Source: an uncultured Flavobacteriaceae bacterium (GTDB lineage: Bacteria; Bacteroidota; Bacteroidia; Flavobacteriales; Flavobacteriaceae). Taken from it: a DNA stretch of 64,000 nucleotides. The first letter of the stretch is position 1. Each line of letters begins with the position of its first letter. The notes under the pieces were generated by a model, which was not told the DNA's origin, did no database searches, and saw only the letters and a program-made list of their open reading frames with translations. Shown here one piece after another: positions 1-64,000 of the stretch. The DNA lies in assembly GCA_905479065.1 (NCBI GenBank), contig CAJQLB010000027.1:1-64000 (forward strand), given 5' to 3'. Position numbers and translations under genes: made by a program.

Positions 1-78
1 CATGATGCCTTGATTAAAGACGGAAAGGTTCAAATGTTTTATGTTTATGAGCGTGTAAAACAAGAAAACGAGGAGTAA
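1..78 (+). CDS. 3' end of an unidentified gene (partial)
   Basis: The window opens inside an open frame that ends at a TAA stop at 76-78. The 25 visible residues start HDALIKDGKV and end in a charged tail (KQENEE). There is too little sequence to name a family. Nothing follows on the same strand for about 800 bp, so it is probably the last gene of its transcription unit. A 6-bp hairpin (CTTATC/GATAAG, 83-98) follows at once but lacks a T tract, so it is a poor terminator. Confidence 0.6.
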   Translation, partial: HDALIKDGKVQMFYVYERVKQENEE

Positions 79-893
79 AAAACTTATCCATTGATAAGAA
101 AAAATATATTCTTCTCAGCAGAAAAAAGGATATGTATTTGAATTGGATGATTCCTTTAAATTATGAATTAGACACGAACAAAGACACATCCTTTTTTGTT
201 TTTCTATATTGCTTTCCTTTTCTGAAATAACACCTTTCCACTTTAAAAAACAAGTTTATAACGTTTAGGAGGAGATTTAACAACAGCTGTACCGATGTAT
301 CTCACAACGACTCTTTACGTGCATGAGGGCAATAACATTGTAAAAAAAGTGCTGACATAATTCACAAAAATTTTATCAATAAAGATATTTATAATAAGAC
401 TTATAATTTAATAGACGTTTAATAGTTTGTCATACCAAAGGGCAAGAAAATCTATTTACTGTTAAAATTTTTCGAATGAATTACATTGTTATTAATTATT
501 AAGACAACATTGAAGTGCAATCTTTTGATCAAACTGCGCTGTAATATTTGAGACATAATGGACCCATTTAGAATCTGTCAAAAAAAATTATCACACGATA
601 GTAATGAAAACAATAATAGTTATTACTAAATTATAAAGGCTTTTAAAAAGCCTCTAAATATTCAAAATAAAGCTCCTAAATGTCAAATTTGTCATTCGTC
701 TCTGCTTTTTTTTCACTTAACCCATGTTTTAATGTAATTTGTCGAAAAAAAATTCATTAAACAAGACCATCTTTTAATTTCGAATAAAAAGTGATTATTA
801 GCCTTATATGGCGCAATTTTAATCGTTAAACTGTAGTGAAAATATCCCATCTTCATTTTACTACAGAACAAGTTTTAACAGAAGATGTGTGTT
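79..893. other. Long intergenic region without a recognisable gene
   Basis: About 815 bp with stops in all frames and no tRNA-like fold that I can see. Visible structure: a small hairpin at 83-98; an imperfect long-range inverted repeat (AAAAAAGGAT near 124 against ATCCTTTTTT near 188); and a near-perfect palindrome AGGCTTTTAAAAAGCCT at 637-653. A short open stretch at 262-360 encodes about 32 residues after a purine-rich AGGAGGAG, but it has no support as a gene. The region most likely holds the promoter and leader of the large secreted protein that follows, although no clean TAnnTTTG box lies within 100 bp of its start. Confidence 0.6.
637..653. repeat. Near-perfect AT-rich palindrome
   Basis: AGGCTTTT and AAAAGCCT flank a single A, which can fold as a 6-bp stem with a 5-nt loop. 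It could be a weak terminator or a protein-binding palindrome. It is not followed by a T tract on either strand, so a terminator role is doubtful. Confidence 0.35.
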
Positions 894-3800
894 ATGAAGA
901 AACTACAAATCATTTTTTTGTGTGTGTTTTTTGGATTTTTATCTCCAATGACACATCTTGTGAATGCTCTTACAGAATTTCACCTCTACACAAAATTAAA
1001 TCAATCTGAACCTTTTAAAGATACTAGTGACGGCAATAGAGATCCTAGCGATGCATTTATCATAACAATCAAAACAGATAACCCTGGATCGTCTGGCGAT
1101 GACGAATTTACGCTGCCTTGGACCGGCACATATGATGTTGATTGGGGGGACGGGATTTCCGATACCGGCTTAGTGGATACACAGACTCATACCTATGCAT
1201 CTGCTGGTACTTATGATGTAGCGGTTACTGCTACAACTGGTAGGATATCTTTTAGCAATATTGATGATAAAGACAAGCTATTAGATATTCAACAGTGGGG
1301 TACTTGTGCTTGGACGGAAATGAATACTGCTTTCTACGGGTGTAACTCTTTAACTGTTGTGAGTGCTTCCGATACTCCAAATTTAAGTAGTGTTTCTAGT
1401 TTATATTTTGCTTTTTCAGAATGTAGCTCACTTACGTCAATGGATGTTTCAAACTGGGATGTAAGTAATGTTTCAACAATGGAATTTGCTTTTAGAAATT
1501 CACCTATTACAACTCTTGATGTTTCTAACTGGAATACTCAAAGTTTGACAAATGCTGCGTACATTTTTCAAAATGCTATATTCAGTCCAGATGTTTCAAA
1601 CTGGAATATGAGTAACGTTACTACTATTCTAGGTATGTTGAGAAATACAAATTTATTTGATAGGTCACTAGCAAATTGGGATATATCAAATATTACTAAT
1701 ATGTCTGGTTTACTAGTATTAGCTCCAGGTTTATCAACTGCCAACTATGATGCCACGTTAATTTCATGGGCTGCACAGACGCCACAATCAAACATTATTA
1801 TAGATTTTGGTAACTCGCAATATTCTTGTGATGCAGAAGCTGCGCGAGACATACTAATTAACACCTACGGGTGGACCATTAATGATGGGGGTAATGAATC
1901 GCCAAATATTCTCACCTATGATGGTAATAATAATGATTCAGGTAACACACCAATTGATGTTAATGATTACAGGTGTACTGACATTGCAACTATCCTCGGA
2001 AACACAGGGAACTTAAGTAAACCTTGCTTTATCTTTAATGGATGGAATACCTCTGCTGACGGTTCTGGAATAACCTATTTAGAAGGAGATGGATTTAACA
2101 TTTCTAGTCCGACTACCTTATATGCACAATGGATATACGATTCTAGTTGTGAGAGCGTCATGGTGACACAATATTATAATAATAATATTCACGATAAATG
2201 GATTGAAATTAAAAATATTAGTAATACCATTATTCCTGAAAACTCTCTTTACATAGTTACTTTGCGTAACAAGGATGCTGATGATCCAGAATATGCAAAT
2301 CCAACTTTGGAAAGTAGTCCTTCTTTTAATAGTTTTACCTTAATCACAAAAAGTCTTGCTGTAGGGGAGGTCCTCAGGTATGGTGATCCAGAAGCAACAC
2401 TCCCCGCCTATGCTTGTCCAGGCGAAATAGGTTATGATGAGTTACCAACTTATAAATTACACACGAACGCCTTTAATGGAGATGACCTTGTTTTAATCAG
2501 TGGGACTAACAACAGTACCACTTGGGAAAATCGTATAGATGTTATCGGAAATGGCACCCGTTGGGGAACTAGAACCGTTTTCATTAGGAATGATTGTACA
2601 GAAAATGGACCTTCTAAAACATTTAATCTTGATGATTGGACAGAATTAACCAACGATGATCTTCCTAATACCGTAATTGGTTCAAATTTTTATTTAGGCG
2701 AACATTTCAGTGGGGGCACAAATTTTGTTGGAGATGGTGGGGATGGGATATATAATGGTTGGACCAATGGATTGCCAGAAAGATCAAGGAGTGTCACAGT
2801 GACCGCCGATTACGATACGGGTTTAAAAGGTAGTTTTGAAGCTTGTTCGCTAGAAACCACTGGGACTGTTAATATCAACGTTAGAGCTGATGATTATATA
2901 ACTATTGTCAATGACCTTACTGTTAACGCGAGAGGTGTTCTCAACATAGATCATGAAGGCTCTTTAATAATGTTTAATGATTTAGGAACTATTACTAATG
3001 ACGGAGACATTAATGTATATAGAAGCACCTCAACCATGGAACAGTACGACTATCATTATTGGTCCTCGCCAATTGATTACTCAACTAACACCACACCCGT
3101 GGCTTCTGTCCTTACAGACTTCTTTGCTTCTCGTATTTACAAATACAATACTATTGATTTTAACGATTTGGATAATGATAATTTTGATGATGAACAAAAT
3201 GATTGGGTCAACTATTCTAGCGACATGAAAAGTGGAATAGGATACGCAGCCATGACCTCAAGCCCTGGTGAAAGAAATACCATTTTTAGTGGTATAGTAA
3301 ATAATGGTGTTATTTCAGTAAACGTGGCATTAAGTAATGATGAAAATGGTGATGAAGACGGTGATGAAGATGATTGGAATCTGCTTGGCAATCCATACCC
3401 CTCTGCGATTTCTGCAGATGAATTTATCACACAAAACAGCACTATCAATGGTACCCTGTATTTTTGGACGCATGTAGACGATATTTCAATAGACAATCCG
3501 GGCCCTGACACCTATAACTATAGCACCGATGATTATGCCATGTATAATTTCACTGGCGGGATAGGAACAGGTGAGGCGTCTGAATCTGGCAGTGCTGTGC
3601 CTACAGGTATTATTGAAACTGGTTTAGGATTTTTTGTAGATGCTGTAGATGCTATCAGTCCAGGTTCTACTGTAGAGTTTAATAATAGCATGAGAAGTAA
3701 ATCTTATGCAAACAACAACTCCTTTAGCGCTTCTTCAACAAATGAGATTATTGAAAAGGATCGCTTTTGGTTAAACCTAACGAATCCTAACGGTGCTTTT

Positions 3801-4436
3801 AGTCAAATCCTTATCGGATTTTTTGAAAATGCAACTCTTGAAAAAGACAGACTCTATGATGGTGTTCGTTTAAAAGGGAGTAATTATATTGACTTTTACT
3901 CACTTGACAATACCTCCTATGAATATGGAATTCAAGGTAGACCTGCCTTTGATGAGAATGAATCTATTGTACTAGGATACCAATCAAATATCTTAGGAAA
4001 TCTATCTATTGATTTGGGAGACAGAGAAGGTGTCTTATCAGAAACTCCTATTTATATCACCGATCATTATTTATCCATTACTCATGATTTAACCATCGCT
4101 CCTTACAGCTTTAATACAGAGGTTGGTACTTTTAATGACCGTTTTGAAATTGCTTTTAATGAAGAATCACTAAGCACTAATGACATTCAAGTAGACTCTA
4201 AGACGCTGCAAATTACTGAACTGCAAAATGGACAGGTACAAATTAAAGTGCCTAGTCAATTTGAAATGGCATCCATACAAATCATGGATATCTCAGGAAA
4301 AGTAATTTATAACTTCTCAACACAAGGATACTCTCAAACATTCTCGCTAAATAATCTTAGTAAAACCGCTTACTTGGTAACTGTAGAACTTAACAATGGA
4401 CAAACCATTACCAAAAAAGCCATAAAAAGAAAATAG
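894..4436 (+). CDS. Secreted BspA-like repeat protein with T9SS type A sorting domain
   Basis: A very large secreted or surface protein of about 1180 residues. I start it at ATG 894 (MKKLQIIF) rather than the in-frame ATG at 885, because the signal peptide (about residues 1-25) then begins properly. Domains in order: a PKD-like/BspA leading segment (about 50-115, WGDG motif); DUF285/BspA-like repeats (about 140-285) with recurring DVSNW motifs; a Listeria-Bacteroides type repeat (about 340-415, ending TLYAQW); a segment resembling a lamin-tail domain (about 420-600); a long low-similarity stretch with Asp-rich patches; and a T9SS C-terminal domain (last ~80 residues, ending TKKAIKRK). By family knowledge such proteins are exported by the Sec system and then by T9SS and attached to the surface or released. 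The ligand is unknown, and adhesion is an inference from the BspA and lamin-tail domains. Confidence 0.85.
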   Translation: MKKLQIIFLCVFFGFLSPMTHLVNALTEFHLYTKLNQSEPFKDTSDGNRDPSDAFIITIKTDNPGSSGDDEFTLPWTGTYDVDWGDGISDTGLVDTQTHTYASAGTYDVAVTATTGRISFSNIDDKDKLLDIQQWGTCAWTEMNTAFYGCNSLTVVSASDTPNLSSVSSLYFAFSECSSLTSMDVSNWDVSNVSTMEFAFRNSPITTLDVSNWNTQSLTNAAYIFQNAIFSPDVSNWNMSNVTTILGMLRNTNLFDRSLANWDISNITNMSGLLVLAPGLSTANYDATLISWAAQTPQSNIIIDFGNSQYSCDAEAARDILINTYGWTINDGGNESPNILTYDGNNNDSGNTPIDVNDYRCTDIATILGNTGNLSKPCFIFNGWNTSADGSGITYLEGDGFNISSPTTLYAQWIYDSSCESVMVTQYYNNNIHDKWIEIKNISNTIIPENSLYIVTLRNKDADDPEYANPTLESSPSFNSFTLITKSLAVGEVLRYGDPEATLPAYACPGEIGYDELPTYKLHTNAFNGDDLVLISGTNNSTTWENRIDVIGNGTRWGTRTVFIRNDCTENGPSKTFNLDDWTELTNDDLPNTVIGSNFYLGEHFSGGTNFVGDGGDGIYNGWTNGLPERSRSVTVTADYDTGLKGSFEACSLETTGTVNINVRADDYITIVNDLTVNARGVLNIDHEGSLIMFNDLGTITNDGDINVYRSTSTMEQYDYHYWSSPIDYSTNTTPVASVLTDFFASRIYKYNTIDFNDLDNDNFDDEQNDWVNYSSDMKSGIGYAAMTSSPGERNTIFSGIVNNGVISVNVALSNDENGDEDGDEDDWNLLGNPYPSAISADEFITQNSTINGTLYFWTHVDDISIDNPGPDTYNYSTDDYAMYNFTGGIGTGEASESGSAVPTGIIETGLGFFVDAVDAISPGSTVEFNNSMRSKSYANNNSFSASSTNEIIEKDRFWLNLTNPNGAFSQILIGFFENATLEKDRLYDGVRLKGSNYIDFYSLDNTSYEYGIQGRPAFDENESIVLGYQSNILGNLSIDLGDREGVLSETPIYITDHYLSITHDLTIAPYSFNTEVGTFNDRFEIAFNEESLSTNDIQVDSKTLQITELQNGQVQIKVPSQFEMASIQIMDISGKVIYNFSTQGYSQTFSLNNLSKTAYLVTVELNNGQTITKKAIKRK

Positions 4437-4452
4437 AATGTCTTCAGTGTTT

Positions 4453-4926
4453 TTATTGTACTAATTCGTTCACCCTCTGATAAACCAAATGAGATTCCCA
4501 TCCTCTGTAAAGCAAGTAATCTGCTAATTTCTTTCTCTTTTTTAGTTTATTAGACTCTTTGATAAATGATAATCTTGATTCAGACAGGTCATTAAACACC
4601 TCTAAGTAGTCTAATTCATTTATTTGACTGATTGCTTGATTTATATTAAATATACCTATTTCTTTTTTCTTTAATTCAAGAGTTAATCGCCTTCGTCCCC
4701 ATTTTTTTATTCTGAATTTTCCTCTTACATAAGCTTTTGCAAAACGCTCCTCATTGAGGAAATTATGATCCAATAAAGCTACTATAATTTGATCAATCGC
4801 TTCAGGAATCATTCGCATACTTACCAATTTACGTCTAACTTCTTGATGACACCGCTCTTGATAAGAACAATAATTTTGAAGCTTCGAAAGAGCTTCCTCT
4901 AAAGTGTAGGTTTTATAAGGAATCAT
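4453..4926 (-). CDS. recX: Regulatory protein RecX
   Basis: A 157-residue basic, helix-rich protein of the RecX family, which binds RecA filaments and modulates recombinase activity. The typical three-helix repeats are visible: the N-terminal RRKLVSM element, then FLNEERFAKAYVRGK, and the WGRRRLTLELKKKEI segment that is diagnostic for the family. The length matches RecX. It lies convergent to the large T9SS cargo gene and 16 bp from it. On its other side sits a decayed duplicate of the 3' end of that cargo gene, so recX is sandwiched between two related sequences. recA is not in the window. Confidence 0.9.
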   Translation of the reverse strand: MIPYKTYTLEEALSKLQNYCSYQERCHQEVRRKLVSMRMIPEAIDQIIVALLDHNFLNEERFAKAYVRGKFRIKKWGRRRLTLELKKKEIGIFNINQAISQINELDYLEVFNDLSESRLSFIKESNKLKKRKKLADYLLYRGWESHLVYQRVNELVQ

Positions 4927-5000
4927 ATATGCAATTTAGTAACATTTTATTTAGGCTTGTTTTTTTAACTTCAAAATCTCTTGAAATTTATTATCAAATA

Positions 5001-5112
5001 AGGATTCTCTCAAACATTCTCGCTAAATAATCTTAGCAAAACCGCTTACTTAATAACTGTAAAACTTAACAATGGGCAAACCAACACCAAAAAAGCCATA
5101 AAAAGAAAATAG
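5001..5112 (+). pseudogene. Remnant copy of the T9SS sorting-domain 3' end
   Basis: These 112 bp match 4325-4436, the last codons and stop of the large T9SS cargo gene, with 8 substitutions (104/112 identical, counted by eye). The same frame stays open for 36 codons and ends at the equivalent TAG. A TAA lies directly upstream at 4999-5001, and the preceding ~30 bp resemble the parent only with gaps. It is therefore a truncated, untranslated relic of a second sorting-domain gene. Several differences change residues (V to I, E to K, I to N), so it has been drifting since duplication. Confidence 0.85.
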
Positions 5113-5141
5113 CATTCACCCTGAAGAAGCTGTCTGAGCTG

Positions 5142-7547
5142 TTATAGACTATATTTTACTGATACAATAAAATTTGTTCCTGCCGAGGTGATTCCTGACG
5201 AGTAAGTTCGATAGCGTTGATTTGTGATATTCTCTAATGTTGCAACCAAAGATAATTCTTTACTCAATTGATACTGTGATCTAAAATTTAGTGTGTACCA
5301 TGAAGGAGAATAAGGATCTCCATTCTTGTCTTTAGCGTATAAATAAGCCTTATCTCTCTCTGAAAGCGCTAATTGATTATTAGACAACGCTCCGTTATAA
5401 TTTATAAAGACATCACATTTAAACTTTTCATTTTCCCACAAGAGATGCGTTGTTCCAAAGTTTGGTGCTACATGTCTCACTGGGACCTCAATACCATTGG
5501 CATCTTGTTCTGTCCCATTAACAATACTGTATTGTGATTTAAACGTCAGACTTTTAGAAAACTGTATTGACAACCCTGCTTCAAAACCATAAATCCAGGC
5601 CTTTGATGCATTTTGAATAGCTTGAACATTACTTATTTCACCATCATACAAAATTTCTGACACCCCACCAATGGTGAAATCTCTTCTTACCAGCGCGTTA
5701 TCTAAAAACGTATAATAGCTAGCGACATCAAGCGATACACTCTGACCTAAATTTAAAGATAATCCCAATTCTGCTCCATAGGCGTATTCTGGCTTTAAAC
5801 TTGCATTTGGAACAACCACCGAACCAGGCTCAGAATCAAAAATTTTACCAACATCGTCAATATTAGGTGCTCTAAATGCTGATGATAAATTAAATTTCCA
5901 ATGAGTAATTTTATTAGGCAACCAGCTAACACCTAAAGTACCTGTAAAAGCTCCTGTGCTGACATCAGCATTGGTAAATGGCAGGTTATAAAACACATTA
6001 TTATCAGTCAAATCTGCCTTAATTTGAATATGATTGTAACGTATTCCCGATTGAAATGTAAATTCTTTATTTGGTTTGTATTTATAACTTAAGTAAGCAG
6101 CCGCTGAAGACCATGTTGACCCATCTGGATAGCGCGATGCAATGCGATTGGACTCACTTGAGACAATATTAGTTTCTAATCCTTTTGAATGTACTTTATT
6201 GTATAAATACTCAAGCCCATAAAAAAGCTTGGATTTGTCAGTGATTGATTTTTCAAAATCAACATTTAATGTCATCATATCGACAAGTTCCTCTCGCTTT
6301 CTTCTCAATAGAGAGTTAAAATTTCTATCAATGCGACTTTCTTGAAAACTTTGATAGGCAGCACCAACTTTTATTTTATCGTGTAAGGTTGAGTTACTGC
6401 TTAGTTTCGTAAACTGTAAGTTTGCCAAAAACCACTTCTGAGGACCGTAATTCCACTCTGCAGACTTTAAATTATTAGTATCATAGAGAATTAATCTGTC
6501 ATATCTTGGGTAGTCAGAAGTTTCTGAATAATGCAAGCCAAAATCAAAACTTACGTTATCCTTTGCTTGATAATGAATTTTTTCAAGAATATTAATCTGA
6601 TTATATCCCGTAAACTTTTGAACTCTCGCATCAGAATTTTCTCTTATCACGTCAATCCCGCTACTCGTATCAACATACTCGCGTCTCAAATAATCATCTG
6701 GACCATATTTTCCCATTTTTAAATCATCAAAATTTGTATAACTAATACTTGTAAAGGATGCCCATTTTTTCCATCCTAAATTTAAATCAAAATGACCTGA
6801 TTTCTCACGACTTGCCGAAGCATACCTCATTGTGCTATTAATTTTTAACTCCAATGAATCACTAAAAGAACGTAAGGGCTTTTTTGTGTAAAAATTCATG
6901 ACACCACCAATAGCATCACTTCCGTATATAACTGACCCAGCACCCAAAATAATCTCCGTATTTTGAATTGAAAAAGGATCAATAGCAATCACATTTTGCA
7001 CATTCCCTCCTCTAAAAATAGCATTGTTCATACGAACACCATCAATGGACAGCAGCAATCGATTGGTTGAAAACCCTCTAATCATTGGACTCCCCCCTCC
7101 TAATTGACTTTTTTGAACAAATACCTGACCACTTGATTCTAAAAGGTCTGCACTTGTTTGAGGATTCATTAACACAATGTCATCCTCTTTAATGCTAATA
7201 ATTTTTTGAGGAACTTCTCTTTTACTCTGCTCAAATTTCGAAGCAGAAATCACTATTTCATCTAAATATTGTGGTTGACGTTGAAGGTATAAAACATTTT
7301 TAATATCGTTTTTAATGACACTTATTTTAAAGTAGAATACATGCTGAAAAATAACCTTATCAAATTCTTTAAAGTTATTTAATGATAATTTTCCCTCTAA
7401 ATCTGTCATTAAACTAACCGTTCCAGAGCTGTTAGAAGCAATCGCTCCAACAACTGGCTCTTGTGTTTCCTTATCTAAGACCACCAGGTTTTGAGCCAAA
7501 ATATTTGACGTAAAACAAAAGATAAAAACGGACAGAACAAATTTCAT
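5142..7547 (-). CDS. TonB-dependent outer membrane receptor
   Basis: An 801-residue receptor. Signal peptide (about 1-18), a carboxypeptidase-regulatory-like beta-sandwich typical of Bacteroidetes receptors (about 19-95), then a TonB-box-like LDEIVISASK, a plug domain with the MIRGFSTNRLLLSIDG and GSDAIGGVMNF motifs (about 105-225), and a 22-strand barrel ending in an aromatic-rich terminal strand (IVSVKYSL). It imports a large substrate energised by TonB-ExbBD. The barrel has a FRAP motif as in haemin/haemoglobin receptors, but the region after it (up to NASLKPE) has no histidine, so I do not assign haem. It starts 3 bp after recO and is the last gene of the porZ-recO unit. Confidence 0.88.
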   Translation of the reverse strand: MKFVLSVFIFCFTSNILAQNLVVLDKETQEPVVGAIASNSSGTVSLMTDLEGKLSLNNFKEFDKVIFQHVFYFKISVIKNDIKNVLYLQRQPQYLDEIVISASKFEQSKREVPQKIISIKEDDIVLMNPQTSADLLESSGQVFVQKSQLGGGSPMIRGFSTNRLLLSIDGVRMNNAIFRGGNVQNVIAIDPFSIQNTEIILGAGSVIYGSDAIGGVMNFYTKKPLRSFSDSLELKINSTMRYASASREKSGHFDLNLGWKKWASFTSISYTNFDDLKMGKYGPDDYLRREYVDTSSGIDVIRENSDARVQKFTGYNQINILEKIHYQAKDNVSFDFGLHYSETSDYPRYDRLILYDTNNLKSAEWNYGPQKWFLANLQFTKLSSNSTLHDKIKVGAAYQSFQESRIDRNFNSLLRRKREELVDMMTLNVDFEKSITDKSKLFYGLEYLYNKVHSKGLETNIVSSESNRIASRYPDGSTWSSAAAYLSYKYKPNKEFTFQSGIRYNHIQIKADLTDNNVFYNLPFTNADVSTGAFTGTLGVSWLPNKITHWKFNLSSAFRAPNIDDVGKIFDSEPGSVVVPNASLKPEYAYGAELGLSLNLGQSVSLDVASYYTFLDNALVRRDFTIGGVSEILYDGEISNVQAIQNASKAWIYGFEAGLSIQFSKSLTFKSQYSIVNGTEQDANGIEVPVRHVAPNFGTTHLLWENEKFKCDVFINYNGALSNNQLALSERDKAYLYAKDKNGDPYSPSWYTLNFRSQYQLSKELSLVATLENITNQRYRTYSSGITSAGTNFIVSVKYSL

Positions 7548-7550
7548 TAT

Positions 7551-8270
7551 TTAGCTAAAAACTTGATTTAAAACAAGCATTGATTTTGGTTGATAAAATC
7601 CAGGCAAATGTAGTTTAAAATAGAGTATTATCATATTTAAAAATTCTTGTTTGTGCCTTGGTTTGAGCATGACTGATTTATTGACATCAAATTTTATACC
7701 TAACAAGATTTTAAAATCAATTAAATTTTCACCATCAACACAATACTTACCAATTTTTTGGTTATAAAATTTCCCATCCTCAAGATTAAAATAAGATGAT
7801 TTAATTTGACTAATATCAGGGTAGAAACCAAGATACTTCGTGAGTTCAATTAAAAATATGTAATGATAATTTGTATCTAATTTATGTTCATTAAACCATA
7901 TGAATGCAGCCTCTAAAAAATTAAACAATGGTGCGTTTTCCTCTTCCTCTCTCAAAACAATACTTAAGACCTCAGCTAAAAACATAGCCATAGTGCTTTT
8001 TATGATATTTGTATGAATGGACTCAAACTTATTATGAATTTTGACATCTTTTAAAAAATGAAGCGAACGATTTTGCTTATGTTCAGCTTCAATATGAACC
8101 ATTGTTAAAGGTTGAAAATAAGCTGGTTTAAACTTTCCTTTTCGGCTTTTAAGAGCATTCTTTATAAGGTAACTTTTTATTCCAAATTTTGCCGTATAAC
8201 ACTTTACAATTAAATCGCTCTCCTTATAGCGCAATTTTGACACCACTAGAGCTTTCGTAGATACCTGCAT
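7551..8270 (-). CDS. recO: DNA repair protein RecO
   Basis: A 239-residue RecO: an N-terminal OB-fold (about 1-80, TKALVVSKLRYKESDLIVKC) followed by a helical domain. By family knowledge it anneals ssDNA coated with SSB and, with RecR, loads RecA in the RecF pathway. The Bacteroidetes form often lacks the zinc-binding cysteine cluster, and I see no CxxC here. Its ATG shares the final A of the porZ stop (TAATG), indicating translational coupling. The TonB receptor follows after 3 bp. Confidence 0.9.
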   Translation of the reverse strand: MQVSTKALVVSKLRYKESDLIVKCYTAKFGIKSYLIKNALKSRKGKFKPAYFQPLTMVHIEAEHKQNRSLHFLKDVKIHNKFESIHTNIIKSTMAMFLAEVLSIVLREEEENAPLFNFLEAAFIWFNEHKLDTNYHYIFLIELTKYLGFYPDISQIKSSYFNLEDGKFYNQKIGKYCVDGENLIDFKILLGIKFDVNKSVMLKPRHKQEFLNMIILYFKLHLPGFYQPKSMLVLNQVFS

Positions 8271-10621
8271 TAGCGAATAACCATTAATTTTAAAACTTTT
8301 GTTTCAAATGTATCTAGGTCTGATAACATGATTAGATATACTCCAGAAGCTACTTGATTGTTTCCAAGATTTTTTCCATTCCAATAAGCAGTTCCCCCAT
8401 CAATTTCTAAATTATACCCTCTGTATCTCAAATTAGTTCTTGATTCGGCTTCAGCAACTAAATTTCCTTCAATATCAGTAATTTTAATATTTACATTATC
8501 ACTAATATCCTTAATTTTTATTTTATCATTCAAGGTGTCAAATTGGGGCCTAACTGGATTTGGATAAACAAATGCGGCCGCCAATTCATCCTGAGTCTCT
8601 GACCCTCCGGCGTTGAAAGAAACCAATCCTCTGTCAGATCCAAAATAAATCACTCCACTATTTCCATCAAGAGCGATTTCGTTGATATTATTTGATGGCA
8701 AAGGCGAATTGTTTTTTGTGAAATGAAATATAGTTTCTTGTCCATTTGACGAAAAATAAAAAACTCCAGCACCAATGGTAGCAACCCATTTGTTATTTGA
8801 TCCGTCTACTAAAATATCAGAGATAAATTGTTGTTCTAAAAGTTCTTTAGGGATTCCATCTTCCAAAATAATAATAGCACTTGTGCTCACTGTTTCCTCT
8901 TCAAAGAAATTTGAAGTGTTGTACAAAACACGCAATCCTTTAAGTGTTCCAATCCATAATTGATTTTGCTTGTCTATCGCTAATGACCTGATATAAGTTG
9001 AAGGTAAGTTACTAGATTCTTGTTCAAAAATATTTTTTAAAGAAGCGCTTCCTCCATTCTCGTTAAATCCTATGAGTCCTAGATTATAACCACCTATCCA
9101 TTTTGTATTATTAGCATCAATAACCACATCACTATAGCCAAATTCTGTAGTTAAAGGGTTTGGTAATAACTCGGAAAAACTATATTTCACCCATTGTCCA
9201 GACGCAGGGTCATAAGATTTTAGTGGCCGCTCAACTCGTCCTGTTAGGGTCCATAATTTGCCTTCTCGATCAAAATTAGAACCCGTTAGACGAATACTAT
9301 TGACATTTGGTGCCCCAGGCACTATCAAAGACTCTAAGCCACTATTTGATTGATTGAATAAATTTATGATTTCATTATTATCAATCTCTAAAAGGCCATC
9401 TCCAAAAGAACTAATAAACACTTGCTCAGGAGAAAATGGATTAATGGATATCTTATTTAAACTTCGTGCGTTATATTGTAAACTATCATATGGAATATTA
9501 AACCATTCATCTTTAAGATGACTAACTCCATATCTTTTATTTTCAGGAAAATACGTTAATGAATAACTGCCGTATGTGCACCAAACATTACCATAGCCTG
9601 CCGACACTGAAAATATATTATTTCTTAATGGTCCATCTGGATGAATCTCAGTAAATACATTTTGGCCATTAGAAGCAGACGTCTTTAATAATCCAAAATC
9701 TGTAGTCCCAAGATAAATTCCCTCCATGGTAGTAATAGCAGTTGTAAGAAGGGTATGATACTCTTCATTTAAGCTTAAGGTGTTTTCAGAATTAAAATTC
9801 TCGTCATAAATAAAAACACTGTCTGAAAGTACGATAACTAAATTATCATTCGAAATTTTGACATCCACAGGCAATGAAGGATAGGAAAACAACTCTGTAA
9901 TTGAAGTTTCTAATACTTCATAAATTATATTATTATTTCGAACGGTGAATACTTTCCCTTGTAATTCGGTTATATAATTATAAGTGCCATCAACTAATTG
10001 ATTCCATTCTTGATAATTAATTAGGTTTCCACTTTCGAGTAACCCCTTCTTAATACCATTAGAGTCGCCACAGGCAGCATAAATATAATCACCAGATATA
10101 GCGGTTTCATTTACAATTATTTGAGAACCTGCACTGCCAATAAAATAAGTATCCCCAAATTCCAGACGCTCTAAATTATAAACTGAAATACCATAATCGG
10201 TAGCTATATAAATAACATTATTATTCTCATTAAAATGATTGATTGACTTACTATTTGGTGGTATTGTTACTTTTTGAAGAATATCTACCACTGAAATTAC
10301 ACTCTGATCTGTCTCATTAAAAATTTCGATTAAACCGTTATCATATCCTATCACTAGTAATCCATACGCCTCGCTAAAATGTATGGTTGATATCAATTCG
10401 CCCGATAAACCGTCAACAGTAGTAATTGTTTCCAATTCATTTGTTTGAAAATCATAGATAAAAACAGCATTCTCTGAGGCTGCAAAAACCCTATCATTCC
10501 CTTGTACAATATCTTTGATATTGAGATACGAAAAATGTCCTTCCCAAAGTGTCGAGTAATCTTGAGCATGTATGGTTAAGACAAAAAAACTGCATAAAAT
10601 AAAAAGATATGTATTTCTCAT
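8270..10621 (-). CDS. porZ: PorZ-like two-beta-propeller protein of the T9SS attachment complex
   Basis: 783 residues: signal peptide (about 1-19, ending HAQ), propeller blades throughout about 20-680 with recurrent regulator-propeller motifs such as KWIGGYNLGLIGF and NQLWIGTLKGLRVL, and a C-terminal sorting-type domain (about 690-783, opening YPNPVRP). Size and order match PorZ, which in Porphyromonas is a surface component of the PorU-V-Q-Z attachment complex that hands A-LPS to the sortase. The position just upstream of recO is, to my knowledge, common in flavobacteria. Alternative: another two-component-regulator-propeller protein without a T9SS role. A near-consensus promoter lies just upstream (10636-10664). 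Confidence 0.78.
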   Translation of the reverse strand: MRNTYLFILCSFFVLTIHAQDYSTLWEGHFSYLNIKDIVQGNDRVFAASENAVFIYDFQTNELETITTVDGLSGELISTIHFSEAYGLLVIGYDNGLIEIFNETDQSVISVVDILQKVTIPPNSKSINHFNENNNVIYIATDYGISVYNLERLEFGDTYFIGSAGSQIIVNETAISGDYIYAACGDSNGIKKGLLESGNLINYQEWNQLVDGTYNYITELQGKVFTVRNNNIIYEVLETSITELFSYPSLPVDVKISNDNLVIVLSDSVFIYDENFNSENTLSLNEEYHTLLTTAITTMEGIYLGTTDFGLLKTSASNGQNVFTEIHPDGPLRNNIFSVSAGYGNVWCTYGSYSLTYFPENKRYGVSHLKDEWFNIPYDSLQYNARSLNKISINPFSPEQVFISSFGDGLLEIDNNEIINLFNQSNSGLESLIVPGAPNVNSIRLTGSNFDREGKLWTLTGRVERPLKSYDPASGQWVKYSFSELLPNPLTTEFGYSDVVIDANNTKWIGGYNLGLIGFNENGGSASLKNIFEQESSNLPSTYIRSLAIDKQNQLWIGTLKGLRVLYNTSNFFEEETVSTSAIIILEDGIPKELLEQQFISDILVDGSNNKWVATIGAGVFYFSSNGQETIFHFTKNNSPLPSNNINEIALDGNSGVIYFGSDRGLVSFNAGGSETQDELAAAFVYPNPVRPQFDTLNDKIKIKDISDNVNIKITDIEGNLVAEAESRTNLRYRGYNLEIDGGTAYWNGKNLGNNQVASGVYLIMLSDLDTFETKVLKLMVIR

Positions 10622-10635
10622 TTTCTAATTTCGTT

Positions 10636-10664
10636 CAAATATATTTATTAGTAACGATTTACAA
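10636..10664 (-). promoter_or_regulatory. Promoter of porZ-recO-TonB receptor unit
   Basis: On the minus strand TTG (10664-10662) is followed by 18 bp and TATATTTG (10643-10636), close to the Bacteroidetes consensus TTG-N19-21-TAnnTTTG. It sits 15 bp before the porZ ATG, which implies a very short leader. Confidence 0.55.
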
Positions 10665-10689
10665 AATAAAATAATATATGACCCTACAA

Positions 10690-10719
10690 AAAAAGCTCTC
10701 ATATAAATGAAAGCTTTTT
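10690..10719 (-). terminator. Intrinsic terminator of gdhA
   Basis: AAAAAGCT and AGCTTTTT pair around a further ATGA/TCAT stem with one mismatch and a 4-nt loop. Read on the minus strand, the hairpin ends in a run of seven T. It lies 21 bp after the gdhA stop and before the porZ promoter, so it separates the two units. Confidence 0.8.
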
Positions 10720-10739
10720 GTTGTTTTTTCAACTATTTA

Positions 10740-12083
10740 TTAGACAATTCCTTGAGCTAACATCGCGTCTGCAACTTTTACAAATCCTGCAATATTTGCA
10801 CCCTTTATATAATCAACTGAGCCATCTTCATTTTGACCATAGGCAACACAAGAAGCGTGTATCTCTTTCATGATTTGTTTTAATTTTTGATCAACTTCTT
10901 CCCTTGTCCAACTCAAACGCAAAGAATTTTGACTCATCTCTAGTCCTGATGTTGCCACACCTCCCGCGTTTGATGCTTTACCTGGTGCGAATAGTATTTT
11001 AGCTTTTTGAAATTCGTGAATTGCTTCAGGAGTTGATGGCATATTAGCCCCTTCAGCCACACAAATACATCCATTGTTAACTAGCATTGTGGCTTCATCC
11101 CCATTTAACTCATTTTGAGTTGCACAAGGTAAGGCAACGTGGCACTTCACAGACCATGGCCGCTCACCAGGGAAAAACTTAGCTCTTGGATACTGCTCAA
11201 CGTATTTACTAATTCTACCTCTATTTATATTTTTTAAATCCATAACAAAGGCTAACTTTTCAGAATCAATGCCATCCTCATCCAAAATATATCCAGATGA
11301 ATCCGATAGTGTGACTACTTTTGCTCCAAGCTGGGTCGCTTTTTCTGTGGCATACTGAGCAACATTTCCTGAACCAGATACGACCACTGTTTTACCTTTG
11401 ATAGAGTCTCCTTTTGTATTCAACATGTTTTCTGCAAAATATACATCTCCATATCCTGTTGCTTCTGGTCTGATTAAAGATCCCCCCCAAGATGCTCCTT
11501 TTCCGGTCAAAACACCAGTGAAAGAATTTTTTAGTTTTTTATACATTCCAAACATAAACCCTATCTCTCGACCACCAACGCCAATGTCTCCTGCAGGAAC
11601 ATCCGTATTATGACCAATATGCCTGAATAACTCACTCATAAAAGCATGACAAAAACGCATAATTTCATTATCTGACTTTCCTTTAGGATCGAAATCTGAT
11701 CCCCCTTTACCACCACCCATCGGCAATGTTGTTAGAGAATTTTTAAATACTTGTTCGAAAGCCAGAAATTTCAAAATACTCGCGTTAACGGTAGGATGAA
11801 AACGCAATCCTCCTTTGTATGGGCCAATGGCAGAATTCATTTGTACTCTGTAGCCTCTATTAACTTGTATTTCTCCATTATCATCAACCCACGAAACACG
11901 AAATGAAATTAATCTTTCTGGCTCAACCATTCTTAATAGAATGTTTTTTCCGTGATATATTTCATTTTTGACGATGTACGGTATGACCGTTTCTGCTACT
12001 TCTTGAACAGCTTGTAAAAATTCAGGTTCATGACCATTACGTTCCTTTACTAAGTCTAAGAATTTGGAAATTTTTTCTTCCAT
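10740..12083 (-). CDS. gdhA: NADP-type glutamate dehydrogenase
   Basis: A 447-residue hexameric-type glutamate dehydrogenase that reductively aminates 2-oxoglutarate with ammonia, joining carbon and nitrogen metabolism in the cytoplasm. Visible signatures: PMGGGKGGSDFDPKGKS (active-site lysine loop), PAGDIGVGGREIGFMFG, and the nucleotide-binding VVSGSGNVAQYA. Length and motifs fit the ~450-residue NADP-specific class. It is monocistronic: own terminator downstream, divergent from an outer-membrane-like gene, with a -7 box at 12128-12135. Confidence 0.95.
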   Translation of the reverse strand: MEEKISKFLDLVKERNGHEPEFLQAVQEVAETVIPYIVKNEIYHGKNILLRMVEPERLISFRVSWVDDNGEIQVNRGYRVQMNSAIGPYKGGLRFHPTVNASILKFLAFEQVFKNSLTTLPMGGGKGGSDFDPKGKSDNEIMRFCHAFMSELFRHIGHNTDVPAGDIGVGGREIGFMFGMYKKLKNSFTGVLTGKGASWGGSLIRPEATGYGDVYFAENMLNTKGDSIKGKTVVVSGSGNVAQYATEKATQLGAKVVTLSDSSGYILDEDGIDSEKLAFVMDLKNINRGRISKYVEQYPRAKFFPGERPWSVKCHVALPCATQNELNGDEATMLVNNGCICVAEGANMPSTPEAIHEFQKAKILFAPGKASNAGGVATSGLEMSQNSLRLSWTREEVDQKLKQIMKEIHASCVAYGQNEDGSVDYIKGANIAGFVKVADAMLAQGIV

Positions 12084-12127
12084 ACTGAAAATTATTATAA
12101 ATTTATTTTAACATGATTTATAGAGGA

Positions 12128-12135
12128 CAAATATA
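12128..12135 (-). promoter_or_regulatory. -7 box of gdhA
   Basis: TATATTTG on the minus strand, 45 bp upstream of the gdhA ATG and an exact TAnnTTTG match. No clear TTG lies at the expected distance, so the -33 element is weak or activator-dependent. Confidence 0.45.
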
Positions 12136-12201
12136 CATTATCTTTAAAAAAAAGAGACATTTTTTTAAAAATTCGCAATTAAAATAGATGATTTTTTATT
12201 C

Positions 12202-12209
12202 TATATTTG
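12202..12209 (+). promoter_or_regulatory. -7 box of the outer-membrane-like gene
   Basis: TATATTTG on the plus strand, about 84 bp before ATG 12293. It falls inside the longer open frame that begins with TTG/ATG-like codons near 12188, which argues that translation starts at 12293 rather than upstream. Confidence 0.45.
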
Positions 12210-12292
12210 AAATGTTGGTAAATACAAATTTTTACCATTATAATACGTTTATAGATCGTCTAGTAAATAAGCAACTATCAGTGTCATCGAAA

Positions 12293-13099
12293 ATGCTTCA
12301 CAAAAAAATAATACATTTTTTTATATTATTCTCAGCCAATGTAATTATTGGATATGCTCAATTTGGGTTTTCCAATGAAATTGGAGTTATTACAGGTCCA
12401 ATTGAGTTCAGATCCGACTTTGGTCAGCGCCAAAATGAATCAACAAATATTGGGAATGCTGGTGTTGGGTTTGGTATTATTCACTATGTAAACTTTGCTT
12501 ATCGCGCAGATTGTAATTGTTACACGACCAATACTTTTTTTAATGATCATTTTAAATTGAGAAATGAAATTTCCTGGAACAAAACAGAACTTGAACATTT
12601 TGGTCGCTGGGTAAGCTCAGACGTTACAAGTGATTCAGCAGAGCGACTAAGAGGTCATCGTGGCGAAGCAAACAACTTTGACATTGGAATGCAGTTAGAG
12701 TTTTTTCCAAAAAGCATTAGAGCCTTCCAAGCATTTGATTATAAATTTGCACCGTTTTTTAGCCTTGGAGTTCACTACACATCATTTAATCCAAAAGCTA
12801 GTACAAATTATGTTAATAGTTCAGGGACCAATGATGTTGGAAATATTTTAGATCCAAATAACTTTTACCCATTGTGGGAGCCAGGGTCCATTAACAGTAA
12901 CTCAGGAACAACTTGGTCTATAGTAAGTAGCATTGGGATACGTTATAAATTGGGGTTTTTGTCAGATTTAATGCTAGACTTAAGATGGCAAACTTACTTT
13001 GACGACTTTATTGATGGGCTTGACCATCAACTAGCTTCCAACAAAGCAAATGATTGGCTGCTGTGGCTCAACTTTGGATATATCTATTATATCGATTAA
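12293..13099 (+). CDS. Outer-membrane beta-barrel-like protein of a flavobacterial family
   Basis: 268 residues from ATG 12293 (MLHKKIIHFF), where a signal peptide begins; the frame is open from 12188 but a promoter box lies inside that extension. After cleavage near YAQ the mature protein opens FGFSNEIGVITGP and shows alternating aromatic strands (HYVNFAYRAD, FFSLGVHYTSF, SIGIRYKLGFLSDLMLDLRW) typical of small outer-membrane barrels. It resembles the family named THC0290_0291 in flavobacterial annotations. It is divergent from gdhA, and such genes are sometimes mislabelled glutamate dehydrogenase; there is no enzymatic motif here. Function unknown. Confidence 0.7.
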   Translation: MLHKKIIHFFILFSANVIIGYAQFGFSNEIGVITGPIEFRSDFGQRQNESTNIGNAGVGFGIIHYVNFAYRADCNCYTTNTFFNDHFKLRNEISWNKTELEHFGRWVSSDVTSDSAERLRGHRGEANNFDIGMQLEFFPKSIRAFQAFDYKFAPFFSLGVHYTSFNPKASTNYVNSSGTNDVGNILDPNNFYPLWEPGSINSNSGTTWSIVSSIGIRYKLGFLSDLMLDLRWQTYFDDFIDGLDHQLASNKANDWLLWLNFGYIYYID

Positions 13100-13103
13100 A
13101 AAA

Positions 13104-14243
13104 TTATAATAGAGCTTGATCTAAATCACTTATTAAATCATCAATATCTTCAATGCCTACGCTCAATCTAATGAGTGAATCAATTACACCCGTTTTCTCA
13201 CGCTCCTCCTTTGGAATACTTGCATGTGTCATGCTTGCTGGATGCCCTGACAACGACTCAACACCTCCAAGAGATTCTGCTAACGTAAAAATTTTAAGTT
13301 TTTCAACTATTCTAATTGATGCTTCATAACTGTTCCCTTTTGTTGTAAAAGATAACATTCCACCAAAATCTTTCATTTGAGCTTTTGCAATATCATGGTT
13401 TGGATGTGTTTTTAGTCCTGGCCAATAAACTTTCTCTATTTTTGGATGTTGTTCTAGATACGCGGCAATTGCTCTGCCATTTTCACAATGTCTTTGCATT
13501 CTAACATGCAGTGTTTTAATCCCTCTAAGCACCAAAAAACTGTCTTGTGGCCCACATACTGCACCACTTGCGTTTTGTATAAAATATAATTTATCTGCTA
13601 ATTCTTTTTCCTTTACAACTAACGCACCCATGACAACATCGCTGTGACCCCCTAAATACTTTGTGGCAGAATGCATAACAATGTCTGCTCCTAAATCTAA
13701 TGGTTTTTGTAAATAAGGTGTAGCAAAAGTGTTGTCTGCAGCCAACAATACTTCATACTTCTTTGCAATCTTTGAAACAGCTTCCAAATCAATGATATTC
13801 AGCATTGGATTTGTTGGTGTTTCAACCCATATGAGTTTTGTATTTTTATTGATATACATTTCGATTTTACTTGCATTTTCCATACCTATAAAATGAAATT
13901 TTATTCCAAAAGCCTCATATATTTTAGTAAATAATCTGTAGGTCCCTCCGTATAAATCATTAGTTGAAATCACTTCATCACCTGGTTTCAATAATTTGAT
14001 GACTGCATCAATTGCAGCAAGCCCTGATCCAAATGCTAACCCATGGTTACCATTTTCAATACTGGCAAAAGATTTTTCTAATGCATTTCTTGTGGGATTA
14101 TGAGTTCTTGAATATTCGTAACCTTTATGTCCCCCTGGCGTTGATTGTGCATACGTTGAAGTTTGATAAATAGGCGGCATCACTGAGCCATACGCTTTAT
14201 CGTGCTCTTGGCCTCCGTGAATTGTTTTCGTGTTGAATTTCAT
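13104..14243 (-). CDS. Cystathionine gamma-synthase/lyase family PLP enzyme
   Basis: 379 residues from ATG 14243 (MKFNTKTIHGG); the frame extends to a TTG at 14252, but ATG is the better start. A Cys/Met-metabolism fold-type I PLP enzyme: the YEYSRTHNPTR substrate/PLP loop, SGLAAIDAVIKLL, AADNTFATPYLQ, the PLP lysine in SATKYLGGHSDV, and the C-terminal SLGGVESLSGHPASMTH. These fit cystathionine gamma-synthase (O-acyl-homoserine plus cysteine to cystathionine) or gamma-lyase, which sequence alone does not separate. It converges on the outer-membrane-like gene with a 4-bp gap and has one of the best promoters in the window. Confidence 0.88.
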   Translation of the reverse strand: MKFNTKTIHGGQEHDKAYGSVMPPIYQTSTYAQSTPGGHKGYEYSRTHNPTRNALEKSFASIENGNHGLAFGSGLAAIDAVIKLLKPGDEVISTNDLYGGTYRLFTKIYEAFGIKFHFIGMENASKIEMYINKNTKLIWVETPTNPMLNIIDLEAVSKIAKKYEVLLAADNTFATPYLQKPLDLGADIVMHSATKYLGGHSDVVMGALVVKEKELADKLYFIQNASGAVCGPQDSFLVLRGIKTLHVRMQRHCENGRAIAAYLEQHPKIEKVYWPGLKTHPNHDIAKAQMKDFGGMLSFTTKGNSYEASIRIVEKLKIFTLAESLGGVESLSGHPASMTHASIPKEEREKTGVIDSLIRLSVGIEDIDDLISDLDQALL

Positions 14244-14262
14244 TAGTATCAATTATATATAA

Positions 14263-14293
14263 CAAAGTTAGTTTATAATTCGTTGTATTCAAA
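14263..14293 (-). promoter_or_regulatory. Consensus promoter of the cystathionine synthase-type gene
   Basis: On the minus strand TTTG (14293-14290), 19 bp, then TAACTTTG (14270-14263): an exact fit to the Bacteroidetes primary-sigma promoter. The -7 box ends 19 bp before the ATG at 14243. Confidence 0.7.
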
Positions 14294-14338
14294 TGGATAG
14301 TATATCTTTATTATAGCAACATCGAATAAAGTTTATAA

Positions 14339-15043
14339 ATGATACGATTTTTATATTTTTGCTTTGGCTTAAGTGTTTGTATATCATGTAATGAACCCCA
14401 TAATATCACGTTTACTGAGATCGATGAATTATACCAAAAAAATGCCATTATTGAATTAAATATTCCAAGAGCTCATGGTAACAGTCAAGCTTCCAATTCA
14501 ATTAATAATATTGTCAATACACATGTAATCGAGCAACTTCTTTTTTTTGAAGAAAAGCCCTCAACTTATACACTAGATGCCGCCATCGTATCATTTGATC
14601 AAGAATACAAATATTTTAAAGATCAATTTAGCGAATCAAAGATCGTTTGGGAGGCGAGTTTTAGTGGCGAGGTAACTTATCAATCAGCTGAAGTAATTTC
14701 GATCGCCATTACTAATTATATTAATTCTGGAGGGGCACATGGTAATTCAAATGTAACCTTCTTTAATTTTGATTCTCATGGAAATTTACTTCACTTTAAA
14801 GATTTATTTTATGACAAAGAGGCCCTGATAGATATTGTGAAAACACATTTTTACAATGAAACAAAAAATCGAAATATCGAATATTTCTTTAATGAAGATT
14901 TCGATTTACCAAATAACATTGGCTTCAATGATGAAGGTATTATGTTTTTTTATAATGTCTATGACATAGCATCATACGCCGACGGAATTACTGAATTTAC
15001 TGTACCATATCACACTTTGGAAGCGCTTTTAAAAACTCGCTAA
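14339..15043 (+). CDS. DUF3298/DUF4163-type lipoprotein
   Basis: 234 residues. The N-terminal hydrophobic segment ends in a lipobox-like VCISC with the cysteine at residue 17, so it is probably an envelope lipoprotein. The body matches the PdaC/RsiV-like pair of domains: SFSGEVTYQSAEVISIAI, then NSGGAHGNSNVTFFNFD and a C-terminal VPYHTLEALL. The domain is found in RsiV-type anti-sigma factors and in polysaccharide deacetylases, but no enzymatic or anti-sigma part is present. The stop overlaps that of the convergent antiporter gene by four bases (CTAA). Confidence 0.7.
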   Translation: MIRFLYFCFGLSVCISCNEPHNITFTEIDELYQKNAIIELNIPRAHGNSQASNSINNIVNTHVIEQLLFFEEKPSTYTLDAAIVSFDQEYKYFKDQFSESKIVWEASFSGEVTYQSAEVISIAITNYINSGGAHGNSNVTFFNFDSHGNLLHFKDLFYDKEALIDIVKTHFYNETKNRNIEYFFNEDFDLPNNIGFNDEGIMFFYNVYDIASYADGITEFTVPYHTLEALLKTR

Positions 15044-16284
15044 CCTATGGTTTTATATTTTCTTACAACGGCTTCAACTGTGAGTCCTTGTACAATGATA
15101 GAAAATAACACGATGATGTAAGTTATCACCAAAAACAATTCTCGCTCCATGGCGTCTGTTAGACTTAATGCTAACGCAATAGAAATACCGCCTCGTAATC
15201 CTCCCCAAGTCATAATTAAATTTGTTTTTGGAACAAATTGCAAGCGCTTTGCAAAAAACTTGATAGGCATCCACAAGGATAAATAACGACATATTAAAAC
15301 TACTGGAATAGCAATTAAACCGGCAATAATATAACCTATTTTAAACGTTAATATGAGCATTTCCATCCCAATTAAAACAAATAATATGGTATTTAAAAAC
15401 ACGTCAATAAGCTCCCAAAATTTATCAACATAAGTTTCTGTTATTTTTGACATCGCGTTACTGCGAACTGTTTCGTTTCCGACAATCAAACCCGATGTTA
15501 CCATGGCTAATGGTGCAGATAAATGAAATTGTTGTGCTAAAAGCGTGCCTCCCATAACAGCGGCTAAAGTAATTATAACCTCAACCTCATAGTCATCAAT
15601 AGATTTCATTAGTTTGTACGTTATCCAACCCAAAACCAACCCGAGAGAAATACCACCGATAACCTCAACACCAAATAATTCAAGTATTTTGATTGGTTCA
15701 ATAATTCCTGTTGGAGATTCTGCGATAGAAAAAATAGTTAAAAAAACAACGACGCCAACTCCATCATTAAATAATGATTCTCCAACTATTTTTGTCTCCA
15801 ACTTCTTAGGAGCTCCAGCTTTTTTTAAAATTCCTAAAACCGCAATTGGATCTGTAGGTGATATTAAGGCCCCAAATAACAAGCAGTAAATTAAATCTAT
15901 TTTAAAATTAATAGCTCCAAGCACATAATACATAGAGACTCCAACTAAACACGTAGACACTAAAACACCTACAGTAGCAAAGACAAAAACTGGCCAACGT
16001 TGTACTTTTAATTGTGCAAAATTAGTGTGTAACGCACCGGCAAATAGTAAAAAACTAAGCATTACATCTAATAAAACTGCTTTAAAATCTATTTGTGTAA
16101 TGAGGGCTTTCTCACGTATTAAAAGCGTATCATTAAACTGCCCAATCAATACCACCATTGAAGTAAAGATGATAGTAATAATCATTAAACCAATGGTCAG
16201 TGGCATTTTTAAAAATCGCTCATTGATGTAACCAAAAAGAGCTGATAAAATAATTAAGATAGTAGCTATTGTAAAATAATCCAT
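15040..16284 (-). CDS. CPA1-type Na+/H+ antiporter (NhaP-like)
   Basis: 414 residues with 11-12 predicted membrane helices. It carries family landmarks: SPTDPIAVLGILKKAGAP, ESLFNDGVGVVVFL (the transport-site aspartate in the ND motif), and TWGGLRGGISIALALSL near the C-terminus. It exchanges Na+ (or K+) for H+ across the inner membrane, which fits a marine lifestyle. There is no cytoplasmic regulatory domain beyond the last helix. It is convergent with the lipoprotein gene, with overlapping stop codons. Confidence 0.88.
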   Translation of the reverse strand: MDYFTIATILIILSALFGYINERFLKMPLTIGLMIITIIFTSMVVLIGQFNDTLLIREKALITQIDFKAVLLDVMLSFLLFAGALHTNFAQLKVQRWPVFVFATVGVLVSTCLVGVSMYYVLGAINFKIDLIYCLLFGALISPTDPIAVLGILKKAGAPKKLETKIVGESLFNDGVGVVVFLTIFSIAESPTGIIEPIKILELFGVEVIGGISLGLVLGWITYKLMKSIDDYEVEVIITLAAVMGGTLLAQQFHLSAPLAMVTSGLIVGNETVRSNAMSKITETYVDKFWELIDVFLNTILFVLIGMEMLILTFKIGYIIAGLIAIPVVLICRYLSLWMPIKFFAKRLQFVPKTNLIMTWGGLRGGISIALALSLTDAMERELFLVITYIIVLFSIIVQGLTVEAVVRKYKTIG

Positions 16285-16439
16285 ATTGTAAATAATTTAA
16301 ATAATCTTGAGAGAGTTCTTATTTCAACAATCCAACTAACTATGTTTTAACTAAGAAAACCTCAAAAGAATTGTAAAATTAAAATAAAGATTTATTATTT
16401 ATATTATATTGAATATTTTTGGCTAATATTTATAACCCC

Positions 16440-16799
16440 ATGAAAAAGATTTATTATCTCAAGAGTTGTAATACCTGTATGAGAATCATAAAGGAGATTA
16501 ATCCCTCTCCCGATTTTATAATTCAAAATTTAAAGGTAGAACCGTTAACTGTGGAGCAACTAGATGCTCTTTACAAGTTCACCAATAGCTATGAAGCTCT
16601 TTTCAATAAAAGAGCAAAACTTTACAAAGAAATGGGCTTAGGAAATAATAATCTACAAGAACAAGACTATAAATACTACCTACTACAACACTATACTTAT
16701 TTAAAACGTCCCGTGATTGTTATTGATAAATCAGTTTTTATTGGAAACAGCAAGAAAGTTGTTGCGTCAGTTATAGCACATATCGCTCAATTAAATTGA
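16440..16799 (+). CDS. ArsC/Spx-family thioredoxin-fold protein
   Basis: 119 residues from ATG 16440 (MKKIYYLKSCNTC); the open frame starts upstream at a TTG, which I reject. The N-terminal SCNTC is the CxxC-type redox motif of the ArsC/Spx fold, followed by the LYKEMGL element and RPVIVIDKSVFIGNSKKVV, equivalent to the Spx/ArsC RP[IV] strand. It could be an arsenate-reductase-like or YffB/Spx-like protein. No arsenic genes are nearby, so an arsenate role is unlikely. It ends 13 bp before the GNAT gene, so the two are probably co-transcribed. Confidence 0.75.
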   Translation: MKKIYYLKSCNTCMRIIKEINPSPDFIIQNLKVEPLTVEQLDALYKFTNSYEALFNKRAKLYKEMGLGNNNLQEQDYKYYLLQHYTYLKRPVIVIDKSVFIGNSKKVVASVIAHIAQLN

Positions 16800-16812
16800 T
16801 GTCTTTCTCTAA

Positions 16813-17970
16813 ATGACCCAATATTCGGCAACTGTCTACACAACTACTGATGCAATCAAACATGATGATTGGGTCTCTATAAGCGCCAATAACACCTATT
16901 TTCAAAAAGAATTTTTAGAAGCGTTTGAAGTCTCAAATCCAAATATCTTATTTCGTTACATCGTAATCTACCATAAATCTAAAGCGATTGGCATAGCCAA
17001 TCTGCAAATTATAACCTTAAGTATCGATGTTATTTTAAAAAATATTAAAATCTCAGAAATCTCAAAAAAATTCTTGCGTTATTTTCTAACCAGCTACCCC
17101 TTAAAAATAATGTTTTGTGGTAACATCTTTTTAAGTGGTGAACACGGAATTTACTTGAAAAATAACATTGATAAAAAAGCAGCTTTCTTGATTATATCAA
17201 AGACAATTAAAGACCTTATTAGGTTATCTGAATACAAACCAATTCACGCAATTTTTATAAAAGACTTTTATCAGAAATCTCTACATATTACAAACCATTT
17301 ATTGCATTTTAATTATATCAAAATGCCTGTAGAACCAAACATGGTTTTAAAGTTAAATCCTCATTGGAAAACATTTGAGGACTACAAAAATGATTTAAAA
17401 TCAAAGTATAGGATTAAGGTAAACAAAGCAGATAAAACAAGTCGCCATTTAAGTGTTAAGTCCTTCAATGAAAGTGATTTTAAAACCTATCAAATTGAAT
17501 TGCAACAGCTCTATGAAAACACCATAGCAAATGCTAATTTCAATGCCCAGGTGCTGAACTTAAACACTTACATAAAACTCCGAGAAACGTACGGAAATAA
17601 TTTTATTGTACACGCCTATTTTTTAGACCATCAATTAATTGGATTTTTATCAGCCCTTGTAAATAAAAATCACTTGGATGCCTACTTTATTGGATTGAAC
17701 TATGGGCTTAACAAGATTCATGCTATCTATCCAAGAATTTTGAACGATTATGTGAGACTTGGCATAGCACATAAAGTGTCTCAAATAAATTTTGGTAGAA
17801 CAGCATCAGAAATTAAATCAACAATAGGAGCCAAACCTGAACACTTAGTTTGCTACACGAGACACAAGCACAACGTCATCAATAAATTACTTCAGCCATT
17901 TATGAGTAGAGTAAAAATAAAAGACTTTAGAGAACATCAGCCTTTTAAAAAATCTAATGAAGCCCCCTAA
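16813..17970 (+). CDS. GNAT-fold acyltransferase (FemX-like)
   Basis: 385 residues with an N-terminal segment of beta strands (about 1-120) and a C-terminal GNAT/FemAB-like half (about 180-350). Visible elements are the SKYRIKVNKADKTSRHLSVK stretch, HQLIGFLSALVNKNHLDAYF and the terminal FGRTASEIKSTIGAKPE motif. This arrangement is typical of BioF2-like/FemX-like acetyltransferases that transfer amino acids or acyl groups to cell-wall or lipid substrates. The substrate is unknown. It follows the Spx-like gene closely. Confidence 0.65.
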   Translation: MTQYSATVYTTTDAIKHDDWVSISANNTYFQKEFLEAFEVSNPNILFRYIVIYHKSKAIGIANLQIITLSIDVILKNIKISEISKKFLRYFLTSYPLKIMFCGNIFLSGEHGIYLKNNIDKKAAFLIISKTIKDLIRLSEYKPIHAIFIKDFYQKSLHITNHLLHFNYIKMPVEPNMVLKLNPHWKTFEDYKNDLKSKYRIKVNKADKTSRHLSVKSFNESDFKTYQIELQQLYENTIANANFNAQVLNLNTYIKLRETYGNNFIVHAYFLDHQLIGFLSALVNKNHLDAYFIGLNYGLNKIHAIYPRILNDYVRLGIAHKVSQINFGRTASEIKSTIGAKPEHLVCYTRHKHNVINKLLQPFMSRVKIKDFREHQPFKKSNEAP

Positions 17971-18002
17971 TTGATTGTTGTTTTTTATTGATTATTCAAG
18001 AG

Positions 18003-18446
18003 TTAAACCCAAGAATTTATAACCCCACCCATTAAAGACATTGTAAGAATCCAATACCCTGCATTAATCAAAATATACTTTGCAGATTTTTGTTCAAATA
18101 ATGCATTTGTTCCTAAAACCGGAAAGGCAATAAGCAGTCCAGCTAACCCTCCATGTAAAGCACCGTGCTTAAAAGTCATAAAATTACCTCCAGCGCCATG
18201 AACTTCACCTGGAACTCCTCCTAACATTACTTCAGGCCATAAAGAACACGCAATTAAAAAAGCAAAAATAACGGCAACTCCAAAAGTTTTTGCAGGATTA
18301 GACTGCTCCGCTTTTTCTGGCGTCATTCCTGTCTCTTTCATCCAAACAGTTCCAAAAACTTTAGGATTGTACCATATAAAACCTGTGACAAGAGGTATTA
18401 TTGAAGCAACAATAATAGCCAACCAATTAATATCGAATTTTTCCAT
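18003..18446 (-). CDS. DUF1761 membrane protein
   Basis: 147 residues with four predicted membrane helices: INWLAIIVASIIPLVTGFIW, then FGVAVIFAFLIACSLW, HGGLAGLLIAFPVLGTNALF and YWILTMSLMGGVI. The first helix with FIWYNPKVFG, followed by WMKETGM, is characteristic of DUF1761, a family without known function. It lies 54 bp downstream of the thioesterase gene on the same strand, so the two may share a transcript. Confidence 0.8.
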   Translation of the reverse strand: MEKFDINWLAIIVASIIPLVTGFIWYNPKVFGTVWMKETGMTPEKAEQSNPAKTFGVAVIFAFLIACSLWPEVMLGGVPGEVHGAGGNFMTFKHGALHGGLAGLLIAFPVLGTNALFEQKSAKYILINAGYWILTMSLMGGVINSWV

Positions 18447-18500
18447 AATTAATTCTTTATAATTTATTAGAAAAACAATTTAATAAAAATATTTTAAGTA

Positions 18501-18983
18501 CTAAGATTCTATGATGTTCTTTGGAGTTCTTGCATTCGATTTTAAATCTTCTTTATCTAAAAACTTAAAGTTTTTTGCACGAGGTAAGGATTCTATTTTA
18601 TTCAAAATAGCACTAGAAATCGTGCCTATTTTTCGCTTTTTCATATCAATCCATGAAAATAAAATTTCAGCATAGGCTAAATTCACCCCTTCTTTATCAT
18701 AAAAATTATGTTCAAATTTCAAAAATCTTCCATCGGGGGTAAAACCTAAAACCTCCAAACTTACAGTTATCGTTTCATTAGGTCTAACCTCTTTGAAATA
18801 ATAAATATGCTCATGTAGCGTGACAGGACCTAAATTACTTTGAACCATCTCCTCTAAATCAAGATTGTTATTTATTAAAAAAGACATTCTAGTATGACTC
18901 ATAAAGTCCATATATTTTGAGTTCCCTAGATGTAAATTAGCATCAAGATCACTCCAGCGAATTTCAAATTGTTTTGTGTACAT
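18501..18983 (-). CDS. Acyl-CoA thioesterase (hot-dog fold, 4HBT-like)
   Basis: 160 residues. The opening FEIRWSDLDANLHLGNSKYMDF matches the 4-hydroxybenzoyl-CoA thioesterase family, with the catalytic aspartate in the RWSDLDANLH motif, then the acyl-binding helix and the strand HEHIYYFKEVRPNETITVSL. It should hydrolyse a short or medium acyl-CoA in the cytoplasm; the substrate is not predictable. It is divergent from yicC with facing -7 boxes in the shared 104-bp gap. Confidence 0.82.
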   Translation of the reverse strand: MYTKQFEIRWSDLDANLHLGNSKYMDFMSHTRMSFLINNNLDLEEMVQSNLGPVTLHEHIYYFKEVRPNETITVSLEVLGFTPDGRFLKFEHNFYDKEGVNLAYAEILFSWIDMKKRKIGTISSAILNKIESLPRAKNFKFLDKEDLKSNARTPKNIIES

Positions 18984-19005
18984 ACTCTGTTTAATTTGTA
19001 TTGAA

Positions 19006-19013
19006 CAAAACTA
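19006..19013 (-). promoter_or_regulatory. -7 box of the thioesterase gene
   Basis: TAGTTTTG on the minus strand, 23 bp before the thioesterase ATG, an exact TAnnTTTG match. No TTG lies at the ideal upstream distance. Confidence 0.45.
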
Positions 19014-19059
19014 CATGTTTTGTTTGTTTTATATTAATTACATAATAAAGTCTTTTAAT

Positions 19060-19067
19060 TATCTTTG
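19060..19067 (+). promoter_or_regulatory. -7 box of yicC-gmk-nadD
   Basis: TATCTTTG on the plus strand, 20 bp before the yicC ATG. It is an exact -7 match and is divergent from the thioesterase box. Confidence 0.5.
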
Positions 19068-19087
19068 TGTAACTTTAAATTTCTGGA

Positions 19088-19945
19088 ATGATACAATCGA
19101 TGACAGGTTACGGTAAATCCACTATTCAATTACCGACTAAGAAAATTTCTATTGAATTAAAATCTTTAAATAGCAAAAATCTTGATTTGAACGCCCGAAT
19201 GCCCTCAATGTATCGAGAAAAAGAATTGACAATTAGGAAATTTGTTGCTTCAAACTTAACGAGAGGAAAAATTGACTTTTCTTTGTACATGGAAATGACC
19301 GGTGAAGAAACATCCGCCCAAATCAATGAAGGAGTTCTAAAAAAATACATGAATCAATTGAAAAATATAGTTCATGCTAACGATACTGAATTACTCAAAA
19401 TGGCAATAAAAATGCCCGACGCTCTAAAAACAGAACGTGAAGAAATTGATGAAAAAGAATGGCAATTAATTGATAAAGAAATAAAAAACACAGTTATCAA
19501 AATTCAAAAATATAGAAAGGAAGAAGGTTCCGCTTTAGAAAAAGACTTTTTATTTAGAATTCAGAACATAGCTACGCTATTAAGTCAAGTTATGGATGTT
19601 GATCCAGATCGTATAGAAAGCGTTCGTTTGCGGTTAGAGAAAAGTGTTAATGAATTAAAAGAACGTGTAGACGAGAATAGGTTTGAACAAGAATTAATCT
19701 ACTATATAGAAAAATATGATATTACAGAAGAAAAAGTGCGTCTTGAAAATCATATAGACTATTTCACAAAATCTTTGAACTCGAAAGACTCTAATGGCAA
19801 AAAACTTGGATTTATCAGTCAAGAAATTGGAAGGGAAATAAATACAATAGGCTCAAAAGCGAATTACGCACCAATGCAAAAACTAGTTGTTCAAATGAAA
19901 GACGAGTTAGAAAAAATAAAAGAACAATTATTAAATGTCCTTTAA
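19088..19945 (+). CDS. yicC: YicC-family endoribonuclease
   Basis: 285 residues. The N-terminal MIQSMTGYGKS and the SLNSKNLDLNARMP segment identify YicC, and the C-terminal DUF1732 part shows GKKLGFISQEIGREINTIGSKAN, a highly conserved block with the catalytic acidic residues. In other bacteria YicC cleaves RNA. It is the first gene of yicC-gmk-nadD; gmk begins directly after the yicC stop, with no spacer, as in many bacteria. Confidence 0.92.
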   Translation: MIQSMTGYGKSTIQLPTKKISIELKSLNSKNLDLNARMPSMYREKELTIRKFVASNLTRGKIDFSLYMEMTGEETSAQINEGVLKKYMNQLKNIVHANDTELLKMAIKMPDALKTEREEIDEKEWQLIDKEIKNTVIKIQKYRKEEGSALEKDFLFRIQNIATLLSQVMDVDPDRIESVRLRLEKSVNELKERVDENRFEQELIYYIEKYDITEEKVRLENHIDYFTKSLNSKDSNGKKLGFISQEIGREINTIGSKANYAPMQKLVVQMKDELEKIKEQLLNVL

Positions 19946-20515
19946 ATGGAAAAAGGAAAACTAATTGTATTCTCTGCTCCTTCTGGATCTGGAAAAACAA
20001 CTATCGTCAAGCATCTCTTAAAACAAATTGATTTAAATCTAGAATTTTCTATATCCGCTACGTCAAGAGATAAGCGGGGAGATGAAATAAATGGTAAAGA
20101 CTATTATTTCCTGTCAACACAAGAATTTATACAGCATATTAAAAAGGATGATTTTTTAGAATGGGAAGAAGTTTACCGGGATAACTTTTACGGTACTTTA
20201 AAGTCTGAAATTGAACGAATTTGGAGTTTGGGTAAGCATGTTATTTTTGATATTGATGTGTCTGGAGGATTGCGAATTAAACGCAAGTTTCCTGAGCAGA
20301 CCTTGTCTATATTTGTGAAGCCCCCAAGTATTGATGAGCTAAAAATTCGATTAAAAAAACGTAAAACAGAAAGTGATGACAAAATAAATATGCGTGTTGC
20401 AAAGGCCTCTGCTGAACTTGCAACGGCTCCATTGTTTGACATCATTATTGAAAATGACCGTCTGAATGATGCTCTTGATGAGGCTTATGGTCTGGTAAAA
20501 AACTTTATTAAATAA
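19946..20515 (+). CDS. gmk: Guanylate kinase
   Basis: 189 residues. P-loop SAPSGSGKTTIVKHLL at the N-terminus, the GMP-binding SATSRDKRGDEINGKDYYF and the F..WEEVYRDNFYGT segment, then DIDVSGGLRIK. It phosphorylates GMP to GDP with ATP. Length is normal for the family. The ATG abuts the yicC stop, and nadD follows after 15 bp, consistent with one operon. Confidence 0.95.
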   Translation: MEKGKLIVFSAPSGSGKTTIVKHLLKQIDLNLEFSISATSRDKRGDEINGKDYYFLSTQEFIQHIKKDDFLEWEEVYRDNFYGTLKSEIERIWSLGKHVIFDIDVSGGLRIKRKFPEQTLSIFVKPPSIDELKIRLKKRKTESDDKINMRVAKASAELATAPLFDIIIENDRLNDALDEAYGLVKNFIK

Positions 20516-20530
20516 TCCCCCCATACGTAA

Positions 20531-21109
20531 ATGAAAATAGGGCTTTTCTTTGGTACTTTTAATCCTGTCCATAATGGTCACTTGGCGATTGCCAATCACA
20601 TGGCTGAATTTAGTGATCTTGACCAAGTTTGGTTTGTTGTAACACCACAAAGTCCTTTCAAAAAAAAGAGCACATTATTAAGTAACAATCATCGTTATCA
20701 AATGATTGATCGCGCCCTAGAACACTATCCAAAATTGCGTGTAAGTGATATTGAATTTGGCTTGAGCAAACCTAACTATACTATAAACACGCTTCTATAC
20801 TTAGAAGAGAAATATCCTGACCTCATGTTTGCTCTAATAATGGGAGAGGATAATTTAAAAAGTTTTCACAAATGGAAAAATTATGAATCAATTCTGGAGC
20901 GGCATCATATATATGTATATCCAAGAATTACTGAAAAAGGTAGTGTAACACCATTTGATAAACATCCAAAAATTCACCATGTTAACGCCCCTATAATGGA
21001 ATTATCTTCAACATTTATTCGAAAGGCTATTAAACAAAGAAGAAATGTACGGCCTTTACTTCCAGAAAATGTCTGGAATTATCTGGATGAAATGAATTTT
21101 TACAAATAA
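20531..21109 (+). CDS. nadD: Nicotinate-nucleotide adenylyltransferase
   Basis: 192 residues. The nucleotidyltransferase signature GTFNPVHNGHLAIA holds the HxGH motif, and SSTFIRKAIKQ near the C-terminus is the ISSTxIR motif. It transfers AMP from ATP to nicotinate mononucleotide, the step before NAD synthetase. It is the last gene of yicC-gmk-nadD; its stop codon lies inside the left arm of a bidirectional terminator. Confidence 0.95.
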   Translation: MKIGLFFGTFNPVHNGHLAIANHMAEFSDLDQVWFVVTPQSPFKKKSTLLSNNHRYQMIDRALEHYPKLRVSDIEFGLSKPNYTINTLLYLEEKYPDLMFALIMGEDNLKSFHKWKNYESILERHHIYVYPRITEKGSVTPFDKHPKIHHVNAPIMELSSTFIRKAIKQRRNVRPLLPENVWNYLDEMNFYK

Positions 21110-21138
21110 AACTGCTTAACACTAATTTAAGCAGTTTT
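21108..21138. terminator. Bidirectional intrinsic terminator
   Basis: A 12-bp stem (AAAACTGCTTAA paired with TTAAGCAGTTTT) with a 7-nt loop. It sits between nadD (+) and the lipoprotein gene (-), and both strands give a short T-rich tail. Confidence 0.8.
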
Positions 21139-21154
21139 ATTCATTAGACATGTG

Positions 21155-22090
21155 TCACAAACGTTTTGAAGTCCTTTGATTTTCTTTTTTAATTGATCGT
21201 TGTATCCTCAGTTTTTCAGGCATCTGAGCGCCATAGGACGTCTCATTATCATCAGTTTCGTATTGAATATAACCAACACCCTCAAACTCATAATAGGTGC
21301 CAGATGGCGCATGATAAAGTTTTATCAGTTGATCGCTTAAAATACTTAATTCAAAGTATTCATCGCTAAAATAATCATAATTGAGAATTAACTTTTTCAA
21401 ATACATATTCCCCTCTATATTTTGCACGTTATAAGTTCCTGTAAAATCCCAGAAAACATTATGAATGCTTGATATTAAGTCATCTTGTGAACTTCGAAAA
21501 ACCTGACCATAATTCTCTGGCACAAATTGCAAAAAATTCTCATAATCAAATTCACTTAACGCCCCATCTTCACTTGTATATGTTTTTTCCCAAACTTGAT
21601 ATTCTTGTAGGAAATAGTGAATATTATCATAGAACACATAATCGTAATCAAAATTATTTCTTTGATAACCGTGTAAAAAGTAGGAAGTATCATTAAAAGG
21701 ATTGTAGAGCTCTATTGTATTACCATCAATTTGATATATATCAAATGATGAAAACCCATCAAAAGTGTGATAAACATCTAAAATCATATCATAAGCATCA
21801 TATTGTCCAATCATAATTCCCAAACCATTACCTTGGCTTCCAATACCAACTAAATTATTATTTGCATAAACGTTTCCATTCAAAAAAGACACAGTAAATG
21901 CTTTTTGTAGAAACAACGTTTGCCCAAAACCAATAGTTTCGTTAATATCTACATACCACAATTCGTGAGAATTTAATAATTGGTTTAATGAAATTGACTC
22001 CTCAAAAAACTCGTCATTCACAAAATCAACATGACATGAAGTAAGCATTGATAATAAAACAAATATTGACACTAACTTAATTTTTTTCAT
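21155..22090 (-). CDS. Lineage-specific lipoprotein of unknown function
   Basis: 311 residues. Lipobox LLSMLTSC with the cysteine at about residue 19, then a Tyr/Phe/Asp-rich beta-sheet body (LWYVDINETIGFG, FTVSFLNGNVYANNN, WDFTGTYNV) and a basic tail (IQRSIKKENQRTSKRL). No catalytic motif is visible. Proteins like this next to nadD in flavobacteria are sometimes labelled nicotinic acid mononucleotide adenyltransferase by neighbourhood transfer; nothing in this sequence supports that. It is convergent with nadD across a shared terminator. Confidence 0.7.
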   Translation of the reverse strand: MKKIKLVSIFVLLSMLTSCHVDFVNDEFFEESISLNQLLNSHELWYVDINETIGFGQTLFLQKAFTVSFLNGNVYANNNLVGIGSQGNGLGIMIGQYDAYDMILDVYHTFDGFSSFDIYQIDGNTIELYNPFNDTSYFLHGYQRNNFDYDYVFYDNIHYFLQEYQVWEKTYTSEDGALSEFDYENFLQFVPENYGQVFRSSQDDLISSIHNVFWDFTGTYNVQNIEGNMYLKKLILNYDYFSDEYFELSILSDQLIKLYHAPSGTYYEFEGVGYIQYETDDNETSYGAQMPEKLRIQRSIKKENQRTSKRL

Positions 22091-22190
22091 GATTGTAGTT
22101 TTTAAACATTATATCACAATCTTTTCAAATTGTGTGCCAAAAAATATAATGGACTTAATTTCAATGAGATAATAAAACTGATATTTTATG

Positions 22191-22198
22191 TACTTTTG
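22191..22198 (+). promoter_or_regulatory. -7 box of gpsA
   Basis: TACTTTTG, 22 bp before the gpsA ATG, an exact TAnnTTTG match with no clear -33 TTG. Confidence 0.45.
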
Positions 22199-22220
22199 AG
22201 GATAGAAAACATATCTATTT

Positions 22221-23222
22221 ATGACCTCAAAATTAAAGTATGCTGTATTTGGTGGAGGAAGTTGGGCAACTGCTATTGTCAAAATGCTCTGTGAAAACTT
22301 AGATGAAATTGGTTGGTACATGCGAAATGAACAGGCTCTCAATCACATAAAAACACATCAACACAATCCACATTACTTAAGTTCTGTAGAGTTTAATTTA
22401 GATCAACTTAAATTAAGTAATGACATCAATGAGACTGCCCAATATGCAGATGTCTTAATCATTGTAATACCTTCAGCCTTCGTGTTTGATGAGCTAAAAA
22501 AACTCACCACTGATATCTCAAAAAAAATAGTAGTCTCAGCGGTTAAAGGAATCATACCAAAAACAGGGCTTTTAGTTGGAGAGCACTTTCATAAAATTTA
22601 CAAGATCCCATTCGAAAATATTATAGTCCTCGCAGGCCCTTGCCATGCCGAGGAAGTTGCTTTAGAGCGCTTGTCATACTTAACCATTTCCTGCTCAAAT
22701 TCGAAAAATGCTGAACAAATTGCTGGTTCCTTAAAAAGTGATTATATCAAAACAAAGATTAGTGATGATATTATTGGAACTGAGTATGCCGTGATGTTAA
22801 AAAATATTTATGCAATAGCTGCTGGTATTGCACATGGTCTTGGCTATGGCGATAATTTTCAAAGTGTTTTAATGAGTAACGCTATTCGTGAAATGAAGCG
22901 TTTTATTAAAAAAACACATAAAATGAAACGAAATATTACAAACTCAGCTTATTTAGGAGATCTATTAGTCACTGGCTACTCTGTGTTTTCAAGAAATCGA
23001 ATGTTTGGAAATATGGTTGGTAAAGGTTATACCGTGAAATCCGCACAATTAGAAATGAATATGGTGGCCGAGGGTTATTACGCTACAAAAAGTGCTTACC
23101 TGATTAATAAAACAAGTTCTAACAAAGCAAGGTTACCAATAATTAATGCCGTTTACAAAATATTATATGAGGGTAAAAACGCAAAAAAGGTGTTCAAAAA
23201 ATTAACTGACAAATTAGATTAG
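22221..23222 (+). CDS. gpsA: Glycerol-3-phosphate dehydrogenase [NAD(P)+]
   Basis: 333 residues. The N-terminal dinucleotide-binding motif YAVFGGGSWATAIVKML, the LAGPCHAEEVALERLSYLTI segment (GPS[FH]A-like motif) and the catalytic-lysine region EYAVMLKNIYAIAAGIAHGLGYGDN are all present. It reduces dihydroxyacetone phosphate to sn-glycerol-3-phosphate for phospholipid synthesis. It stands alone on its strand and ends 1 bp before the convergent small gene that follows pheS. Confidence 0.94.
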   Translation: MTSKLKYAVFGGGSWATAIVKMLCENLDEIGWYMRNEQALNHIKTHQHNPHYLSSVEFNLDQLKLSNDINETAQYADVLIIVIPSAFVFDELKKLTTDISKKIVVSAVKGIIPKTGLLVGEHFHKIYKIPFENIIVLAGPCHAEEVALERLSYLTISCSNSKNAEQIAGSLKSDYIKTKISDDIIGTEYAVMLKNIYAIAAGIAHGLGYGDNFQSVLMSNAIREMKRFIKKTHKMKRNITNSAYLGDLLVTGYSVFSRNRMFGNMVGKGYTVKSAQLEMNMVAEGYYATKSAYLINKTSSNKARLPIINAVYKILYEGKNAKKVFKKLTDKLD

Positions 23223-23223
23223 T

Positions 23224-23619
23224 TTACTTTGCCAAAAAACCTCTTTCATTCATCAAAGGGATTTTTTGAAGAGCTTCTCTGCTGATCGTATTTTTAGGAA
23301 AAGTAAACGTTTTATCAAACATGACATTCTTTTCAAAAAAACTAATCTTGAAGCTATTATTAAAAGCAAACAAGTCTTCTTGCATCATTTCAATTTTAGC
23401 ATAGCTTTTAGCAGGTAATTTGTCTAATTTTTTTCGAAAAATAGACGTTACTTTGGTGTCTAATTCTCCACTTGAAACTATTAATACTAATTCCAAATCG
23501 ACTACTTTATCATTTATAATGTAAACATTCCAATCTTGAGTGTGATAAACCTGATTATACTCGTTGACAATGGCTACGTACACGCTTTGCACCCCGGGAA
23601 TAATAATATCTTTCTTCAA
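23224..23619 (-). CDS. Small conserved unknown protein downstream of pheS
   Basis: 131 residues starting at a TTG (23619), 2 bp after the pheS stop; no in-frame ATG precedes it, and the next would remove much of the protein. It reads as an alternating strand/helix domain (VQSVYVAIVNEYNQVYHTQDW, AKIEMMQEDLFAF) with no signal peptide. I do not recognise a family. The tight coupling to pheS suggests co-translation. Flavobacterial databases may label it as a PheS-related protein because of this position, but it has no synthetase motif. Confidence 0.65.
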   Translation of the reverse strand: MKKDIIIPGVQSVYVAIVNEYNQVYHTQDWNVYIINDKVVDLELVLIVSSGELDTKVTSIFRKKLDKLPAKSYAKIEMMQEDLFAFNNSFKISFFEKNVMFDKTFTFPKNTISREALQKIPLMNERGFLAK

Positions 23620-23621
23620 AA

Positions 23622-24641
23622 CTAAAGGACAGACTTAAACTGATCTAAAAATCTGATATCATTTTCACTAAGCAATCTAATATCACCTATTTGATGCAAT
23701 AACATCGTAATTCTGTCAATACCCATTCCAAAGGCAAACCCTGAATAAATTTTTGGATCAATACCACAATTGGTTAAAACGTTAGGGTCTACCATACCAC
23801 AACCCATTATTTCTAACCAACCTGTTCCTTTAGTGATACGGTAATCAATATCAGTCTCTAAACCCCAATACACATCAACTTCAGCACTTGGCTCAGTAAA
23901 AGGAAAATACGATGGCCTTAATCTAATTTTAGACTTCCCAAACATTTCAGTAGTAAAATATTGTAGAGTTTGTTTTAAATCTGCAAAACTTACGTTTTTG
24001 TCAATGTACAAACCTTCAACTTGATGAAAAAAGCAATGAGAACGGGCAGAAATGGCCTCATTCCTGTAGACTCGCCCTGGTGAAATTGTACGAATTGGAG
24101 GCTTGTTATTTTCCATGTAACGCACTTGCACAGAACTCGTATGTGTTCTTAACAATATATCAGGATCTGTCTGTACAAAAAACGTGTCTTGCATATCCCG
24201 TGCAGGATGATGTTCCGGAAGATTTAAAGCGGTGAAGTTATGCCAATCATCTTCTATTTCTGGACCCTCACTAACATTAAAACCAATCCTTGAAAAAATA
24301 TCAATAATTTGATTTTTTACAATGGATATAGGATGTCTTGATCCAATATTAATCGGCTCACCCGGTCGTGTTAAATCTCCCAGCTGACCTTGTTGTTCCT
24401 CTTGCTGACTCAATTCCTCCTTTAAAGAGTTTACCTTTTCTTGAGTAATTGTTTTTAACTGGTTTATTGCTTGTCCGAATTCCTTTTTTTGATCATTTGG
24501 AATATTTTTAAATTCTGCAAAGTACTTATTCAGAAGGCCTTTTTTACCTAAATATTGAATACGAAATATTTCAATATCATCAAGAGAGTGTGCCGAAAAT
24601 ACCTTTACCTCTTCTATCAACTCTTTAATCTTGTCTATCAT
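23622..24641 (-). CDS. pheS: Phenylalanyl-tRNA synthetase alpha subunit
   Basis: 339 residues, the catalytic subunit that charges tRNA-Phe with PheT. Coiled-coil N-terminal arm (about 1-85), then class II motifs: motif 1 HPISIVKNQIIDIFSRIGF, motif 2 IRTISPGRVYRNEAISARSH, and motif 3 GFAFGMGIDRITMLLH. Length is normal. pheT is not adjacent, as is common in Bacteroidetes. A -7 box (TAAATTTG, minus strand, 24671-24664) lies just upstream. Confidence 0.95.
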   Translation of the reverse strand: MIDKIKELIEEVKVFSAHSLDDIEIFRIQYLGKKGLLNKYFAEFKNIPNDQKKEFGQAINQLKTITQEKVNSLKEELSQQEEQQGQLGDLTRPGEPINIGSRHPISIVKNQIIDIFSRIGFNVSEGPEIEDDWHNFTALNLPEHHPARDMQDTFFVQTDPDILLRTHTSSVQVRYMENNKPPIRTISPGRVYRNEAISARSHCFFHQVEGLYIDKNVSFADLKQTLQYFTTEMFGKSKIRLRPSYFPFTEPSAEVDVYWGLETDIDYRITKGTGWLEIMGCGMVDPNVLTNCGIDPKIYSGFAFGMGIDRITMLLHQIGDIRLLSENDIRFLDQFKSVL

Positions 24642-24663
24642 GTTACACCCTTGAAATTTGAGG

Positions 24664-24671
24664 CAAATTTA
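24664..24671 (-). promoter_or_regulatory. -7 box of pheS
   Basis: TAAATTTG on the minus strand, 23 bp before the pheS ATG. It lies between pheS and the small same-strand gene upstream, allowing separate transcription. Confidence 0.4.
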
Positions 24672-24691
24672 ATAAATTAATGGACATGTTT

Positions 24692-25048
24692 TCATCGTAT
24701 ATACGCTGTTTTAACAAAATAGTTAACGATCGCCTCTTTCATAAGAACACTTTGTTCGCCTGGCTTCAAATGAGGAAGCTCACAAAGTGTTTTATAATGT
24801 GGCCAACCGTCCTCATCAATATAATCAAACTCATAATAGCCATAAGGCATCAGGAGTTTACATATAGCAATGTGCATCAAATCTAATTTCTGATCTTTTT
24901 TATACTTTCGATCTAATTGGCCAAGCTCCTGTAAGCCAATTAAATAAATAATAGCATCCAAATCTAAGTTTGCTCCATCGGCAAACTGATGAGACAGCTT
25001 CTTTACCAATACCACCCAACGGGCCTTTAATTGTTCATCTTTTACCAT
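24692..25048 (-). CDS. Small conserved unknown protein
   Basis: 118 residues from ATG 25048 (MVKDEQLKARW); the open frame reaches a TTG at 25060, which I reject. Helical and acidic, with LSHQFADGANLDLDAIIYLIG, then LMHIAICKLLMPYGYYEF and a C-terminal LKEAIVNYF-like helix. No membrane segment or signal. It looks like a lineage-conserved cytoplasmic protein of unknown role, 50 bp upstream of pheS on the same strand. Confidence 0.65.
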   Translation of the reverse strand: MVKDEQLKARWVVLVKKLSHQFADGANLDLDAIIYLIGLQELGQLDRKYKKDQKLDLMHIAICKLLMPYGYYEFDYIDEDGWPHYKTLCELPHLKPGEQSVLMKEAIVNYFVKTAYIR

Positions 25049-25175
25049 ATACAACAACAAATTAAAGACTTAAATAATAGTAAAGCAACATTTACGTTAT
25101 TTTAATCAATACCAATTTTTTTTACATCCTTTACACAAATGACACGAATTTTAATTAGTTTTAATCACTTATCAA

Positions 25176-25706
25176 ATGGACATGGATATAAATGTAATTG
25201 ATCTTGTTTTAGGGGCGTCTTTACTTTATGGCTTAATTAACGGCTTATATAAAGGATTTTTTATTGAAGTTGCTTCGCTCCTGGGCCTCATTTGTGGTGT
25301 TTACGGTGCAATTCATTTCAGTCATTTTGCAACATCCCTAATTAAACAAAAAGTAGAATGGGATGAGCAATACATCAATATTGTTGCTTTTGCTATTACC
25401 TTTATTTTTATTGCTTTTGTCGTATCATTGGTGGGCAAAACTCTAACAAAATTGGCTAACTTCATCGCTCTTGGCGTATTAAATAAAATTTTTGGAGCTG
25501 TATTTGGAGTTTTAAAAATCGGATTAATTTTGAGTATTATATTAATGTTGTTCTCTAATGTAAATAAAACAATCCCTTTTGTAGATCAAAAAGATATTGA
25601 TGAATCGGTTTTATATGAACACGTTCGCTGTATAGCTCCTTATCTTTACCCTGTTATCATCAATATTGATAGTAAAGAAAATAGTAAACCAAAAGAAGTC
25701 GCTTAA
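25176..25706 (+). CDS. CvpA family membrane protein
   Basis: 176 residues with four membrane helices. The first helix pair IDLVLGASLLYGLINGLYKGF and IEVASLLGLICGVYGAIHF is the CvpA signature (a helix, a G-x-x-x-G-rich turn, a second helix). E. coli CvpA is needed for colicin V export and affects envelope homeostasis; the molecular role is unsettled. The stop codon lies inside the loop region of a strong terminator, and the carbonic anhydrase gene converges on it. Confidence 0.88.
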   Translation: MDMDINVIDLVLGASLLYGLINGLYKGFFIEVASLLGLICGVYGAIHFSHFATSLIKQKVEWDEQYINIVAFAITFIFIAFVVSLVGKTLTKLANFIALGVLNKIFGAVFGVLKIGLILSIILMLFSNVNKTIPFVDQKDIDESVLYEHVRCIAPYLYPVIINIDSKENSKPKEVA

Positions 25707-25720
25707 AAGCGACTTCTTTT
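25691..25720. terminator. Strong bidirectional terminator overlapping the cvpA stop
   Basis: A perfect 12-bp stem (AAAAGAAGTCGC/GCGACTTCTTTT) with loop TTAAAA. The cvpA TAA stop is inside it, so the last codons of cvpA form the left arm. It also serves the convergent carbonic anhydrase gene. Confidence 0.9.
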
Positions 25721-25740
25721 CTTATAACTAAAACATAAAA

Positions 25741-26370
25741 TTAGATGAGTTGTACACGTCCAGTACTTAAACTGTAAACACCTCCGACAATAGCAATTTC
25801 GCCTGTATTTTCCATATCCTTTAATATGTCGCTTTTATTTTTTATGCGTTCTATGGTTAATTTCACGTTGTTTTCAACAGTTTTTGCAACAAACTCATTA
25901 TTAGATGAATTAGATTCACCTGCTACCTCTGATTTACTGAGTTCAACAGCTGGCATGATGTTATCCAACATGGCTGTAATATTACCTAATTGTACCCCGT
26001 CGCAAGCGGCCTTTACAGCGCCACATGACTCGTGACCTAACACAAGAACAAGTTTGCTTCCGGCTGCTTTACAAGAATATTCTAAACTCCCAAGAATATC
26101 AATATTTTCAAAGTTTCCAGCAACACGAGACACAAAAATATCACCAATAGCCTGGTCTAAAACAGTTTCTACAGGAACTCTTGAATCTATACACGATAAT
26201 ACAACGGCTTTGGGAAATTGTCCGCCAATCGTTTGATTAATTAACGCGTTGTTGTCAACTATCTGAGATTTGCCATCAATAAATCTTTGATTTCCATCTA
26301 ATAAATCTTGTAGCACGCTCTGAGGCGTTAACGTATCTTGAACGTCTTTTGTAATAGCTAAATTTTTCAT
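25741..26370 (-). CDS. Beta-class carbonic anhydrase
   Basis: 209 residues. Zinc ligands are visible in VVLSCIDSRVPVE (C-x-D-x-R) and LVLGHESCGAVKAAC (H-x-x-C). It interconverts CO2 and bicarbonate. No signal peptide, so cytoplasmic. It follows the SulP transporter gene after 42 bp on the same strand; hydration plus anion uptake suggests inorganic-carbon supply or pH homeostasis. The C-terminal GGVYSLSTGRVQLI is typical of the flavobacterial form. Confidence 0.92.
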   Translation of the reverse strand: MKNLAITKDVQDTLTPQSVLQDLLDGNQRFIDGKSQIVDNNALINQTIGGQFPKAVVLSCIDSRVPVETVLDQAIGDIFVSRVAGNFENIDILGSLEYSCKAAGSKLVLVLGHESCGAVKAACDGVQLGNITAMLDNIMPAVELSKSEVAGESNSSNNEFVAKTVENNVKLTIERIKNKSDILKDMENTGEIAIVGGVYSLSTGRVQLI

Positions 26371-26412
26371 TTTTATTTTGTTGTTAAATCCGATTTTTCG
26401 GAGGTTTTTATT

Positions 26413-28275
26413 TTAAATTGTATCTTCTACGTTTTCTTTAACCCATTTTAAACAAGATTTAAAATCGTCAAAGATATGATCGTTTGGAATAAAATCAGGA
26501 ATAATATCAATACGTTCCATCATATATCTAGGCTGCTTTAGTAAGCCAACAAATAATACCTCAACATCATTCTTTTTTAAATCCTGAAGCATGTCTTCCA
26601 TAGCGTATAATCCAGATTGATCCATATATTGCATACGTCCAAGTCTTATTATCGCAGTATTAGCTGTACTCGGAATTTGTTGAGATAAGGCTTGAAAATC
26701 ACTGGTGAATCCAAAAAACAAAGGTCCTTTCACATGCTTAATAAACACCTCTTCCTTCAATTCTTCTGGGAAACCCACTTCATCTGACCACGCCTCTTCC
26801 TTTAGAGTTTTTACATCAGATCTTTCCGCCGTTAAGTCTCCAATTTTTTTCATAAACATGAGAGAGGCAATGACTAAACCAATCCCAACGGCGTAAACAA
26901 GATTCCATACAGATGCTAAAACCAATACAACAAGCATAATAAGCACCTCTGAACTTAATTTTATAGGTCCTAATTTCAAGTCTTTAGGTAAGTTTGGTAT
27001 GGCTCTTAAACCTTTATAATCCATAACACCAATACCAACTGTAATCAAAATTCCCGCAAGAACTGCAGCTGGAATCCTTGATGCAATAGGACCTAGAGCT
27101 AAGAGAATAAATAATAGCATAATGCCTGCTATCATTCCTGACAATCGTGTTTTCCCACCAGAATTAATGTTGACTACAGTTCTGATGGTTGCTCCTGCAC
27201 CAGGGAGACCGCCAAAAATAGCTCCTATACTGTTCCCAATACCCTGACCAACTAATTCTTTATTTGGCTTGTGTTTTGTTTTAGTCATATTATCAGCGAC
27301 AACACTGGTTAAAAGGGAATCAATTGCTCCCAAAAGCGCCAAGGTGAGCGCTGTAAAAATATAAGGAGTCACACTCCCTAATTTAAATTGTGTGAATATT
27401 TCAACAACAGGATATGGAAATCCTTGAGGAATCTGTTCAATGGGTCTGTAATCAAATCCAAGGGCTACGGCAATACCTGATACGACAACAAGTGCCACTA
27501 GCGTACTAGGCACCGCTGTGGTAATACGTTTAAAACCATAAATAATAAAAATAGTAGCTAGTGCCAACGCCAATTCTAACCAATTTATATTTTTTAATGC
27601 ATTAGGTAAGCCTTTTATAGTCCCTAAAACACCTGACGCTTCTTTAGCAGCGAGTGTTTGAGATTCTGCATAAATTTGAGCTTCTGTTATTTTATTTGCT
27701 TTAATAACTGTTTCCTGAAGGTCTTCAAGAACCAAGATGCTTTCACCAGACTCCTCTTTTATGATACTTTTAAGAATTAATTCTTTTGCTTGTGGTTTGA
27801 ATTGATTTACAAAAGCCGTGTCTTCTTTTGGATAATATCCAACAGAAGGAAAAATTTGAGTAATTAAAATAATGACACCTATCGCTGTCATAAAACCAGA
27901 AACTACAGGATATGGAATGTATCTAATGTACTGCCCAATGCCTAAAACACCAAGACCTATTTGCATTAAACCTGCCAATAAAAAAACAGTAAGAATAATA
28001 GGTAATGCCTTATTAACATCACCATCATTAACAGCAATTATCCCTGCAATTACTACCATACTCACTGCAGTCATTGGTGCCGTTGGACCCGAAATCTGAG
28101 TGTTAGTACCCCCAAAAAGGGCAGCAAAAAAGCTAATGAAAATAGCACCATATAGCCCTGCTGTGGGTCCTAATCCCGATGATACTCCAAAAGCTAAAGC
28201 CAAAGGCAATGCAACGATGCCAGCGGTAATCCCGCCAAAAGCATCTCCTTTAATATTTGAAAATAAATTCTTCAT
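26413..28275 (-). CDS. SulP family anion transporter with STAS domain
   Basis: 620 residues: 10-12 membrane helices with the SulP N-terminal GDAFGGITAGIVALPLALAF and the GLPGAGATIRTVVNINSGG loop, then a STAS domain (about 515-615, GRMQYMDQSGLYAMEDML). A hydrophilic insertion of about 70 residues (about 155-225) separates helices and is unusual in length. With an adjacent beta-carbonic anhydrase, bicarbonate is a more likely substrate than sulfate (compare BicA), but sequence alone does not prove it. Confidence 0.88.
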   Translation of the reverse strand: MKNLFSNIKGDAFGGITAGIVALPLALAFGVSSGLGPTAGLYGAIFISFFAALFGGTNTQISGPTAPMTAVSMVVIAGIIAVNDGDVNKALPIILTVFLLAGLMQIGLGVLGIGQYIRYIPYPVVSGFMTAIGVIILITQIFPSVGYYPKEDTAFVNQFKPQAKELILKSIIKEESGESILVLEDLQETVIKANKITEAQIYAESQTLAAKEASGVLGTIKGLPNALKNINWLELALALATIFIIYGFKRITTAVPSTLVALVVVSGIAVALGFDYRPIEQIPQGFPYPVVEIFTQFKLGSVTPYIFTALTLALLGAIDSLLTSVVADNMTKTKHKPNKELVGQGIGNSIGAIFGGLPGAGATIRTVVNINSGGKTRLSGMIAGIMLLFILLALGPIASRIPAAVLAGILITVGIGVMDYKGLRAIPNLPKDLKLGPIKLSSEVLIMLVVLVLASVWNLVYAVGIGLVIASLMFMKKIGDLTAERSDVKTLKEEAWSDEVGFPEELKEEVFIKHVKGPLFFGFTSDFQALSQQIPSTANTAIIRLGRMQYMDQSGLYAMEDMLQDLKKNDVEVLFVGLLKQPRYMMERIDIIPDFIPNDHIFDDFKSCLKWVKENVEDTI

Positions 28276-28305
28276 ATTTTTTAATTTAATTTAAATGTTA
28301 TCGAT

Positions 28306-28986
28306 TTAAAAATTCACAAAAGTGATGATATTAATTTGGTCTCTTGATTTAGTTTCAAAAAATTGATTCATATAGCCAAGCTCTATTTTAATGTTATTGT
28401 TTAGTTTACAGCCAAGCCCCCCATAAAGCCTATTCCTATCAAATATTGAGCTTTTAGTGTTTAAAAATATTTCATTGTAAGCACTAAAATACATAGGACT
28501 TTTAGAGTCTGTCGATTGTTTAAATGGAATATTGAGACTCAAAAAATAGCGCAAACGAAGCTTAAAGTCATCCTCAATAAATCGCTGTTCAAAGCGATAA
28601 CGATGGCTTAATGTAACTTTCCCAATTGCTTGTTTTGTCGTGTACTGCTGAAATACACGATGTTCATTTACTAAAACTTTATCCTCAGTGTCTTCAATAT
28701 AGTTTTTAGATAAGATATAGCCATAACCTAACAAGATGTTATTATTATTTTCTGTCAAATTGTGTCCAACTCCTGTTCTTAACAACAGCTGTTCTAAATC
28801 TCCAATAGCATTATAATTACGATACTGTATTTCATTATGAATATTCCATTTCGAATTTAACTTCTTATTTCCAATGTATATTAACCAATTTCCAAGGTTA
28901 CTGTCTTGTGCGTGAGCAGAAAAAGACATAGCTCCTAAAAAAAGGATACTCAGTATTTTTATTTGTCTTGTGGTAATTTTAAACAT
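28306..28986 (-). CDS. DUF2490 outer-membrane-like protein
   Basis: 226 residues. Signal peptide ending in HAQ (about residue 27), then GNWLIYIGNKKLNSKWNIHNE and alternating aromatic strands ending in a terminal Phe (INIITFVNF), as expected for a small outer-membrane barrel of the DUF2490 family. Role unknown. It is 30 bp upstream of the SulP gene on the same strand, so an outer-membrane pore for the anion is an attractive but unproven idea. Confidence 0.82.
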   Translation of the reverse strand: MFKITTRQIKILSILFLGAMSFSAHAQDSNLGNWLIYIGNKKLNSKWNIHNEIQYRNYNAIGDLEQLLLRTGVGHNLTENNNNILLGYGYILSKNYIEDTEDKVLVNEHRVFQQYTTKQAIGKVTLSHRYRFEQRFIEDDFKLRLRYFLSLNIPFKQSTDSKSPMYFSAYNEIFLNTKSSIFDRNRLYGGLGCKLNNNIKIELGYMNQFFETKSRDQINIITFVNF

Positions 28987-29069
28987 ATCTAAATAACTTT
29001 ACCCAGCTCTAGAAAATGAACTGAGGATAATAATGTACTAACTCTAGGCTAGTTAATTTTAATCTGATG

Positions 29070-29372
29070 TTAAATGCAAGGTTCGGGAGGTGGAGATGTC
29101 AATTCTTTACTGTAAGAACGGTAATTATCATTTCGTGATCTTAAAATGTCTACTAAATTGATTTTAAATGTGGTGAAATCTTGCTTTATATTTTCTAAAA
29201 TTTCAATTTCTAAGTCTTTTCCTTTTTCTTCTCCCTTTTTCTCTTCTTCTTCGCTAGAGTCTATGAGAACCGAAATATCATAAGTATTATCCACCATAGC
29301 CATGATATTAGGCAACACCGTAATCGATGTGAAAATAATAGATAAAACAAATGCCAAAGTAGTATTACTCAT
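29070..29372 (-). CDS. Small membrane-anchored unknown protein
   Basis: 100 residues: one hydrophobic segment at the N-terminus (LAFVLSIIFTSITVLPNIMAMV), then an Asp/Glu/Lys-rich stretch (SSEEEEKKGEEKGKDLE), an amphipathic helix and a proline-rich end (SPPPEPCI). It has its own -7 box at 29389-29396, so it need not belong to the bat operon ahead of it. Function unknown. Confidence 0.65.
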   Translation of the reverse strand: MSNTTLAFVLSIIFTSITVLPNIMAMVDNTYDISVLIDSSEEEEKKGEEKGKDLEIEILENIKQDFTTFKINLVDILRSRNDNYRSYSKELTSPPPEPCI

Positions 29373-29388
29373 TTTTATATTTAAAAAA

Positions 29389-29396
29389 CAAAGATA
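29389..29396 (-). promoter_or_regulatory. -7 box of the small membrane protein gene
   Basis: TATCTTTG on the minus strand, 17 bp before the ATG and downstream of the batE stop. Confidence 0.45.
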
Positions 29397-29429
29397 CTTG
29401 TTGAAATAAATAATTTTGTTAATGAAATA

Positions 29430-30191
29430 CTAAAAATCATTCAACAATCTAATGTCTTTTGAATTTATCCAGCCATTCTTGCCATTCGCTATTTTAATTT
29501 TAGTCCAAGAGTCATTGTACGTCTCTAAGACCTGCACTTTGGTGCCTTCATGTAGCTGAAATGCTGTTTCACTCTTTAAATTTGGATCAGATTTGACATC
29601 ACTTTCTTGAGCAAAAACAATAGCTGGGTTGTTTTTTTTATTAATTGCATGTTTTTGAAACGCAAAGGATAAAAATACAATCGCTAAAATTAAGGTTATA
29701 AAACTTAGAACAAATGATGCTCGCTTTTTGGATGTTGAAAATGAAAAATAATAACTCAAAAATAAAATTACAAACAAAATAACACAACATACAGAGAGCT
29801 TTGCCCAAGAATCAACAGTAAATGTGTTGACTAAAGTCTTTAAAACCCTAGTAAATCCAATTTCCGGTAGTTCTTCAATTGCATCAATAGTCATATTTTG
29901 TGCAAAACTATAGTTGTTTAAAATATCTATGTCATCTGGTGATAACTGCAATGCTCTTTCATAAAAATAAATACTCGCTGCTATTTGGTTTAATTTATAA
30001 TACGAATTGGCTAAATTAAAGTATAACTCAGGAGAATGTGTTTGTGTGTTAAGAATAGCCTCGTAACGAGCGATAGCTTCTTGATACTCTCCATTATTAT
30101 AAAAATCATTGGCTTCAAGAAAGGCGTCCTTGTTTTGAGCGTTAATCAACACAGAAAATAAGAGCACCACAATGACTAAGATTTGCTTCAT
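29430..30191 (-). CDS. batE: BatE: TPR and SH3-like aerotolerance protein
   Basis: 253 residues: signal peptide (about 1-18), TPR repeats (about 25-95, ELYFNLANSYYKLNQIAASIYFYERAL), two membrane helices (about 130-175) and a C-terminal bacterial SH3 domain (about 185-250). This architecture and the place after batD define BatE. In Bacteroides the Bat proteins were linked to aerotolerance, and in Francisella and Leptospira to envelope stress; the mechanism is unclear. Its ATG overlaps the batD stop (ATGA). Confidence 0.85.
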   Translation of the reverse strand: MKQILVIVVLLFSVLINAQNKDAFLEANDFYNNGEYQEAIARYEAILNTQTHSPELYFNLANSYYKLNQIAASIYFYERALQLSPDDIDILNNYSFAQNMTIDAIEELPEIGFTRVLKTLVNTFTVDSWAKLSVCCVILFVILFLSYYFSFSTSKKRASFVLSFITLILAIVFLSFAFQKHAINKKNNPAIVFAQESDVKSDPNLKSETAFQLHEGTKVQVLETYNDSWTKIKIANGKNGWINSKDIRLLNDF

Positions 30192-31948
30192 TTAATTTGT
30201 CTATCGATTAATGAAATTACATTAGAAGCCTTGTTATAGTCTTGCTCCATTTCAACATTTGAAAATGGTGCATATCTTGCCATTTCACAATTTGTCAATA
30301 ATTCAATAAATTGTGAAATAGCAGCGTCTTTAGCTGATTTAGTTTGTAATAATTCTTGAATTTTTTCTTTAGAAAAATCGCTCGTTTCAATATTTAGCTT
30401 AGACTTTAAGTAGTTGTGTAGCGCCCGCTCAAGTGCGTTGTAAAAAGACTCTTTACTTCCTAATGTTTTTTTGGCTTCTCTTAAATACTTTCTTGCCAAT
30501 TTATTTCCTGTTCTTATTCTATTTCCAACAGTATCGCCGCGTCTCATCTCTTGTTTACGCCTTAAAATAACAGCTACCGGGATGGCTAAAAAAGGGACTA
30601 ATAACAACATCCAAAAACTCAAGGAGTTGAAAAACGTTGTACGCTTTGTATTAAGAAAATTCGTTTTTGTTTTAAAAGACGCAAATTGACTACCCGTTGA
30701 AAGAATATTTTGTTTTGTGCTTGAAACCGCTTGTGAATTATTGTTCACTGGACCCTCTGTGACATCAACAACTAGTTCACCTGATGATAGTGTTTTGTAA
30801 CGTTTTTCTTTTAAACTGAAATATGAAAATGTAATGCTAGGAATTGGATATTTTCCTTGATAAGACGGAACAATCGTGTAAGCGTCAGAAGATTGACCGC
30901 TCATGCCCCGTAACGACACTGAAATTTTTTCATTGTGCTCTGGCTCGTAGACCTCCAAAGCGCTTGGAAGCGTTAACACTGGTAATTTAAAAAGTTTCAA
31001 ATTCCCATTACCACTAACTTGTACTTTTGCCTCCAATGCCTCTGTCGCTCTAAGCGTTGTTTTTGAAGTAGTCACATTGAAATCAAAATCTCCAACTGCT
31101 CCCGAAAAATTGATAGGTTTTCCTGCTTCAGGTAAGGGTTTAACATTAATTGTTCTTTTCCCAGCAGCTACGGTTCTGTGAACAGACTGCATCAATCTTC
31201 CTCCAAAAATATCGCGCCTATTGGTAGGGACATCCACAGTGATGTCTAAGGTAAGAGGCTCTATTTCCAAAAGCCCTGACTTTTGGGGATATAAAACCGT
31301 CTTTCTAAGAACAACGTATCGATAATCTTCACCCTTGTAAGTCCCATTTTGAATTTTTATACCTTTAATATCGATATTTTGGCTCCAAAAATCATTGTAC
31401 CGAGGAATGTCTAATTCTCGCCAATTACTAACGCCTGTGTTTTCTGAAACGAAAAGCTTATAGACAACAGTAATCGCCTCATTTAAATAAGGATTGGTTT
31501 TAGAAACTTCAGCAACCAAATGAATATTTTGGTTTACAATATAATCTGGATCGTTAGGGTCTTTTGGTTTGTCAACCGCAGCAGTAACAGTAACAGTCAC
31601 TGGAAGAGTTTTAAAGGTCTCTCCATCAATTTCAATGGTAGCCTGACCAATGGTGAAATTTCCTCGTTTTTTAGGAGCTAAAAAATAACTGTAAGTTTTT
31701 GAGAATGATTTAACACCATTAATCCATGAATTACTAATAGATTGACTGGGGCCACCCACTACAGTAAAACTCTCGAAACTTGGAGGGTTGAAATTATCTC
31801 CATCTTTATTCATTTCAAAGTCAACTCTCAAACGCTCGTTTACTCCAAGTTTTTGCTTACTTACCTTTGCTTCAAAAGTTACTTGCGCCGATGAAAACGA
31901 ACTTATGGTAGTAAATAAAACAATCGATATGTATGTGAGCGCTTTCAT
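30188..31948 (-). CDS. batD: BatD: oxygen-tolerance membrane protein
   Basis: 586 residues from ATG 31948 (MKALTYISIVLF), where a signal peptide starts; the frame opens earlier at a TTG at 31996 that overlaps batC, which I reject. The periplasmic part is a run of beta-sandwich domains (VTFEAKVSKQKLGVNERLRV first; FDFNVTTSKTTLRATEALEAKV later), followed by a membrane helix (FWMLLLVPFLAIPVAVILRR, about 445-465) and a cytoplasmic helical tail. Typical BatD. Coupled to batE by an ATGA overlap. Confidence 0.88.
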   Translation of the reverse strand: MKALTYISIVLFTTISSFSSAQVTFEAKVSKQKLGVNERLRVDFEMNKDGDNFNPPSFESFTVVGGPSQSISNSWINGVKSFSKTYSYFLAPKKRGNFTIGQATIEIDGETFKTLPVTVTVTAAVDKPKDPNDPDYIVNQNIHLVAEVSKTNPYLNEAITVVYKLFVSENTGVSNWRELDIPRYNDFWSQNIDIKGIKIQNGTYKGEDYRYVVLRKTVLYPQKSGLLEIEPLTLDITVDVPTNRRDIFGGRLMQSVHRTVAAGKRTINVKPLPEAGKPINFSGAVGDFDFNVTTSKTTLRATEALEAKVQVSGNGNLKLFKLPVLTLPSALEVYEPEHNEKISVSLRGMSGQSSDAYTIVPSYQGKYPIPSITFSYFSLKEKRYKTLSSGELVVDVTEGPVNNNSQAVSSTKQNILSTGSQFASFKTKTNFLNTKRTTFFNSLSFWMLLLVPFLAIPVAVILRRKQEMRRGDTVGNRIRTGNKLARKYLREAKKTLGSKESFYNALERALHNYLKSKLNIETSDFSKEKIQELLQTKSAKDAAISQFIELLTNCEMARYAPFSNVEMEQDYNKASNVISLIDRQIK

Positions 31949-31989
31949 TAAAATAACATCTGTAAAACGAATCTTGTGAGGTGTCTTTT

Positions 31990-32802
31990 TTACCAATCTT
32001 TTTCGGCCCTAACTTTCGGCCCTTTCGCTTTTTTAGCATTAATTTTCTCCTGAACTTTCTTTTCTTGATTGTTCATGGCCTCTAACAAGTTTTTAACTTG
32101 TTGAGGCGATAATTTTCCTTGTTGCTGTTCTTTCTTTTGGTCTTCCTTTTGAGGAGCTTTATCACCCTCTTTTTCATCAGGTTTACCATTATCATCTTCC
32201 TTATCATCTCCATCATTTTTCTTTTCTTCATCATTCCCTTCTTCATCTTTTTTATCTTCATTTTCATCACCGTCATCTTTTTTATCTTCTTTATCTTCAT
32301 TCTCTTTTTCATCCTCATTTTCATCCTCGTTTTCATCATCATCTCCCTGTCCTTGTTGCTCTGCACACTCTTTTGCTAAGGCAAAATTATATCGGGTTTC
32401 CTCATCTGTAGGGTCATTTCTTAGGGCATTTTTAAACATCTCTACCGCTTCCTGACATAAATTTTGCTTCATTAACGCATTTCCGATATTGTGAAACGCA
32501 CGATGTCTGTCGTTTTTAGAGGATGCAGAAGTTGCAGCTTCCATATGACGCAATAAAGCTTCATCATATAAACCAGATTCATAATAGGCATTCCCCAAAT
32601 TATAAGTCCCTATAGTATTTGAAGGTGTTTTTGAGATTGCTTTCCTGTACTCAACCTCAGCATTAACAAAATCTTCCTGAACTAAGTCATTTGCCTGAGA
32701 AATTAAATCATTCGTTTGAGTAAAAGTTTTCTCTTGATCTTGTGAAAAGCCGCAGAAAGACAATAAAATAAAAATATAGGTGAGTGTTTTAATGCGTTCC
32801 AT
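31990..32802 (-). CDS. batC: BatC: TPR protein with a long acidic linker
   Basis: 270 residues: signal peptide (about 1-20), three TPRs (about 25-150, including NTIGTYNLGNAYYESGLYDEA), then about 75 residues made almost only of D, E, N and K (about 152-227), and a C-terminal helix (SPQQVKNLLEAMNNQEKKVQ). The C-terminal PQQ..LL.AM..QE element is conserved in BatC. The linker is low-complexity, and its reverse strand gives a spurious Phe/Ile-rich open frame. It probably scaffolds the VWA proteins BatA and BatB in the periplasm. Confidence 0.85.
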   Translation of the reverse strand: MERIKTLTYIFILLSFCGFSQDQEKTFTQTNDLISQANDLVQEDFVNAEVEYRKAISKTPSNTIGTYNLGNAYYESGLYDEALLRHMEAATSASSKNDRHRAFHNIGNALMKQNLCQEAVEMFKNALRNDPTDEETRYNFALAKECAEQQGQGDDDENEDENEDEKENEDKEDKKDDGDENEDKKDEEGNDEEKKNDGDDKEDDNGKPDEKEGDKAPQKEDQKKEQQQGKLSPQQVKNLLEAMNNQEKKVQEKINAKKAKGPKVRAEKDW

Positions 32803-32860
32803 AGGTTACAAAAATAATAAAGTCCTCTTCTTTTTCTAGTTAAATTTTATATAAATTCAC

Positions 32861-33895
32861 CTACACATTCTGGTTAAATAAATTTAGGCGCTCTAACCAT
32901 GCCGTCTTTCGTTCCAATAAAAATATATCGATAATTATAAAGAAAATCCCTAGTAATAAAAACCATTGAAATTGATCTTTATACTCGGCAAACTCCTTCG
33001 CTTCAAATTCTTTTTTATCCATTTTGTTTAAAATATCCCTGATAGCTTCAACTACCTCAGTAGTATTTAAACCATTTATGTACTGCCCGTTTGCTTCTTC
33101 AGCAATCGCCCTGAGGGTCTCCTCATTGAGTTTTGTTACAACAGTCTCACCGGAACGGTCTTTTTTATAATTCAGTACGATTCCATTTTGTTTAATAGGT
33201 ATTGGAGCCCCTTTTAAACTACCAACGCCGATAGTAAATATCTTTATGCCTTCTTCCGCTGCTGTTTCAGCAATATCTTGAGATAAGTCACTATGATCCT
33301 CGCCGTCAGAAATGATAATTAATACGCGATTGGTTTGTTCTTCGTCATTAAAATAGGTTCTCGCTAGTTGAATTGCTTCATTTATAGCAGTCCCTTGAGA
33401 CGATAACATGTCAGTATTCATACTCTGTAGAAACATCTTTGCAGCCGCATAATCTGTGGTAATAGGCAGCTGCGGCACAGCCTTGCCTGCATAAGCAATG
33501 ATTCCTATGCGATCACTAGCCAAATTATTAATGATTTGAGTCACTAATTGTTTTGACTTTTCAATGCGATTAGGAGCAATATCTTCCGCTAACATGCTTT
33601 TTGAAACATCTACAGCAAACACAATATCAACACCTTGCCGCTTCACTGTCTCTAGTTTCGTCCCTACTTTCGGATTTACCATGGCAATGGTTAGACAGGT
33701 AAACGCCAAGCAAAGCATAATTAACTTTAGAATTGGCTTAAAATGTGATTTGTTTGGGCTTAATCTTTTTAAAATTTGATGATGTGCAAACTTATTTTGA
33801 GCGTGACGCTTCCATACCTGCACGATCACAAATAAAAATATTATTATTGGTACTAACAATAATAACCAAAACCATATTTTCTCTTCCAATTGCAT
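32861..33895 (-). CDS. batB: BatB: VWA-domain membrane protein
   Basis: 344 residues. Two N-terminal membrane helices (about 8-27 and 55-75), a von Willebrand A domain (about 88-285) with an intact MIDAS: FAVDVSKSMLAEDI (DxSxS), a threonine near TDYAAAK, and IIISDGEDHSD; then a C-terminal helix (WFLLLGIFFIIIDIFLLERK). The MIDAS implies divalent-metal-dependent protein binding. It follows batA with no spacer. Confidence 0.9.
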   Translation of the reverse strand: MQLEEKIWFWLLLLVPIIIFLFVIVQVWKRHAQNKFAHHQILKRLSPNKSHFKPILKLIMLCLAFTCLTIAMVNPKVGTKLETVKRQGVDIVFAVDVSKSMLAEDIAPNRIEKSKQLVTQIINNLASDRIGIIAYAGKAVPQLPITTDYAAAKMFLQSMNTDMLSSQGTAINEAIQLARTYFNDEEQTNRVLIIISDGEDHSDLSQDIAETAAEEGIKIFTIGVGSLKGAPIPIKQNGIVLNYKKDRSGETVVTKLNEETLRAIAEEANGQYINGLNTTEVVEAIRDILNKMDKKEFEAKEFAEYKDQFQWFLLLGIFFIIIDIFLLERKTAWLERLNLFNQNV

Positions 33896-34903
33896 TTATA
33901 TAAAACTTCTAAAAATAGTGTAACGTAAGATTAACTCAATTAACAATAAAAACCCTGCAAATAAAACCAACGCACGGTATTTTTCCTCATAATTATAGAA
34001 TTTAAACTCTTCAACATCCGTCTTTTCAAGCTTATTGATTTCAGTATAGATTTCTTTCAATTTTTGATTGTTTGTCGCTCTAAAATACTTCCCTCCAGTC
34101 GCTTTTGCTATTTCCTTCAACAACGCTTCATCAATCGTTACTTGAACACGACCATATTGAAATTCATTGTTGGGTAGAATTCCTATTGGGGATAGAGCCA
34201 TTCCATTTGTTCCCAATCCTATCGTATAAGTTTTTATCCCATATTCAACAGCAAGTTCACTAGCAGTACTTGGGTCAATAAAACCAGAATTATTTACCCC
34301 GTCAGTTAACAATATAATAACCTTACTCTTGGCCTTACTGTTTTTTAATCTGTTAACAGAAGTTGCAAGACCCATTCCTATGGCTGTTCCACCTTCAATA
34401 ATTGTATTATACTTAATTTCTTGCAGCGATTTCAATACGATAGACTTATCACTTGTAATTGGAGTTTTTGTATAACTCTCTCCCGCGTATTCAACCAATC
34501 CAATGCGATCATTAGGACGTCCTTTAATAAAATCTCCCGCTACATTTTTTAAAGCTTCCAATCGATTTGGTTTTAAATCTTTTGCAAGCATACTAGCAGA
34601 AACATCAATAGCGATAACAATATCAATACCTCGTGTCGTTTTTGTCTTTGTTGATACGTCAACAGTCTGGGGTCTAGCCAAAGCTGTAATTAATAGTCCA
34701 AGTGCTATAATTCTTAGAACAAATAAGACATGCCTAAATGTTGGTAACCAAGTTGTAGTTACCTCAAAGCCCTTTAGATTAGGCATTTTGAGCTCGGCAG
34801 TTTGCTGGCTATTTTTAAGAATATACCATCCAATGATTATCGGTATTACAAGTAACAACCAAAACCATTGCTTATTAAAAAATTCTATGCCTTCCAGTAT
34901 CAT
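33896..34903 (-). CDS. batA: BatA: VWA-domain membrane protein
   Basis: 335 residues, paralogous to batB: N-terminal helices (WFWLLLVIPIIIGWYIL and a second at about 58-78), VWA domain (about 90-285) with DxSxS in IAIDVSASMLAKDL and the acidic MIDAS residues in ILLTDGVNNSG, then a C-terminal helix (ALVLFAGFLLLIELILRY). Its ATG overlaps the preceding gene's TGA (ATGA). BatA and BatB are thought to form a complex. Confidence 0.9.
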   Translation of the reverse strand: MILEGIEFFNKQWFWLLLVIPIIIGWYILKNSQQTAELKMPNLKGFEVTTTWLPTFRHVLFVLRIIALGLLITALARPQTVDVSTKTKTTRGIDIVIAIDVSASMLAKDLKPNRLEALKNVAGDFIKGRPNDRIGLVEYAGESYTKTPITSDKSIVLKSLQEIKYNTIIEGGTAIGMGLATSVNRLKNSKAKSKVIILLTDGVNNSGFIDPSTASELAVEYGIKTYTIGLGTNGMALSPIGILPNNEFQYGRVQVTIDEALLKEIAKATGGKYFRATNNQKLKEIYTEINKLEKTDVEEFKFYNYEEKYRALVLFAGFLLLIELILRYTIFRSFI

Positions 34904-36603
34904 TGGTCTTCCTCTGTCAATTTTAAAAGTTCTATTGAACCCATTATTCTCTCAACAATATCATCAGAATAAGAATCTTCCTTTTTCCATTTCAATATCA
35001 CTTGTTGTAAAAGATAATCGGTTGTAAATCCTAAAATAATGTAATTAGCTTTAACCCTCTGGTCAGTGTTCTCAATTTTAAAGTCGGCCGTCCCAAATGT
35101 TTTTAATCCTTCCTGGCCATTCGGTGTAATAAACTGCTCATTTTTTGTAATAATATTCTGAACACCACTACTCTCAAACTGTTTTAATTGTTCCTCTACG
35201 GTGGCTAATAAATCAATGCTATTAGTGCTTTCTTCATCCGAGTTTAGTTGCTGATTTTGAGATGCATTTGGGTTGAATTTTGAACTTCTCACCTCAATTT
35301 CAAAAGTAGTATTTAAATTTCCATATTTAAAGGTGACCACCTTTTTTTGATTGTCTAATTCCTCCGAAACTAGAGAAGAATCTCTTACCAATGTTTTAGG
35401 AGTGGTCATTGTAACCCCAGGAGCTCCATACTCACTAGTAACCCACTCTTTCGCTTCCAAAAGTTGTTTACTTTGGTTACCCACAATAGTATCATTAACA
35501 TAAGTAAACCCAAAATATAATGACAAACCAACATAAACAGCAACCAGCAATAATAATGATGACACTACTGTTATCACGGTTCTTCGTTTTTTTCGTTTTT
35601 CAGCAAGTGCTTCTTGAAACTTTAGGTCTGCTAGCAATTCTTCCTCCGTAGGTTCCGGTAATGCTTGTCGTACTTGATCAAGCTCAGTATCAATGGTATT
35701 TCTATCAAGTTGAGCCAATGCAATATCTGGTTTTGATTTTGCGAATTTCACCAAATCGGCACGTTTTAAAATAGTTTCAATATTCTTGATGTCTTCTTTA
35801 CTGAGATCTATTTTATTTCCTTCTCTTAATAGCTTAATTCGATTAATAAGCTGATCAGTGGTGCTTTCGAGAGCGCGATCATATACTTTTTCATCTAAAT
35901 ACGTTCTAATAATTTGAGTTAAATCAGAATAATAAGCTTTAATTTCATTGTTTTGTAAATAGCTTGAATCATCTAAAACTTTCAATGCTAATTTAGCACG
36001 TTCGTAGGGGGGTAATAAAGCTGCTTTCTCCTCCTCTGTTAAAGGTTTTGATTTCCATATAAACCAATACAAAAGAAATACAACCAGACCCAAAAGCATT
36101 AACACCACTAAAAAATATAACCCCCAATTACTCGGACTTTTAGACACTTGTACGATGGGTTTGATATCGTATAAGCCTTGCTTCGTGGTATCAACAACAA
36201 TGTTGTTTACATCAACTTGAAGAGAATCTGTAAAAAATTCATAATCACCAATTACTACTTTTTGTCTGGGAATGGTGTAGGTCCCTGAATCAAATTGAGT
36301 GAGACCATATTCTTTTACAAGTCTAAATCTATCTTTCATTTTTGTAGCGATCACCTGATAGGACTCGATCATTTCAAGAGGCAAAAAAGTTTGGCCTTCA
36401 GGAAACACGACCAGGCTAGAAGTATCAACCTCAACTTCAATTTTATAAGACAGCTCTTGACCAATTTTAATTGACAGTGAGTCAATTTGAGCATCTATTT
36501 TTTGTGCAGATGCCCCGATAGAATGCCACAAAAAACAGATACAGAAAAAGACAAATCTGAAACTTTTATTATTTAAGGTGTTTAATCTTGTGTTACTATG
36601 CAT
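34900..36603 (-). CDS. Membrane protein of the Bat operon (unnamed)
   Basis: 567 residues: signal peptide (ending GASAQ, about 34), a beta-rich periplasmic segment (about 35-155), a membrane helix (about 162-182), a cytoplasmic-like helical part with YYSDLTQIIRTYLDEKVYDR (BatD-tail-like), a second helix (about 340-362) and a C-terminal domain (about 375-567) resembling a periplasmic ligand-binding module. The first half is reminiscent of DUF4381/BatD-like proteins found between the DUF58 and batA genes in Bacteroidetes. Two coupled overlaps tie it to batA. Role not established. Confidence 0.6.
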   Translation of the reverse strand: MHSNTRLNTLNNKSFRFVFFCICFLWHSIGASAQKIDAQIDSLSIKIGQELSYKIEVEVDTSSLVVFPEGQTFLPLEMIESYQVIATKMKDRFRLVKEYGLTQFDSGTYTIPRQKVVIGDYEFFTDSLQVDVNNIVVDTTKQGLYDIKPIVQVSKSPSNWGLYFLVVLMLLGLVVFLLYWFIWKSKPLTEEEKAALLPPYERAKLALKVLDDSSYLQNNEIKAYYSDLTQIIRTYLDEKVYDRALESTTDQLINRIKLLREGNKIDLSKEDIKNIETILKRADLVKFAKSKPDIALAQLDRNTIDTELDQVRQALPEPTEEELLADLKFQEALAEKRKKRRTVITVVSSLLLLVAVYVGLSLYFGFTYVNDTIVGNQSKQLLEAKEWVTSEYGAPGVTMTTPKTLVRDSSLVSEELDNQKKVVTFKYGNLNTTFEIEVRSSKFNPNASQNQQLNSDEESTNSIDLLATVEEQLKQFESSGVQNIITKNEQFITPNGQEGLKTFGTADFKIENTDQRVKANYIILGFTTDYLLQQVILKWKKEDSYSDDIVERIMGSIELLKLTEEDQ

Positions 36604-36611
36604 CTCCTTGA

Positions 36612-37478
36612 TTATCCTCTTCTTTTAAAATATCCTAGTAGTTTCTTTACATAACTTTCATCTACTCTGCAATCAATAACTCCAGCGCCAGATTTAGTAA
36701 AACTATCTTTATAATAAGCAACTCTATCCTCATAGAATTTTGCATAATTTGCTCGTACTTTCTTTGAACCTGTATGAACCAATAACTGCTTTCCGGTTTC
36801 TTCATCCTGCATTTGCACCATTCCTAAATTAGGGATGGCAACTTCATGCTTATCATAAATTCTAATCCCTGTGACGTCATGACGTTTAGAGGCAATTTTC
36901 AACGTATGTTGGTACTCATCAGTGATAAAATCACTTAATACAAAAACAATGGCCTTTTTCTTCATGACACTAGATAAGAACTTCAGTGCTTCAGCAAAAT
37001 TAGTACGCCTACTTTTAGGATTGAATTCGATTAATTCACGAATAATTCGCAATACATGAGATCTTCCTTTCTTCGGTGGAACATATAATTCAATGATATC
37101 GGAAAATAGTATCAATCCTATTTTATCATTGTTCTGAGTCGCTGAAAACGCTAAAGTTGCTGCAATTTCAGTAATGACTTCACTTTTAAATTGCTTCTCA
37201 GTACCAAAGAACTCAGATCCTGAAATATCAACCATAAGCATCATGGTTAATTCTCGTTCTTCTTCAAATACTTTTATATGCGGTTCATTAGTTCTTGCCG
37301 TGACATTCCAATCGATATTTCTAACATCATCCCCGTATTGATATTGACGTACCTCACTAAAAGTCATTCCTCGTCCTTTAAAGGTGGAATGATATTCTCC
37401 TCCAAATATGTGATCAGACAAACGCCTTGTCTTAATCTCAATTTTTCTTACTTTTTTTAGTAATTCTTTCGTATTCAT
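36612..37478 (-). CDS. DUF58 (VWA-like) protein of the MoxR/Bat system
   Basis: 288 residues from ATG 37478 (the frame starts 9 bp earlier at TTG, rejected). The DUF58 signature GRGMTFSEVRQYQYGDDVRNIDW is present near residue 35, then a VWA-like fold (MLMVDISGSEFFG, about 90-105; VFVLSDFITDEY, about 180). DUF58 proteins accompany MoxR ATPases. It has no membrane helix. It sits between moxR and the 567-residue membrane protein gene with short spacers. Confidence 0.9.
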   Translation of the reverse strand: MNTKELLKKVRKIEIKTRRLSDHIFGGEYHSTFKGRGMTFSEVRQYQYGDDVRNIDWNVTARTNEPHIKVFEEERELTMMLMVDISGSEFFGTEKQFKSEVITEIAATLAFSATQNNDKIGLILFSDIIELYVPPKKGRSHVLRIIRELIEFNPKSRRTNFAEALKFLSSVMKKKAIVFVLSDFITDEYQHTLKIASKRHDVTGIRIYDKHEVAIPNLGMVQMQDEETGKQLLVHTGSKKVRANYAKFYEDRVAYYKDSFTKSGAGVIDCRVDESYVKKLLGYFKRRG

Positions 37479-37536
37479 GGTATTCAATCAACAATAATCA
37501 GCGAACATTCAATTCTCCGTGACAAAAGACAAGCTG

Positions 37537-38538
37537 TTAAGGCACCTCAATTTTATTGATAATTTTATTGATGATGTCTTCAGAAGAGACGTCTTCGGCT
37601 TCTGCCTCATATGTAATTCCAATTCTGTGACGAAGTACATCGTGAACCACCGCACGAACATCTTCTGGTATGACGTAACCTCTGCGCTTTATAAAGGCAT
37701 AACATTTTGCTGCTGTAGCCAAATTAATACTCCCTCTTGGAGAGGCGCCAAAAGAAATTAATGGTTTTAAATCTGAAAGTTCATACTTCTCAGGATAACG
37801 GGTTGCAAAAATAATATCTAAGATGTACTTTTCAATTTTCTCATCCATATATACCTCTCTAACCGCATGTTGCGCTTTGATAATTTGTTTCACAGAAACC
37901 ACTGGATTCACCTGCTCGAAAGCTCCTTTCAAATTGGCTCTTACAATTAATTGTTCGTCAGACATCTTTGGATAATCTATGACTGTTTTAAGCATAAATC
38001 GATCGACCTGTGCTTCTGGCAATGGATAAGTTCCTTCTTGTTCTACCGGGTTTTGTGTAGCCATCACCAAGAAAGGTTTATCTAAAATAAACGTCTCATC
38101 TCCGATGGTTACTTGCTTTTCTTGCATAGCTTCTAACAAAGCAGACTGTACTTTAGCAGGTGCTCTATTAATCTCATCTGCCAAAACAAAATTTGCAAAC
38201 ACTGGTCCTTTTTTTATGGTAAAGTCATTCTCCTTAATATTATAAATCAGCGTCCCTACCACGTCTGCAGGCAACAAATCTGGAGTAAATTGAATTCTGT
38301 TAAAACTGGCGTCAACTGCTTTAGACAAGGTGTTGATTGCTAATGTTTTCGCAAGGCCTGGAACACCTTCTAATAAAATATGCCCTTGACCCAAAAGACC
38401 AATAAGAAGACGTTCAATCATGTGTTTTTGACCCACAATAACCTTATTCATTTCAAGGGTCAACAAATCAACAAAAGCGCTTTCTTTCTCAATTTTCTCA
38501 CTAATTGCTTTAATATCAATTGTTCCTGTTTCTTCCAT
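37537..38538 (-). CDS. MoxR-family AAA+ ATPase
   Basis: 333 residues. Walker A LLEGVPGLAKTLAINTL, Walker B VLADEINRAPAKVQSALLEAM, sensor 1 LVMATQNPVEQEGTYPLPEAQ, and the sensor 2 region FGASPRGSINLATAAK. MoxR ATPases act as chaperones for VWA proteins; here the partners are DUF58, BatA and BatB downstream. It is the first gene of the operon. An 11-bp-arm inverted repeat lies 37 bp upstream. Confidence 0.92.
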   Translation of the reverse strand: MEETGTIDIKAISEKIEKESAFVDLLTLEMNKVIVGQKHMIERLLIGLLGQGHILLEGVPGLAKTLAINTLSKAVDASFNRIQFTPDLLPADVVGTLIYNIKENDFTIKKGPVFANFVLADEINRAPAKVQSALLEAMQEKQVTIGDETFILDKPFLVMATQNPVEQEGTYPLPEAQVDRFMLKTVIDYPKMSDEQLIVRANLKGAFEQVNPVVSVKQIIKAQHAVREVYMDEKIEKYILDIIFATRYPEKYELSDLKPLISFGASPRGSINLATAAKCYAFIKRRGYVIPEDVRAVVHDVLRHRIGITYEAEAEDVSSEDIINKIINKIEVP

Positions 38539-38574
38539 TATAATTTAATTTTTTGAAGCGTAAATATCACTTAC

Positions 38575-38604
38575 ATATTTTAACATCGCAAATTGTTAAA
38601 ATAT
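38575..38604. repeat. Inverted repeat between moxR and the aldo/keto reductase gene
   Basis: ATATTTTAACA and TGTTAAAATAT form perfect 11-bp arms separated by TCGCAAAT. There is no T tract, and it is placed between two divergent genes, so it may be an operator or an RNA hairpin in the moxR leader. A second small hairpin (AGCTTT-CGT-AAAGCT) lies at 38640-38654. Confidence 0.5.
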
Positions 38605-38687
38605 TTGATGACCTACTGTTAATAATTGGTTAAAAAATAAGCTTTCGTAAAGCTATTTTACAGTTTTCTTTTCTATTTTTAAGAGGA

Positions 38688-38695
38688 CAAATCTA
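38688..38695 (-). promoter_or_regulatory. Possible -7 box of the moxR-bat operon
   Basis: TAGATTTG on the minus strand, 150 bp before the moxR ATG. It would give a leader of roughly 140 nt containing both hairpins. No -33 TTG lies at the right distance. Confidence 0.3.
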
Positions 38696-38702
38696 CAGGC
38701 AC

Positions 38703-39575
38703 ATGTCAAAAACTCTATTTTCAAAAATTATCGCTGGGACCATGAACTGGGGTCAATGGTCTAAATCATTTAATACGAAAGAGATAGCTTCCATGATTGT
38801 TACCTGTATTAATCATGATATTACTACTTTTGATCATGCCGATATTTATGGTAGCTACACCACAGAATCAGATTTTGGAACTGCGTTTAAACACAGTGGT
38901 ATTTCAAGACAAAAACTTCAATTGATATCCAAATGTGGTATTGCCCATGTCAGCCCAAACAGACCTCACAACCTGAAGCATTATAATTACCGTAAAAAGT
39001 ATATTATTACTTCTGTTGAAACCTCATTAAAAAATCTAAAAACAGATTATTTAGATGCGCTCCTTTTACACAGACCTAGCCCATTAATGAACCCTCACGA
39101 AGTTATGGAAGCTGTCGCTAAATTAGGACAAGAAGGCAAAATTAAAGCCTTTGGAGTTTCAAATTTCACCCCTTCACAAGTAACGCTTATTGCTAGTGAA
39201 GTCCCTATTGAAATAAATCAAATTGAGTTTTCTGTAACCGAGTACAGTGCCTTACATAATGGTGCTTTAGATCAAATGATTGTTGATAATATCACGCCCA
39301 TGGCTTGGTCTCCACTCGGTGCTGTATTTAAGAGCTCAACAGCTCAGACTAAAAGAGTTCATAAATGTCTTGACGTTTTAACCTCCAAATACAATGTCAC
39401 AAAAGATCAATTATTATTAGCATGGATTTTAAAACATCCTGCACAAATTCATCCAGTCATTGGAACCACCACTAAAGAAAGAGTAATCGCTGCCAATAAT
39501 GCCACAACAATTGAACTTGAACTAGAAGATTGGTTTGCATTATTGATAGCAAGTCAAGGGCATAAAGTCCCTTAA
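38703..39575 (+). CDS. Aldo/keto reductase
   Basis: 290 residues of a TIM-barrel NAD(P)H-dependent oxidoreductase. Catalytic-tetrad elements: Asp and Tyr in TFDHADIYGSY, Lys in LISKCGI, and the barrel segment DALLLHRPSPLMNP with its His; then GKIKAFGVSNFTPSQV. This resembles the YdhF-like subfamily. The substrate is unknown. The SDR gene follows after 11 bp, so the two form a pair of oxidoreductases, followed by an AlbA_2 gene. Confidence 0.88.
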   Translation: MSKTLFSKIIAGTMNWGQWSKSFNTKEIASMIVTCINHDITTFDHADIYGSYTTESDFGTAFKHSGISRQKLQLISKCGIAHVSPNRPHNLKHYNYRKKYIITSVETSLKNLKTDYLDALLLHRPSPLMNPHEVMEAVAKLGQEGKIKAFGVSNFTPSQVTLIASEVPIEINQIEFSVTEYSALHNGALDQMIVDNITPMAWSPLGAVFKSSTAQTKRVHKCLDVLTSKYNVTKDQLLLAWILKHPAQIHPVIGTTTKERVIAANNATTIELELEDWFALLIASQGHKVP

Positions 39576-39586
39576 AACTAAAAACA

Positions 39587-40342
39587 ATGAACAATACAAA
39601 AACAGCACTAATTACAGGAGCTACGAGTGGTATCGGTCAAGCCACAGCACGTATATTCGCACGACACGGCATACAATTAATTATCTGTGGAAGGCGTCAA
39701 GAGCGTCTAGACGCCTTATCGAAAGAACTTTCAGAACTTACAACTGTGACATCTTTAAAGTTTGATGTACGCGACAAATATGAAGTTTTTAAAGCCATAG
39801 GATCGTTATCAACTTCTTTTCAACATATTGACATCTTAATAAATAATGCTGGAAATGCACATGGCTTAGATTTTATTCAAGACGGCAGTTTAGAAGATTG
39901 GGATGCCATGATGGATATCAACGTCAAAGGGCTACTTTACGTGAGTAAAGCAATCATCCCTCAAATGACCAAACGACAGTCTGGTCACATTGTCAATATC
40001 GGTTCTTCAGCAGGGAAGGAAGTTTATCCAAAAGGTAATGTCTATTGTGCTAGTAAGCACGCAGTTATTGCAATTACAGATGGTATGCGTATCGATTTAA
40101 ATCCATTTGGCATTAAAGTAACAGCAATTAATCCGGGCTTGGTTGAAACAGAATTTTCAGAGGTTCGTTTTAAAGGAGACCCTAAAGCAAAACAAGTTTA
40201 CAAAGGCTACAAGGCCCTTCAAGCCATCGATATAGCAGAAATAATTCATTTCGCCATTACGCGACCGGCTCATGTCGCTATTGCAGATCTCTTGGTTTTT
40301 CCAACAGCCCAGGCTAATAGTATTACGGTGAAAAAAAATTAA
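39587..40342 (+). CDS. Short-chain dehydrogenase/reductase (SDR)
   Basis: 251 residues. N-terminal TGATSGIGQATARIFA (TGxxxGxG), NNAG in INNAGNAHGLDF, the catalytic Ser-Tyr-Lys in IGSSAGKEVYPKGNVYCASKHA (Ser, then YCASK), and the NPGLVETEFSEVRF loop. It matches the YdfG/serine 3-dehydrogenase-like subgroup that oxidises 3-hydroxy acids such as L-serine or 3-hydroxypropionate. Co-transcribed with the aldo/keto reductase gene. Confidence 0.9.
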   Translation: MNNTKTALITGATSGIGQATARIFARHGIQLIICGRRQERLDALSKELSELTTVTSLKFDVRDKYEVFKAIGSLSTSFQHIDILINNAGNAHGLDFIQDGSLEDWDAMMDINVKGLLYVSKAIIPQMTKRQSGHIVNIGSSAGKEVYPKGNVYCASKHAVIAITDGMRIDLNPFGIKVTAINPGLVETEFSEVRFKGDPKAKQVYKGYKALQAIDIAEIIHFAITRPAHVAIADLLVFPTAQANSITVKKN

Positions 40343-40373
40343 GTTGACCTATTTTGATTAGCGAAAAGAACTT

Positions 40374-41507
40374 ATGATAAATAAACGCCTACTCATCAAA
40401 CACTTACTTGCTCATAATGATGAGAACAGCTTCTATGATAAAAAAAGAAAAATAACCTTAAGCTACAAAGAAGGTAAAGCCAAATTTTTAAAGCATATTT
40501 GTGCCTTATCAAATAGCAATCCTAACAATAATTCTTATATCATTATTGGTGTTGACGATGAGGACAATCACATTGTTGGTGTTGATTTTTTTGACGATAG
40601 TAAAATTCAAAATTTAATCAATGCTTACTTAGAACATCCTCCTGTTGTTAACTATGAAAACATCCCATTCCCTCACCTTTCTAATGATAAGGTCGTTGGT
40701 TTAGTGACCATTAGAGCCATCAATAAGATCACTTCCTTAAGGCGCAATATTTGGAAATATCAAGCCCATTCAGTCTTTTTTAGAGAGGGTAGTATGAGCA
40801 TGCCAAACAACAAACAACTTGATTTGAAAGATACCAATTCAAGTACTGTTTCCGCGATTGAAAATCATGCACAAAACAATATAGAACACACCTTAGATGG
40901 GGTGTTTGATTTCTTAAAATCACGCCAAGACTTTGCGCCACAATACAAAGTATTTAAAGAATATTTTGTGCTTTGCTGGTCAGGCCTAGAAAAAAAAAAT
41001 AAACATCAAAATTACTATTCCCGTGTTGATATTGCCCTTATTAATGAACAGGTTCGGCTATTTTTTTCAACCCTTGATGAAGTCACAATTACCTATGATG
41101 ACAACACCTTTAGCATCATAGAATATGTGAACCTTGGGTTACAAGGAGCAAACAAATATTGCCAACTTGAAGAAACTTTAATCAATTTTAATAACAACGC
41201 TTCTTATACTATAAAGACCAAATTACTCTTCATCCCACCACAGTATGACAAAAAGATATTACATCACGTATACAACAGCAATAACGCACTCCTTGAGCAA
41301 CTAAAAATCGATGCTCCTTTGAACAACCATCAAGAATTTGATTTAAAGAATTTACCCGTCACCTATTTAATATGCCATCTTCACGGCTTTGACGACGCTA
41401 TTAGCAAACTTGAAATAGCAAAACCTTTTCTAAAAAAATACAGTTTAGAGGTTTACCAATTATACAAAGAAGCCACGAGGATTTTACGTAAAATTAAATA
41501 CAGTTAA
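40374..41507 (+). CDS. AlbA_2/Schlafen-type nucleic-acid-binding protein
   Basis: 377 residues. The first ~140 residues form an AlbA_2 domain (LSNSNPNNNSYIIIGVDDEDN, then VVGLVTIRAI and FFREGSMSMPN), a fold found in Schlafen proteins and in bacterial ATP-binding/DNA-binding regulators. The rest (about 175-377) is a helical region without a recognised domain. It lies 31 bp after the SDR gene and ends before a terminator, so it closes this three-gene unit. Function unknown; a regulatory or RNA-related role is inference. Confidence 0.72.
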   Translation: MINKRLLIKHLLAHNDENSFYDKKRKITLSYKEGKAKFLKHICALSNSNPNNNSYIIIGVDDEDNHIVGVDFFDDSKIQNLINAYLEHPPVVNYENIPFPHLSNDKVVGLVTIRAINKITSLRRNIWKYQAHSVFFREGSMSMPNNKQLDLKDTNSSTVSAIENHAQNNIEHTLDGVFDFLKSRQDFAPQYKVFKEYFVLCWSGLEKKNKHQNYYSRVDIALINEQVRLFFSTLDEVTITYDDNTFSIIEYVNLGLQGANKYCQLEETLINFNNNASYTIKTKLLFIPPQYDKKILHHVYNSNNALLEQLKIDAPLNNHQEFDLKNLPVTYLICHLHGFDDAISKLEIAKPFLKKYSLEVYQLYKEATRILRKIKYS

Positions 41508-41516
41508 GTTTAAAAA

Positions 41517-41543
41517 AAACCGTTTCCCGAAAGAAACGGCTTT
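41517..41543 (+). terminator. Intrinsic terminator after the AlbA_2 gene
   Basis: CCGTTTC/GAAACGG, 7-bp stem, flanked by A7 and a short CTTT tail. It lies 10 bp after the stop. Confidence 0.65.
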
Positions 41544-41759
41544 GACTGCTTTCTAAAACAACTATTTAAATGATGGTTAATCAAGATAAACCAATATAAG
41601 AACGCGACTATTTATACAGTCTTTGAAATTATGTATTACTTTTCAAAGCCTTCCGCGATATGTAAAAGATAAAATTTTATCGTATGAAAATAATTCATCA
41701 TGGTTTTTACACTCTATAAAGAACTGAATTAAAAATTAAAAAAAGTAATTTAAAAAGTC

Positions 41760-41860
41760 ATACCGTAGTTTCCCGCAATGACAACTTACTCGTAATAAGA
41801 GTATTAAATTATGTGCAAACAATGGTAAATCAATACCATAACTATGAGAAACTACGGTAT
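41760..41860. repeat. Branched inverted repeat element (13-bp arms)
   Basis: Perfect 13-bp arms ATACCGTAGTTTC (41760-41772) and GAAACTACGGTAT (41848-41860) enclose two smaller hairpins: TACTC/GAGTA (41787-41803) and ATGGTA/TACCAT (41822-41839). The right arm abuts the -33 element of the next gene. It may be a regulator-binding site, a structured leader or a small MITE-like element; no flanking direct repeats are obvious. Confidence 0.6.
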
Positions 41861-41888
41861 TTGGTAATTACAACTGCTATTAATTTTG
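41860..41888 (+). promoter_or_regulatory. Promoter of the membrane regulator gene
   Basis: TTTG (41860-41863), 17 bp, TAATTTTG (41881-41888). The -7 box is an exact match; the spacer is 2 bp short of the usual 19. The -33 element overlaps the last base of the inverted repeat arm, so a protein bound there could control access. Confidence 0.5.
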
Positions 41889-41922
41889 AATTGTTTATTA
41901 TTGCCTTAATTCATCCAAAAAA

Positions 41923-43299
41923 ATGAGAAAAATAGTAATTTTATTATTGTATTTATCAAGTTTTTTATCATTCTCACAAATGGAGAGTGGACTAAGAGAT
42001 ACTAAAAAATTTGGTTTTTGGGATAATCAAAATAGTGAACCTGTAATTATTTTAAATGATTCCACAATATACATAGGTCTTGAAAAAAGTAAATTATTTT
42101 TTGAACCACTAGACTTAGATGACTCCAAATTGAATGAATTAATCCCCTTGACTGTAAAAGATACGACTTATTTGGTAGAGCAAAGTGGAGGTGTCGTAGT
42201 TAAGTACATTGATCGTACTTTTACCCGAATTGATAAATCATTCACTCACCACAACCAATATAACAGTATTCCCTTTGTATTTAATGACGAAATCTACCTG
42301 CTTGGAGGAAGTGGGCTATTTATTCATAAAAATATTTTAATTCGTTATGATTTTCAAGAAAAAGAATGGTTTCGCACACCTACTTTTGGTGATATTCCTA
42401 ATATTATTAGGGGTCACTACCTGCACATAAAAATTAACAATGATCTTTATTTAGTGGCTTCTGAAGGTAATTCTGCATATATGGAGGGTGTGAAAGATGA
42501 CAGCTGGTTTGTCTATCGAATGAATTTAACTTCTATGAATTTTTTTAAATTAGGTCGTCTTAATATCGAACTTTATAATATTGCTCGCTACACCCACAGA
42601 AATTTATTTACTGATAAATTAATTAGTAGGACTCCTACTCCCTATTTAAATATATATGACTTTAAGAATAATAACTATGCTACGATAGATAATAATAACA
42701 TTCCTGTATTTCGGGAAGACACCAATATTATACATATTGAGGAGAATACCATGTTAGCCATCCAACAAAAAAGGAGTATTGCTAAAGATAATTTATATTA
42801 CAAATATTTTGATAGTGACATATACATTCAAAATAGTGAAAAACACCCTATTTATATTGAAAATAATGCGGTATTATATTATAACATAGGGGCTAGTTTG
42901 GCTATTATTATATTACTTTTATTTTTGGGCCACCTTCTCAAAAAATGGCACAAAAACTTCAATCTCGTTACTCTCAACACTAAAACAAAAACAATAAAAT
43001 ATAAAGGCAACTACATTACTAAATTTGATGGTGTTGAATTAGATTTATTAATCAAAATTGCCAACACCAAAGGTGAATATATCTCTTACACTGAATTATT
43101 AGACCTTTTTAAACCACATTCAGACAGTTACGAAACTTTACGAAAAAAGAGAAAACAACTGATGAGGACACTTTCTGAAAAATTTAAAGGTCTCTTAAAT
43201 AATTACCATACGGATATTTTTATTTATCACTCAGACCCCATGGATAAACGTGCACGACTTATAAAACTTAACGAAGATATCATCAAAATTATAAGTTGA
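41923..43299 (+). CDS. Membrane one-component regulator: periplasmic sensor, TM, winged-helix-like domain
   Basis: 458 residues. Signal-like N-terminus (about 1-19), a beta-rich periplasmic segment (about 20-320) with Kelch-like spacing (FVFNDEIYLLGGSGLFIHKN, YLVASEGNSAYMEG), one membrane helix (about 322-342, IGASLAIIILLLFLGHLLKK), then a cytoplasmic domain (about 360-458) that reads as an OmpR-type winged helix: a strand pair, the helix FDGVELDLLIKIANTKGEY, LLDLFKPHSDSYETLRKKRK as recognition helix region, and a final wing. The topology is the reverse of ToxR (DNA-binding domain at the C-terminus). There is no kinase or receiver. Likely signal: a periplasmic ligand. Identity of domains is by eye and should be treated as probable. 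Confidence 0.6.
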   Translation: MRKIVILLLYLSSFLSFSQMESGLRDTKKFGFWDNQNSEPVIILNDSTIYIGLEKSKLFFEPLDLDDSKLNELIPLTVKDTTYLVEQSGGVVVKYIDRTFTRIDKSFTHHNQYNSIPFVFNDEIYLLGGSGLFIHKNILIRYDFQEKEWFRTPTFGDIPNIIRGHYLHIKINNDLYLVASEGNSAYMEGVKDDSWFVYRMNLTSMNFFKLGRLNIELYNIARYTHRNLFTDKLISRTPTPYLNIYDFKNNNYATIDNNNIPVFREDTNIIHIEENTMLAIQQKRSIAKDNLYYKYFDSDIYIQNSEKHPIYIENNAVLYYNIGASLAIIILLLFLGHLLKKWHKNFNLVTLNTKTKTIKYKGNYITKFDGVELDLLIKIANTKGEYISYTELLDLFKPHSDSYETLRKKRKQLMRTLSEKFKGLLNNYHTDIFIYHSDPMDKRARLIKLNEDIIKIIS

Positions 43300-43327
43300 G
43301 ATATCTTCTTTTAAATGTTATATTCAC

Positions 43328-43364
43328 AAAAAAATGCCACATCAAAGATGTGGCATTTTTTTTT
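43328..43364. terminator. Strong bidirectional terminator
   Basis: Stem of AAAAAATGCCACATC with GATGTGGCATTTTTT (15-16 bp) and a 3-nt loop, ending in T9 on the plus strand and a T run on the minus strand. It serves the regulator gene (+) and the dehydrogenase gene (-). Confidence 0.92.
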
Positions 43365-43377
43365 ACAATTAAGTTTA

Positions 43378-44931
43378 TTATAAATCAAACTTTATTCCTT
43401 GTGCCAAAGGTAGTTCATCAGAATAATTAACGGTGTTTGTTTGACGTCTCATATACACTTTCCAGGCATCAGAACCAGATTCTCGACCGCCTCCTGTTTC
43501 TTTTTCACCTCCAAATGCACCCCCAATTTCAGCACCTGAAGTACCAATATTTACATTGGCAATCCCACAGTCTGAACCAGCATAGGATAAGAATTTTTCT
43601 GCTTCTTTCATCTCATTAGTCATGATTGCAGAGGATAATCCCTGAGCCACGCCATTTTGTTTAGCAATGGCATTTTCAACATCTCCAGAATAAGTCATTA
43701 AATATAATATAGGTGCAAAAGTTTCATGTTGTACAATATCAAAATGATTTTTTGCTTCAATAATAGCAGGTTTTACGTAACAGCCACTTTCATAACCTTC
43801 TCCCTTTAATACACCGCCTTCAACAAGAACATTACCCCCCTCAGTTTTTGCTTTTTCAATAGCCGACAGGTAAGTGTTTACTGAATCGTGATCAATTAAT
43901 GGCCCAATGTGATTTGTTTCGTCTAATGGGTTACCAATGGTCAATTGACCGTAAGCTCCAACAATAGCGTCTCTTACTTTGGCATAAACCGATTCATGAA
44001 TAATTAAACGTCTTGTTGATGTGCAACGTTGTCCACAAGTTCCTACAGCACCAAAAACAGCACCTGGAACAACCACTTTTAAATCAGCTGTTGGCGTAAT
44101 GATAATGGCATTATTACCTCCTAATTCCAGTAACGATTTACCAAATCTTTCAGCAACTGTTGCACCGACAATACGACCCATTCGTGTGGAGCCTGTTGCA
44201 GATATTAATGGAATTCTAGTGTCTGTAGTTAGCATTTCACCAACTTTATAATCTCCATTTATGATAGAAGAAATTCCTTCTGGTAAATTGTTGTTCTTTA
44301 ATATTTCTGCAATAATATTTTGACATGCTACCGCACAAAGAGGTGCTTTTTCTGAAGCTTTCCAGACACAAACGTCACCACATATCCATGCTAATGCTGT
44401 ATTCCAAGCCCAAACTGCTACTGGAAAATTAAATGCAGAAATAATTCCAACAACTCCTATTGGGTGCCACTGCTCTCGCATAACATGGCCTGGCCTTTCA
44501 GAAGGAATGGTTTGTCCATTCAATTGTCTGGAGAGTCCAACAGCAAAATCACATATATCAATCATTTCTTGTACCTCACCATAACCTTCTTGTAAAGATT
44601 TTCCCATTTCATAGGATACTAGTTTCCCTAAAGGCTCTTTTAAATCTCTAAGTTTATTCCCAAATTGGCGTACAATTTCTCCTCGTTGCGGTGCGGGCAT
44701 GTCTCTCCAAGATAAAAAGGCCTTTGTTGCAGTTTCCATAACCTTATCATAATCTGCTCTAGTTGTTGTTTTTACCCGACCTATTAGTTGACCATCTACT
44801 GGAGAATATGAGTTTATAACCTCTCCATTAGAGAAGGACATAGATCCTGTTGAAGTGCCGTCATTTAAATCTTTAACGCCTAACTTTTTTAAAGCTTCTT
44901 TTATGCCAAAATCTTTAGCAATTACTCCCAT
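43378..44931 (-). CDS. ALDH7/antiquitin-type aldehyde dehydrogenase
   Basis: 517 residues. The glutamate motif LLELGGNNAIII and the catalytic cysteine motif GTCGQRCTSTRRL are both ALDH7-specific (GGNNA and GQRCT). By family knowledge, antiquitin-type enzymes oxidise alpha-aminoadipate semialdehyde (piperideine-6-carboxylate) in lysine degradation; betaine aldehyde or other aldehydes are alternatives. N-terminal NAD-binding region GVVGIISAFNFPVAVWAWN is intact. No lysine-catabolic partner lies in the window. Promoter at 44965-44996. Confidence 0.88.
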   Translation of the reverse strand: MGVIAKDFGIKEALKKLGVKDLNDGTSTGSMSFSNGEVINSYSPVDGQLIGRVKTTTRADYDKVMETATKAFLSWRDMPAPQRGEIVRQFGNKLRDLKEPLGKLVSYEMGKSLQEGYGEVQEMIDICDFAVGLSRQLNGQTIPSERPGHVMREQWHPIGVVGIISAFNFPVAVWAWNTALAWICGDVCVWKASEKAPLCAVACQNIIAEILKNNNLPEGISSIINGDYKVGEMLTTDTRIPLISATGSTRMGRIVGATVAERFGKSLLELGGNNAIIITPTADLKVVVPGAVFGAVGTCGQRCTSTRRLIIHESVYAKVRDAIVGAYGQLTIGNPLDETNHIGPLIDHDSVNTYLSAIEKAKTEGGNVLVEGGVLKGEGYESGCYVKPAIIEAKNHFDIVQHETFAPILYLMTYSGDVENAIAKQNGVAQGLSSAIMTNEMKEAEKFLSYAGSDCGIANVNIGTSGAEIGGAFGGEKETGGGRESGSDAWKVYMRRQTNTVNYSDELPLAQGIKFDL

Positions 44932-44964
44932 ATATTCAGTGTTTTTTAAATTAAAAATTTGACG

Positions 44965-44996
44965 CGAAGATACTAATAAATTAAATGTTGAATCAA
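44965..44996 (-). promoter_or_regulatory. Probable promoter of the aldehyde dehydrogenase gene
   Basis: On the minus strand TTG (44996-44994), 21 bp, TATCTTCG (44972-44965). This is one mismatch from TAnnTTTG with a permitted spacer. Confidence 0.4.
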
Positions 44997-45145
44997 GAAT
45001 AATTCATCCTAACTGAAACTTTAAAAAGTTTTAAGAACACTTTAACAATGGCAAAACATCTAAGCTTCTCAAACCAATGGTACATAAATATAGAAGAAGA
45101 CGTTTGACTCTTCTTATTGTAAATTATGAATTAAAAACACCGCTT

Positions 45146-46042
45146 ATGTTACTTCGATTATTAATTATTACTGGCCTATTATCAAATTTCTCTTTGGCAC
45201 AAGACATTCAATATGTAGCCGCAGAGAACGGATTAATTATTAGAGAACAACCAAGTCAGGGAGCGCTCAAATTAGAAGTGCTTGATTATGGAACTGCTTT
45301 AGAAATTGTTGAGTACACCGATTTACAACTTGATCTCGTTGATGGCGGAAAGAAATTATCGGGTAAATGGGTTAAAGTGAGAAGCACTGACGCCTATGAC
45401 TTATTTGAAGAGGGGTACGTATTTAACGGCTACCTAACTGAAGACGTCTTAGATAGACGCTTTAAAGTGATCTATGATAAATTTGCTGTTTCCATCAAAG
45501 ATCTACCAAGAAAAACAACCAGTAGAACAACATTTAATTCAGACTTTAATGATATTTTGTTCTATACGTTAGAGCCCAATGAAACTCTTGAAAACAAAGT
45601 GGTCATCATTAAACATCATCAAGATTTCCGTAGTATTAAAGTGTTTCAAAAACACGAAAACAGTATCGCTATTTCAGATAACAAGTCACATGCAGATATT
45701 ATTAATTGGAAGCATTACTATTCTAGCTGGAAACCCTTAAAAACTATTAAAAATCATTTGCAATTTAAAACCTCTAATATTTCTAAAAAAGAAGCCACAA
45801 AGTTCATTGATGTTAATTTAGACTCTCTAAAAGCAGTCGTTAAAGACGCTTGCGGAACAGCGTGGAGTGACTCAATCAAGAACGTTAAATCCCTTGATGA
45901 CAGCCCTATAAATATTGTTGTTAGTAAAATGTATTTACGTATCTTAATGACTGATATGAACGGTGAAGAAACAGAGAAAATACTCATCTTTGAATTATCA
46001 ATAGACCATGAACAAAACGATAAATTATATGCAAAAATTTAA
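45146..46042 (+). CDS. Secreted SH3-domain protein
   Basis: 298 residues from ATG 45146 (MLLRLLIITGLLSNFSLAQ), which gives a clean signal peptide; the frame is open from 45077, but that extension is basic and unlikely. The mature N-terminus carries a bacterial SH3-like domain (about 20-95, IQYVAAENGLIIREQPSQGA and GKWVKVRST), and the rest is a beta-rich part (about 100-298) of unknown type. SH3b domains bind cell-wall peptides. The next gene starts inside its 3' end. Confidence 0.7.
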   Translation: MLLRLLIITGLLSNFSLAQDIQYVAAENGLIIREQPSQGALKLEVLDYGTALEIVEYTDLQLDLVDGGKKLSGKWVKVRSTDAYDLFEEGYVFNGYLTEDVLDRRFKVIYDKFAVSIKDLPRKTTSRTTFNSDFNDILFYTLEPNETLENKVVIIKHHQDFRSIKVFQKHENSIAISDNKSHADIINWKHYYSSWKPLKTIKNHLQFKTSNISKKEATKFIDVNLDSLKAVVKDACGTAWSDSIKNVKSLDDSPINIVVSKMYLRILMTDMNGEETEKILIFELSIDHEQNDKLYAKI

Positions 46043-46334
46043 TCCTTATTATGCAGTCATTTTTACTTCTAAATTGACTAATAATACTGATGGCTATGAG
46101 GATATGGCGGCAAACATGATTCGTCTTGCAAAACAGCAACAAGGTTTCCGTGGTTTCGATAACGCTCGAAACCAAATCGGTATCTCCGTGAGTTATTGGG
46201 ACGATTTGGAATCTATTAAAAAGTGGAAACGCAACACTGATCATCTCATAGCACAACAACAAGGAAAAGAGCAATGGTATCAGTGGTATCACACCCGAAT
46301 TTGTAAGGTAGAACACGAATACAATATGAATTAA
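46008..46334 (+). CDS. Antibiotic biosynthesis monooxygenase (ABM)-like protein
   Basis: 108 residues. A small ferredoxin-like ABM fold: YYAVIFTSKLTNNTDGYEDM, then RLAKQQQGFRGFDNARNQIG and VSYWDDLESIKKWKRNTDHL. Members include haem-degrading and quinol monooxygenases and many unknowns. ATG 46008 overlaps the SH3 gene by 35 bp; ATG 46029 is an alternative start (101 residues). dinB follows after 18 bp. Confidence 0.78.
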   Translation: MNKTINYMQKFNPYYAVIFTSKLTNNTDGYEDMAANMIRLAKQQQGFRGFDNARNQIGISVSYWDDLESIKKWKRNTDHLIAQQQGKEQWYQWYHTRICKVEHEYNMN

Positions 46335-46352
46335 TAGTGTTACAACAACAGC

Positions 46353-47450
46353 ATGACCACTCGTATTAGTCAAAGAAAGATCATCCATATTGATATGGAT
46401 GCTTTTTACGCTTCTGTTGAGCAAATGGATGACCCAAGTATTAAGGGCAAACCAGTGGCCGTTGGTGGAGGTGGAAGCCGAGGAGTTATAAGTGCTGCTA
46501 GTTATGAAGCGAGAGCCTATGGTGTGAAAAGTGCTATGTCTGGAACTTTAGCAGTTAAATTATGTCCTCATCTTATTTTTGTTCGCCCACGTTTTGAACG
46601 TTACAGTGAAATATCTAAACAGGTCAAAAAGATCTTTTTTGATTATACTGATCTGGTAGAGCCCTTATCCATGGATGAAGCATATTTAGATGTTACCCAA
46701 AATAAAAAAGGAAATCCTAGCGCATCGCTCATCGCAAAAGAAATTAGAGATCATATTTTTAGAAATGTTGGACTTACAGCCTCTGCTGGAATTAGCATCA
46801 ACAAATTTGTTGCAAAAATCGCAAGTGACTACAATAAGCCAAACGGACAAAAAACGGTAGCGCCTGAGTCAGTGATTGAATTTCTTGAAGCTCTAGATAT
46901 CAGAAAATTTTACGGCATTGGTAAAGTAACTGCAGAAAAAATGTATGATAAAGGTATTTTTAATGGCCGTGATTTAAAAACCAAATCAAGGGAGTATTTA
47001 GAACATCATTTTGGAAAATCTGGAGGCTCTTACTATGATATTGTACGGGGTATTCACAACAGTGCTGTAAAACCAAATCGTACCAGAAAGTCCCTGGCTG
47101 CTGAGCGCACGTTTCACAAAAATCTGACTAGTGAAATTTTTATGTTTGAAAAATTAGACACCATCGCTGAAGAGGTTTCTAAACGACTAAGCAATAGCAA
47201 TCTTGCTGGTAAAACCGTTACCCTCAAAATAAAATACAGTGACTTTAGTCTAAAAACAAGAAGTAAGAGCTTACCTTATTACGTCAGCGATAAGGCTATC
47301 ATTTTAGATGTTGCCAAAACATTACTTCTTCAAGATTCCATGGAAGAATCTGTGAGGTTACTTGGGATTTCTATAGCTAATTTAAATAATGTAACTAAAA
47401 CAATGACACCCTCCAAAAGTGTCAGTGCTCAATTGAGTTTTGAGTTTTAA
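46353..47450 (+). CDS. dinB: DNA polymerase IV
   Basis: 365 residues, Y-family translesion polymerase. Motif I IIHIDMDAFYASVEQM (first catalytic Asp), motif II PLSMDEAYLDVT (catalytic Asp-Glu), helix-hairpin-helix GIGKVTAEKMYDKGIF, and a little-finger domain. The C-terminal end LSFEF resembles a beta-clamp-binding peptide. It is the last gene of the SH3-ABM-dinB unit; the stop shares bases with the convergent pyk stop. Confidence 0.95.
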   Translation: MTTRISQRKIIHIDMDAFYASVEQMDDPSIKGKPVAVGGGGSRGVISAASYEARAYGVKSAMSGTLAVKLCPHLIFVRPRFERYSEISKQVKKIFFDYTDLVEPLSMDEAYLDVTQNKKGNPSASLIAKEIRDHIFRNVGLTASAGISINKFVAKIASDYNKPNGQKTVAPESVIEFLEALDIRKFYGIGKVTAEKMYDKGIFNGRDLKTKSREYLEHHFGKSGGSYYDIVRGIHNSAVKPNRTRKSLAAERTFHKNLTSEIFMFEKLDTIAEEVSKRLSNSNLAGKTVTLKIKYSDFSLKTRSKSLPYYVSDKAIILDVAKTLLLQDSMEESVRLLGISIANLNNVTKTMTPSKSVSAQLSFEF

Positions 47451-48892
47451 AAAGAACAGGTTGTGATCTCTGTTACTCGCAATGTATTAACCATTCCTTT
47501 TTCTTGTATTGGCATTGCGGCTAAACTAATCAACATATCTCCTGATTCAAGATATCCTTTTTTACAAGCAATGACATTAACATCGTCAATTGTTTCATCC
47601 GTACTCACAAATTTATCATAATAAAACGCTTTCACGCCCCACAGAAGATTAAGTTGAGTTAAAATTCGCTTATTTGATGTAAATACTAAAATATGTGCTG
47701 CCGGTCGCCAAGCCGAAATCTGAAAGGCGGTATACCCACTATTCGTTAGGGTTGAAATAGCTTTGGCATTAATTTCATTAGCCATATTTGCAGCATGATA
47801 ACAAATGGATTTTGTTATATAACGATTGGTTCTAATATGTGGTGGTGATTGTGGCACTTTAATAAGCGCAGAGTCCTCCACGCTCATGAGTATACTACTC
47901 ATTTTTTCAATAACTTGTACCGGGTATTGACCTACTGAAGTTTCTCCAGACAGCATCACAGCATCAGCCCCATCCATCACTGAATTAGCAACGTCATTAA
48001 CCTCTGCACGAGTTGGTGTTAAACTTGTAATCATCGACTCCATCATTTGAGTGGCAATGATTACAGGAATTCGAGCACGCTTTGCTCTCAATACTAATTG
48101 CTTTTGAATCAATGGCACCTCTTGAGCTGGTATTTCAACACCCAAATCTCCTCGAGCAACCATCAAGCCATCACAAAAAGCAACAATCTTATCAATATTT
48201 TCAACAGCCTCTGGTTTCTCAATTTTAGCAATGATTGGTATTTTAGCACTGCTATGCTCTTGAATGATTTCTTGAAGCTGAATCAGGTCCTCAGCATGTC
48301 TTACAAATGATAAAGCAAGCCAATCAACATTTTGACTTATTGCAAAAATAGCGTCCTTTATATCTTTTTCTGTAAGCGCCGGTTGAGAGATATCGGTATT
48401 GGGAAGGTTAACTCCTTTTCGGGACTTCAACGGACCTCCTTGAATAACTTTTGCTTTAACTTCAGACTTCTTATCCGTTGATACAACTTCAAAAATTAAT
48501 TTACCGTCATCTAAAAGAATTCGTTCGCCTGGTTTTGCGTCTTGTGGAAAACGATCATAGGTCATATAAACACGCTTTTTAGTGCCCATAAATCGTTCTC
48601 CTGTAACAAATAAAATCGTATCTCCTTCGCTAACAACAACCTCCTCTTTCATGGTGCCAACCCTTAACTTTGGCCCTTGTAAATCTGCAAGTATCGCCGC
48701 ATTATAACCAAACTCATCATTCAACTCACGAATCATTGTGATTCTTTCGGATACATCTGTGTAATCAGCATGAGAAAAATTAATCCTAAAAACATTTACT
48801 CCTGCTTCAAGCATTGCTTTCAACACCTTCTTCGTGCTTGTCGCTGGCCCCAAAGTTGCTACTATTTTCGTCTTTTTTATGTTTATTGCCAT
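47447..48892 (-). CDS. pyk: Pyruvate kinase
   Basis: 481 residues from ATG 48892 (an in-frame TTG lies 3 bp upstream). Signatures: KIVATLGPATSTKKVLKAML, RINFSHADY, the active-site helix IPIIAKIEKPEAVENIDKI, GDLGVEIPAQEVPLIQK, and a C-terminal domain. It converts phosphoenolpyruvate and ADP to pyruvate and ATP. The ATG overlaps the preceding TGA (TGATG), so it is translationally coupled to the IPExxxVDY gene. Confidence 0.95.
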   Translation of the reverse strand: MAINIKKTKIVATLGPATSTKKVLKAMLEAGVNVFRINFSHADYTDVSERITMIRELNDEFGYNAAILADLQGPKLRVGTMKEEVVVSEGDTILFVTGERFMGTKKRVYMTYDRFPQDAKPGERILLDDGKLIFEVVSTDKKSEVKAKVIQGGPLKSRKGVNLPNTDISQPALTEKDIKDAIFAISQNVDWLALSFVRHAEDLIQLQEIIQEHSSAKIPIIAKIEKPEAVENIDKIVAFCDGLMVARGDLGVEIPAQEVPLIQKQLVLRAKRARIPVIIATQMMESMITSLTPTRAEVNDVANSVMDGADAVMLSGETSVGQYPVQVIEKMSSILMSVEDSALIKVPQSPPHIRTNRYITKSICYHAANMANEINAKAISTLTNSGYTAFQISAWRPAAHILVFTSNKRILTQLNLLWGVKAFYYDKFVSTDETIDDVNVIACKKGYLESGDMLISLAAMPIQEKGMVNTLRVTEITTCSF

Positions 48893-49374
48893 CAATTAAA
48901 TATTAAATTATTTTTTGACTTTAAGTGCTTTACATCAACATCATATACCGTTACAACTTGCGGTATTCTCTGAATCTCACTTGTGATTTGCTTTATATTT
49001 ACTTTAAAGTCATCATTAACTATTTTCAAGAAATAATTAACTGTTTTATGTTCAGGAATTAAATTGTATTTTTTAATAATCTTTGAGGACGAGGCAAAAA
49101 GTGATCCCTTTGTAGCCTTGTCAACTTCTTCCTTTACGCATATATTGGAAATTAAATTCCATGAGGACTGGTTAATTAAATCCTCCCACTGATATATCGA
49201 ATAAAAACCCGAGGCTTGTTCAAAGTCTAAATCGTGAACATAACGTTTTAAATTAATATATAAATATTGATTTAAAAGGTAGGCTAAACGATAATCATCT
49301 ATTGCACAATGTATAGCTAATAATAAATAATCGTCATTGTCAAAATCATCTACTAATAACTTATGAACGGCCAT
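48892..49374 (-). CDS. IPExxxVDY family protein
   Basis: 160 residues. The family motif appears as LIPEHKTVNYFLKI near residue 115, with Asn where the name-giving motif has Asp (VNY, not VDY). The N-terminal half (LLVDDFDNDDYLLLAIHC, DYRLAYLLNQYLYINLKR) is the conserved helical part. It is restricted to Bacteroidetes, of unknown function, and classically sits beside pyk, as here. It is coupled to pyk by TGATG. Confidence 0.82.
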   Translation of the reverse strand: MAVHKLLVDDFDNDDYLLLAIHCAIDDYRLAYLLNQYLYINLKRYVHDLDFEQASGFYSIYQWEDLINQSSWNLISNICVKEEVDKATKGSLFASSSKIIKKYNLIPEHKTVNYFLKIVNDDFKVNIKQITSEIQRIPQVVTVYDVDVKHLKSKNNLIFN

Positions 49375-49484
49375 TTTTACAAAATTCTACGATGTAAATA
49401 TAATATTTTGACTTCATTAAATGATATGCAATGAATGAATCTTAAAAAGAATTAACTACGAAAACGTTGTAGTTTCATTATTAT

Positions 49485-50225
49485 TTATAACGCTCTTGAA
49501 ATTTTTGTCTGGAAAGCAAAAAAGGCTCGCTTAGAAGCTTTTTCTTCAGCCTTCTTTTTAGATGTAGCTCGTGCCTTTGAAATAATCTTATTGTTTATGG
49601 AAAGTTTTACCGAGAAATGTCTAGTATCATCATTCCCCGTATCTTCATAAACATTGTAATTAAACGTCTTCTTTTCCTTTTGACACCATTCAATTAGCAA
49701 GCTTTTATAACTAATCACCTTCCCTTCCAATTTTTGAATATCTACATGTGGTATAATGACTCGATTAAAGATAAATCGTTCACAATAATCGTATCCTCTA
49801 TCGAGATAAATTGCACCAACCAATGCTTCAAAAAGGTTTCCGTGAATGTTATTGCCAAAATTGTCCTTAGCAATTTTGGATTGTACAAGGTCTATCAAAT
49901 TTAACTCTTTTCCGAGCTCATTTAGGTGGTCTCGACTTACAATCTTTGATCGCATTTTAGTTAAATACCCTTCATCCCCCTGAGGTACTTCGTTAAACAA
50001 ATGAGAGGCAATTACAGCTCCCAACATCGCATCTCCAACAAATTCTAAACGCTCATAGTTTATGGGCGTACCTTCTTTATCCCTTATGTTCATGGACCGA
50101 TGTGTAAAAGCCTTATTATAAAATTTCATATTAAGGGGTTTAAAGCCTAAAATATGTTTAATCTGAATAAAAAAATTCCCGCCTTTATTAGAACGGGAAT
50201 TGAATATGTTACGAACGAAGTTCAT
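49485..50225 (-). CDS. rnc: Ribonuclease III
   Basis: 246 residues. The RNase III signature NYERLEFVGDAMLGAVIASH (catalytic Glu and Asp), a second acidic site in LFEALVGAIYLDRG, and a C-terminal dsRNA-binding domain (about 175-240, SYKSLLIEWCQ through KKKAEEKASKRAFFAF). Cleaves double-stranded RNA in rRNA maturation. It follows fabF after 5 bp, an arrangement common in Bacteroidetes. Confidence 0.95.
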   Translation of the reverse strand: MNFVRNIFNSRSNKGGNFFIQIKHILGFKPLNMKFYNKAFTHRSMNIRDKEGTPINYERLEFVGDAMLGAVIASHLFNEVPQGDEGYLTKMRSKIVSRDHLNELGKELNLIDLVQSKIAKDNFGNNIHGNLFEALVGAIYLDRGYDYCERFIFNRVIIPHVDIQKLEGKVISYKSLLIEWCQKEKKTFNYNVYEDTGNDDTRHFSVKLSINNKIISKARATSKKKAEEKASKRAFFAFQTKISRAL

Positions 50226-50230
50226 TCAGT

Positions 50231-51481
50231 TTAATCTAATTTCTTAAATAATACACAAGCATTATGGCCTCCAAAACCGAACGTATTACTCATGGCAATG
50301 TTTACAGTTCGTTTCTGAGCTTTGTTTAATGTTAAATTTAAATTTGAATCAATATTATCGTCACTCGTGTTGTGATTAATTGTTGGCGGTATGATTCCAT
50401 GCTCCATTGCAAGAATAGCAGAAATAGACTCAATAGCCCCTGCAGCCCCTAAAAGATGACCTGTCATGGATTTTGTTGAATTAATATTTATATTTTTGGC
50501 ATGCTCACCAAAAACTTCCGTTATTGCTTTTAATTCCGCAACATCTCCTAAAGGTGTGGAAGTCCCGTGTGTGTTAATATGATCAACTTCCTCAGGAGAG
50601 ACACCAGCATTTTCTAAGCAATGCCTCATCACAGCAATAACCCCAATCCCTTCTGGATGAGGTGCAGTCATGTGGTGTGCATCAGATGACATTCCTCCAC
50701 CGAGCACTTCGGCATAAATACGGGCTCCTCTGGCCTTTGCATGTTCATATTCTTCCAAAACAATAGCGCCAGCACCTTCCCCTAAAACAAATCCATCTCT
50801 TGTAGCATCAAAAGGCCTTGACGCCGTTTCTGGACTTTCATTTCTAGTTGATAAGGCGTGCATTGCATTAAAACCTCCAATACCAGCTATGGTAACTGCG
50901 GCTTCACTACCTCCTGTAACAATGACATCACAATGCCCTAATCGTATATAATTAAGAGCATCAATCATCGCGTTTGCAGAGGATGCACACGCTGAAACAG
51001 TAGTGTAATTTGGCCCCATAAAACCATGTTTTATAGAAATATTTCCCGGGGCAATATCTGCAATCATTTTAGGAATAAAAAATGGGTTGAATCGTGGCGT
51101 ACCATCTCCCTGAGAAAAATTCAAAACCTCATTTTGAAAGGTTTCTAAGCCACCAATTCCAGCTCCCCAAATAACACCTACACGAAGTTTATTAACGGTG
51201 TCTAGGTCTAGATTAGCATCTATAATGGCTTCATCTGAAGCCACCATAGCATACTGAGTGAATCTATCCATTTTACGCGCATCTTTTCTATTGAGAAAGT
51301 CAGTAGCGTTAAAATTCTTTAATTCACAAGCAAATTTTGTCTTGAACTTTTCAGTATCAAAATACGTTATCGGTGCTGCGCCACTTTTTCCATTAACAAG
51401 GGCATCCCAATATTCATCCTTGGTATTCCCTATTGGAGTTAATGCACCTAGCCCAGTAACTACAACTCGCTTCAAATTCAT
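50231..51481 (-). CDS. fabF: 3-oxoacyl-[acyl-carrier-protein] synthase II
   Basis: 416 residues. Catalytic Cys in TVSACASSANAMIDAL, the two His sites in NTHGTSTPLGD and KSMTGHLLGAAGAIE, and VVTGLGALTPIGN at the start. It extends acyl chains on ACP with malonyl-ACP. It lies between acpP (14 bp upstream) and rnc. Confidence 0.96.
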   Translation of the reverse strand: MNLKRVVVTGLGALTPIGNTKDEYWDALVNGKSGAAPITYFDTEKFKTKFACELKNFNATDFLNRKDARKMDRFTQYAMVASDEAIIDANLDLDTVNKLRVGVIWGAGIGGLETFQNEVLNFSQGDGTPRFNPFFIPKMIADIAPGNISIKHGFMGPNYTTVSACASSANAMIDALNYIRLGHCDVIVTGGSEAAVTIAGIGGFNAMHALSTRNESPETASRPFDATRDGFVLGEGAGAIVLEEYEHAKARGARIYAEVLGGGMSSDAHHMTAPHPEGIGVIAVMRHCLENAGVSPEEVDHINTHGTSTPLGDVAELKAITEVFGEHAKNININSTKSMTGHLLGAAGAIESISAILAMEHGIIPPTINHNTSDDNIDSNLNLTLNKAQKRTVNIAMSNTFGFGGHNACVLFKKLD

Positions 51482-51495
51482 AAAAAAATCGTTAC

Positions 51496-51729
51496 TTATT
51501 TTGCGTCTTCAATATACGAAATTGCTTGACCAACTGTAGCAATATTCTCAGCTTGATCATCTGGAATTTGAATATCGAATTCTTTTTCGAATTCCATAAT
51601 CAACTCTACAGTGTCCAATGAATCTGCTCCCAAGTCATTTGTAAAGCTTGCTTCAGTTACAACTTCGTTTTCATCAACACCTAATTTGTCTACGATAATC
51701 GCTTTTACTCTTGATGCAATGTCTGACAT
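51496..51729 (-). CDS. acpP: Acyl carrier protein
   Basis: 77 residues, strongly acidic. The phosphopantetheine serine lies in [15 protein letters not shown] (DSL motif). It carries growing acyl chains for FabF and other synthase steps. First gene of acpP-fabF-rnc, with a -7 box at 51760-51767. Confidence 0.97.
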
Positions 51730-51759
51730 AATTTTTAGTTTTAAGTTTTAATTAGGGTG

Positions 51760-51767
51760 CAAAAATA
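51760..51767 (-). promoter_or_regulatory. -7 box of acpP-fabF-rnc
   Basis: TATTTTTG on the minus strand, 31 bp before the acpP ATG; an exact match to TAnnTTTG. No clear -33 TTG. Confidence 0.45.
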
Positions 51768-51908
51768 AAAAACTTTATTTTAAAACGCAGGTTTACTAAA
51801 AAAATGTGAGCCTTATTTACATATTTTAATTTTTAGAATTTTCTTTTGCTTCAATTTGTTGAAAATTATTCCTTTTATTTGTGATTATTATTCTTACTTT
51901 TTTGAACA

Positions 51909-52475
51909 ATGAAACAAATTGTCATTTTTGCTTCCGGTAGTGGATCCAATGCTGAAAACATAATTAGATATTTTAGCCAACGAAACAATGCAAAAGTGGT
52001 ACGCGTTTTCACAAATAATTCACGAGCAACAGTTCTTGAACGATGTGAAAGACATCGCATAGACACGCACCTTTTTAATCGTGAAGCTTTACTGCAGACA
52101 AATGAAGTACGCAATGCCTTGATTAATATAAATCCAGATTTGATTGTCCTCGCAGGGTTTTTGTTGAAAATTCCAAGCGCCATTATATCATCATTTCCAA
52201 ATAAAATTATTAATATTCATCCTGCTTTATTACCAAAGTACGGAGGTAAAGGGATGTATGGAATGCATGTGCACAAAGCGGTTGTCTCCAATAAAGAAAT
52301 CGAAACAGGTATTACCATTCACTACGTAAATAAAAACTATGACGAGGGTGCAATGATTTTTCAGGTAAAATGTAAAATCTCTTCCTTGGATACACCCGAG
52401 AGTGTTGCTGCAAAAATCCATACGTTAGAGATGCAACATTTTCCTGTAATTATTAACAGTTTACTCAATGACTAA
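51909..52475 (+). CDS. purN: Phosphoribosylglycinamide formyltransferase
   Basis: 188 residues. IVIFASGSGSNAENIIRYF at the N-terminus, NIHPALLPKYGGKGMYG (active-site region with the catalytic Asn and His), and GITIHYVNKNYDEGAMIFQ (catalytic Asp nearby). It transfers a formyl group from formyl-THF to GAR in purine synthesis. The RNase H gene begins 8 bp inside its 3' end. A PurF-like gene lies downstream, so this cluster has a purine flavour. Confidence 0.93.
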   Translation: MKQIVIFASGSGSNAENIIRYFSQRNNAKVVRVFTNNSRATVLERCERHRIDTHLFNREALLQTNEVRNALININPDLIVLAGFLLKIPSAIISSFPNKIINIHPALLPKYGGKGMYGMHVHKAVVSNKEIETGITIHYVNKNYDEGAMIFQVKCKISSLDTPESVAAKIHTLEMQHFPVIINSLLND

Positions 52476-53106
52476 AAAGAAAAAATACTACACTGTCTGG
52501 AAAGGGCATCAACATGGAGTGTTTCAGTCTTGGATAGATTGTAAAGCACAAATTCATGACTTTCAAGGAGCACAATACAAGTCCTTCCCAACATTAAATG
52601 AGGCAAAACAAGCTCTTCAAGGAAACTACAAAGATTATGTTGGAAAGACTAAAAAATTTACAAGTAATCTGTCAAAAGAACAGCTTCAAAAAATAGGTCT
52701 TCCCAATTATAAATCAATCTCGGTAGACGCCGCTTCAAGTGGGAATCCTGGAGTTATGGAATATCGAGGGGTCGACACAAAAAGTAAAAAAGAGCTTTTT
52801 AAACAAGGCCCATTTGAAGAAGGCACTAATAATATCGGGGAATTTTTAGCAATTGTTCATGGCCTAGCTTATTTAAAAAAACATCATAGTAATGATGTTA
52901 TTTATACAGACTCAAAAACAGCGATGAGCTGGGTTAGAAAAAAAACATGTAACTCAAAATTACAACGCAATAGAAAAAACAAGTCAACTTATGATCTCGT
53001 AGACCGTGCAATTCATTGGTTAAAAACTAATGATTACAGCACTCCAATTGTGAAATGGGAAACCAAAGCTTGGGGCGAAATTCCTGCAGATTTTGGTCGA
53101 AAATAA
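52468..53106 (+). CDS. Viroplasmin-RNase H fusion (ribonuclease HI family)
   Basis: 212 residues. N-terminal caulimovirus-viroplasmin-like domain (about 1-50, KYYTVWKGHQHGVFQSW and YKSFPTLNEAKQAL), linker, then RNase H (about 75-212) with catalytic Asp in SVDAASSGNPG, Glu in NNIGEFLAIVHGL, Asp in YTDSKTAMSW and a final Asp in PADFGRK. Hydrolyses RNA in RNA-DNA hybrids. It overlaps purN by 8 bp, implying coupled translation. Confidence 0.92.
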   Translation: MTKKKKYYTVWKGHQHGVFQSWIDCKAQIHDFQGAQYKSFPTLNEAKQALQGNYKDYVGKTKKFTSNLSKEQLQKIGLPNYKSISVDAASSGNPGVMEYRGVDTKSKKELFKQGPFEEGTNNIGEFLAIVHGLAYLKKHHSNDVIYTDSKTAMSWVRKKTCNSKLQRNRKNKSTYDLVDRAIHWLKTNDYSTPIVKWETKAWGEIPADFGRK

Positions 53107-53160
53107 ATTGGGTTGGAAGTATTTAAAAAATGTATATTTACACCAAATTTTAATCCCTTT

Positions 53161-54090
53161 ATGAGCAAATTATTGATTGTTGGAACAGTGGCCTTTGACG
53201 CTATTGAAACGCCATTTGGTAAAACCGATAAAATTTTAGGAGGAGCGGCAACATTTATAGGGTTAGCAGCCTCACAATTTAATTTAGATGCAGCGATTGT
53301 CTCGGTCGTTGGTGGTGATTTTCCAGATGAATATTTAGAGTTACTCGCAAATAAAGATATTGATATTTCAGGCATTGAAGTCGTTAAGGAAGGAAAAACG
53401 TTTTTTTGGAGTGGTCTTTATCACAACGACATGAACTCTCGTGATACGCTTGCAACAGAACTAAATGTCTTGGCAGATTTTAATCCTGTAGTGCCAAAAG
53501 GCTATCAGGATTCGGATGTGGTCATGTTAGGAAACTTGCATCCTCTGGTGCAATCAAGTGTTTTAAGTCAAATGACCAAAAAACCAAAGCTAGTAATTTT
53601 AGACACCATGAACTTCTGGATGGACAATGCTCTTGATGAGCTCCACGAGGTTATCAAAAAAGTGGATGTTATTACTATAAATGATGAGGAGGCTAGGCAG
53701 CTCACGAACGAATATTCACTCGTTGTTGCCGCAAGAAAAATTCATCAAATGGGACCAAAATATGTCGTTATCAAAAAAGGAGAACACGGTGCCTTATTGT
53801 TTCATGAAGACAATGTTTTTTTCGCTCCAGCGTTACCACTAGAGGAAGTTTTTGACCCTACTGGAGCTGGTGATACATTTGCGGGCGGTTTTGCGGGATT
53901 TCTATCTAAAGCACAAGACATTTCTTTTGAAAGCATGAAAAATGCAGTCATCTATGGGTCAACTTTAGCATCATTTTGCGTTGAGAAATTTGGCACTGAA
54001 CGTATGAAGAATCTCCATGAAAATGATATTCAAAAACGTTTGCAAGAGTTTAGAAATTTAACGCAATTTGATATAGAATTATCATCATAA
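53161..54090 (+). CDS. PfkB-family sugar/nucleoside kinase
   Basis: 309 residues from ATG 53161 (MSKLLIVGTVAFD); the frame is open from a TTG at 53113, rejected. PfkB signature 1 is recognisable around GGAATFIGLAASQF, and signature 2 with the catalytic Asp is DPTGAGDTFAGGFAGFL. It phosphorylates a sugar or nucleoside (adenosine and ribokinase-like members share these motifs); substrate not predicted. It lies between the RNase H gene and the PurF-like gene. Confidence 0.88.
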   Translation: MSKLLIVGTVAFDAIETPFGKTDKILGGAATFIGLAASQFNLDAAIVSVVGGDFPDEYLELLANKDIDISGIEVVKEGKTFFWSGLYHNDMNSRDTLATELNVLADFNPVVPKGYQDSDVVMLGNLHPLVQSSVLSQMTKKPKLVILDTMNFWMDNALDELHEVIKKVDVITINDEEARQLTNEYSLVVAARKIHQMGPKYVVIKKGEHGALLFHEDNVFFAPALPLEEVFDPTGAGDTFAGGFAGFLSKAQDISFESMKNAVIYGSTLASFCVEKFGTERMKNLHENDIQKRLQEFRNLTQFDIELSS

Positions 54091-54137
54091 ATGTGGTCAA
54101 TATGGACTGCCTTTTTTAATAAACACCAACTATAATA

Positions 54138-56036
54138 ATGAGTGACGCTCTTAAACACGAATGTGGCATTGCTTTTATAAGGCTTTTAAAACCTCTCAGT
54201 TACTACAAAAATAAATATGGCACGGCCTTTTATGGTGTGAATAAAATGTATCTGATGATGGAAAAACAGCACAATCGTGGTCAAGACGGTGCTGGCTTTG
54301 CAAGTATTAAACTTGATACTGCTCCAGGAGAACGTTATATAAGTCGTGTTCGCTCTGTTGCTCAACAACCTATACAAGACATCTTTGCACAAATTAATGA
54401 ACGTATTAACAAGGAATTTCTTGAACATCCAGAATACACCTCTAATGTTGACTTACAGAAAAAACACATCCCATATATTGGTGAGTTACTTCTTGGTCAT
54501 GTTCGTTACGGAACATTTGGTAAAAACAGTGTAGAAAGTGTTCATCCTTTTTTGAGACAAAATAATTGGATGCACCGAAATTTAATTCTTGCTGGCAACT
54601 TTAATATGACTAACGTTAAGGAATTATTTGAGAACATTGTTGAACTTGGACAACATCCAAAAGAATATACTGACACCATCACTATTATGGAAAAAATAGG
54701 CCATTTTCTAGATGATGCGGTCAGTAAAATTTACAAAGATTTAAAGAAAGAAGGTTACAGCAAAAGAGAGTCTTCACCCCTTATTGCAGAACGATTAAAG
54801 GTTGCTAAAATTTTACGTAAAGCAGCAAAAAACTGGGATGGTGGTTATGCTATGGCTGGAATGATTGGTCATGGTGACTCATTTGTTCTAAGAGATCCTG
54901 CCGGAATAAGACCCACCTATTATTATAAAGACGATGAAATTGTCGTGGTTGCTTCAGAACGACCGGTTATTCAAACCGTATTTAATGTTGCCTTTGATGA
55001 CGTAAAAGAATTAGACCCAGGTCATGCAATAATTACAAAAAAATCAGGTCAGGTTTCTATCAAACGAATATTACGTCCTTTAGAAAGAAAAGCTTGCTCA
55101 TTTGAACGTATTTATTTTTCAAGAGGTTCTGATGCAGAAATTTACAAAGAGAGAAAATTACTCGGAAAATTGATTATGCCTAAAGTCTTAAAAAGTATTG
55201 ACTATGACATAATGAATTCTGTATTTTCCTTTATTCCAAATACTGCTGAAACATCCTTCTTTGGCATGATCGAAACGGTTGAGGATTTTTTGAATAAGAA
55301 AAAAACAGAAGCAATCTTAAAAGGAAAAAGATCTTTGTCTCCAGAAAAAGTCACAGAAGTCCTTTCACAAAGACCAAGAATTGAAAAGATTGCCATTAAA
55401 GATGTGAAACTTCGAACTTTCATAACTGAAGATAGCAGTCGAGATGACTTGGTGGCCCATGTCTATGACATCACTTATGGTGTTATAAAACCTACTGATA
55501 ATTTGGTGATCATTGATGACAGTATTGTAAGAGGAACTACATTAAAAATGAGTATTCTAAAAATGCTTGACCGCTTAAATCCGAAAAAAATAATAGTTGT
55601 TTCATCGGCACCACAAATTCGATATCCAGATTGTTACGGTATTGATATGGCAAATTTAGAAAGTTTGGTTGCCTTTCGAGCTGCTTTAGCATTGCTAAAG
55701 GATGTAGGTAACTATGGTATCGTTGACAATGTTTATAAAAAGTGTAAGGCACAAATAAATCTAGTTGACTCGGAAGTTCAAAACTTTGTGAAAGAATTAT
55801 ATGAACCATTTACTGATGATGAAATTTCAGATAAAATCGCCGTACTTTTAAGTAATGAAACTATAAAAGCAGAAGTAAAAATTATCTTCCAAACTGTTTC
55901 AAATCTGCACAAGGCGTGTCCAAAAAATTTAGGAGACTGGTATTTTACAGGCGACTATCCAACCTCCGGAGGGAATCGAGTTGTAAACCGCGCATTTATC
56001 AATTTTTACGAAGGAAACAAAGAGCGCGCATATTAA
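54138..56036 (+). CDS. Amidophosphoribosyltransferase-like (long PurF-type) enzyme
   Basis: 632 residues, longer than the usual ~500 of PurF. An N-terminal glutamine amidotransferase: Cys at residue 9 (KHECGIAF), RGQDGAGF, GHVRYGTFG, AGNFNMTN and RDPAGIRP; then a type I phosphoribosyltransferase with the PRPP loop NLVIIDDSIVRGTTL and IRYPDCYGID. The motifs differ from canonical PurF (RGQESAG, HNGNL), and an insertion lies between domains. If it works like PurF it makes phosphoribosylamine from PRPP and glutamine; the 8-residue leader before Cys would need removal. A second, canonical purF is possible elsewhere. Confidence 0.8.
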   Translation: MSDALKHECGIAFIRLLKPLSYYKNKYGTAFYGVNKMYLMMEKQHNRGQDGAGFASIKLDTAPGERYISRVRSVAQQPIQDIFAQINERINKEFLEHPEYTSNVDLQKKHIPYIGELLLGHVRYGTFGKNSVESVHPFLRQNNWMHRNLILAGNFNMTNVKELFENIVELGQHPKEYTDTITIMEKIGHFLDDAVSKIYKDLKKEGYSKRESSPLIAERLKVAKILRKAAKNWDGGYAMAGMIGHGDSFVLRDPAGIRPTYYYKDDEIVVVASERPVIQTVFNVAFDDVKELDPGHAIITKKSGQVSIKRILRPLERKACSFERIYFSRGSDAEIYKERKLLGKLIMPKVLKSIDYDIMNSVFSFIPNTAETSFFGMIETVEDFLNKKKTEAILKGKRSLSPEKVTEVLSQRPRIEKIAIKDVKLRTFITEDSSRDDLVAHVYDITYGVIKPTDNLVIIDDSIVRGTTLKMSILKMLDRLNPKKIIVVSSAPQIRYPDCYGIDMANLESLVAFRAALALLKDVGNYGIVDNVYKKCKAQINLVDSEVQNFVKELYEPFTDDEISDKIAVLLSNETIKAEVKIIFQTVSNLHKACPKNLGDWYFTGDYPTSGGNRVVNRAFINFYEGNKERAY

Positions 56037-56137
56037 CGAAATTATTAGGATTTCATCATTTAATCTATGAAATGAGTCTTTTAAACTAAAAAAGATGCAG
56101 TTCATCTAATATTTATTCTCTTCTTTTAAAATAAATA

Positions 56138-56145
56138 TACTTTAG
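56138..56145 (+). promoter_or_regulatory. -7 box of small RNA copy 1
   Basis: TACTTTAG, one mismatch from TAnnTTTG, 3 bp before the start of the repeated unit. It lies at exactly the same offset (248 bp) as the box of copy 2. Confidence 0.4.
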
Positions 56146-56148
56146 TGT

Positions 56149-56222
56149 CACCATAACATAAGTAGGTTAAGTTCATGGTAGATTTGGGGCAAAAAAAGGT
56201 GAACATCTGTTCGCCTTTTTTT
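56149..56222 (+). ncRNA. Candidate structured small RNA, copy 1
   Basis: 74 nt nearly identical to 56397-56468. 5' stem: ACCATAAC (56150-56157) pairs with GTT-ATGGT (56171-56179) leaving C56174 bulged; loop of 13 nt. Linker with TTTGGGGC and A7, then a terminator hairpin GGTGAACA/TGTTCGCC and T7. It lies 112 bp after the PurF-like stop, so it could also be the 3' end of that mRNA, but the own -7 box and the second copy favour an independent RNA. Confidence 0.65.
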
Positions 56223-56385
56223 ATGTACTAAACTTTGTCTCAATAATTTAGTTCATTTTCTCATAATTAATATGTACTCAATTTTCGACTTCTTTTCTAA
56301 ATTAATAGCAAGATGATGATTTCTCTGTTAGACTAATATATGGGCATTTTATCTAATAAATTTAATATTTAAGTCTCTACTCCAT

Positions 56386-56393
56386 TATATTTG
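56386..56393 (+). promoter_or_regulatory. -7 box of small RNA copy 2
   Basis: TATATTTG, an exact TAnnTTTG match, 3 bp before the repeated unit. Confidence 0.5.
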
Positions 56394-56396
56394 AAT

Positions 56397-56468
56397 CACC
56401 ATAACATAAGTAGGTTAAGTTTATGGTAGATTTGGGGCAAAAAAGGTGAACATCTGTTCACCTTTTTT
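56397..56468 (+). ncRNA. Candidate structured small RNA, copy 2
   Basis: 72 nt. Differs from copy 1 by C to T at the bulged stem position (56422), one A less in the A run, G to A in the terminator stem (56460; U-G becomes U-A, pairing kept) and one T less in the tail. The same two-stem fold is possible. Its terminator also faces the sodA gene on the minus strand and may serve it. No homologous unit is visible elsewhere in this window. Confidence 0.65.
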
Positions 56469-56486
56469 ATTTGCATAATTGTTAAA

Positions 56487-57095
56487 TTATTTCAATGATT
56501 CATAACGACGCTCTACTTCGTTCCAATTAATCACTTTGAAAAAAGCTTCAATATAATCAGGGCGTCTATTTTGATAGTTGAGGTAATAGGCGTGTTCCCA
56601 AACATCTAAACCCATTATAGGCGTTCCTCCACAAGAAACACCCGGCATTAATGGGTTGTCTTGATTTGGTGTAGAACAGACCTCTACTTTTCCTCCTTTG
56701 TGTACACACAACCAAGCCCAACCAGAGCCGAACTGAGTAGCGGCTGCTTTGCTAAAAACAGCCTTAAAATTATCAACGGTATCATACGCATCAATGATTG
56801 CATCCTTCAAAGCCCCAGAAAGGTAACCTTTATCTTCTGGGTTCATAATTTCCCAAAACAAGCTGTGATTGTAAAACCCACCACCATTATTTCTCACGCC
56901 AGAATTATTCATATCAAGGTTCGTTAGTAGTTCATTGATTGATTTACCTTCTAGATCCGTTCCCTCAATTGCAGCATTTAATTTAGCTGTGTACCCATTG
57001 TGATGTTTTGAATAATGTATTTCCATTGTTCTTGCATCAATGTGAGGTTCTAAAGCATCGTATGCGAAATTTAATTTTGGTAATTCAAAAGCCAT
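56487..57095 (-). CDS. Fe/Mn superoxide dismutase
   Basis: 202 residues. Metal ligands: [14 protein letters not shown] (first His), [11 protein letters not shown] (second His), and [19 protein letters not shown] (Asp and His). It dismutates superoxide in the cytoplasm. Iron versus manganese preference cannot be called by eye. A -7 box lies upstream at 57125-57132, and downstream is the terminator of small RNA copy 2. Confidence 0.95.
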
Positions 57096-57124
57096 AATAA
57101 TTTATTTTTAAATTTTATTTAAAT

Positions 57125-57132
57125 CAAATTTA
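57125..57132 (-). promoter_or_regulatory. -7 box of superoxide dismutase gene
   Basis: TAAATTTG on the minus strand, 30 bp before the ATG; a TTG (57158-57156) lies 23 bp upstream, a little farther than ideal. Confidence 0.45.
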
Positions 57133-57201
57133 CAATAAAGGATAATTAAATATCTCAATAAGTTATTAAGATTACTTATTTTGGTATAAAAATTTTCTTT
57201 C

Positions 57202-60200
57202 TTGAATTCGTCCTCTTTTTACATCTATAATGCCTCGGCCGGTAGCGGTAAAACCTACTCTTTAGTCAAAGCATATTTAAAGTTATTAATTCAATCTCCA
57301 AAAGCAGATTTTTTTAAACATATTTTAGCAATTACTTTTACTAATAAGGCTGTTGCTGAAATGAAAGTGCGAATTATTGAAACCTTAAAAGAGTTCTCAG
57401 ATTCAACAATGTGTCATGGCAACGGAAGTATGTTTGAAGAAATTCGTAAGGACTTAAATTTACCTTCTAAAACGTTACAAAAAAAGTCACAAAAGATTCT
57501 TTTCAATATTTTAAAAAACTATGGTGCTTTTGATATTTCTACCATTGATAAATTCACACAAAAACTGATAAGAACATTTGCCTTTGATTTAAAATTACCC
57601 TTAAATTTTGAAGTGGAGTTAGATACTGAATCCTTATTATTTAAATCTGTTGATAATTTAATTTCTAAAGCTGGAACAGACAACGAACTCACAAAATTAC
57701 TTATTGATTTTGCTATTGAAAAAATAGAAGACAACCGAAGTTGGGACGTTTCATATGACTTTAATAACATATCCAAGCTTCTAGTGAACGAAAATGATAT
57801 TCCTTTCCTAAACGTTTTAAAAAATAAAACTCTTGATGATTTCAAAGCACTTAAAAACTCTCTCAATAAACGCTCATCATTTATTGAAAAACAAATTAAA
57901 GAAACAGCTTTATCTGCACTAAGTTTAATTACAAACAATGGTTTAGAATATTCAAATTTTAGCAGGCAAACTTTACCAAAACATTTTATTAAAGCATCTC
58001 AATTAGATATTAATAACTTGTACAGTAACAAACTACAAGAAAATCTTGAACAACAATCAAGCATTTATAACAAAACCTTAGATGAGCGCTTAAAAAAACT
58101 TATTGACCTTATTTTACCCAAACTAAAAACACAGTATTTAATATTAAAAACACTAATTTATCAATATAAATTCATCTCAAACTGCTACAAAAACTGTACG
58201 CCTTTATCGGTATTAAACCTCATAAATAACGAATTATTGTCAATCAAAATTGATGAAAATAAATTGTTGATTTCAGAATTTAATTCAATAGTTAGTGATC
58301 AAATAAAAAGTCAACCTGTCCCCTTCATATACGAGCGAATTGGAGAAAAATTTAAACATTACTTTATTGACGAGTTTCAAGACACTTCAGAAATGCAGTG
58401 GACTAATCTGATTCCGTTAATAGATAATGCTCTTTCAAGTGAAAACGCTAGTTTAATGATTGTTGGAGATGCAAAACAAGCCATTTACCGGTGGCGCGGT
58501 GGAAAAGCCAATCAATTCATTAATTTATTCAACAACTCGGATAACCCTTTTAATATTGACTCTGAAATCAAATCACTCGATACAAACTATCGAAGCTCTA
58601 AGGCGATCATAGAATTTAATAATTCATTTTTTCGCTTTTGTTCAAATCATGCGTTTTTAGACAATAGTCACAAGGAATTATACCATAACAGTGAACAAAA
58701 GACAAATTCAAAGAAGCAAGGATTTGTCAATTTGTCTTTTTTAAATGTTTCAGATTTCTCCATTAATGATGTGTACCCTCAAAAGGTGTTGGATCAAATA
58801 CACAACTGCATAAACCTTGGCTACAAACTCAGTGATATTTGCGTTTTAGTGAGAAAATCAAAGGAGGGAGTTGCTATCGCTAATTTTCTAAGCGATCGAG
58901 ATATTAATATAATTTCATCTGAAACTCTCGCGGTTGAGAGATCTCTAGAAGTTTGTTTCATTGTGTCAACACTGCGTTATTTAATGAATCACTATGACGA
59001 TCAGTCAAAACTAGAAATGCTCATTTATTTAGTAGACAAACTAGAGGTCCCAAACAAACATGACTTCATCTCTCATCATATAAGACTAAATCAAGATGGC
59101 TTTTTTAAAGCTCTGAGCTGTTATAACATTTTATTTGATGCACACGAATCTGTTCAACTCCCCATATACGAGTTAATTGAAAGTATTATTTATCAATTTT
59201 CCCTCACAACATCCTCTGACGCTTACATTCAGTTCTTTCTAAATTTCACTTTTAAATTTTCAAGTAGCCACTCTAGTAACATAACAGATTTTCTGCAGTA
59301 TTATGATCGTAAAAAAGACCGGTTAAAAATAAACTCGCCTGAAGGAATAAATGCAATTCAAATTATGACGATTCATAAATCAAAAGGATTGGAATTTCCA
59401 ATTGTTATCTTTCCTTATGCCGATTTGAATATTTATGAGGAAATTGATCCGAAAATTTGGTTTTCACTTGATGACGATGACTATTGTGGTTTTTCTCATA
59501 CTCTATTAAGTTACAATAAAGATATGGCCGAATTTGGAGAGCAAGGTCTAGAAATAGATTACATACATAAAACTGAGTTAGAATTGGATAGCTTAAATTT
59601 ACTTTACGTTGCACTCACGAGAGCTGTTGAAAAACTCTACATAGTTAGCGGTGTTCACTACGACTCCAAAAAAAATATTGCCATAAAAAACAATCGGTTT
59701 TCGGGATTATTCATGAATTATTTAAAAGATCTTAATCTTTGGAGAGACGAGCAATTAGACTATAGCTTTGGAAAAAATGATAACGTGATCCCAAAAAAGG
59801 ATTCTGAAAAGAATACTTATCATCAACAACTTTTTATCTCAATTCCAAGAAAGGAACACCAAATTAATATTTTGACAAAATCAGGATTGCTTTGGGATAC
59901 CTCACAAAAAAAAGCAATTGAAAAAGGAAATCTAATTCATGATGTCATGTCTCATATTAAAACTCAAAAAGATATTTCTTTTGCACTGAGTTCTATGCTT
60001 GACACAGGGATTATAAACAACAATCAAAAAAACAAATTATCAAAGGTTGTTATGTCTATCGTTACGCATCCCAAATTAAAATCATACTACTCTGAAAAGA
60101 ATACTGTGTTTAATGAACGTGACATCATTACTTCAACTGGACTTAATTTAAGGCCCGATCGATTAGTGTTTACGAACAAACAAGAGGTGACAATAATTGA

Positions 60201-60339
60201 TTACAAATCGGGTGTACAACAAAAACAGCATGAGGCACAACTACAAACATATCAAAACGCTCTTGAAGACATGGGTTTTAATGTTTACAACAAGCTTCTG
60301 GTTTACATAAATGACACGATTGAAATAAAAGAAGTTTAA
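57202..60339 (+). CDS. AddA/RecB-like UvrD helicase with C-terminal nuclease
   Basis: 1045 residues, starting at TTG: an in-frame TAA lies 13 bp upstream, and the first in-frame ATG is beyond the Walker A motif. Walker A NASAGSGKTYSLVKAYL (residues 9-18), motif Ia ITFTNKAVAEMK, Walker B DEFQDTSEMQW, motif III GDAKQAIYRWRGG, motif V IHKSKGLEFPIVIFP, motif VI LLYVALTRAVEKLYIV, and a PD-(D/E)XK-type nuclease near the end (LRPDRLVF, then IIDYKSG and QLQTYQ). Processes DNA ends for RecA loading. The AddB-like gene lies 2.8 kb downstream. Confidence 0.9.
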   Translation: MNSSSFYIYNASAGSGKTYSLVKAYLKLLIQSPKADFFKHILAITFTNKAVAEMKVRIIETLKEFSDSTMCHGNGSMFEEIRKDLNLPSKTLQKKSQKILFNILKNYGAFDISTIDKFTQKLIRTFAFDLKLPLNFEVELDTESLLFKSVDNLISKAGTDNELTKLLIDFAIEKIEDNRSWDVSYDFNNISKLLVNENDIPFLNVLKNKTLDDFKALKNSLNKRSSFIEKQIKETALSALSLITNNGLEYSNFSRQTLPKHFIKASQLDINNLYSNKLQENLEQQSSIYNKTLDERLKKLIDLILPKLKTQYLILKTLIYQYKFISNCYKNCTPLSVLNLINNELLSIKIDENKLLISEFNSIVSDQIKSQPVPFIYERIGEKFKHYFIDEFQDTSEMQWTNLIPLIDNALSSENASLMIVGDAKQAIYRWRGGKANQFINLFNNSDNPFNIDSEIKSLDTNYRSSKAIIEFNNSFFRFCSNHAFLDNSHKELYHNSEQKTNSKKQGFVNLSFLNVSDFSINDVYPQKVLDQIHNCINLGYKLSDICVLVRKSKEGVAIANFLSDRDINIISSETLAVERSLEVCFIVSTLRYLMNHYDDQSKLEMLIYLVDKLEVPNKHDFISHHIRLNQDGFFKALSCYNILFDAHESVQLPIYELIESIIYQFSLTTSSDAYIQFFLNFTFKFSSSHSSNITDFLQYYDRKKDRLKINSPEGINAIQIMTIHKSKGLEFPIVIFPYADLNIYEEIDPKIWFSLDDDDYCGFSHTLLSYNKDMAEFGEQGLEIDYIHKTELELDSLNLLYVALTRAVEKLYIVSGVHYDSKKNIAIKNNRFSGLFMNYLKDLNLWRDEQLDYSFGKNDNVIPKKDSEKNTYHQQLFISIPRKEHQINILTKSGLLWDTSQKKAIEKGNLIHDVMSHIKTQKDISFALSSMLDTGIINNNQKNKLSKVVMSIVTHPKLKSYYSEKNTVFNERDIITSTGLNLRPDRLVFTNKQEVTIIDYKSGVQQKQHEAQLQTYQNALEDMGFNVYNKLLVYINDTIEIKEV

Positions 60340-60357
60340 CTTTGTAAAAAAATACAC

Positions 60358-61551
60358 ATGTACGGAAATCTTAAAACACACTTACAAAACGAAATAGAAT
60401 CTATAAAAGCTCAAGGGCTATTTAAAAAAGAACGAATCATTACCTCAGCTCAAGGTGCTGAAATTACATTAAGTTCTGGAGAAACAGTTTTGAATTTTTG
60501 CTCCAATAATTACTTGGGGCTTTCCAATCATCCTGAAGTTATTGAAGCCGCAAAAAACATAATGGATTCTCATGGCTTCGGAATGTCGTCAGTTCGATTC
60601 ATATGTGGTACTCAAGATATTCATAAAGAATTGGAAGAAAAAATAGCGCATTTTTATCAAACTGAAGATACAATTTTATACGCAGCAGCCTTTGATGCCA
60701 ATGGTGGAGTTTTTGAGCCTTTACTCAATAACGAAGATGCTATAATATCTGATTCTTTAAATCACGCTTCCATCATTGATGGAGTTAGACTTTGCAAAGC
60801 CTCGAGGTATCGTTATCAAAATAACGATATGATTGACCTTGAAAAGCAACTTATAAAAGCATCTGAAAACGGCGCTAGACATAAAATTATAGTAACAGAT
60901 GGTGTCTTTTCTATGGATGGGATCGTAGCGTCCTTAGATAAGATTTGTGACCTTGCAGAAAAGTATGATGCTTTAGTAATGATTGATGAATGCCATGCAG
61001 CGGGATTTATAGGTCAAACCGGTCGAGGAACTCTCGAAGAAAAAAATGTTATGGCCAGAATCGATATCATTACGGGTACTCTTGGTAAAGCTTTAGGAGG
61101 AGCAATGGGAGGTTACACTACCGGGAAAAAAGAAATCATTGAGCTTTTAAGACAGCGGTCAAGACCTTATTTATTTTCGAATTCATTAGCCCCAAGTATT
61201 GTTGGCGCTTCATTGAAGGTGTTTGATATACTAGAAAAGGATACTTCCCTTAGAGATCGCTTAGAATGGAATACCAATTACTTTAAAAAAGGTATCATAC
61301 AAGCAGGATTTGATGTTGTTGAAGGCAATTCAGCCATTGTACCTATCATGTTGTATGATGCAAAATTATCTCAAAATGCAGCAAATTTACTGCTTGATGA
61401 AGGTATTTATGTTATTGGGTTTTTCTTTCCAGTAGTACCAAAAGATCGGGCAAGAATAAGAGTACAATTATCTGCCGCTCATAACAAAACACAACTCGAT
61501 AAAGCAATTCAAGCCTTTATAAAAGTTGGAAAACAATTAAAAATTATTTAG
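60358..61551 (+). CDS. kbl: Glycine C-acetyltransferase (2-amino-3-ketobutyrate CoA ligase)
   Basis: 397 residues, alpha-oxoamine synthase of PLP fold type I. NFCSNNYLGLSNHPEV, DGVFSMDGIVASLDKI, MIDECHAAGFIGQTGRGTLE, and the PLP-binding lysine in GTLGKALGGAMGGY are all present. It interconverts 2-amino-3-oxobutyrate plus CoA with glycine plus acetyl-CoA in threonine breakdown. Threonine dehydrogenase is not adjacent. It is 18 bp after the helicase gene, so may be co-transcribed. Confidence 0.92.
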   Translation: MYGNLKTHLQNEIESIKAQGLFKKERIITSAQGAEITLSSGETVLNFCSNNYLGLSNHPEVIEAAKNIMDSHGFGMSSVRFICGTQDIHKELEEKIAHFYQTEDTILYAAAFDANGGVFEPLLNNEDAIISDSLNHASIIDGVRLCKASRYRYQNNDMIDLEKQLIKASENGARHKIIVTDGVFSMDGIVASLDKICDLAEKYDALVMIDECHAAGFIGQTGRGTLEEKNVMARIDIITGTLGKALGGAMGGYTTGKKEIIELLRQRSRPYLFSNSLAPSIVGASLKVFDILEKDTSLRDRLEWNTNYFKKGIIQAGFDVVEGNSAIVPIMLYDAKLSQNAANLLLDEGIYVIGFFFPVVPKDRARIRVQLSAAHNKTQLDKAIQAFIKVGKQLKII

Positions 61552-61610
61552 AATGCCTTTTAAATGCCCTTGTTTTTATCATAAAAAAAGCAATATTTTT
61601 TATATTAAAC

Positions 61611-61641
61611 TTTGTTAATAACATTTAACAACTTACTTTTG
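61611..61641 (+). promoter_or_regulatory. Consensus promoter of the ompA-type gene
   Basis: TTTG (61611-61614), exactly 19 bp, TACTTTTG (61634-61641). It is the best plus-strand Bacteroidetes promoter in the window, 34 bp before the ATG at 61676, fitting a highly expressed outer-membrane protein. Confidence 0.75.
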
Positions 61642-61675
61642 CCTTTAATTAACTTTTAAATTAAAATTTTTGAAT

Positions 61676-63043
61676 ATGAAAAATCTTAGCAGATTAATGT
61701 TCGTATTGTTGTTATTGATTGGTTTTAATAATGCAAATGCACAAGATGATAACAACCCTTGGCAATTCAGTTTTGGTATTAATGCCGTTGATCTTTATCC
61801 AGTAGGAGAAAATGCCCCTCTTGGAGAATACTTTGATGAATTTTTCAATGTTACAGATCACTACAATATTTTACCATCACTTTCAACGTTTACCGTATCT
61901 AAATATATGGGTGATAATCTCTCTTTCGGAATAAGAGGATCTGTAAATTCAATTTCAAAGGTTGGTGATTCTACGACAGAAGACGATTTATCATATTTTG
62001 CCATTAATGGTATCTTAAAATATAACCTTGGACCTGTTCTAGATTGGAACAAATTACAGCCTTACTTTGGTGTAGGAGGTGGTTACACATGGGTTGATAA
62101 AATTGGTGCAGGAACCGTTAATGGTTCTTTTGGTTTAAGTTATGTAATGAGTGAAACTGTGTCTTTAGTGGCAGAATCAACATATAAGCACGCTTTCGAA
62201 AACTATTTACCAAAACATTTTGAGCACTCAATAAGTGTTGCTTTTAATTTTGGTGGTAAAGATTCTGATGGCGATGGTATTTATGATAAAAACGATTTAT
62301 GCCCTGATGTACCAGGATTAGCTGAATTTGATGGCTGTCCAGATTCTGATGGTGACGGGATCGAAGATTCTAAAGACACATGTCCAAATGAAGCTGGTTT
62401 AGCCGAATTTGATGGTTGCCCAGATACAGATGGTGATGGTGTTTCAGATAACAATGATGATTGTCCAAATACAGCTGGTCTTAAATCCTTAGGGGGTTGC
62501 CCTGATACTGATGGCGATGGCATTGCTGATGGAAGTGATAATTGTCCAAATGAAGCGGGTCCAGCTGCAAATAATGGATGCCCTTGGCCTGATTCTGACG
62601 GTGATGGCGTATTAGATAAAGATGATCAGTGTCCTAACGAGGCTGGAACAGTTGCCAATAATGGGTGCCCAGAAATTAATCCAACAGTAGAAGTAATGGA
62701 TACTTTAAATGAGTACTCGAGATCTATTGGATTTGCTACTGGAAAATCATCATTCAAAGAAAAAACTGAAAATATTCTAAATGCAATGACTGCAATTTTT
62801 AAGGAATATCCAAAAGCAAATTTCATCATTGAGGGTCATACAGACAGTACAGGTAGTGAAGGTTTTAATCAAAAACTTTCAGAGAAAAGAGCAAATGCTG
62901 TTCACGATTATTTAGTTGCAAACGGAATTAGTGATGATCGTTTATCAACTGTTGGTTACGGTGAAACTCGACCAATTGACGATAATAAAACAAGAGCTGG
63001 GCGATCAAACAACAGACGTGTTGACGTAATATTAAATGATTAA
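61676..63043 (+). CDS. OmpA-family protein with thrombospondin type 3 repeats
   Basis: 455 residues from ATG 61676 (the frame opens at a TTG 6 bp upstream). Signal peptide (ending ANAQ, about 22), N-terminal eight-strand barrel (about 25-190), five calcium-binding TSP3 repeats (about 196-332, DSDGDGI..D..D.CP), and a C-terminal OmpA peptidoglycan-binding domain (about 345-455) with EGHTDSTGS and GRSNNRRVDVIL. It anchors the outer membrane to peptidoglycan. Its own promoter and terminator make it monocistronic. Confidence 0.92.
   Translation: MKNLSRLMFVLLLLIGFNNANAQDDNNPWQFSFGINAVDLYPVGENAPLGEYFDEFFNVTDHYNILPSLSTFTVSKYMGDNLSFGIRGSVNSISKVGDSTTEDDLSYFAINGILKYNLGPVLDWNKLQPYFGVGGGYTWVDKIGAGTVNGSFGLSYVMSETVSLVAESTYKHAFENYLPKHFEHSISVAFNFGGKDSDGDGIYDKNDLCPDVPGLAEFDGCPDSDGDGIEDSKDTCPNEAGLAEFDGCPDTDGDGVSDNNDDCPNTAGLKSLGGCPDTDGDGIADGSDNCPNEAGPAANNGCPWPDSDGDGVLDKDDQCPNEAGTVANNGCPEINPTVEVMDTLNEYSRSIGFATGKSSFKEKTENILNAMTAIFKEYPKANFIIEGHTDSTGSEGFNQKLSEKRANAVHDYLVANGISDDRLSTVGYGETRPIDDNKTRAGRSNNRRVDVILND
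62261..62672 (+). repeat. TSP3 tandem repeat region in the ompA gene
   Basis: Five in-frame units of about 27 codons with the pattern DxDGDG(I/V)xDxxDxCP and G(x)GCP spacers. The DNA units are similar but not identical, so repeat-number change by slippage is less likely than for perfect repeats. Confidence 0.8.
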
Positions 63044-63076
63044 TTATTACAGATAATTAAAATTTAAAAATAAGTT

Positions 63077-63106
63077 AAAAACGCTGAGATAATATCTCAG
63101 CGTTTT
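63077..63106 (+). terminator. Intrinsic terminator of the ompA-type gene
   Basis: A 14-bp stem AAAACGCTGAGATA/TATCTCAGCGTTTT with a minimal loop and a run of six T. It lies 34 bp after the stop and 14 bp before the ATG of the next gene, which therefore needs its own promoter or readthrough. Confidence 0.92.
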
Positions 63107-63119
63107 TTATTTTTATAAC

Positions 63120-64000
63120 ATGACAAGTTTTATTTACGACGTTTTAATTGATTTAAAAAAAAAGAATAAAAATCTATCTGAACTTATATTTATTCTTCCA
63201 AGTAAAAGAGCTGGCATTGTATTAAGAAGAGAATTAGCACATATTGAAAAACGCACTCTCTTTGCTCCTTTAATTTATAGTATTGAAGAATTTTCTGAAG
63301 AGCTTTCAGGTTTAAAATCAAAGCAAAAAATAGAGCTTTTATTTTTATTTTATGAAGTTTACCAAAACGAAACTATTGAGAAACATCAAGAACCGTTTGA
63401 CTCTTTTTTAAAATGGGCTCAAATTCTTTTACAAGATTTTAATGAAATTGATCGGTACTTAATTGATCCAAAACATATTTTTAATTATTTACACGATATT
63501 CAAAAAATTAATTCAGATCATTGGTCACTATCAAAAAATCAAACGAGTCTTACCAATAATTACTTAGTTTTTTGGTCTCAATTACACAATTTATACGAAT
63601 CATTTACAAGGGTCTTAATTAATTCGGGAAGTGGTTATCAAGGATTAATTTACAGAGAAGCGACAGAGAATATTGAAAATTACATCCAAGCAAACACCAA
63701 TAAGCACCATGTTTTTGTTGGCTTTAATGCGTTAAACACTGCTGAGTCAACCATCATACAAGAATTGTTAAATAATGGTGTAGCAGATGTTTATTGGGAT
63801 ATCGATGAAGAATTCATGAACTCAGAAATTCATACAGCTTCACACTTCATTAAGAATCACCAATCAGAATGGCCTCATTATCAAACACATCCATTCAATT
63901 TCATAACAAACAACTTTAAAACAAAAAAGAAGATACAGATCATTGGTGTTCCACAAAACATTGGACAAGCAAAGGTTATTGGTGAGACTCTCCATAATCT
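63120..64000 (+). CDS. AddB-like PD-(D/E)XK nuclease family protein (partial)
   Basis: Open from ATG 63120 (MTSFIYDVLIDLKKKN) to the end of the window: 293 codons and two bases. The N-terminal LIFILPSKRAGIVLRRELA, with a PSKRAG element in place of a Walker A motif, and FNEIDRYLIDP are typical of AddB-like helicase-nuclease subunits in Bacteroidetes; HHVFVGFNALNTAES follows. The nuclease domain would be beyond the window. By context it partners the AddA-like gene at 57202. Confidence 0.82.
   Translation, partial: MTSFIYDVLIDLKKKNKNLSELIFILPSKRAGIVLRRELAHIEKRTLFAPLIYSIEEFSEELSGLKSKQKIELLFLFYEVYQNETIEKHQEPFDSFLKWAQILLQDFNEIDRYLIDPKHIFNYLHDIQKINSDHWSLSKNQTSLTNNYLVFWSQLHNLYESFTRVLINSGSGYQGLIYREATENIENYIQANTNKHHVFVGFNALNTAESTIIQELLNNGVADVYWDIDEEFMNSEIHTASHFIKNHQSEWPHYQTHPFNFITNNFKTKKKIQIIGVPQNIGQAKVIGETLHN

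Follow-up and report, generated by a model that had tools for sequence, protein, structure and literature searches.

The window analyzed here, a 64,000-nucleotide stretch of DNA from an uncultured Flavobacteriaceae bacterium, carries two near-identical units of about 73 nt on the forward strand, offset by 248 bp. Unit 1 (56149-56222) and its sibling, unit 2 (56397-56468), were delimited by sequence, fold, core match and unit search, and each consists of a 5′ hairpin, a G-rich linker and an intrinsic terminator. Upstream of the pair, the ORF list contains a forward-strand gene (54138-56036) whose Pfam hits are glutamine amidotransferase domains and which we take to be purF. Downstream lies a convergent Fe/Mn superoxide dismutase gene (sodA; 56487-57095, reverse strand), identified from the ORF list and a domain match. 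The twin units, their spacing and their position next to superoxide dismutase and a purine gene had been noted in a first-pass annotation made from the sequence alone, and were all borne out.

In each unit, a near-invariant 5′ part (56150-56190 in unit 1 and 56398-56438 in unit 2, both on the forward strand) was marked by family alignment and duplex predictions as the predicted mRNA-pairing region. The intrinsic terminators follow on the same strand at 56191-56222 (A-tract, stem-loop and T-tract) and 56439-56468, as judged from sequence and from stem covariation in the family. A 43-nt core containing one Y occurred twice in the window and never in shuffles. Reading both sequences reproduced the four differences described earlier between unit 1 and unit 2: C/T at the bulge, A7/A6, G/A and T7/T6. 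The G/A difference sits in the 3′ arm of the terminator, where U·G becomes U-A. By themselves, these four differences say little about structural selection.

Folding of the whole units was better than expected by chance, with none of 200 shuffles as good for either unit (z = -3.8 and -4.1), owing mostly to the terminator. The 5′ hairpin alone was unremarkable (z = -1.95 and -1.54; 10 and 16 of 200 shuffles as good). A simple terminator scan detected no terminator in the units, presumably owing to pairing between the T-run and the A-run. Since the terminator of unit 2 is symmetric, it may double as the terminator of sodA, which ends at 56487 on the opposite strand. Neither unit is covered by an ORF of 40 aa or more. 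We also considered the RNA itself as coding and rejected this, as the frame opened by the core's ATG varies with clade and with the length of the A-tract (by eye). A search of plasmid and phage records with the sRNA gave no match.

The first-pass annotation had placed a -7 box 3 bp upstream of each unit, and such boxes are indeed found on the forward strand at 56138-56145 (TACTTTAG, unit 1) and 56386-56393 (TATATTTG, unit 2), by sequence and by a scan of family upstream regions. In 171 of 242 such regions, a TAnnTTnN box at one fixed offset was the only match of this kind. Its statement that sequence outside the units is not conserved needed correction, because related elements that recur family-wide lie further upstream: GCAGTTCATCTAATA at 56097-56111, which with a degenerate half-site forms the unit 1 element (56079-56111), and GCATTTTATCTAATA at 56344-56358, which forms the unit 2 element (56326-56358) in the same way, both on the forward strand. 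The degenerate half-site of both ends in CTAA, 20 bp upstream (by eye).

A known RNA motif had been left open pending an Rfam scan. When the scan was run, neither the window against Rfam 15 nor eight related loci gave any family at gathering score. The best sub-threshold match of the window was STnc40 (RF02057; 28.8 bits against a gathering score of 45), which mainly covers the terminator (by eye), and the Bacteroidetes family FopS (RF04319) reached 20.6 bits against 56. These sub-threshold matches look terminator-driven. The family was not described in the literature that we searched on the core sequence, flavobacterial sRNAs, tandem arrays, LytTR and Bacteroidetes type I toxin-antitoxin systems, a search that covered main texts and few subscription papers.

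Distribution and conservation of the sRNA family

By DNA search, 29 of 60 genomes, that of the window included, had matches; the sole match outside Flavobacteriaceae in this set (genome G046) was a terminator only. One unit search, whose matches include both window units and the extra copies of genomes G008 and G018, covered 77 sources, a part of all loci. After six units without a long T-run had been dropped, we aligned 68 sequences (the two window units and 66 picked from 110 selected) and built a covariance model, which detected the sRNA in 121 of 149 Flavobacteriaceae genomes, one per genus. In the wider class, 8 of 198 genomes matched; four of these are inside Flavobacteriaceae and four, outside it, were weak, and the two of the latter that we read were terminators. 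Scanning GTDB genomes for exact copies of a 23-nt core returned at least 118 stretches, and the 80 titles listed among these matches were flavobacteria or unclassified Bacteroidota.

The 118 loci listed hold 245 units (with up to three substitutions), all on one strand within each stretch. Copy number ranged from one to six (54, 26, 20, 12, 5 and 1 loci, respectively), the 54 single copies being counted within the stretch taken. Spacing between units was 180-260 bp in 108 of 127 cases. purF and/or sodA adjoin the sRNA at 113 of the 118 loci, with a purF-homologous ORF upstream in 98 and a sodA-homologous ORF downstream in 90. Genome G008 has two further copies on a contig other than that of the main array (L162:1969-2039 and 10593-10663, reverse strand), in which GGGT replaces GGGGC, and G018 has a divergent copy (L163:3372-3449, reverse strand).

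Among 134 distinct aligned rows, changes on both sides of the stem were seen in 12 of 13 terminator pairs, and in 2 of 11 pairs of the 5′ stem, where covariation is weak and one of the two covarying pairs depends on the single divergent copy L163. The structural selection proposed in the first-pass annotation thus holds for the terminator and only weakly for the 5′ stem; homologs do keep this stem (98.7% of cells paired). The 5′ part of about 41 nt is nearly invariant across the family, presumably because it pairs with mRNA; near-invariance of the 5′ stem fits target pairing better than structural selection. The accompanying proposal, that the units are paralogous trans-acting RNAs, gained support from the spread of the family, from the lack of an Rfam match at gathering score and from a predicted unlinked mRNA partner, described below.

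A small-ORF mRNA as predicted partner

The predicted partner lies at loci mostly downstream of scoB, a CoA-transferase gene, where a promoter-like sequence is followed by at least one stretch with complementarity to the sRNA and then mostly by a conserved small ORF. A profile search found this ORF in 90 of 149 Flavobacteriaceae genomes at E ≤ 0.01. The weakest match, in G153, has an internal stop and is not among the 89 small-ORF loci that were fetched. In 77 of these, scoB precedes the small ORF on the same strand, and no scoB was present in the fetched flank of the remaining 12. In 87 of the 89 the ORF encodes 26-47 residues, ending near KKxFML; the other two, with a start choice giving fewer than 25 aa, were left out of peptide and codon analysis, and peptide L245 was left out of the peptide alignment. 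The small ORF was found in 90 of 121 genomes bearing the sRNA and in none of 28 without it (Fisher's exact test, P = 3.6e-14, ignoring phylogeny). In 31 of the 121, including the window's own genome, it was not detected.

Third codon positions hold 48% of the differences in the last 18 codons, whereas the leader, used as control, is flat (32-35%), indicating coding selection on the small ORF. Searches of the peptides gave no Pfam hit for three and no NCBIfam hit for four. Net charge is +4 at the median, ranging from -3 to 8, and the C-terminal helix is amphipathic by calculation (median moment 0.40). Over the last 18 residues, mean hydrophobicity is low (median 0.23), compared with 0.68 for an 18-residue stretch of TisB.

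Pairing was predicted with RNAduplex, which leaves internal structure and accessibility out of account, between the sRNA part of each genome and its own small-ORF mRNA from -140 to +60. Six of the 89 loci had no parsed sRNA and were left out, giving 83 genomes. The predicted duplexes had a mean z of -6.2; in 68 of 83 genomes none of 60 dinucleotide-shuffled mRNAs was as good, and in 77 of 83 none of 30 shuffled sRNAs was. The duplex is predicted to span the start codon (ATG) in 64 of 83 genomes, with many duplexes covering about -30 to +4. Exact antisense stretches at two or more separate positions were present in 46 of the 83 mRNAs, and 16 had no exact stretch of 9 nt.

The pairing part of the sRNA comprises the hairpin loop AUAAGUAGGUUAA and the linker GAUUUGGGGC. 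AAGUAGG and GAUUUGGGG in the sRNA and CUUAUG and CCCAAAUC in the small-ORF leader are candidate pairing segments. Sites often extend into the first codons: in some genomes, NLPEQPT is written AAT CTA CCT GAA CAA CCT ACT, antisense to GGTAGATT and AGTAGGTT (by eye).

The sRNAs fall into clade types with GGTAGATTT or GGTAAGATTT (TAG and AAG). When types were swapped, the own type was preferred in 46 of 53 TAG genomes and 19 of 23 AAG genomes. Random windows themselves lean to AAG (2147 versus 790 of 3000), so that only the TAG half of the swap counts as evidence of co-evolution; the AAG half was set aside as uninformative. Energies below the 1% level of the null were reached in 53 of 53 TAG genomes, 6 of 7 genomes with both types and 7 of 23 AAG genomes, the AAG type pairing more weakly than the TAG type. 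The null windows were imperfectly masked and include a few very low energies (to -43.1), and only 8 of 53 TAG targets fall below this minimum.

In the window's own genome, two further partial unit matches are found on contig C21. We dropped them as extra sRNA copies, since the promoter-like sequence lies on the opposite strand; they mark a target locus with two antisense sites (L006:1763-1816). The better site is predicted to form a duplex of -48.4 kcal/mol with unit 1. No intact small ORF was found in this genome by profile search and reading of the locus, and it is intact in G002 and G003, two genomes of the same genus. The target locus of the window's genome may be a sponge, or may be decaying. 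The leader of G003 differs from that of G002 by an insertion of about 91 nt between the two target sites (L156, about 2105-2195 of the reverse complement), which holds the inverted repeat AATGCCCA/TGGGCATT (by eye).

A shared upstream element and a model of regulation

The element found upstream of the window units is common to sRNA and small-ORF promoter regions. With up to two mismatches to TGYATTTCATCGA, it was present in 132 of 242 sRNA upstream regions (9.3 in mononucleotide shuffles) and in 72 of 89 small-ORF upstream regions (6.2 in such shuffles). Before the sRNA it lies 53-56 or 73-75 nt from the unit in 105 of the 132, that is, at two places about 20 bp apart. Of 21 loci read, 12 showed a second, degenerate copy (up to four mismatches) at a distance of 20-22 bp, a count that carries no significance value. 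In its sequence layout, the shared element resembles LytTR direct repeats. LytTR regulators are reported to bind direct repeats, mostly separated by 12 bp, upstream of the promoter (PMC6193735); the copies here are 20-22 bp apart from start to start, and the agreement concerns spacing and position only. An activator of the LytTR type acting at this element would be a guess.

In four genomes, the element with one mismatch allowed gave 40, 46, 42 and 34 matches, against 10, 21, 18 and 17 for the reversed control. Candidate genes behind it (L436, L440, L446, L449, L450 and L456 among the loci) were recorded; the products, named by eye, are secreted proteins, a CAP-like lipoprotein, an LRR protein and small unknown proteins. 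A first test of such genes against 111 ORF starts, in which two genes were not located, was mixed: several stood out, with energies down to -29.7 against a mean of -14.9, and L436 and L438 did not. Across 25 loci behind the element (30 less five sRNA arrays and small-ORF loci), complementarity to the sRNA had a median z of -1.85 downstream of the element versus +0.35 upstream (P = 3e-4), with no pairing signal (z above -1) in 10.

Exact sites were then counted in ten further genomes; they were present in nine, with 35 matches versus one in the control. Using the window-type sRNA throughout, 29 loci from these nine genomes (one of 30 left out) gave z = -1.72 downstream versus -0.02 upstream (P = 2e-5); 13 downstream versus 2 upstream regions fell below -2, and 10 of the 29 had no signal (z above -1). 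Thirty loci from sRNA-less genomes, tested with the same sRNA, gave -0.17 versus 0.24 and none below -2. The element with one mismatch is near background there (42 matches, five of them exact, versus 31 in the control), which makes these genomes a weak control for a regulon without the sRNA but hints at joint occurrence of the element and the sRNA. The regulon loci include orthologs and so are not independent, and one site was counted twice (L455 and L459). By these predictions, other mRNAs behind the element tend toward complementarity to the sRNA, though not all of them. Hfq was found in none of 10 genomes; the same search, run as a control, detected it in 5 of 14 named genomes, E. coli among them.

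The family, its synteny, the complementarity, the co-occurrence and the shared element are computed results. We consider it probable that the units are sibling trans-acting base-pairing sRNAs that block initiation at the small ORF and brake the regulon of their own activator. We infer that a shared activator would transcribe the sRNAs together with their targets, and that the 5′ part of about 41 nt would then pair with mRNA leaders, above all that of the small ORF usually found downstream of scoB. The duplex would cover the leader and the start codon; as the start codon is covered and further sites lie in the leader and first codons, blocked initiation of translation is likely. Because the element is shared and leaders of other genes behind it tend toward complementarity, the sRNA would act as a brake on the regulon that its own activator switches on, forming an incoherent feed-forward loop. 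Repression would work without Hfq.

A type I toxin-antitoxin-like arrangement, in which a membrane-active peptide is controlled by an unlinked sRNA antitoxin in one to six copies and regulon pairing is secondary, strikes us as improbable. It draws on the small size of the peptide (26-47 aa), its median charge, the calculated amphipathic C-terminal helix and KKxFML end, on the long predicted complementarity over the start codon, and on the fact that the small ORF was never found without the sRNA among 149 genomes. Yet hydrophobicity is low (0.23 versus 0.68 for the TisB stretch), the net charge varies between -3 and 8, 31 of 121 genomes keep the sRNA with no detected small ORF, and further complementary leaders are not expected of a dedicated antitoxin. 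Type I toxin and antitoxin genes are usually, though not universally, adjacent or overlapping; here the sRNA lies at purF-sodA and the small ORF at scoB loci, so no such adjacency was found. By prediction the sRNA is complementary to the small-ORF mRNA, as an antitoxin would be if the small ORF encoded a toxin. We grant similarly little weight to a dispersed version, with a cationic small protein silenced by an unlinked array of one to six sRNA copies, the co-activated regulon throttled and sites in the first codons. Reversed roles, in which a leader with repeated sites acts as a sponge and the mRNA mainly titrates the sRNAs, appear a little more doubtful still: the 46 of 83 mRNAs with at least two exact antisense sites apart from each other speak for titration, as does the window's own genome, whose locus has a broken coding part yet keeps two sites, but the peptide is under coding selection and is present in AAG-type genomes with weak sites.

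CsrB-type RNAs sequester an RNA-binding protein, and the near-invariant hairpin loop and the lack of detected Hfq would suit sequestration through the conserved hairpin with incidental mRNA complementarity; since complementarity goes far beyond shuffles of either partner and the sRNA co-occurs with the mRNA, we regard this as very unlikely. That the units have no function and arose when an intergenic palindrome or terminator was duplicated by chance is scarcely credible given an sRNA in 121 of the 149 genera sampled and purF and/or sodA beside 113 of 118 loci listed, even though the terminator scan was empty and the 5′ hairpin alone was not significant.

The preferred reading, sibling base-pairing sRNAs, has precedents. 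LhrC1-5, Qrr and OmrA/B are sibling sRNAs in tandem with their own promoters and terminators and with shared targets. Likewise, the present arrays contain two or more near-identical neighboring units, each with a terminator sequence and a promoter sequence of inferred function, and their predicted pairing to an unlinked target exceeds chance; unlike these systems, no Hfq was found here, and the complementarity to one small-ORF leader is very long. In the type I system IstR-1/TisB, an sRNA acts against the leader of a small-peptide mRNA, both being under related control. The present sRNA is likewise complementary to a small-peptide leader with related control predicted, whereas its target is unlinked, its copies number up to six and there are further candidate targets. 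Among Bacteroidota, FopS of Bacteroides (RF04319) are described as multicopy sRNAs with a single-stranded 5′ end, a conserved seed and a Rho-independent terminator that repress SusC-like transporters in trans (PMC11697453). By that description, our family is alike in copy number, terminator, conserved seed and (here predicted) trans repression, and differs in its tandem arrays at purF-sodA, its 5′ hairpin and its partner. Rfp18 of Flavobacterium psychrophilum is described as a trans-acting sRNA conserved beyond its species (PMC9723704), and by this description, compared at the level of text, it is a flavobacterial trans-acting sRNA like the one proposed here; the main text of that paper does not mention purF, sodA or superoxide.

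Flavobacteriaceae abound in both marine and fresh waters, yet to our knowledge targets are known for few of their sRNAs. In bacteria with no Hfq detected in 10 of 10 genomes, a conserved sRNA can now be linked to a specific predicted mRNA partner, and both a regulon and a shared activator are proposed as candidates. The target provides an example of predicted pairing sites that recur across leader and codons alike, and the purF-sodA locus lends itself to asking why the number of sRNA copies ranges from one to six.

The same element also precedes another conserved sRNA candidate, about 150 nt long, in the window's own genome (L460, about 1600-1755, contig C29) and at L447, L442, L480, L491, L484 and L467. 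At four loci searched it had no Rfam match at gathering score. Its layout is GTGTACTAAAATTTAG...TTAGTTCAATGGATTAATTAATTAATATTTGCATTATG..., then ACCC(C/T)AAATCTAC and a terminator-like hairpin. The ACCC(C/T)AAATCTAC stretch shows complementarity to the linker in the sRNA of the window, and the candidate is possibly a sponge or a partner RNA.
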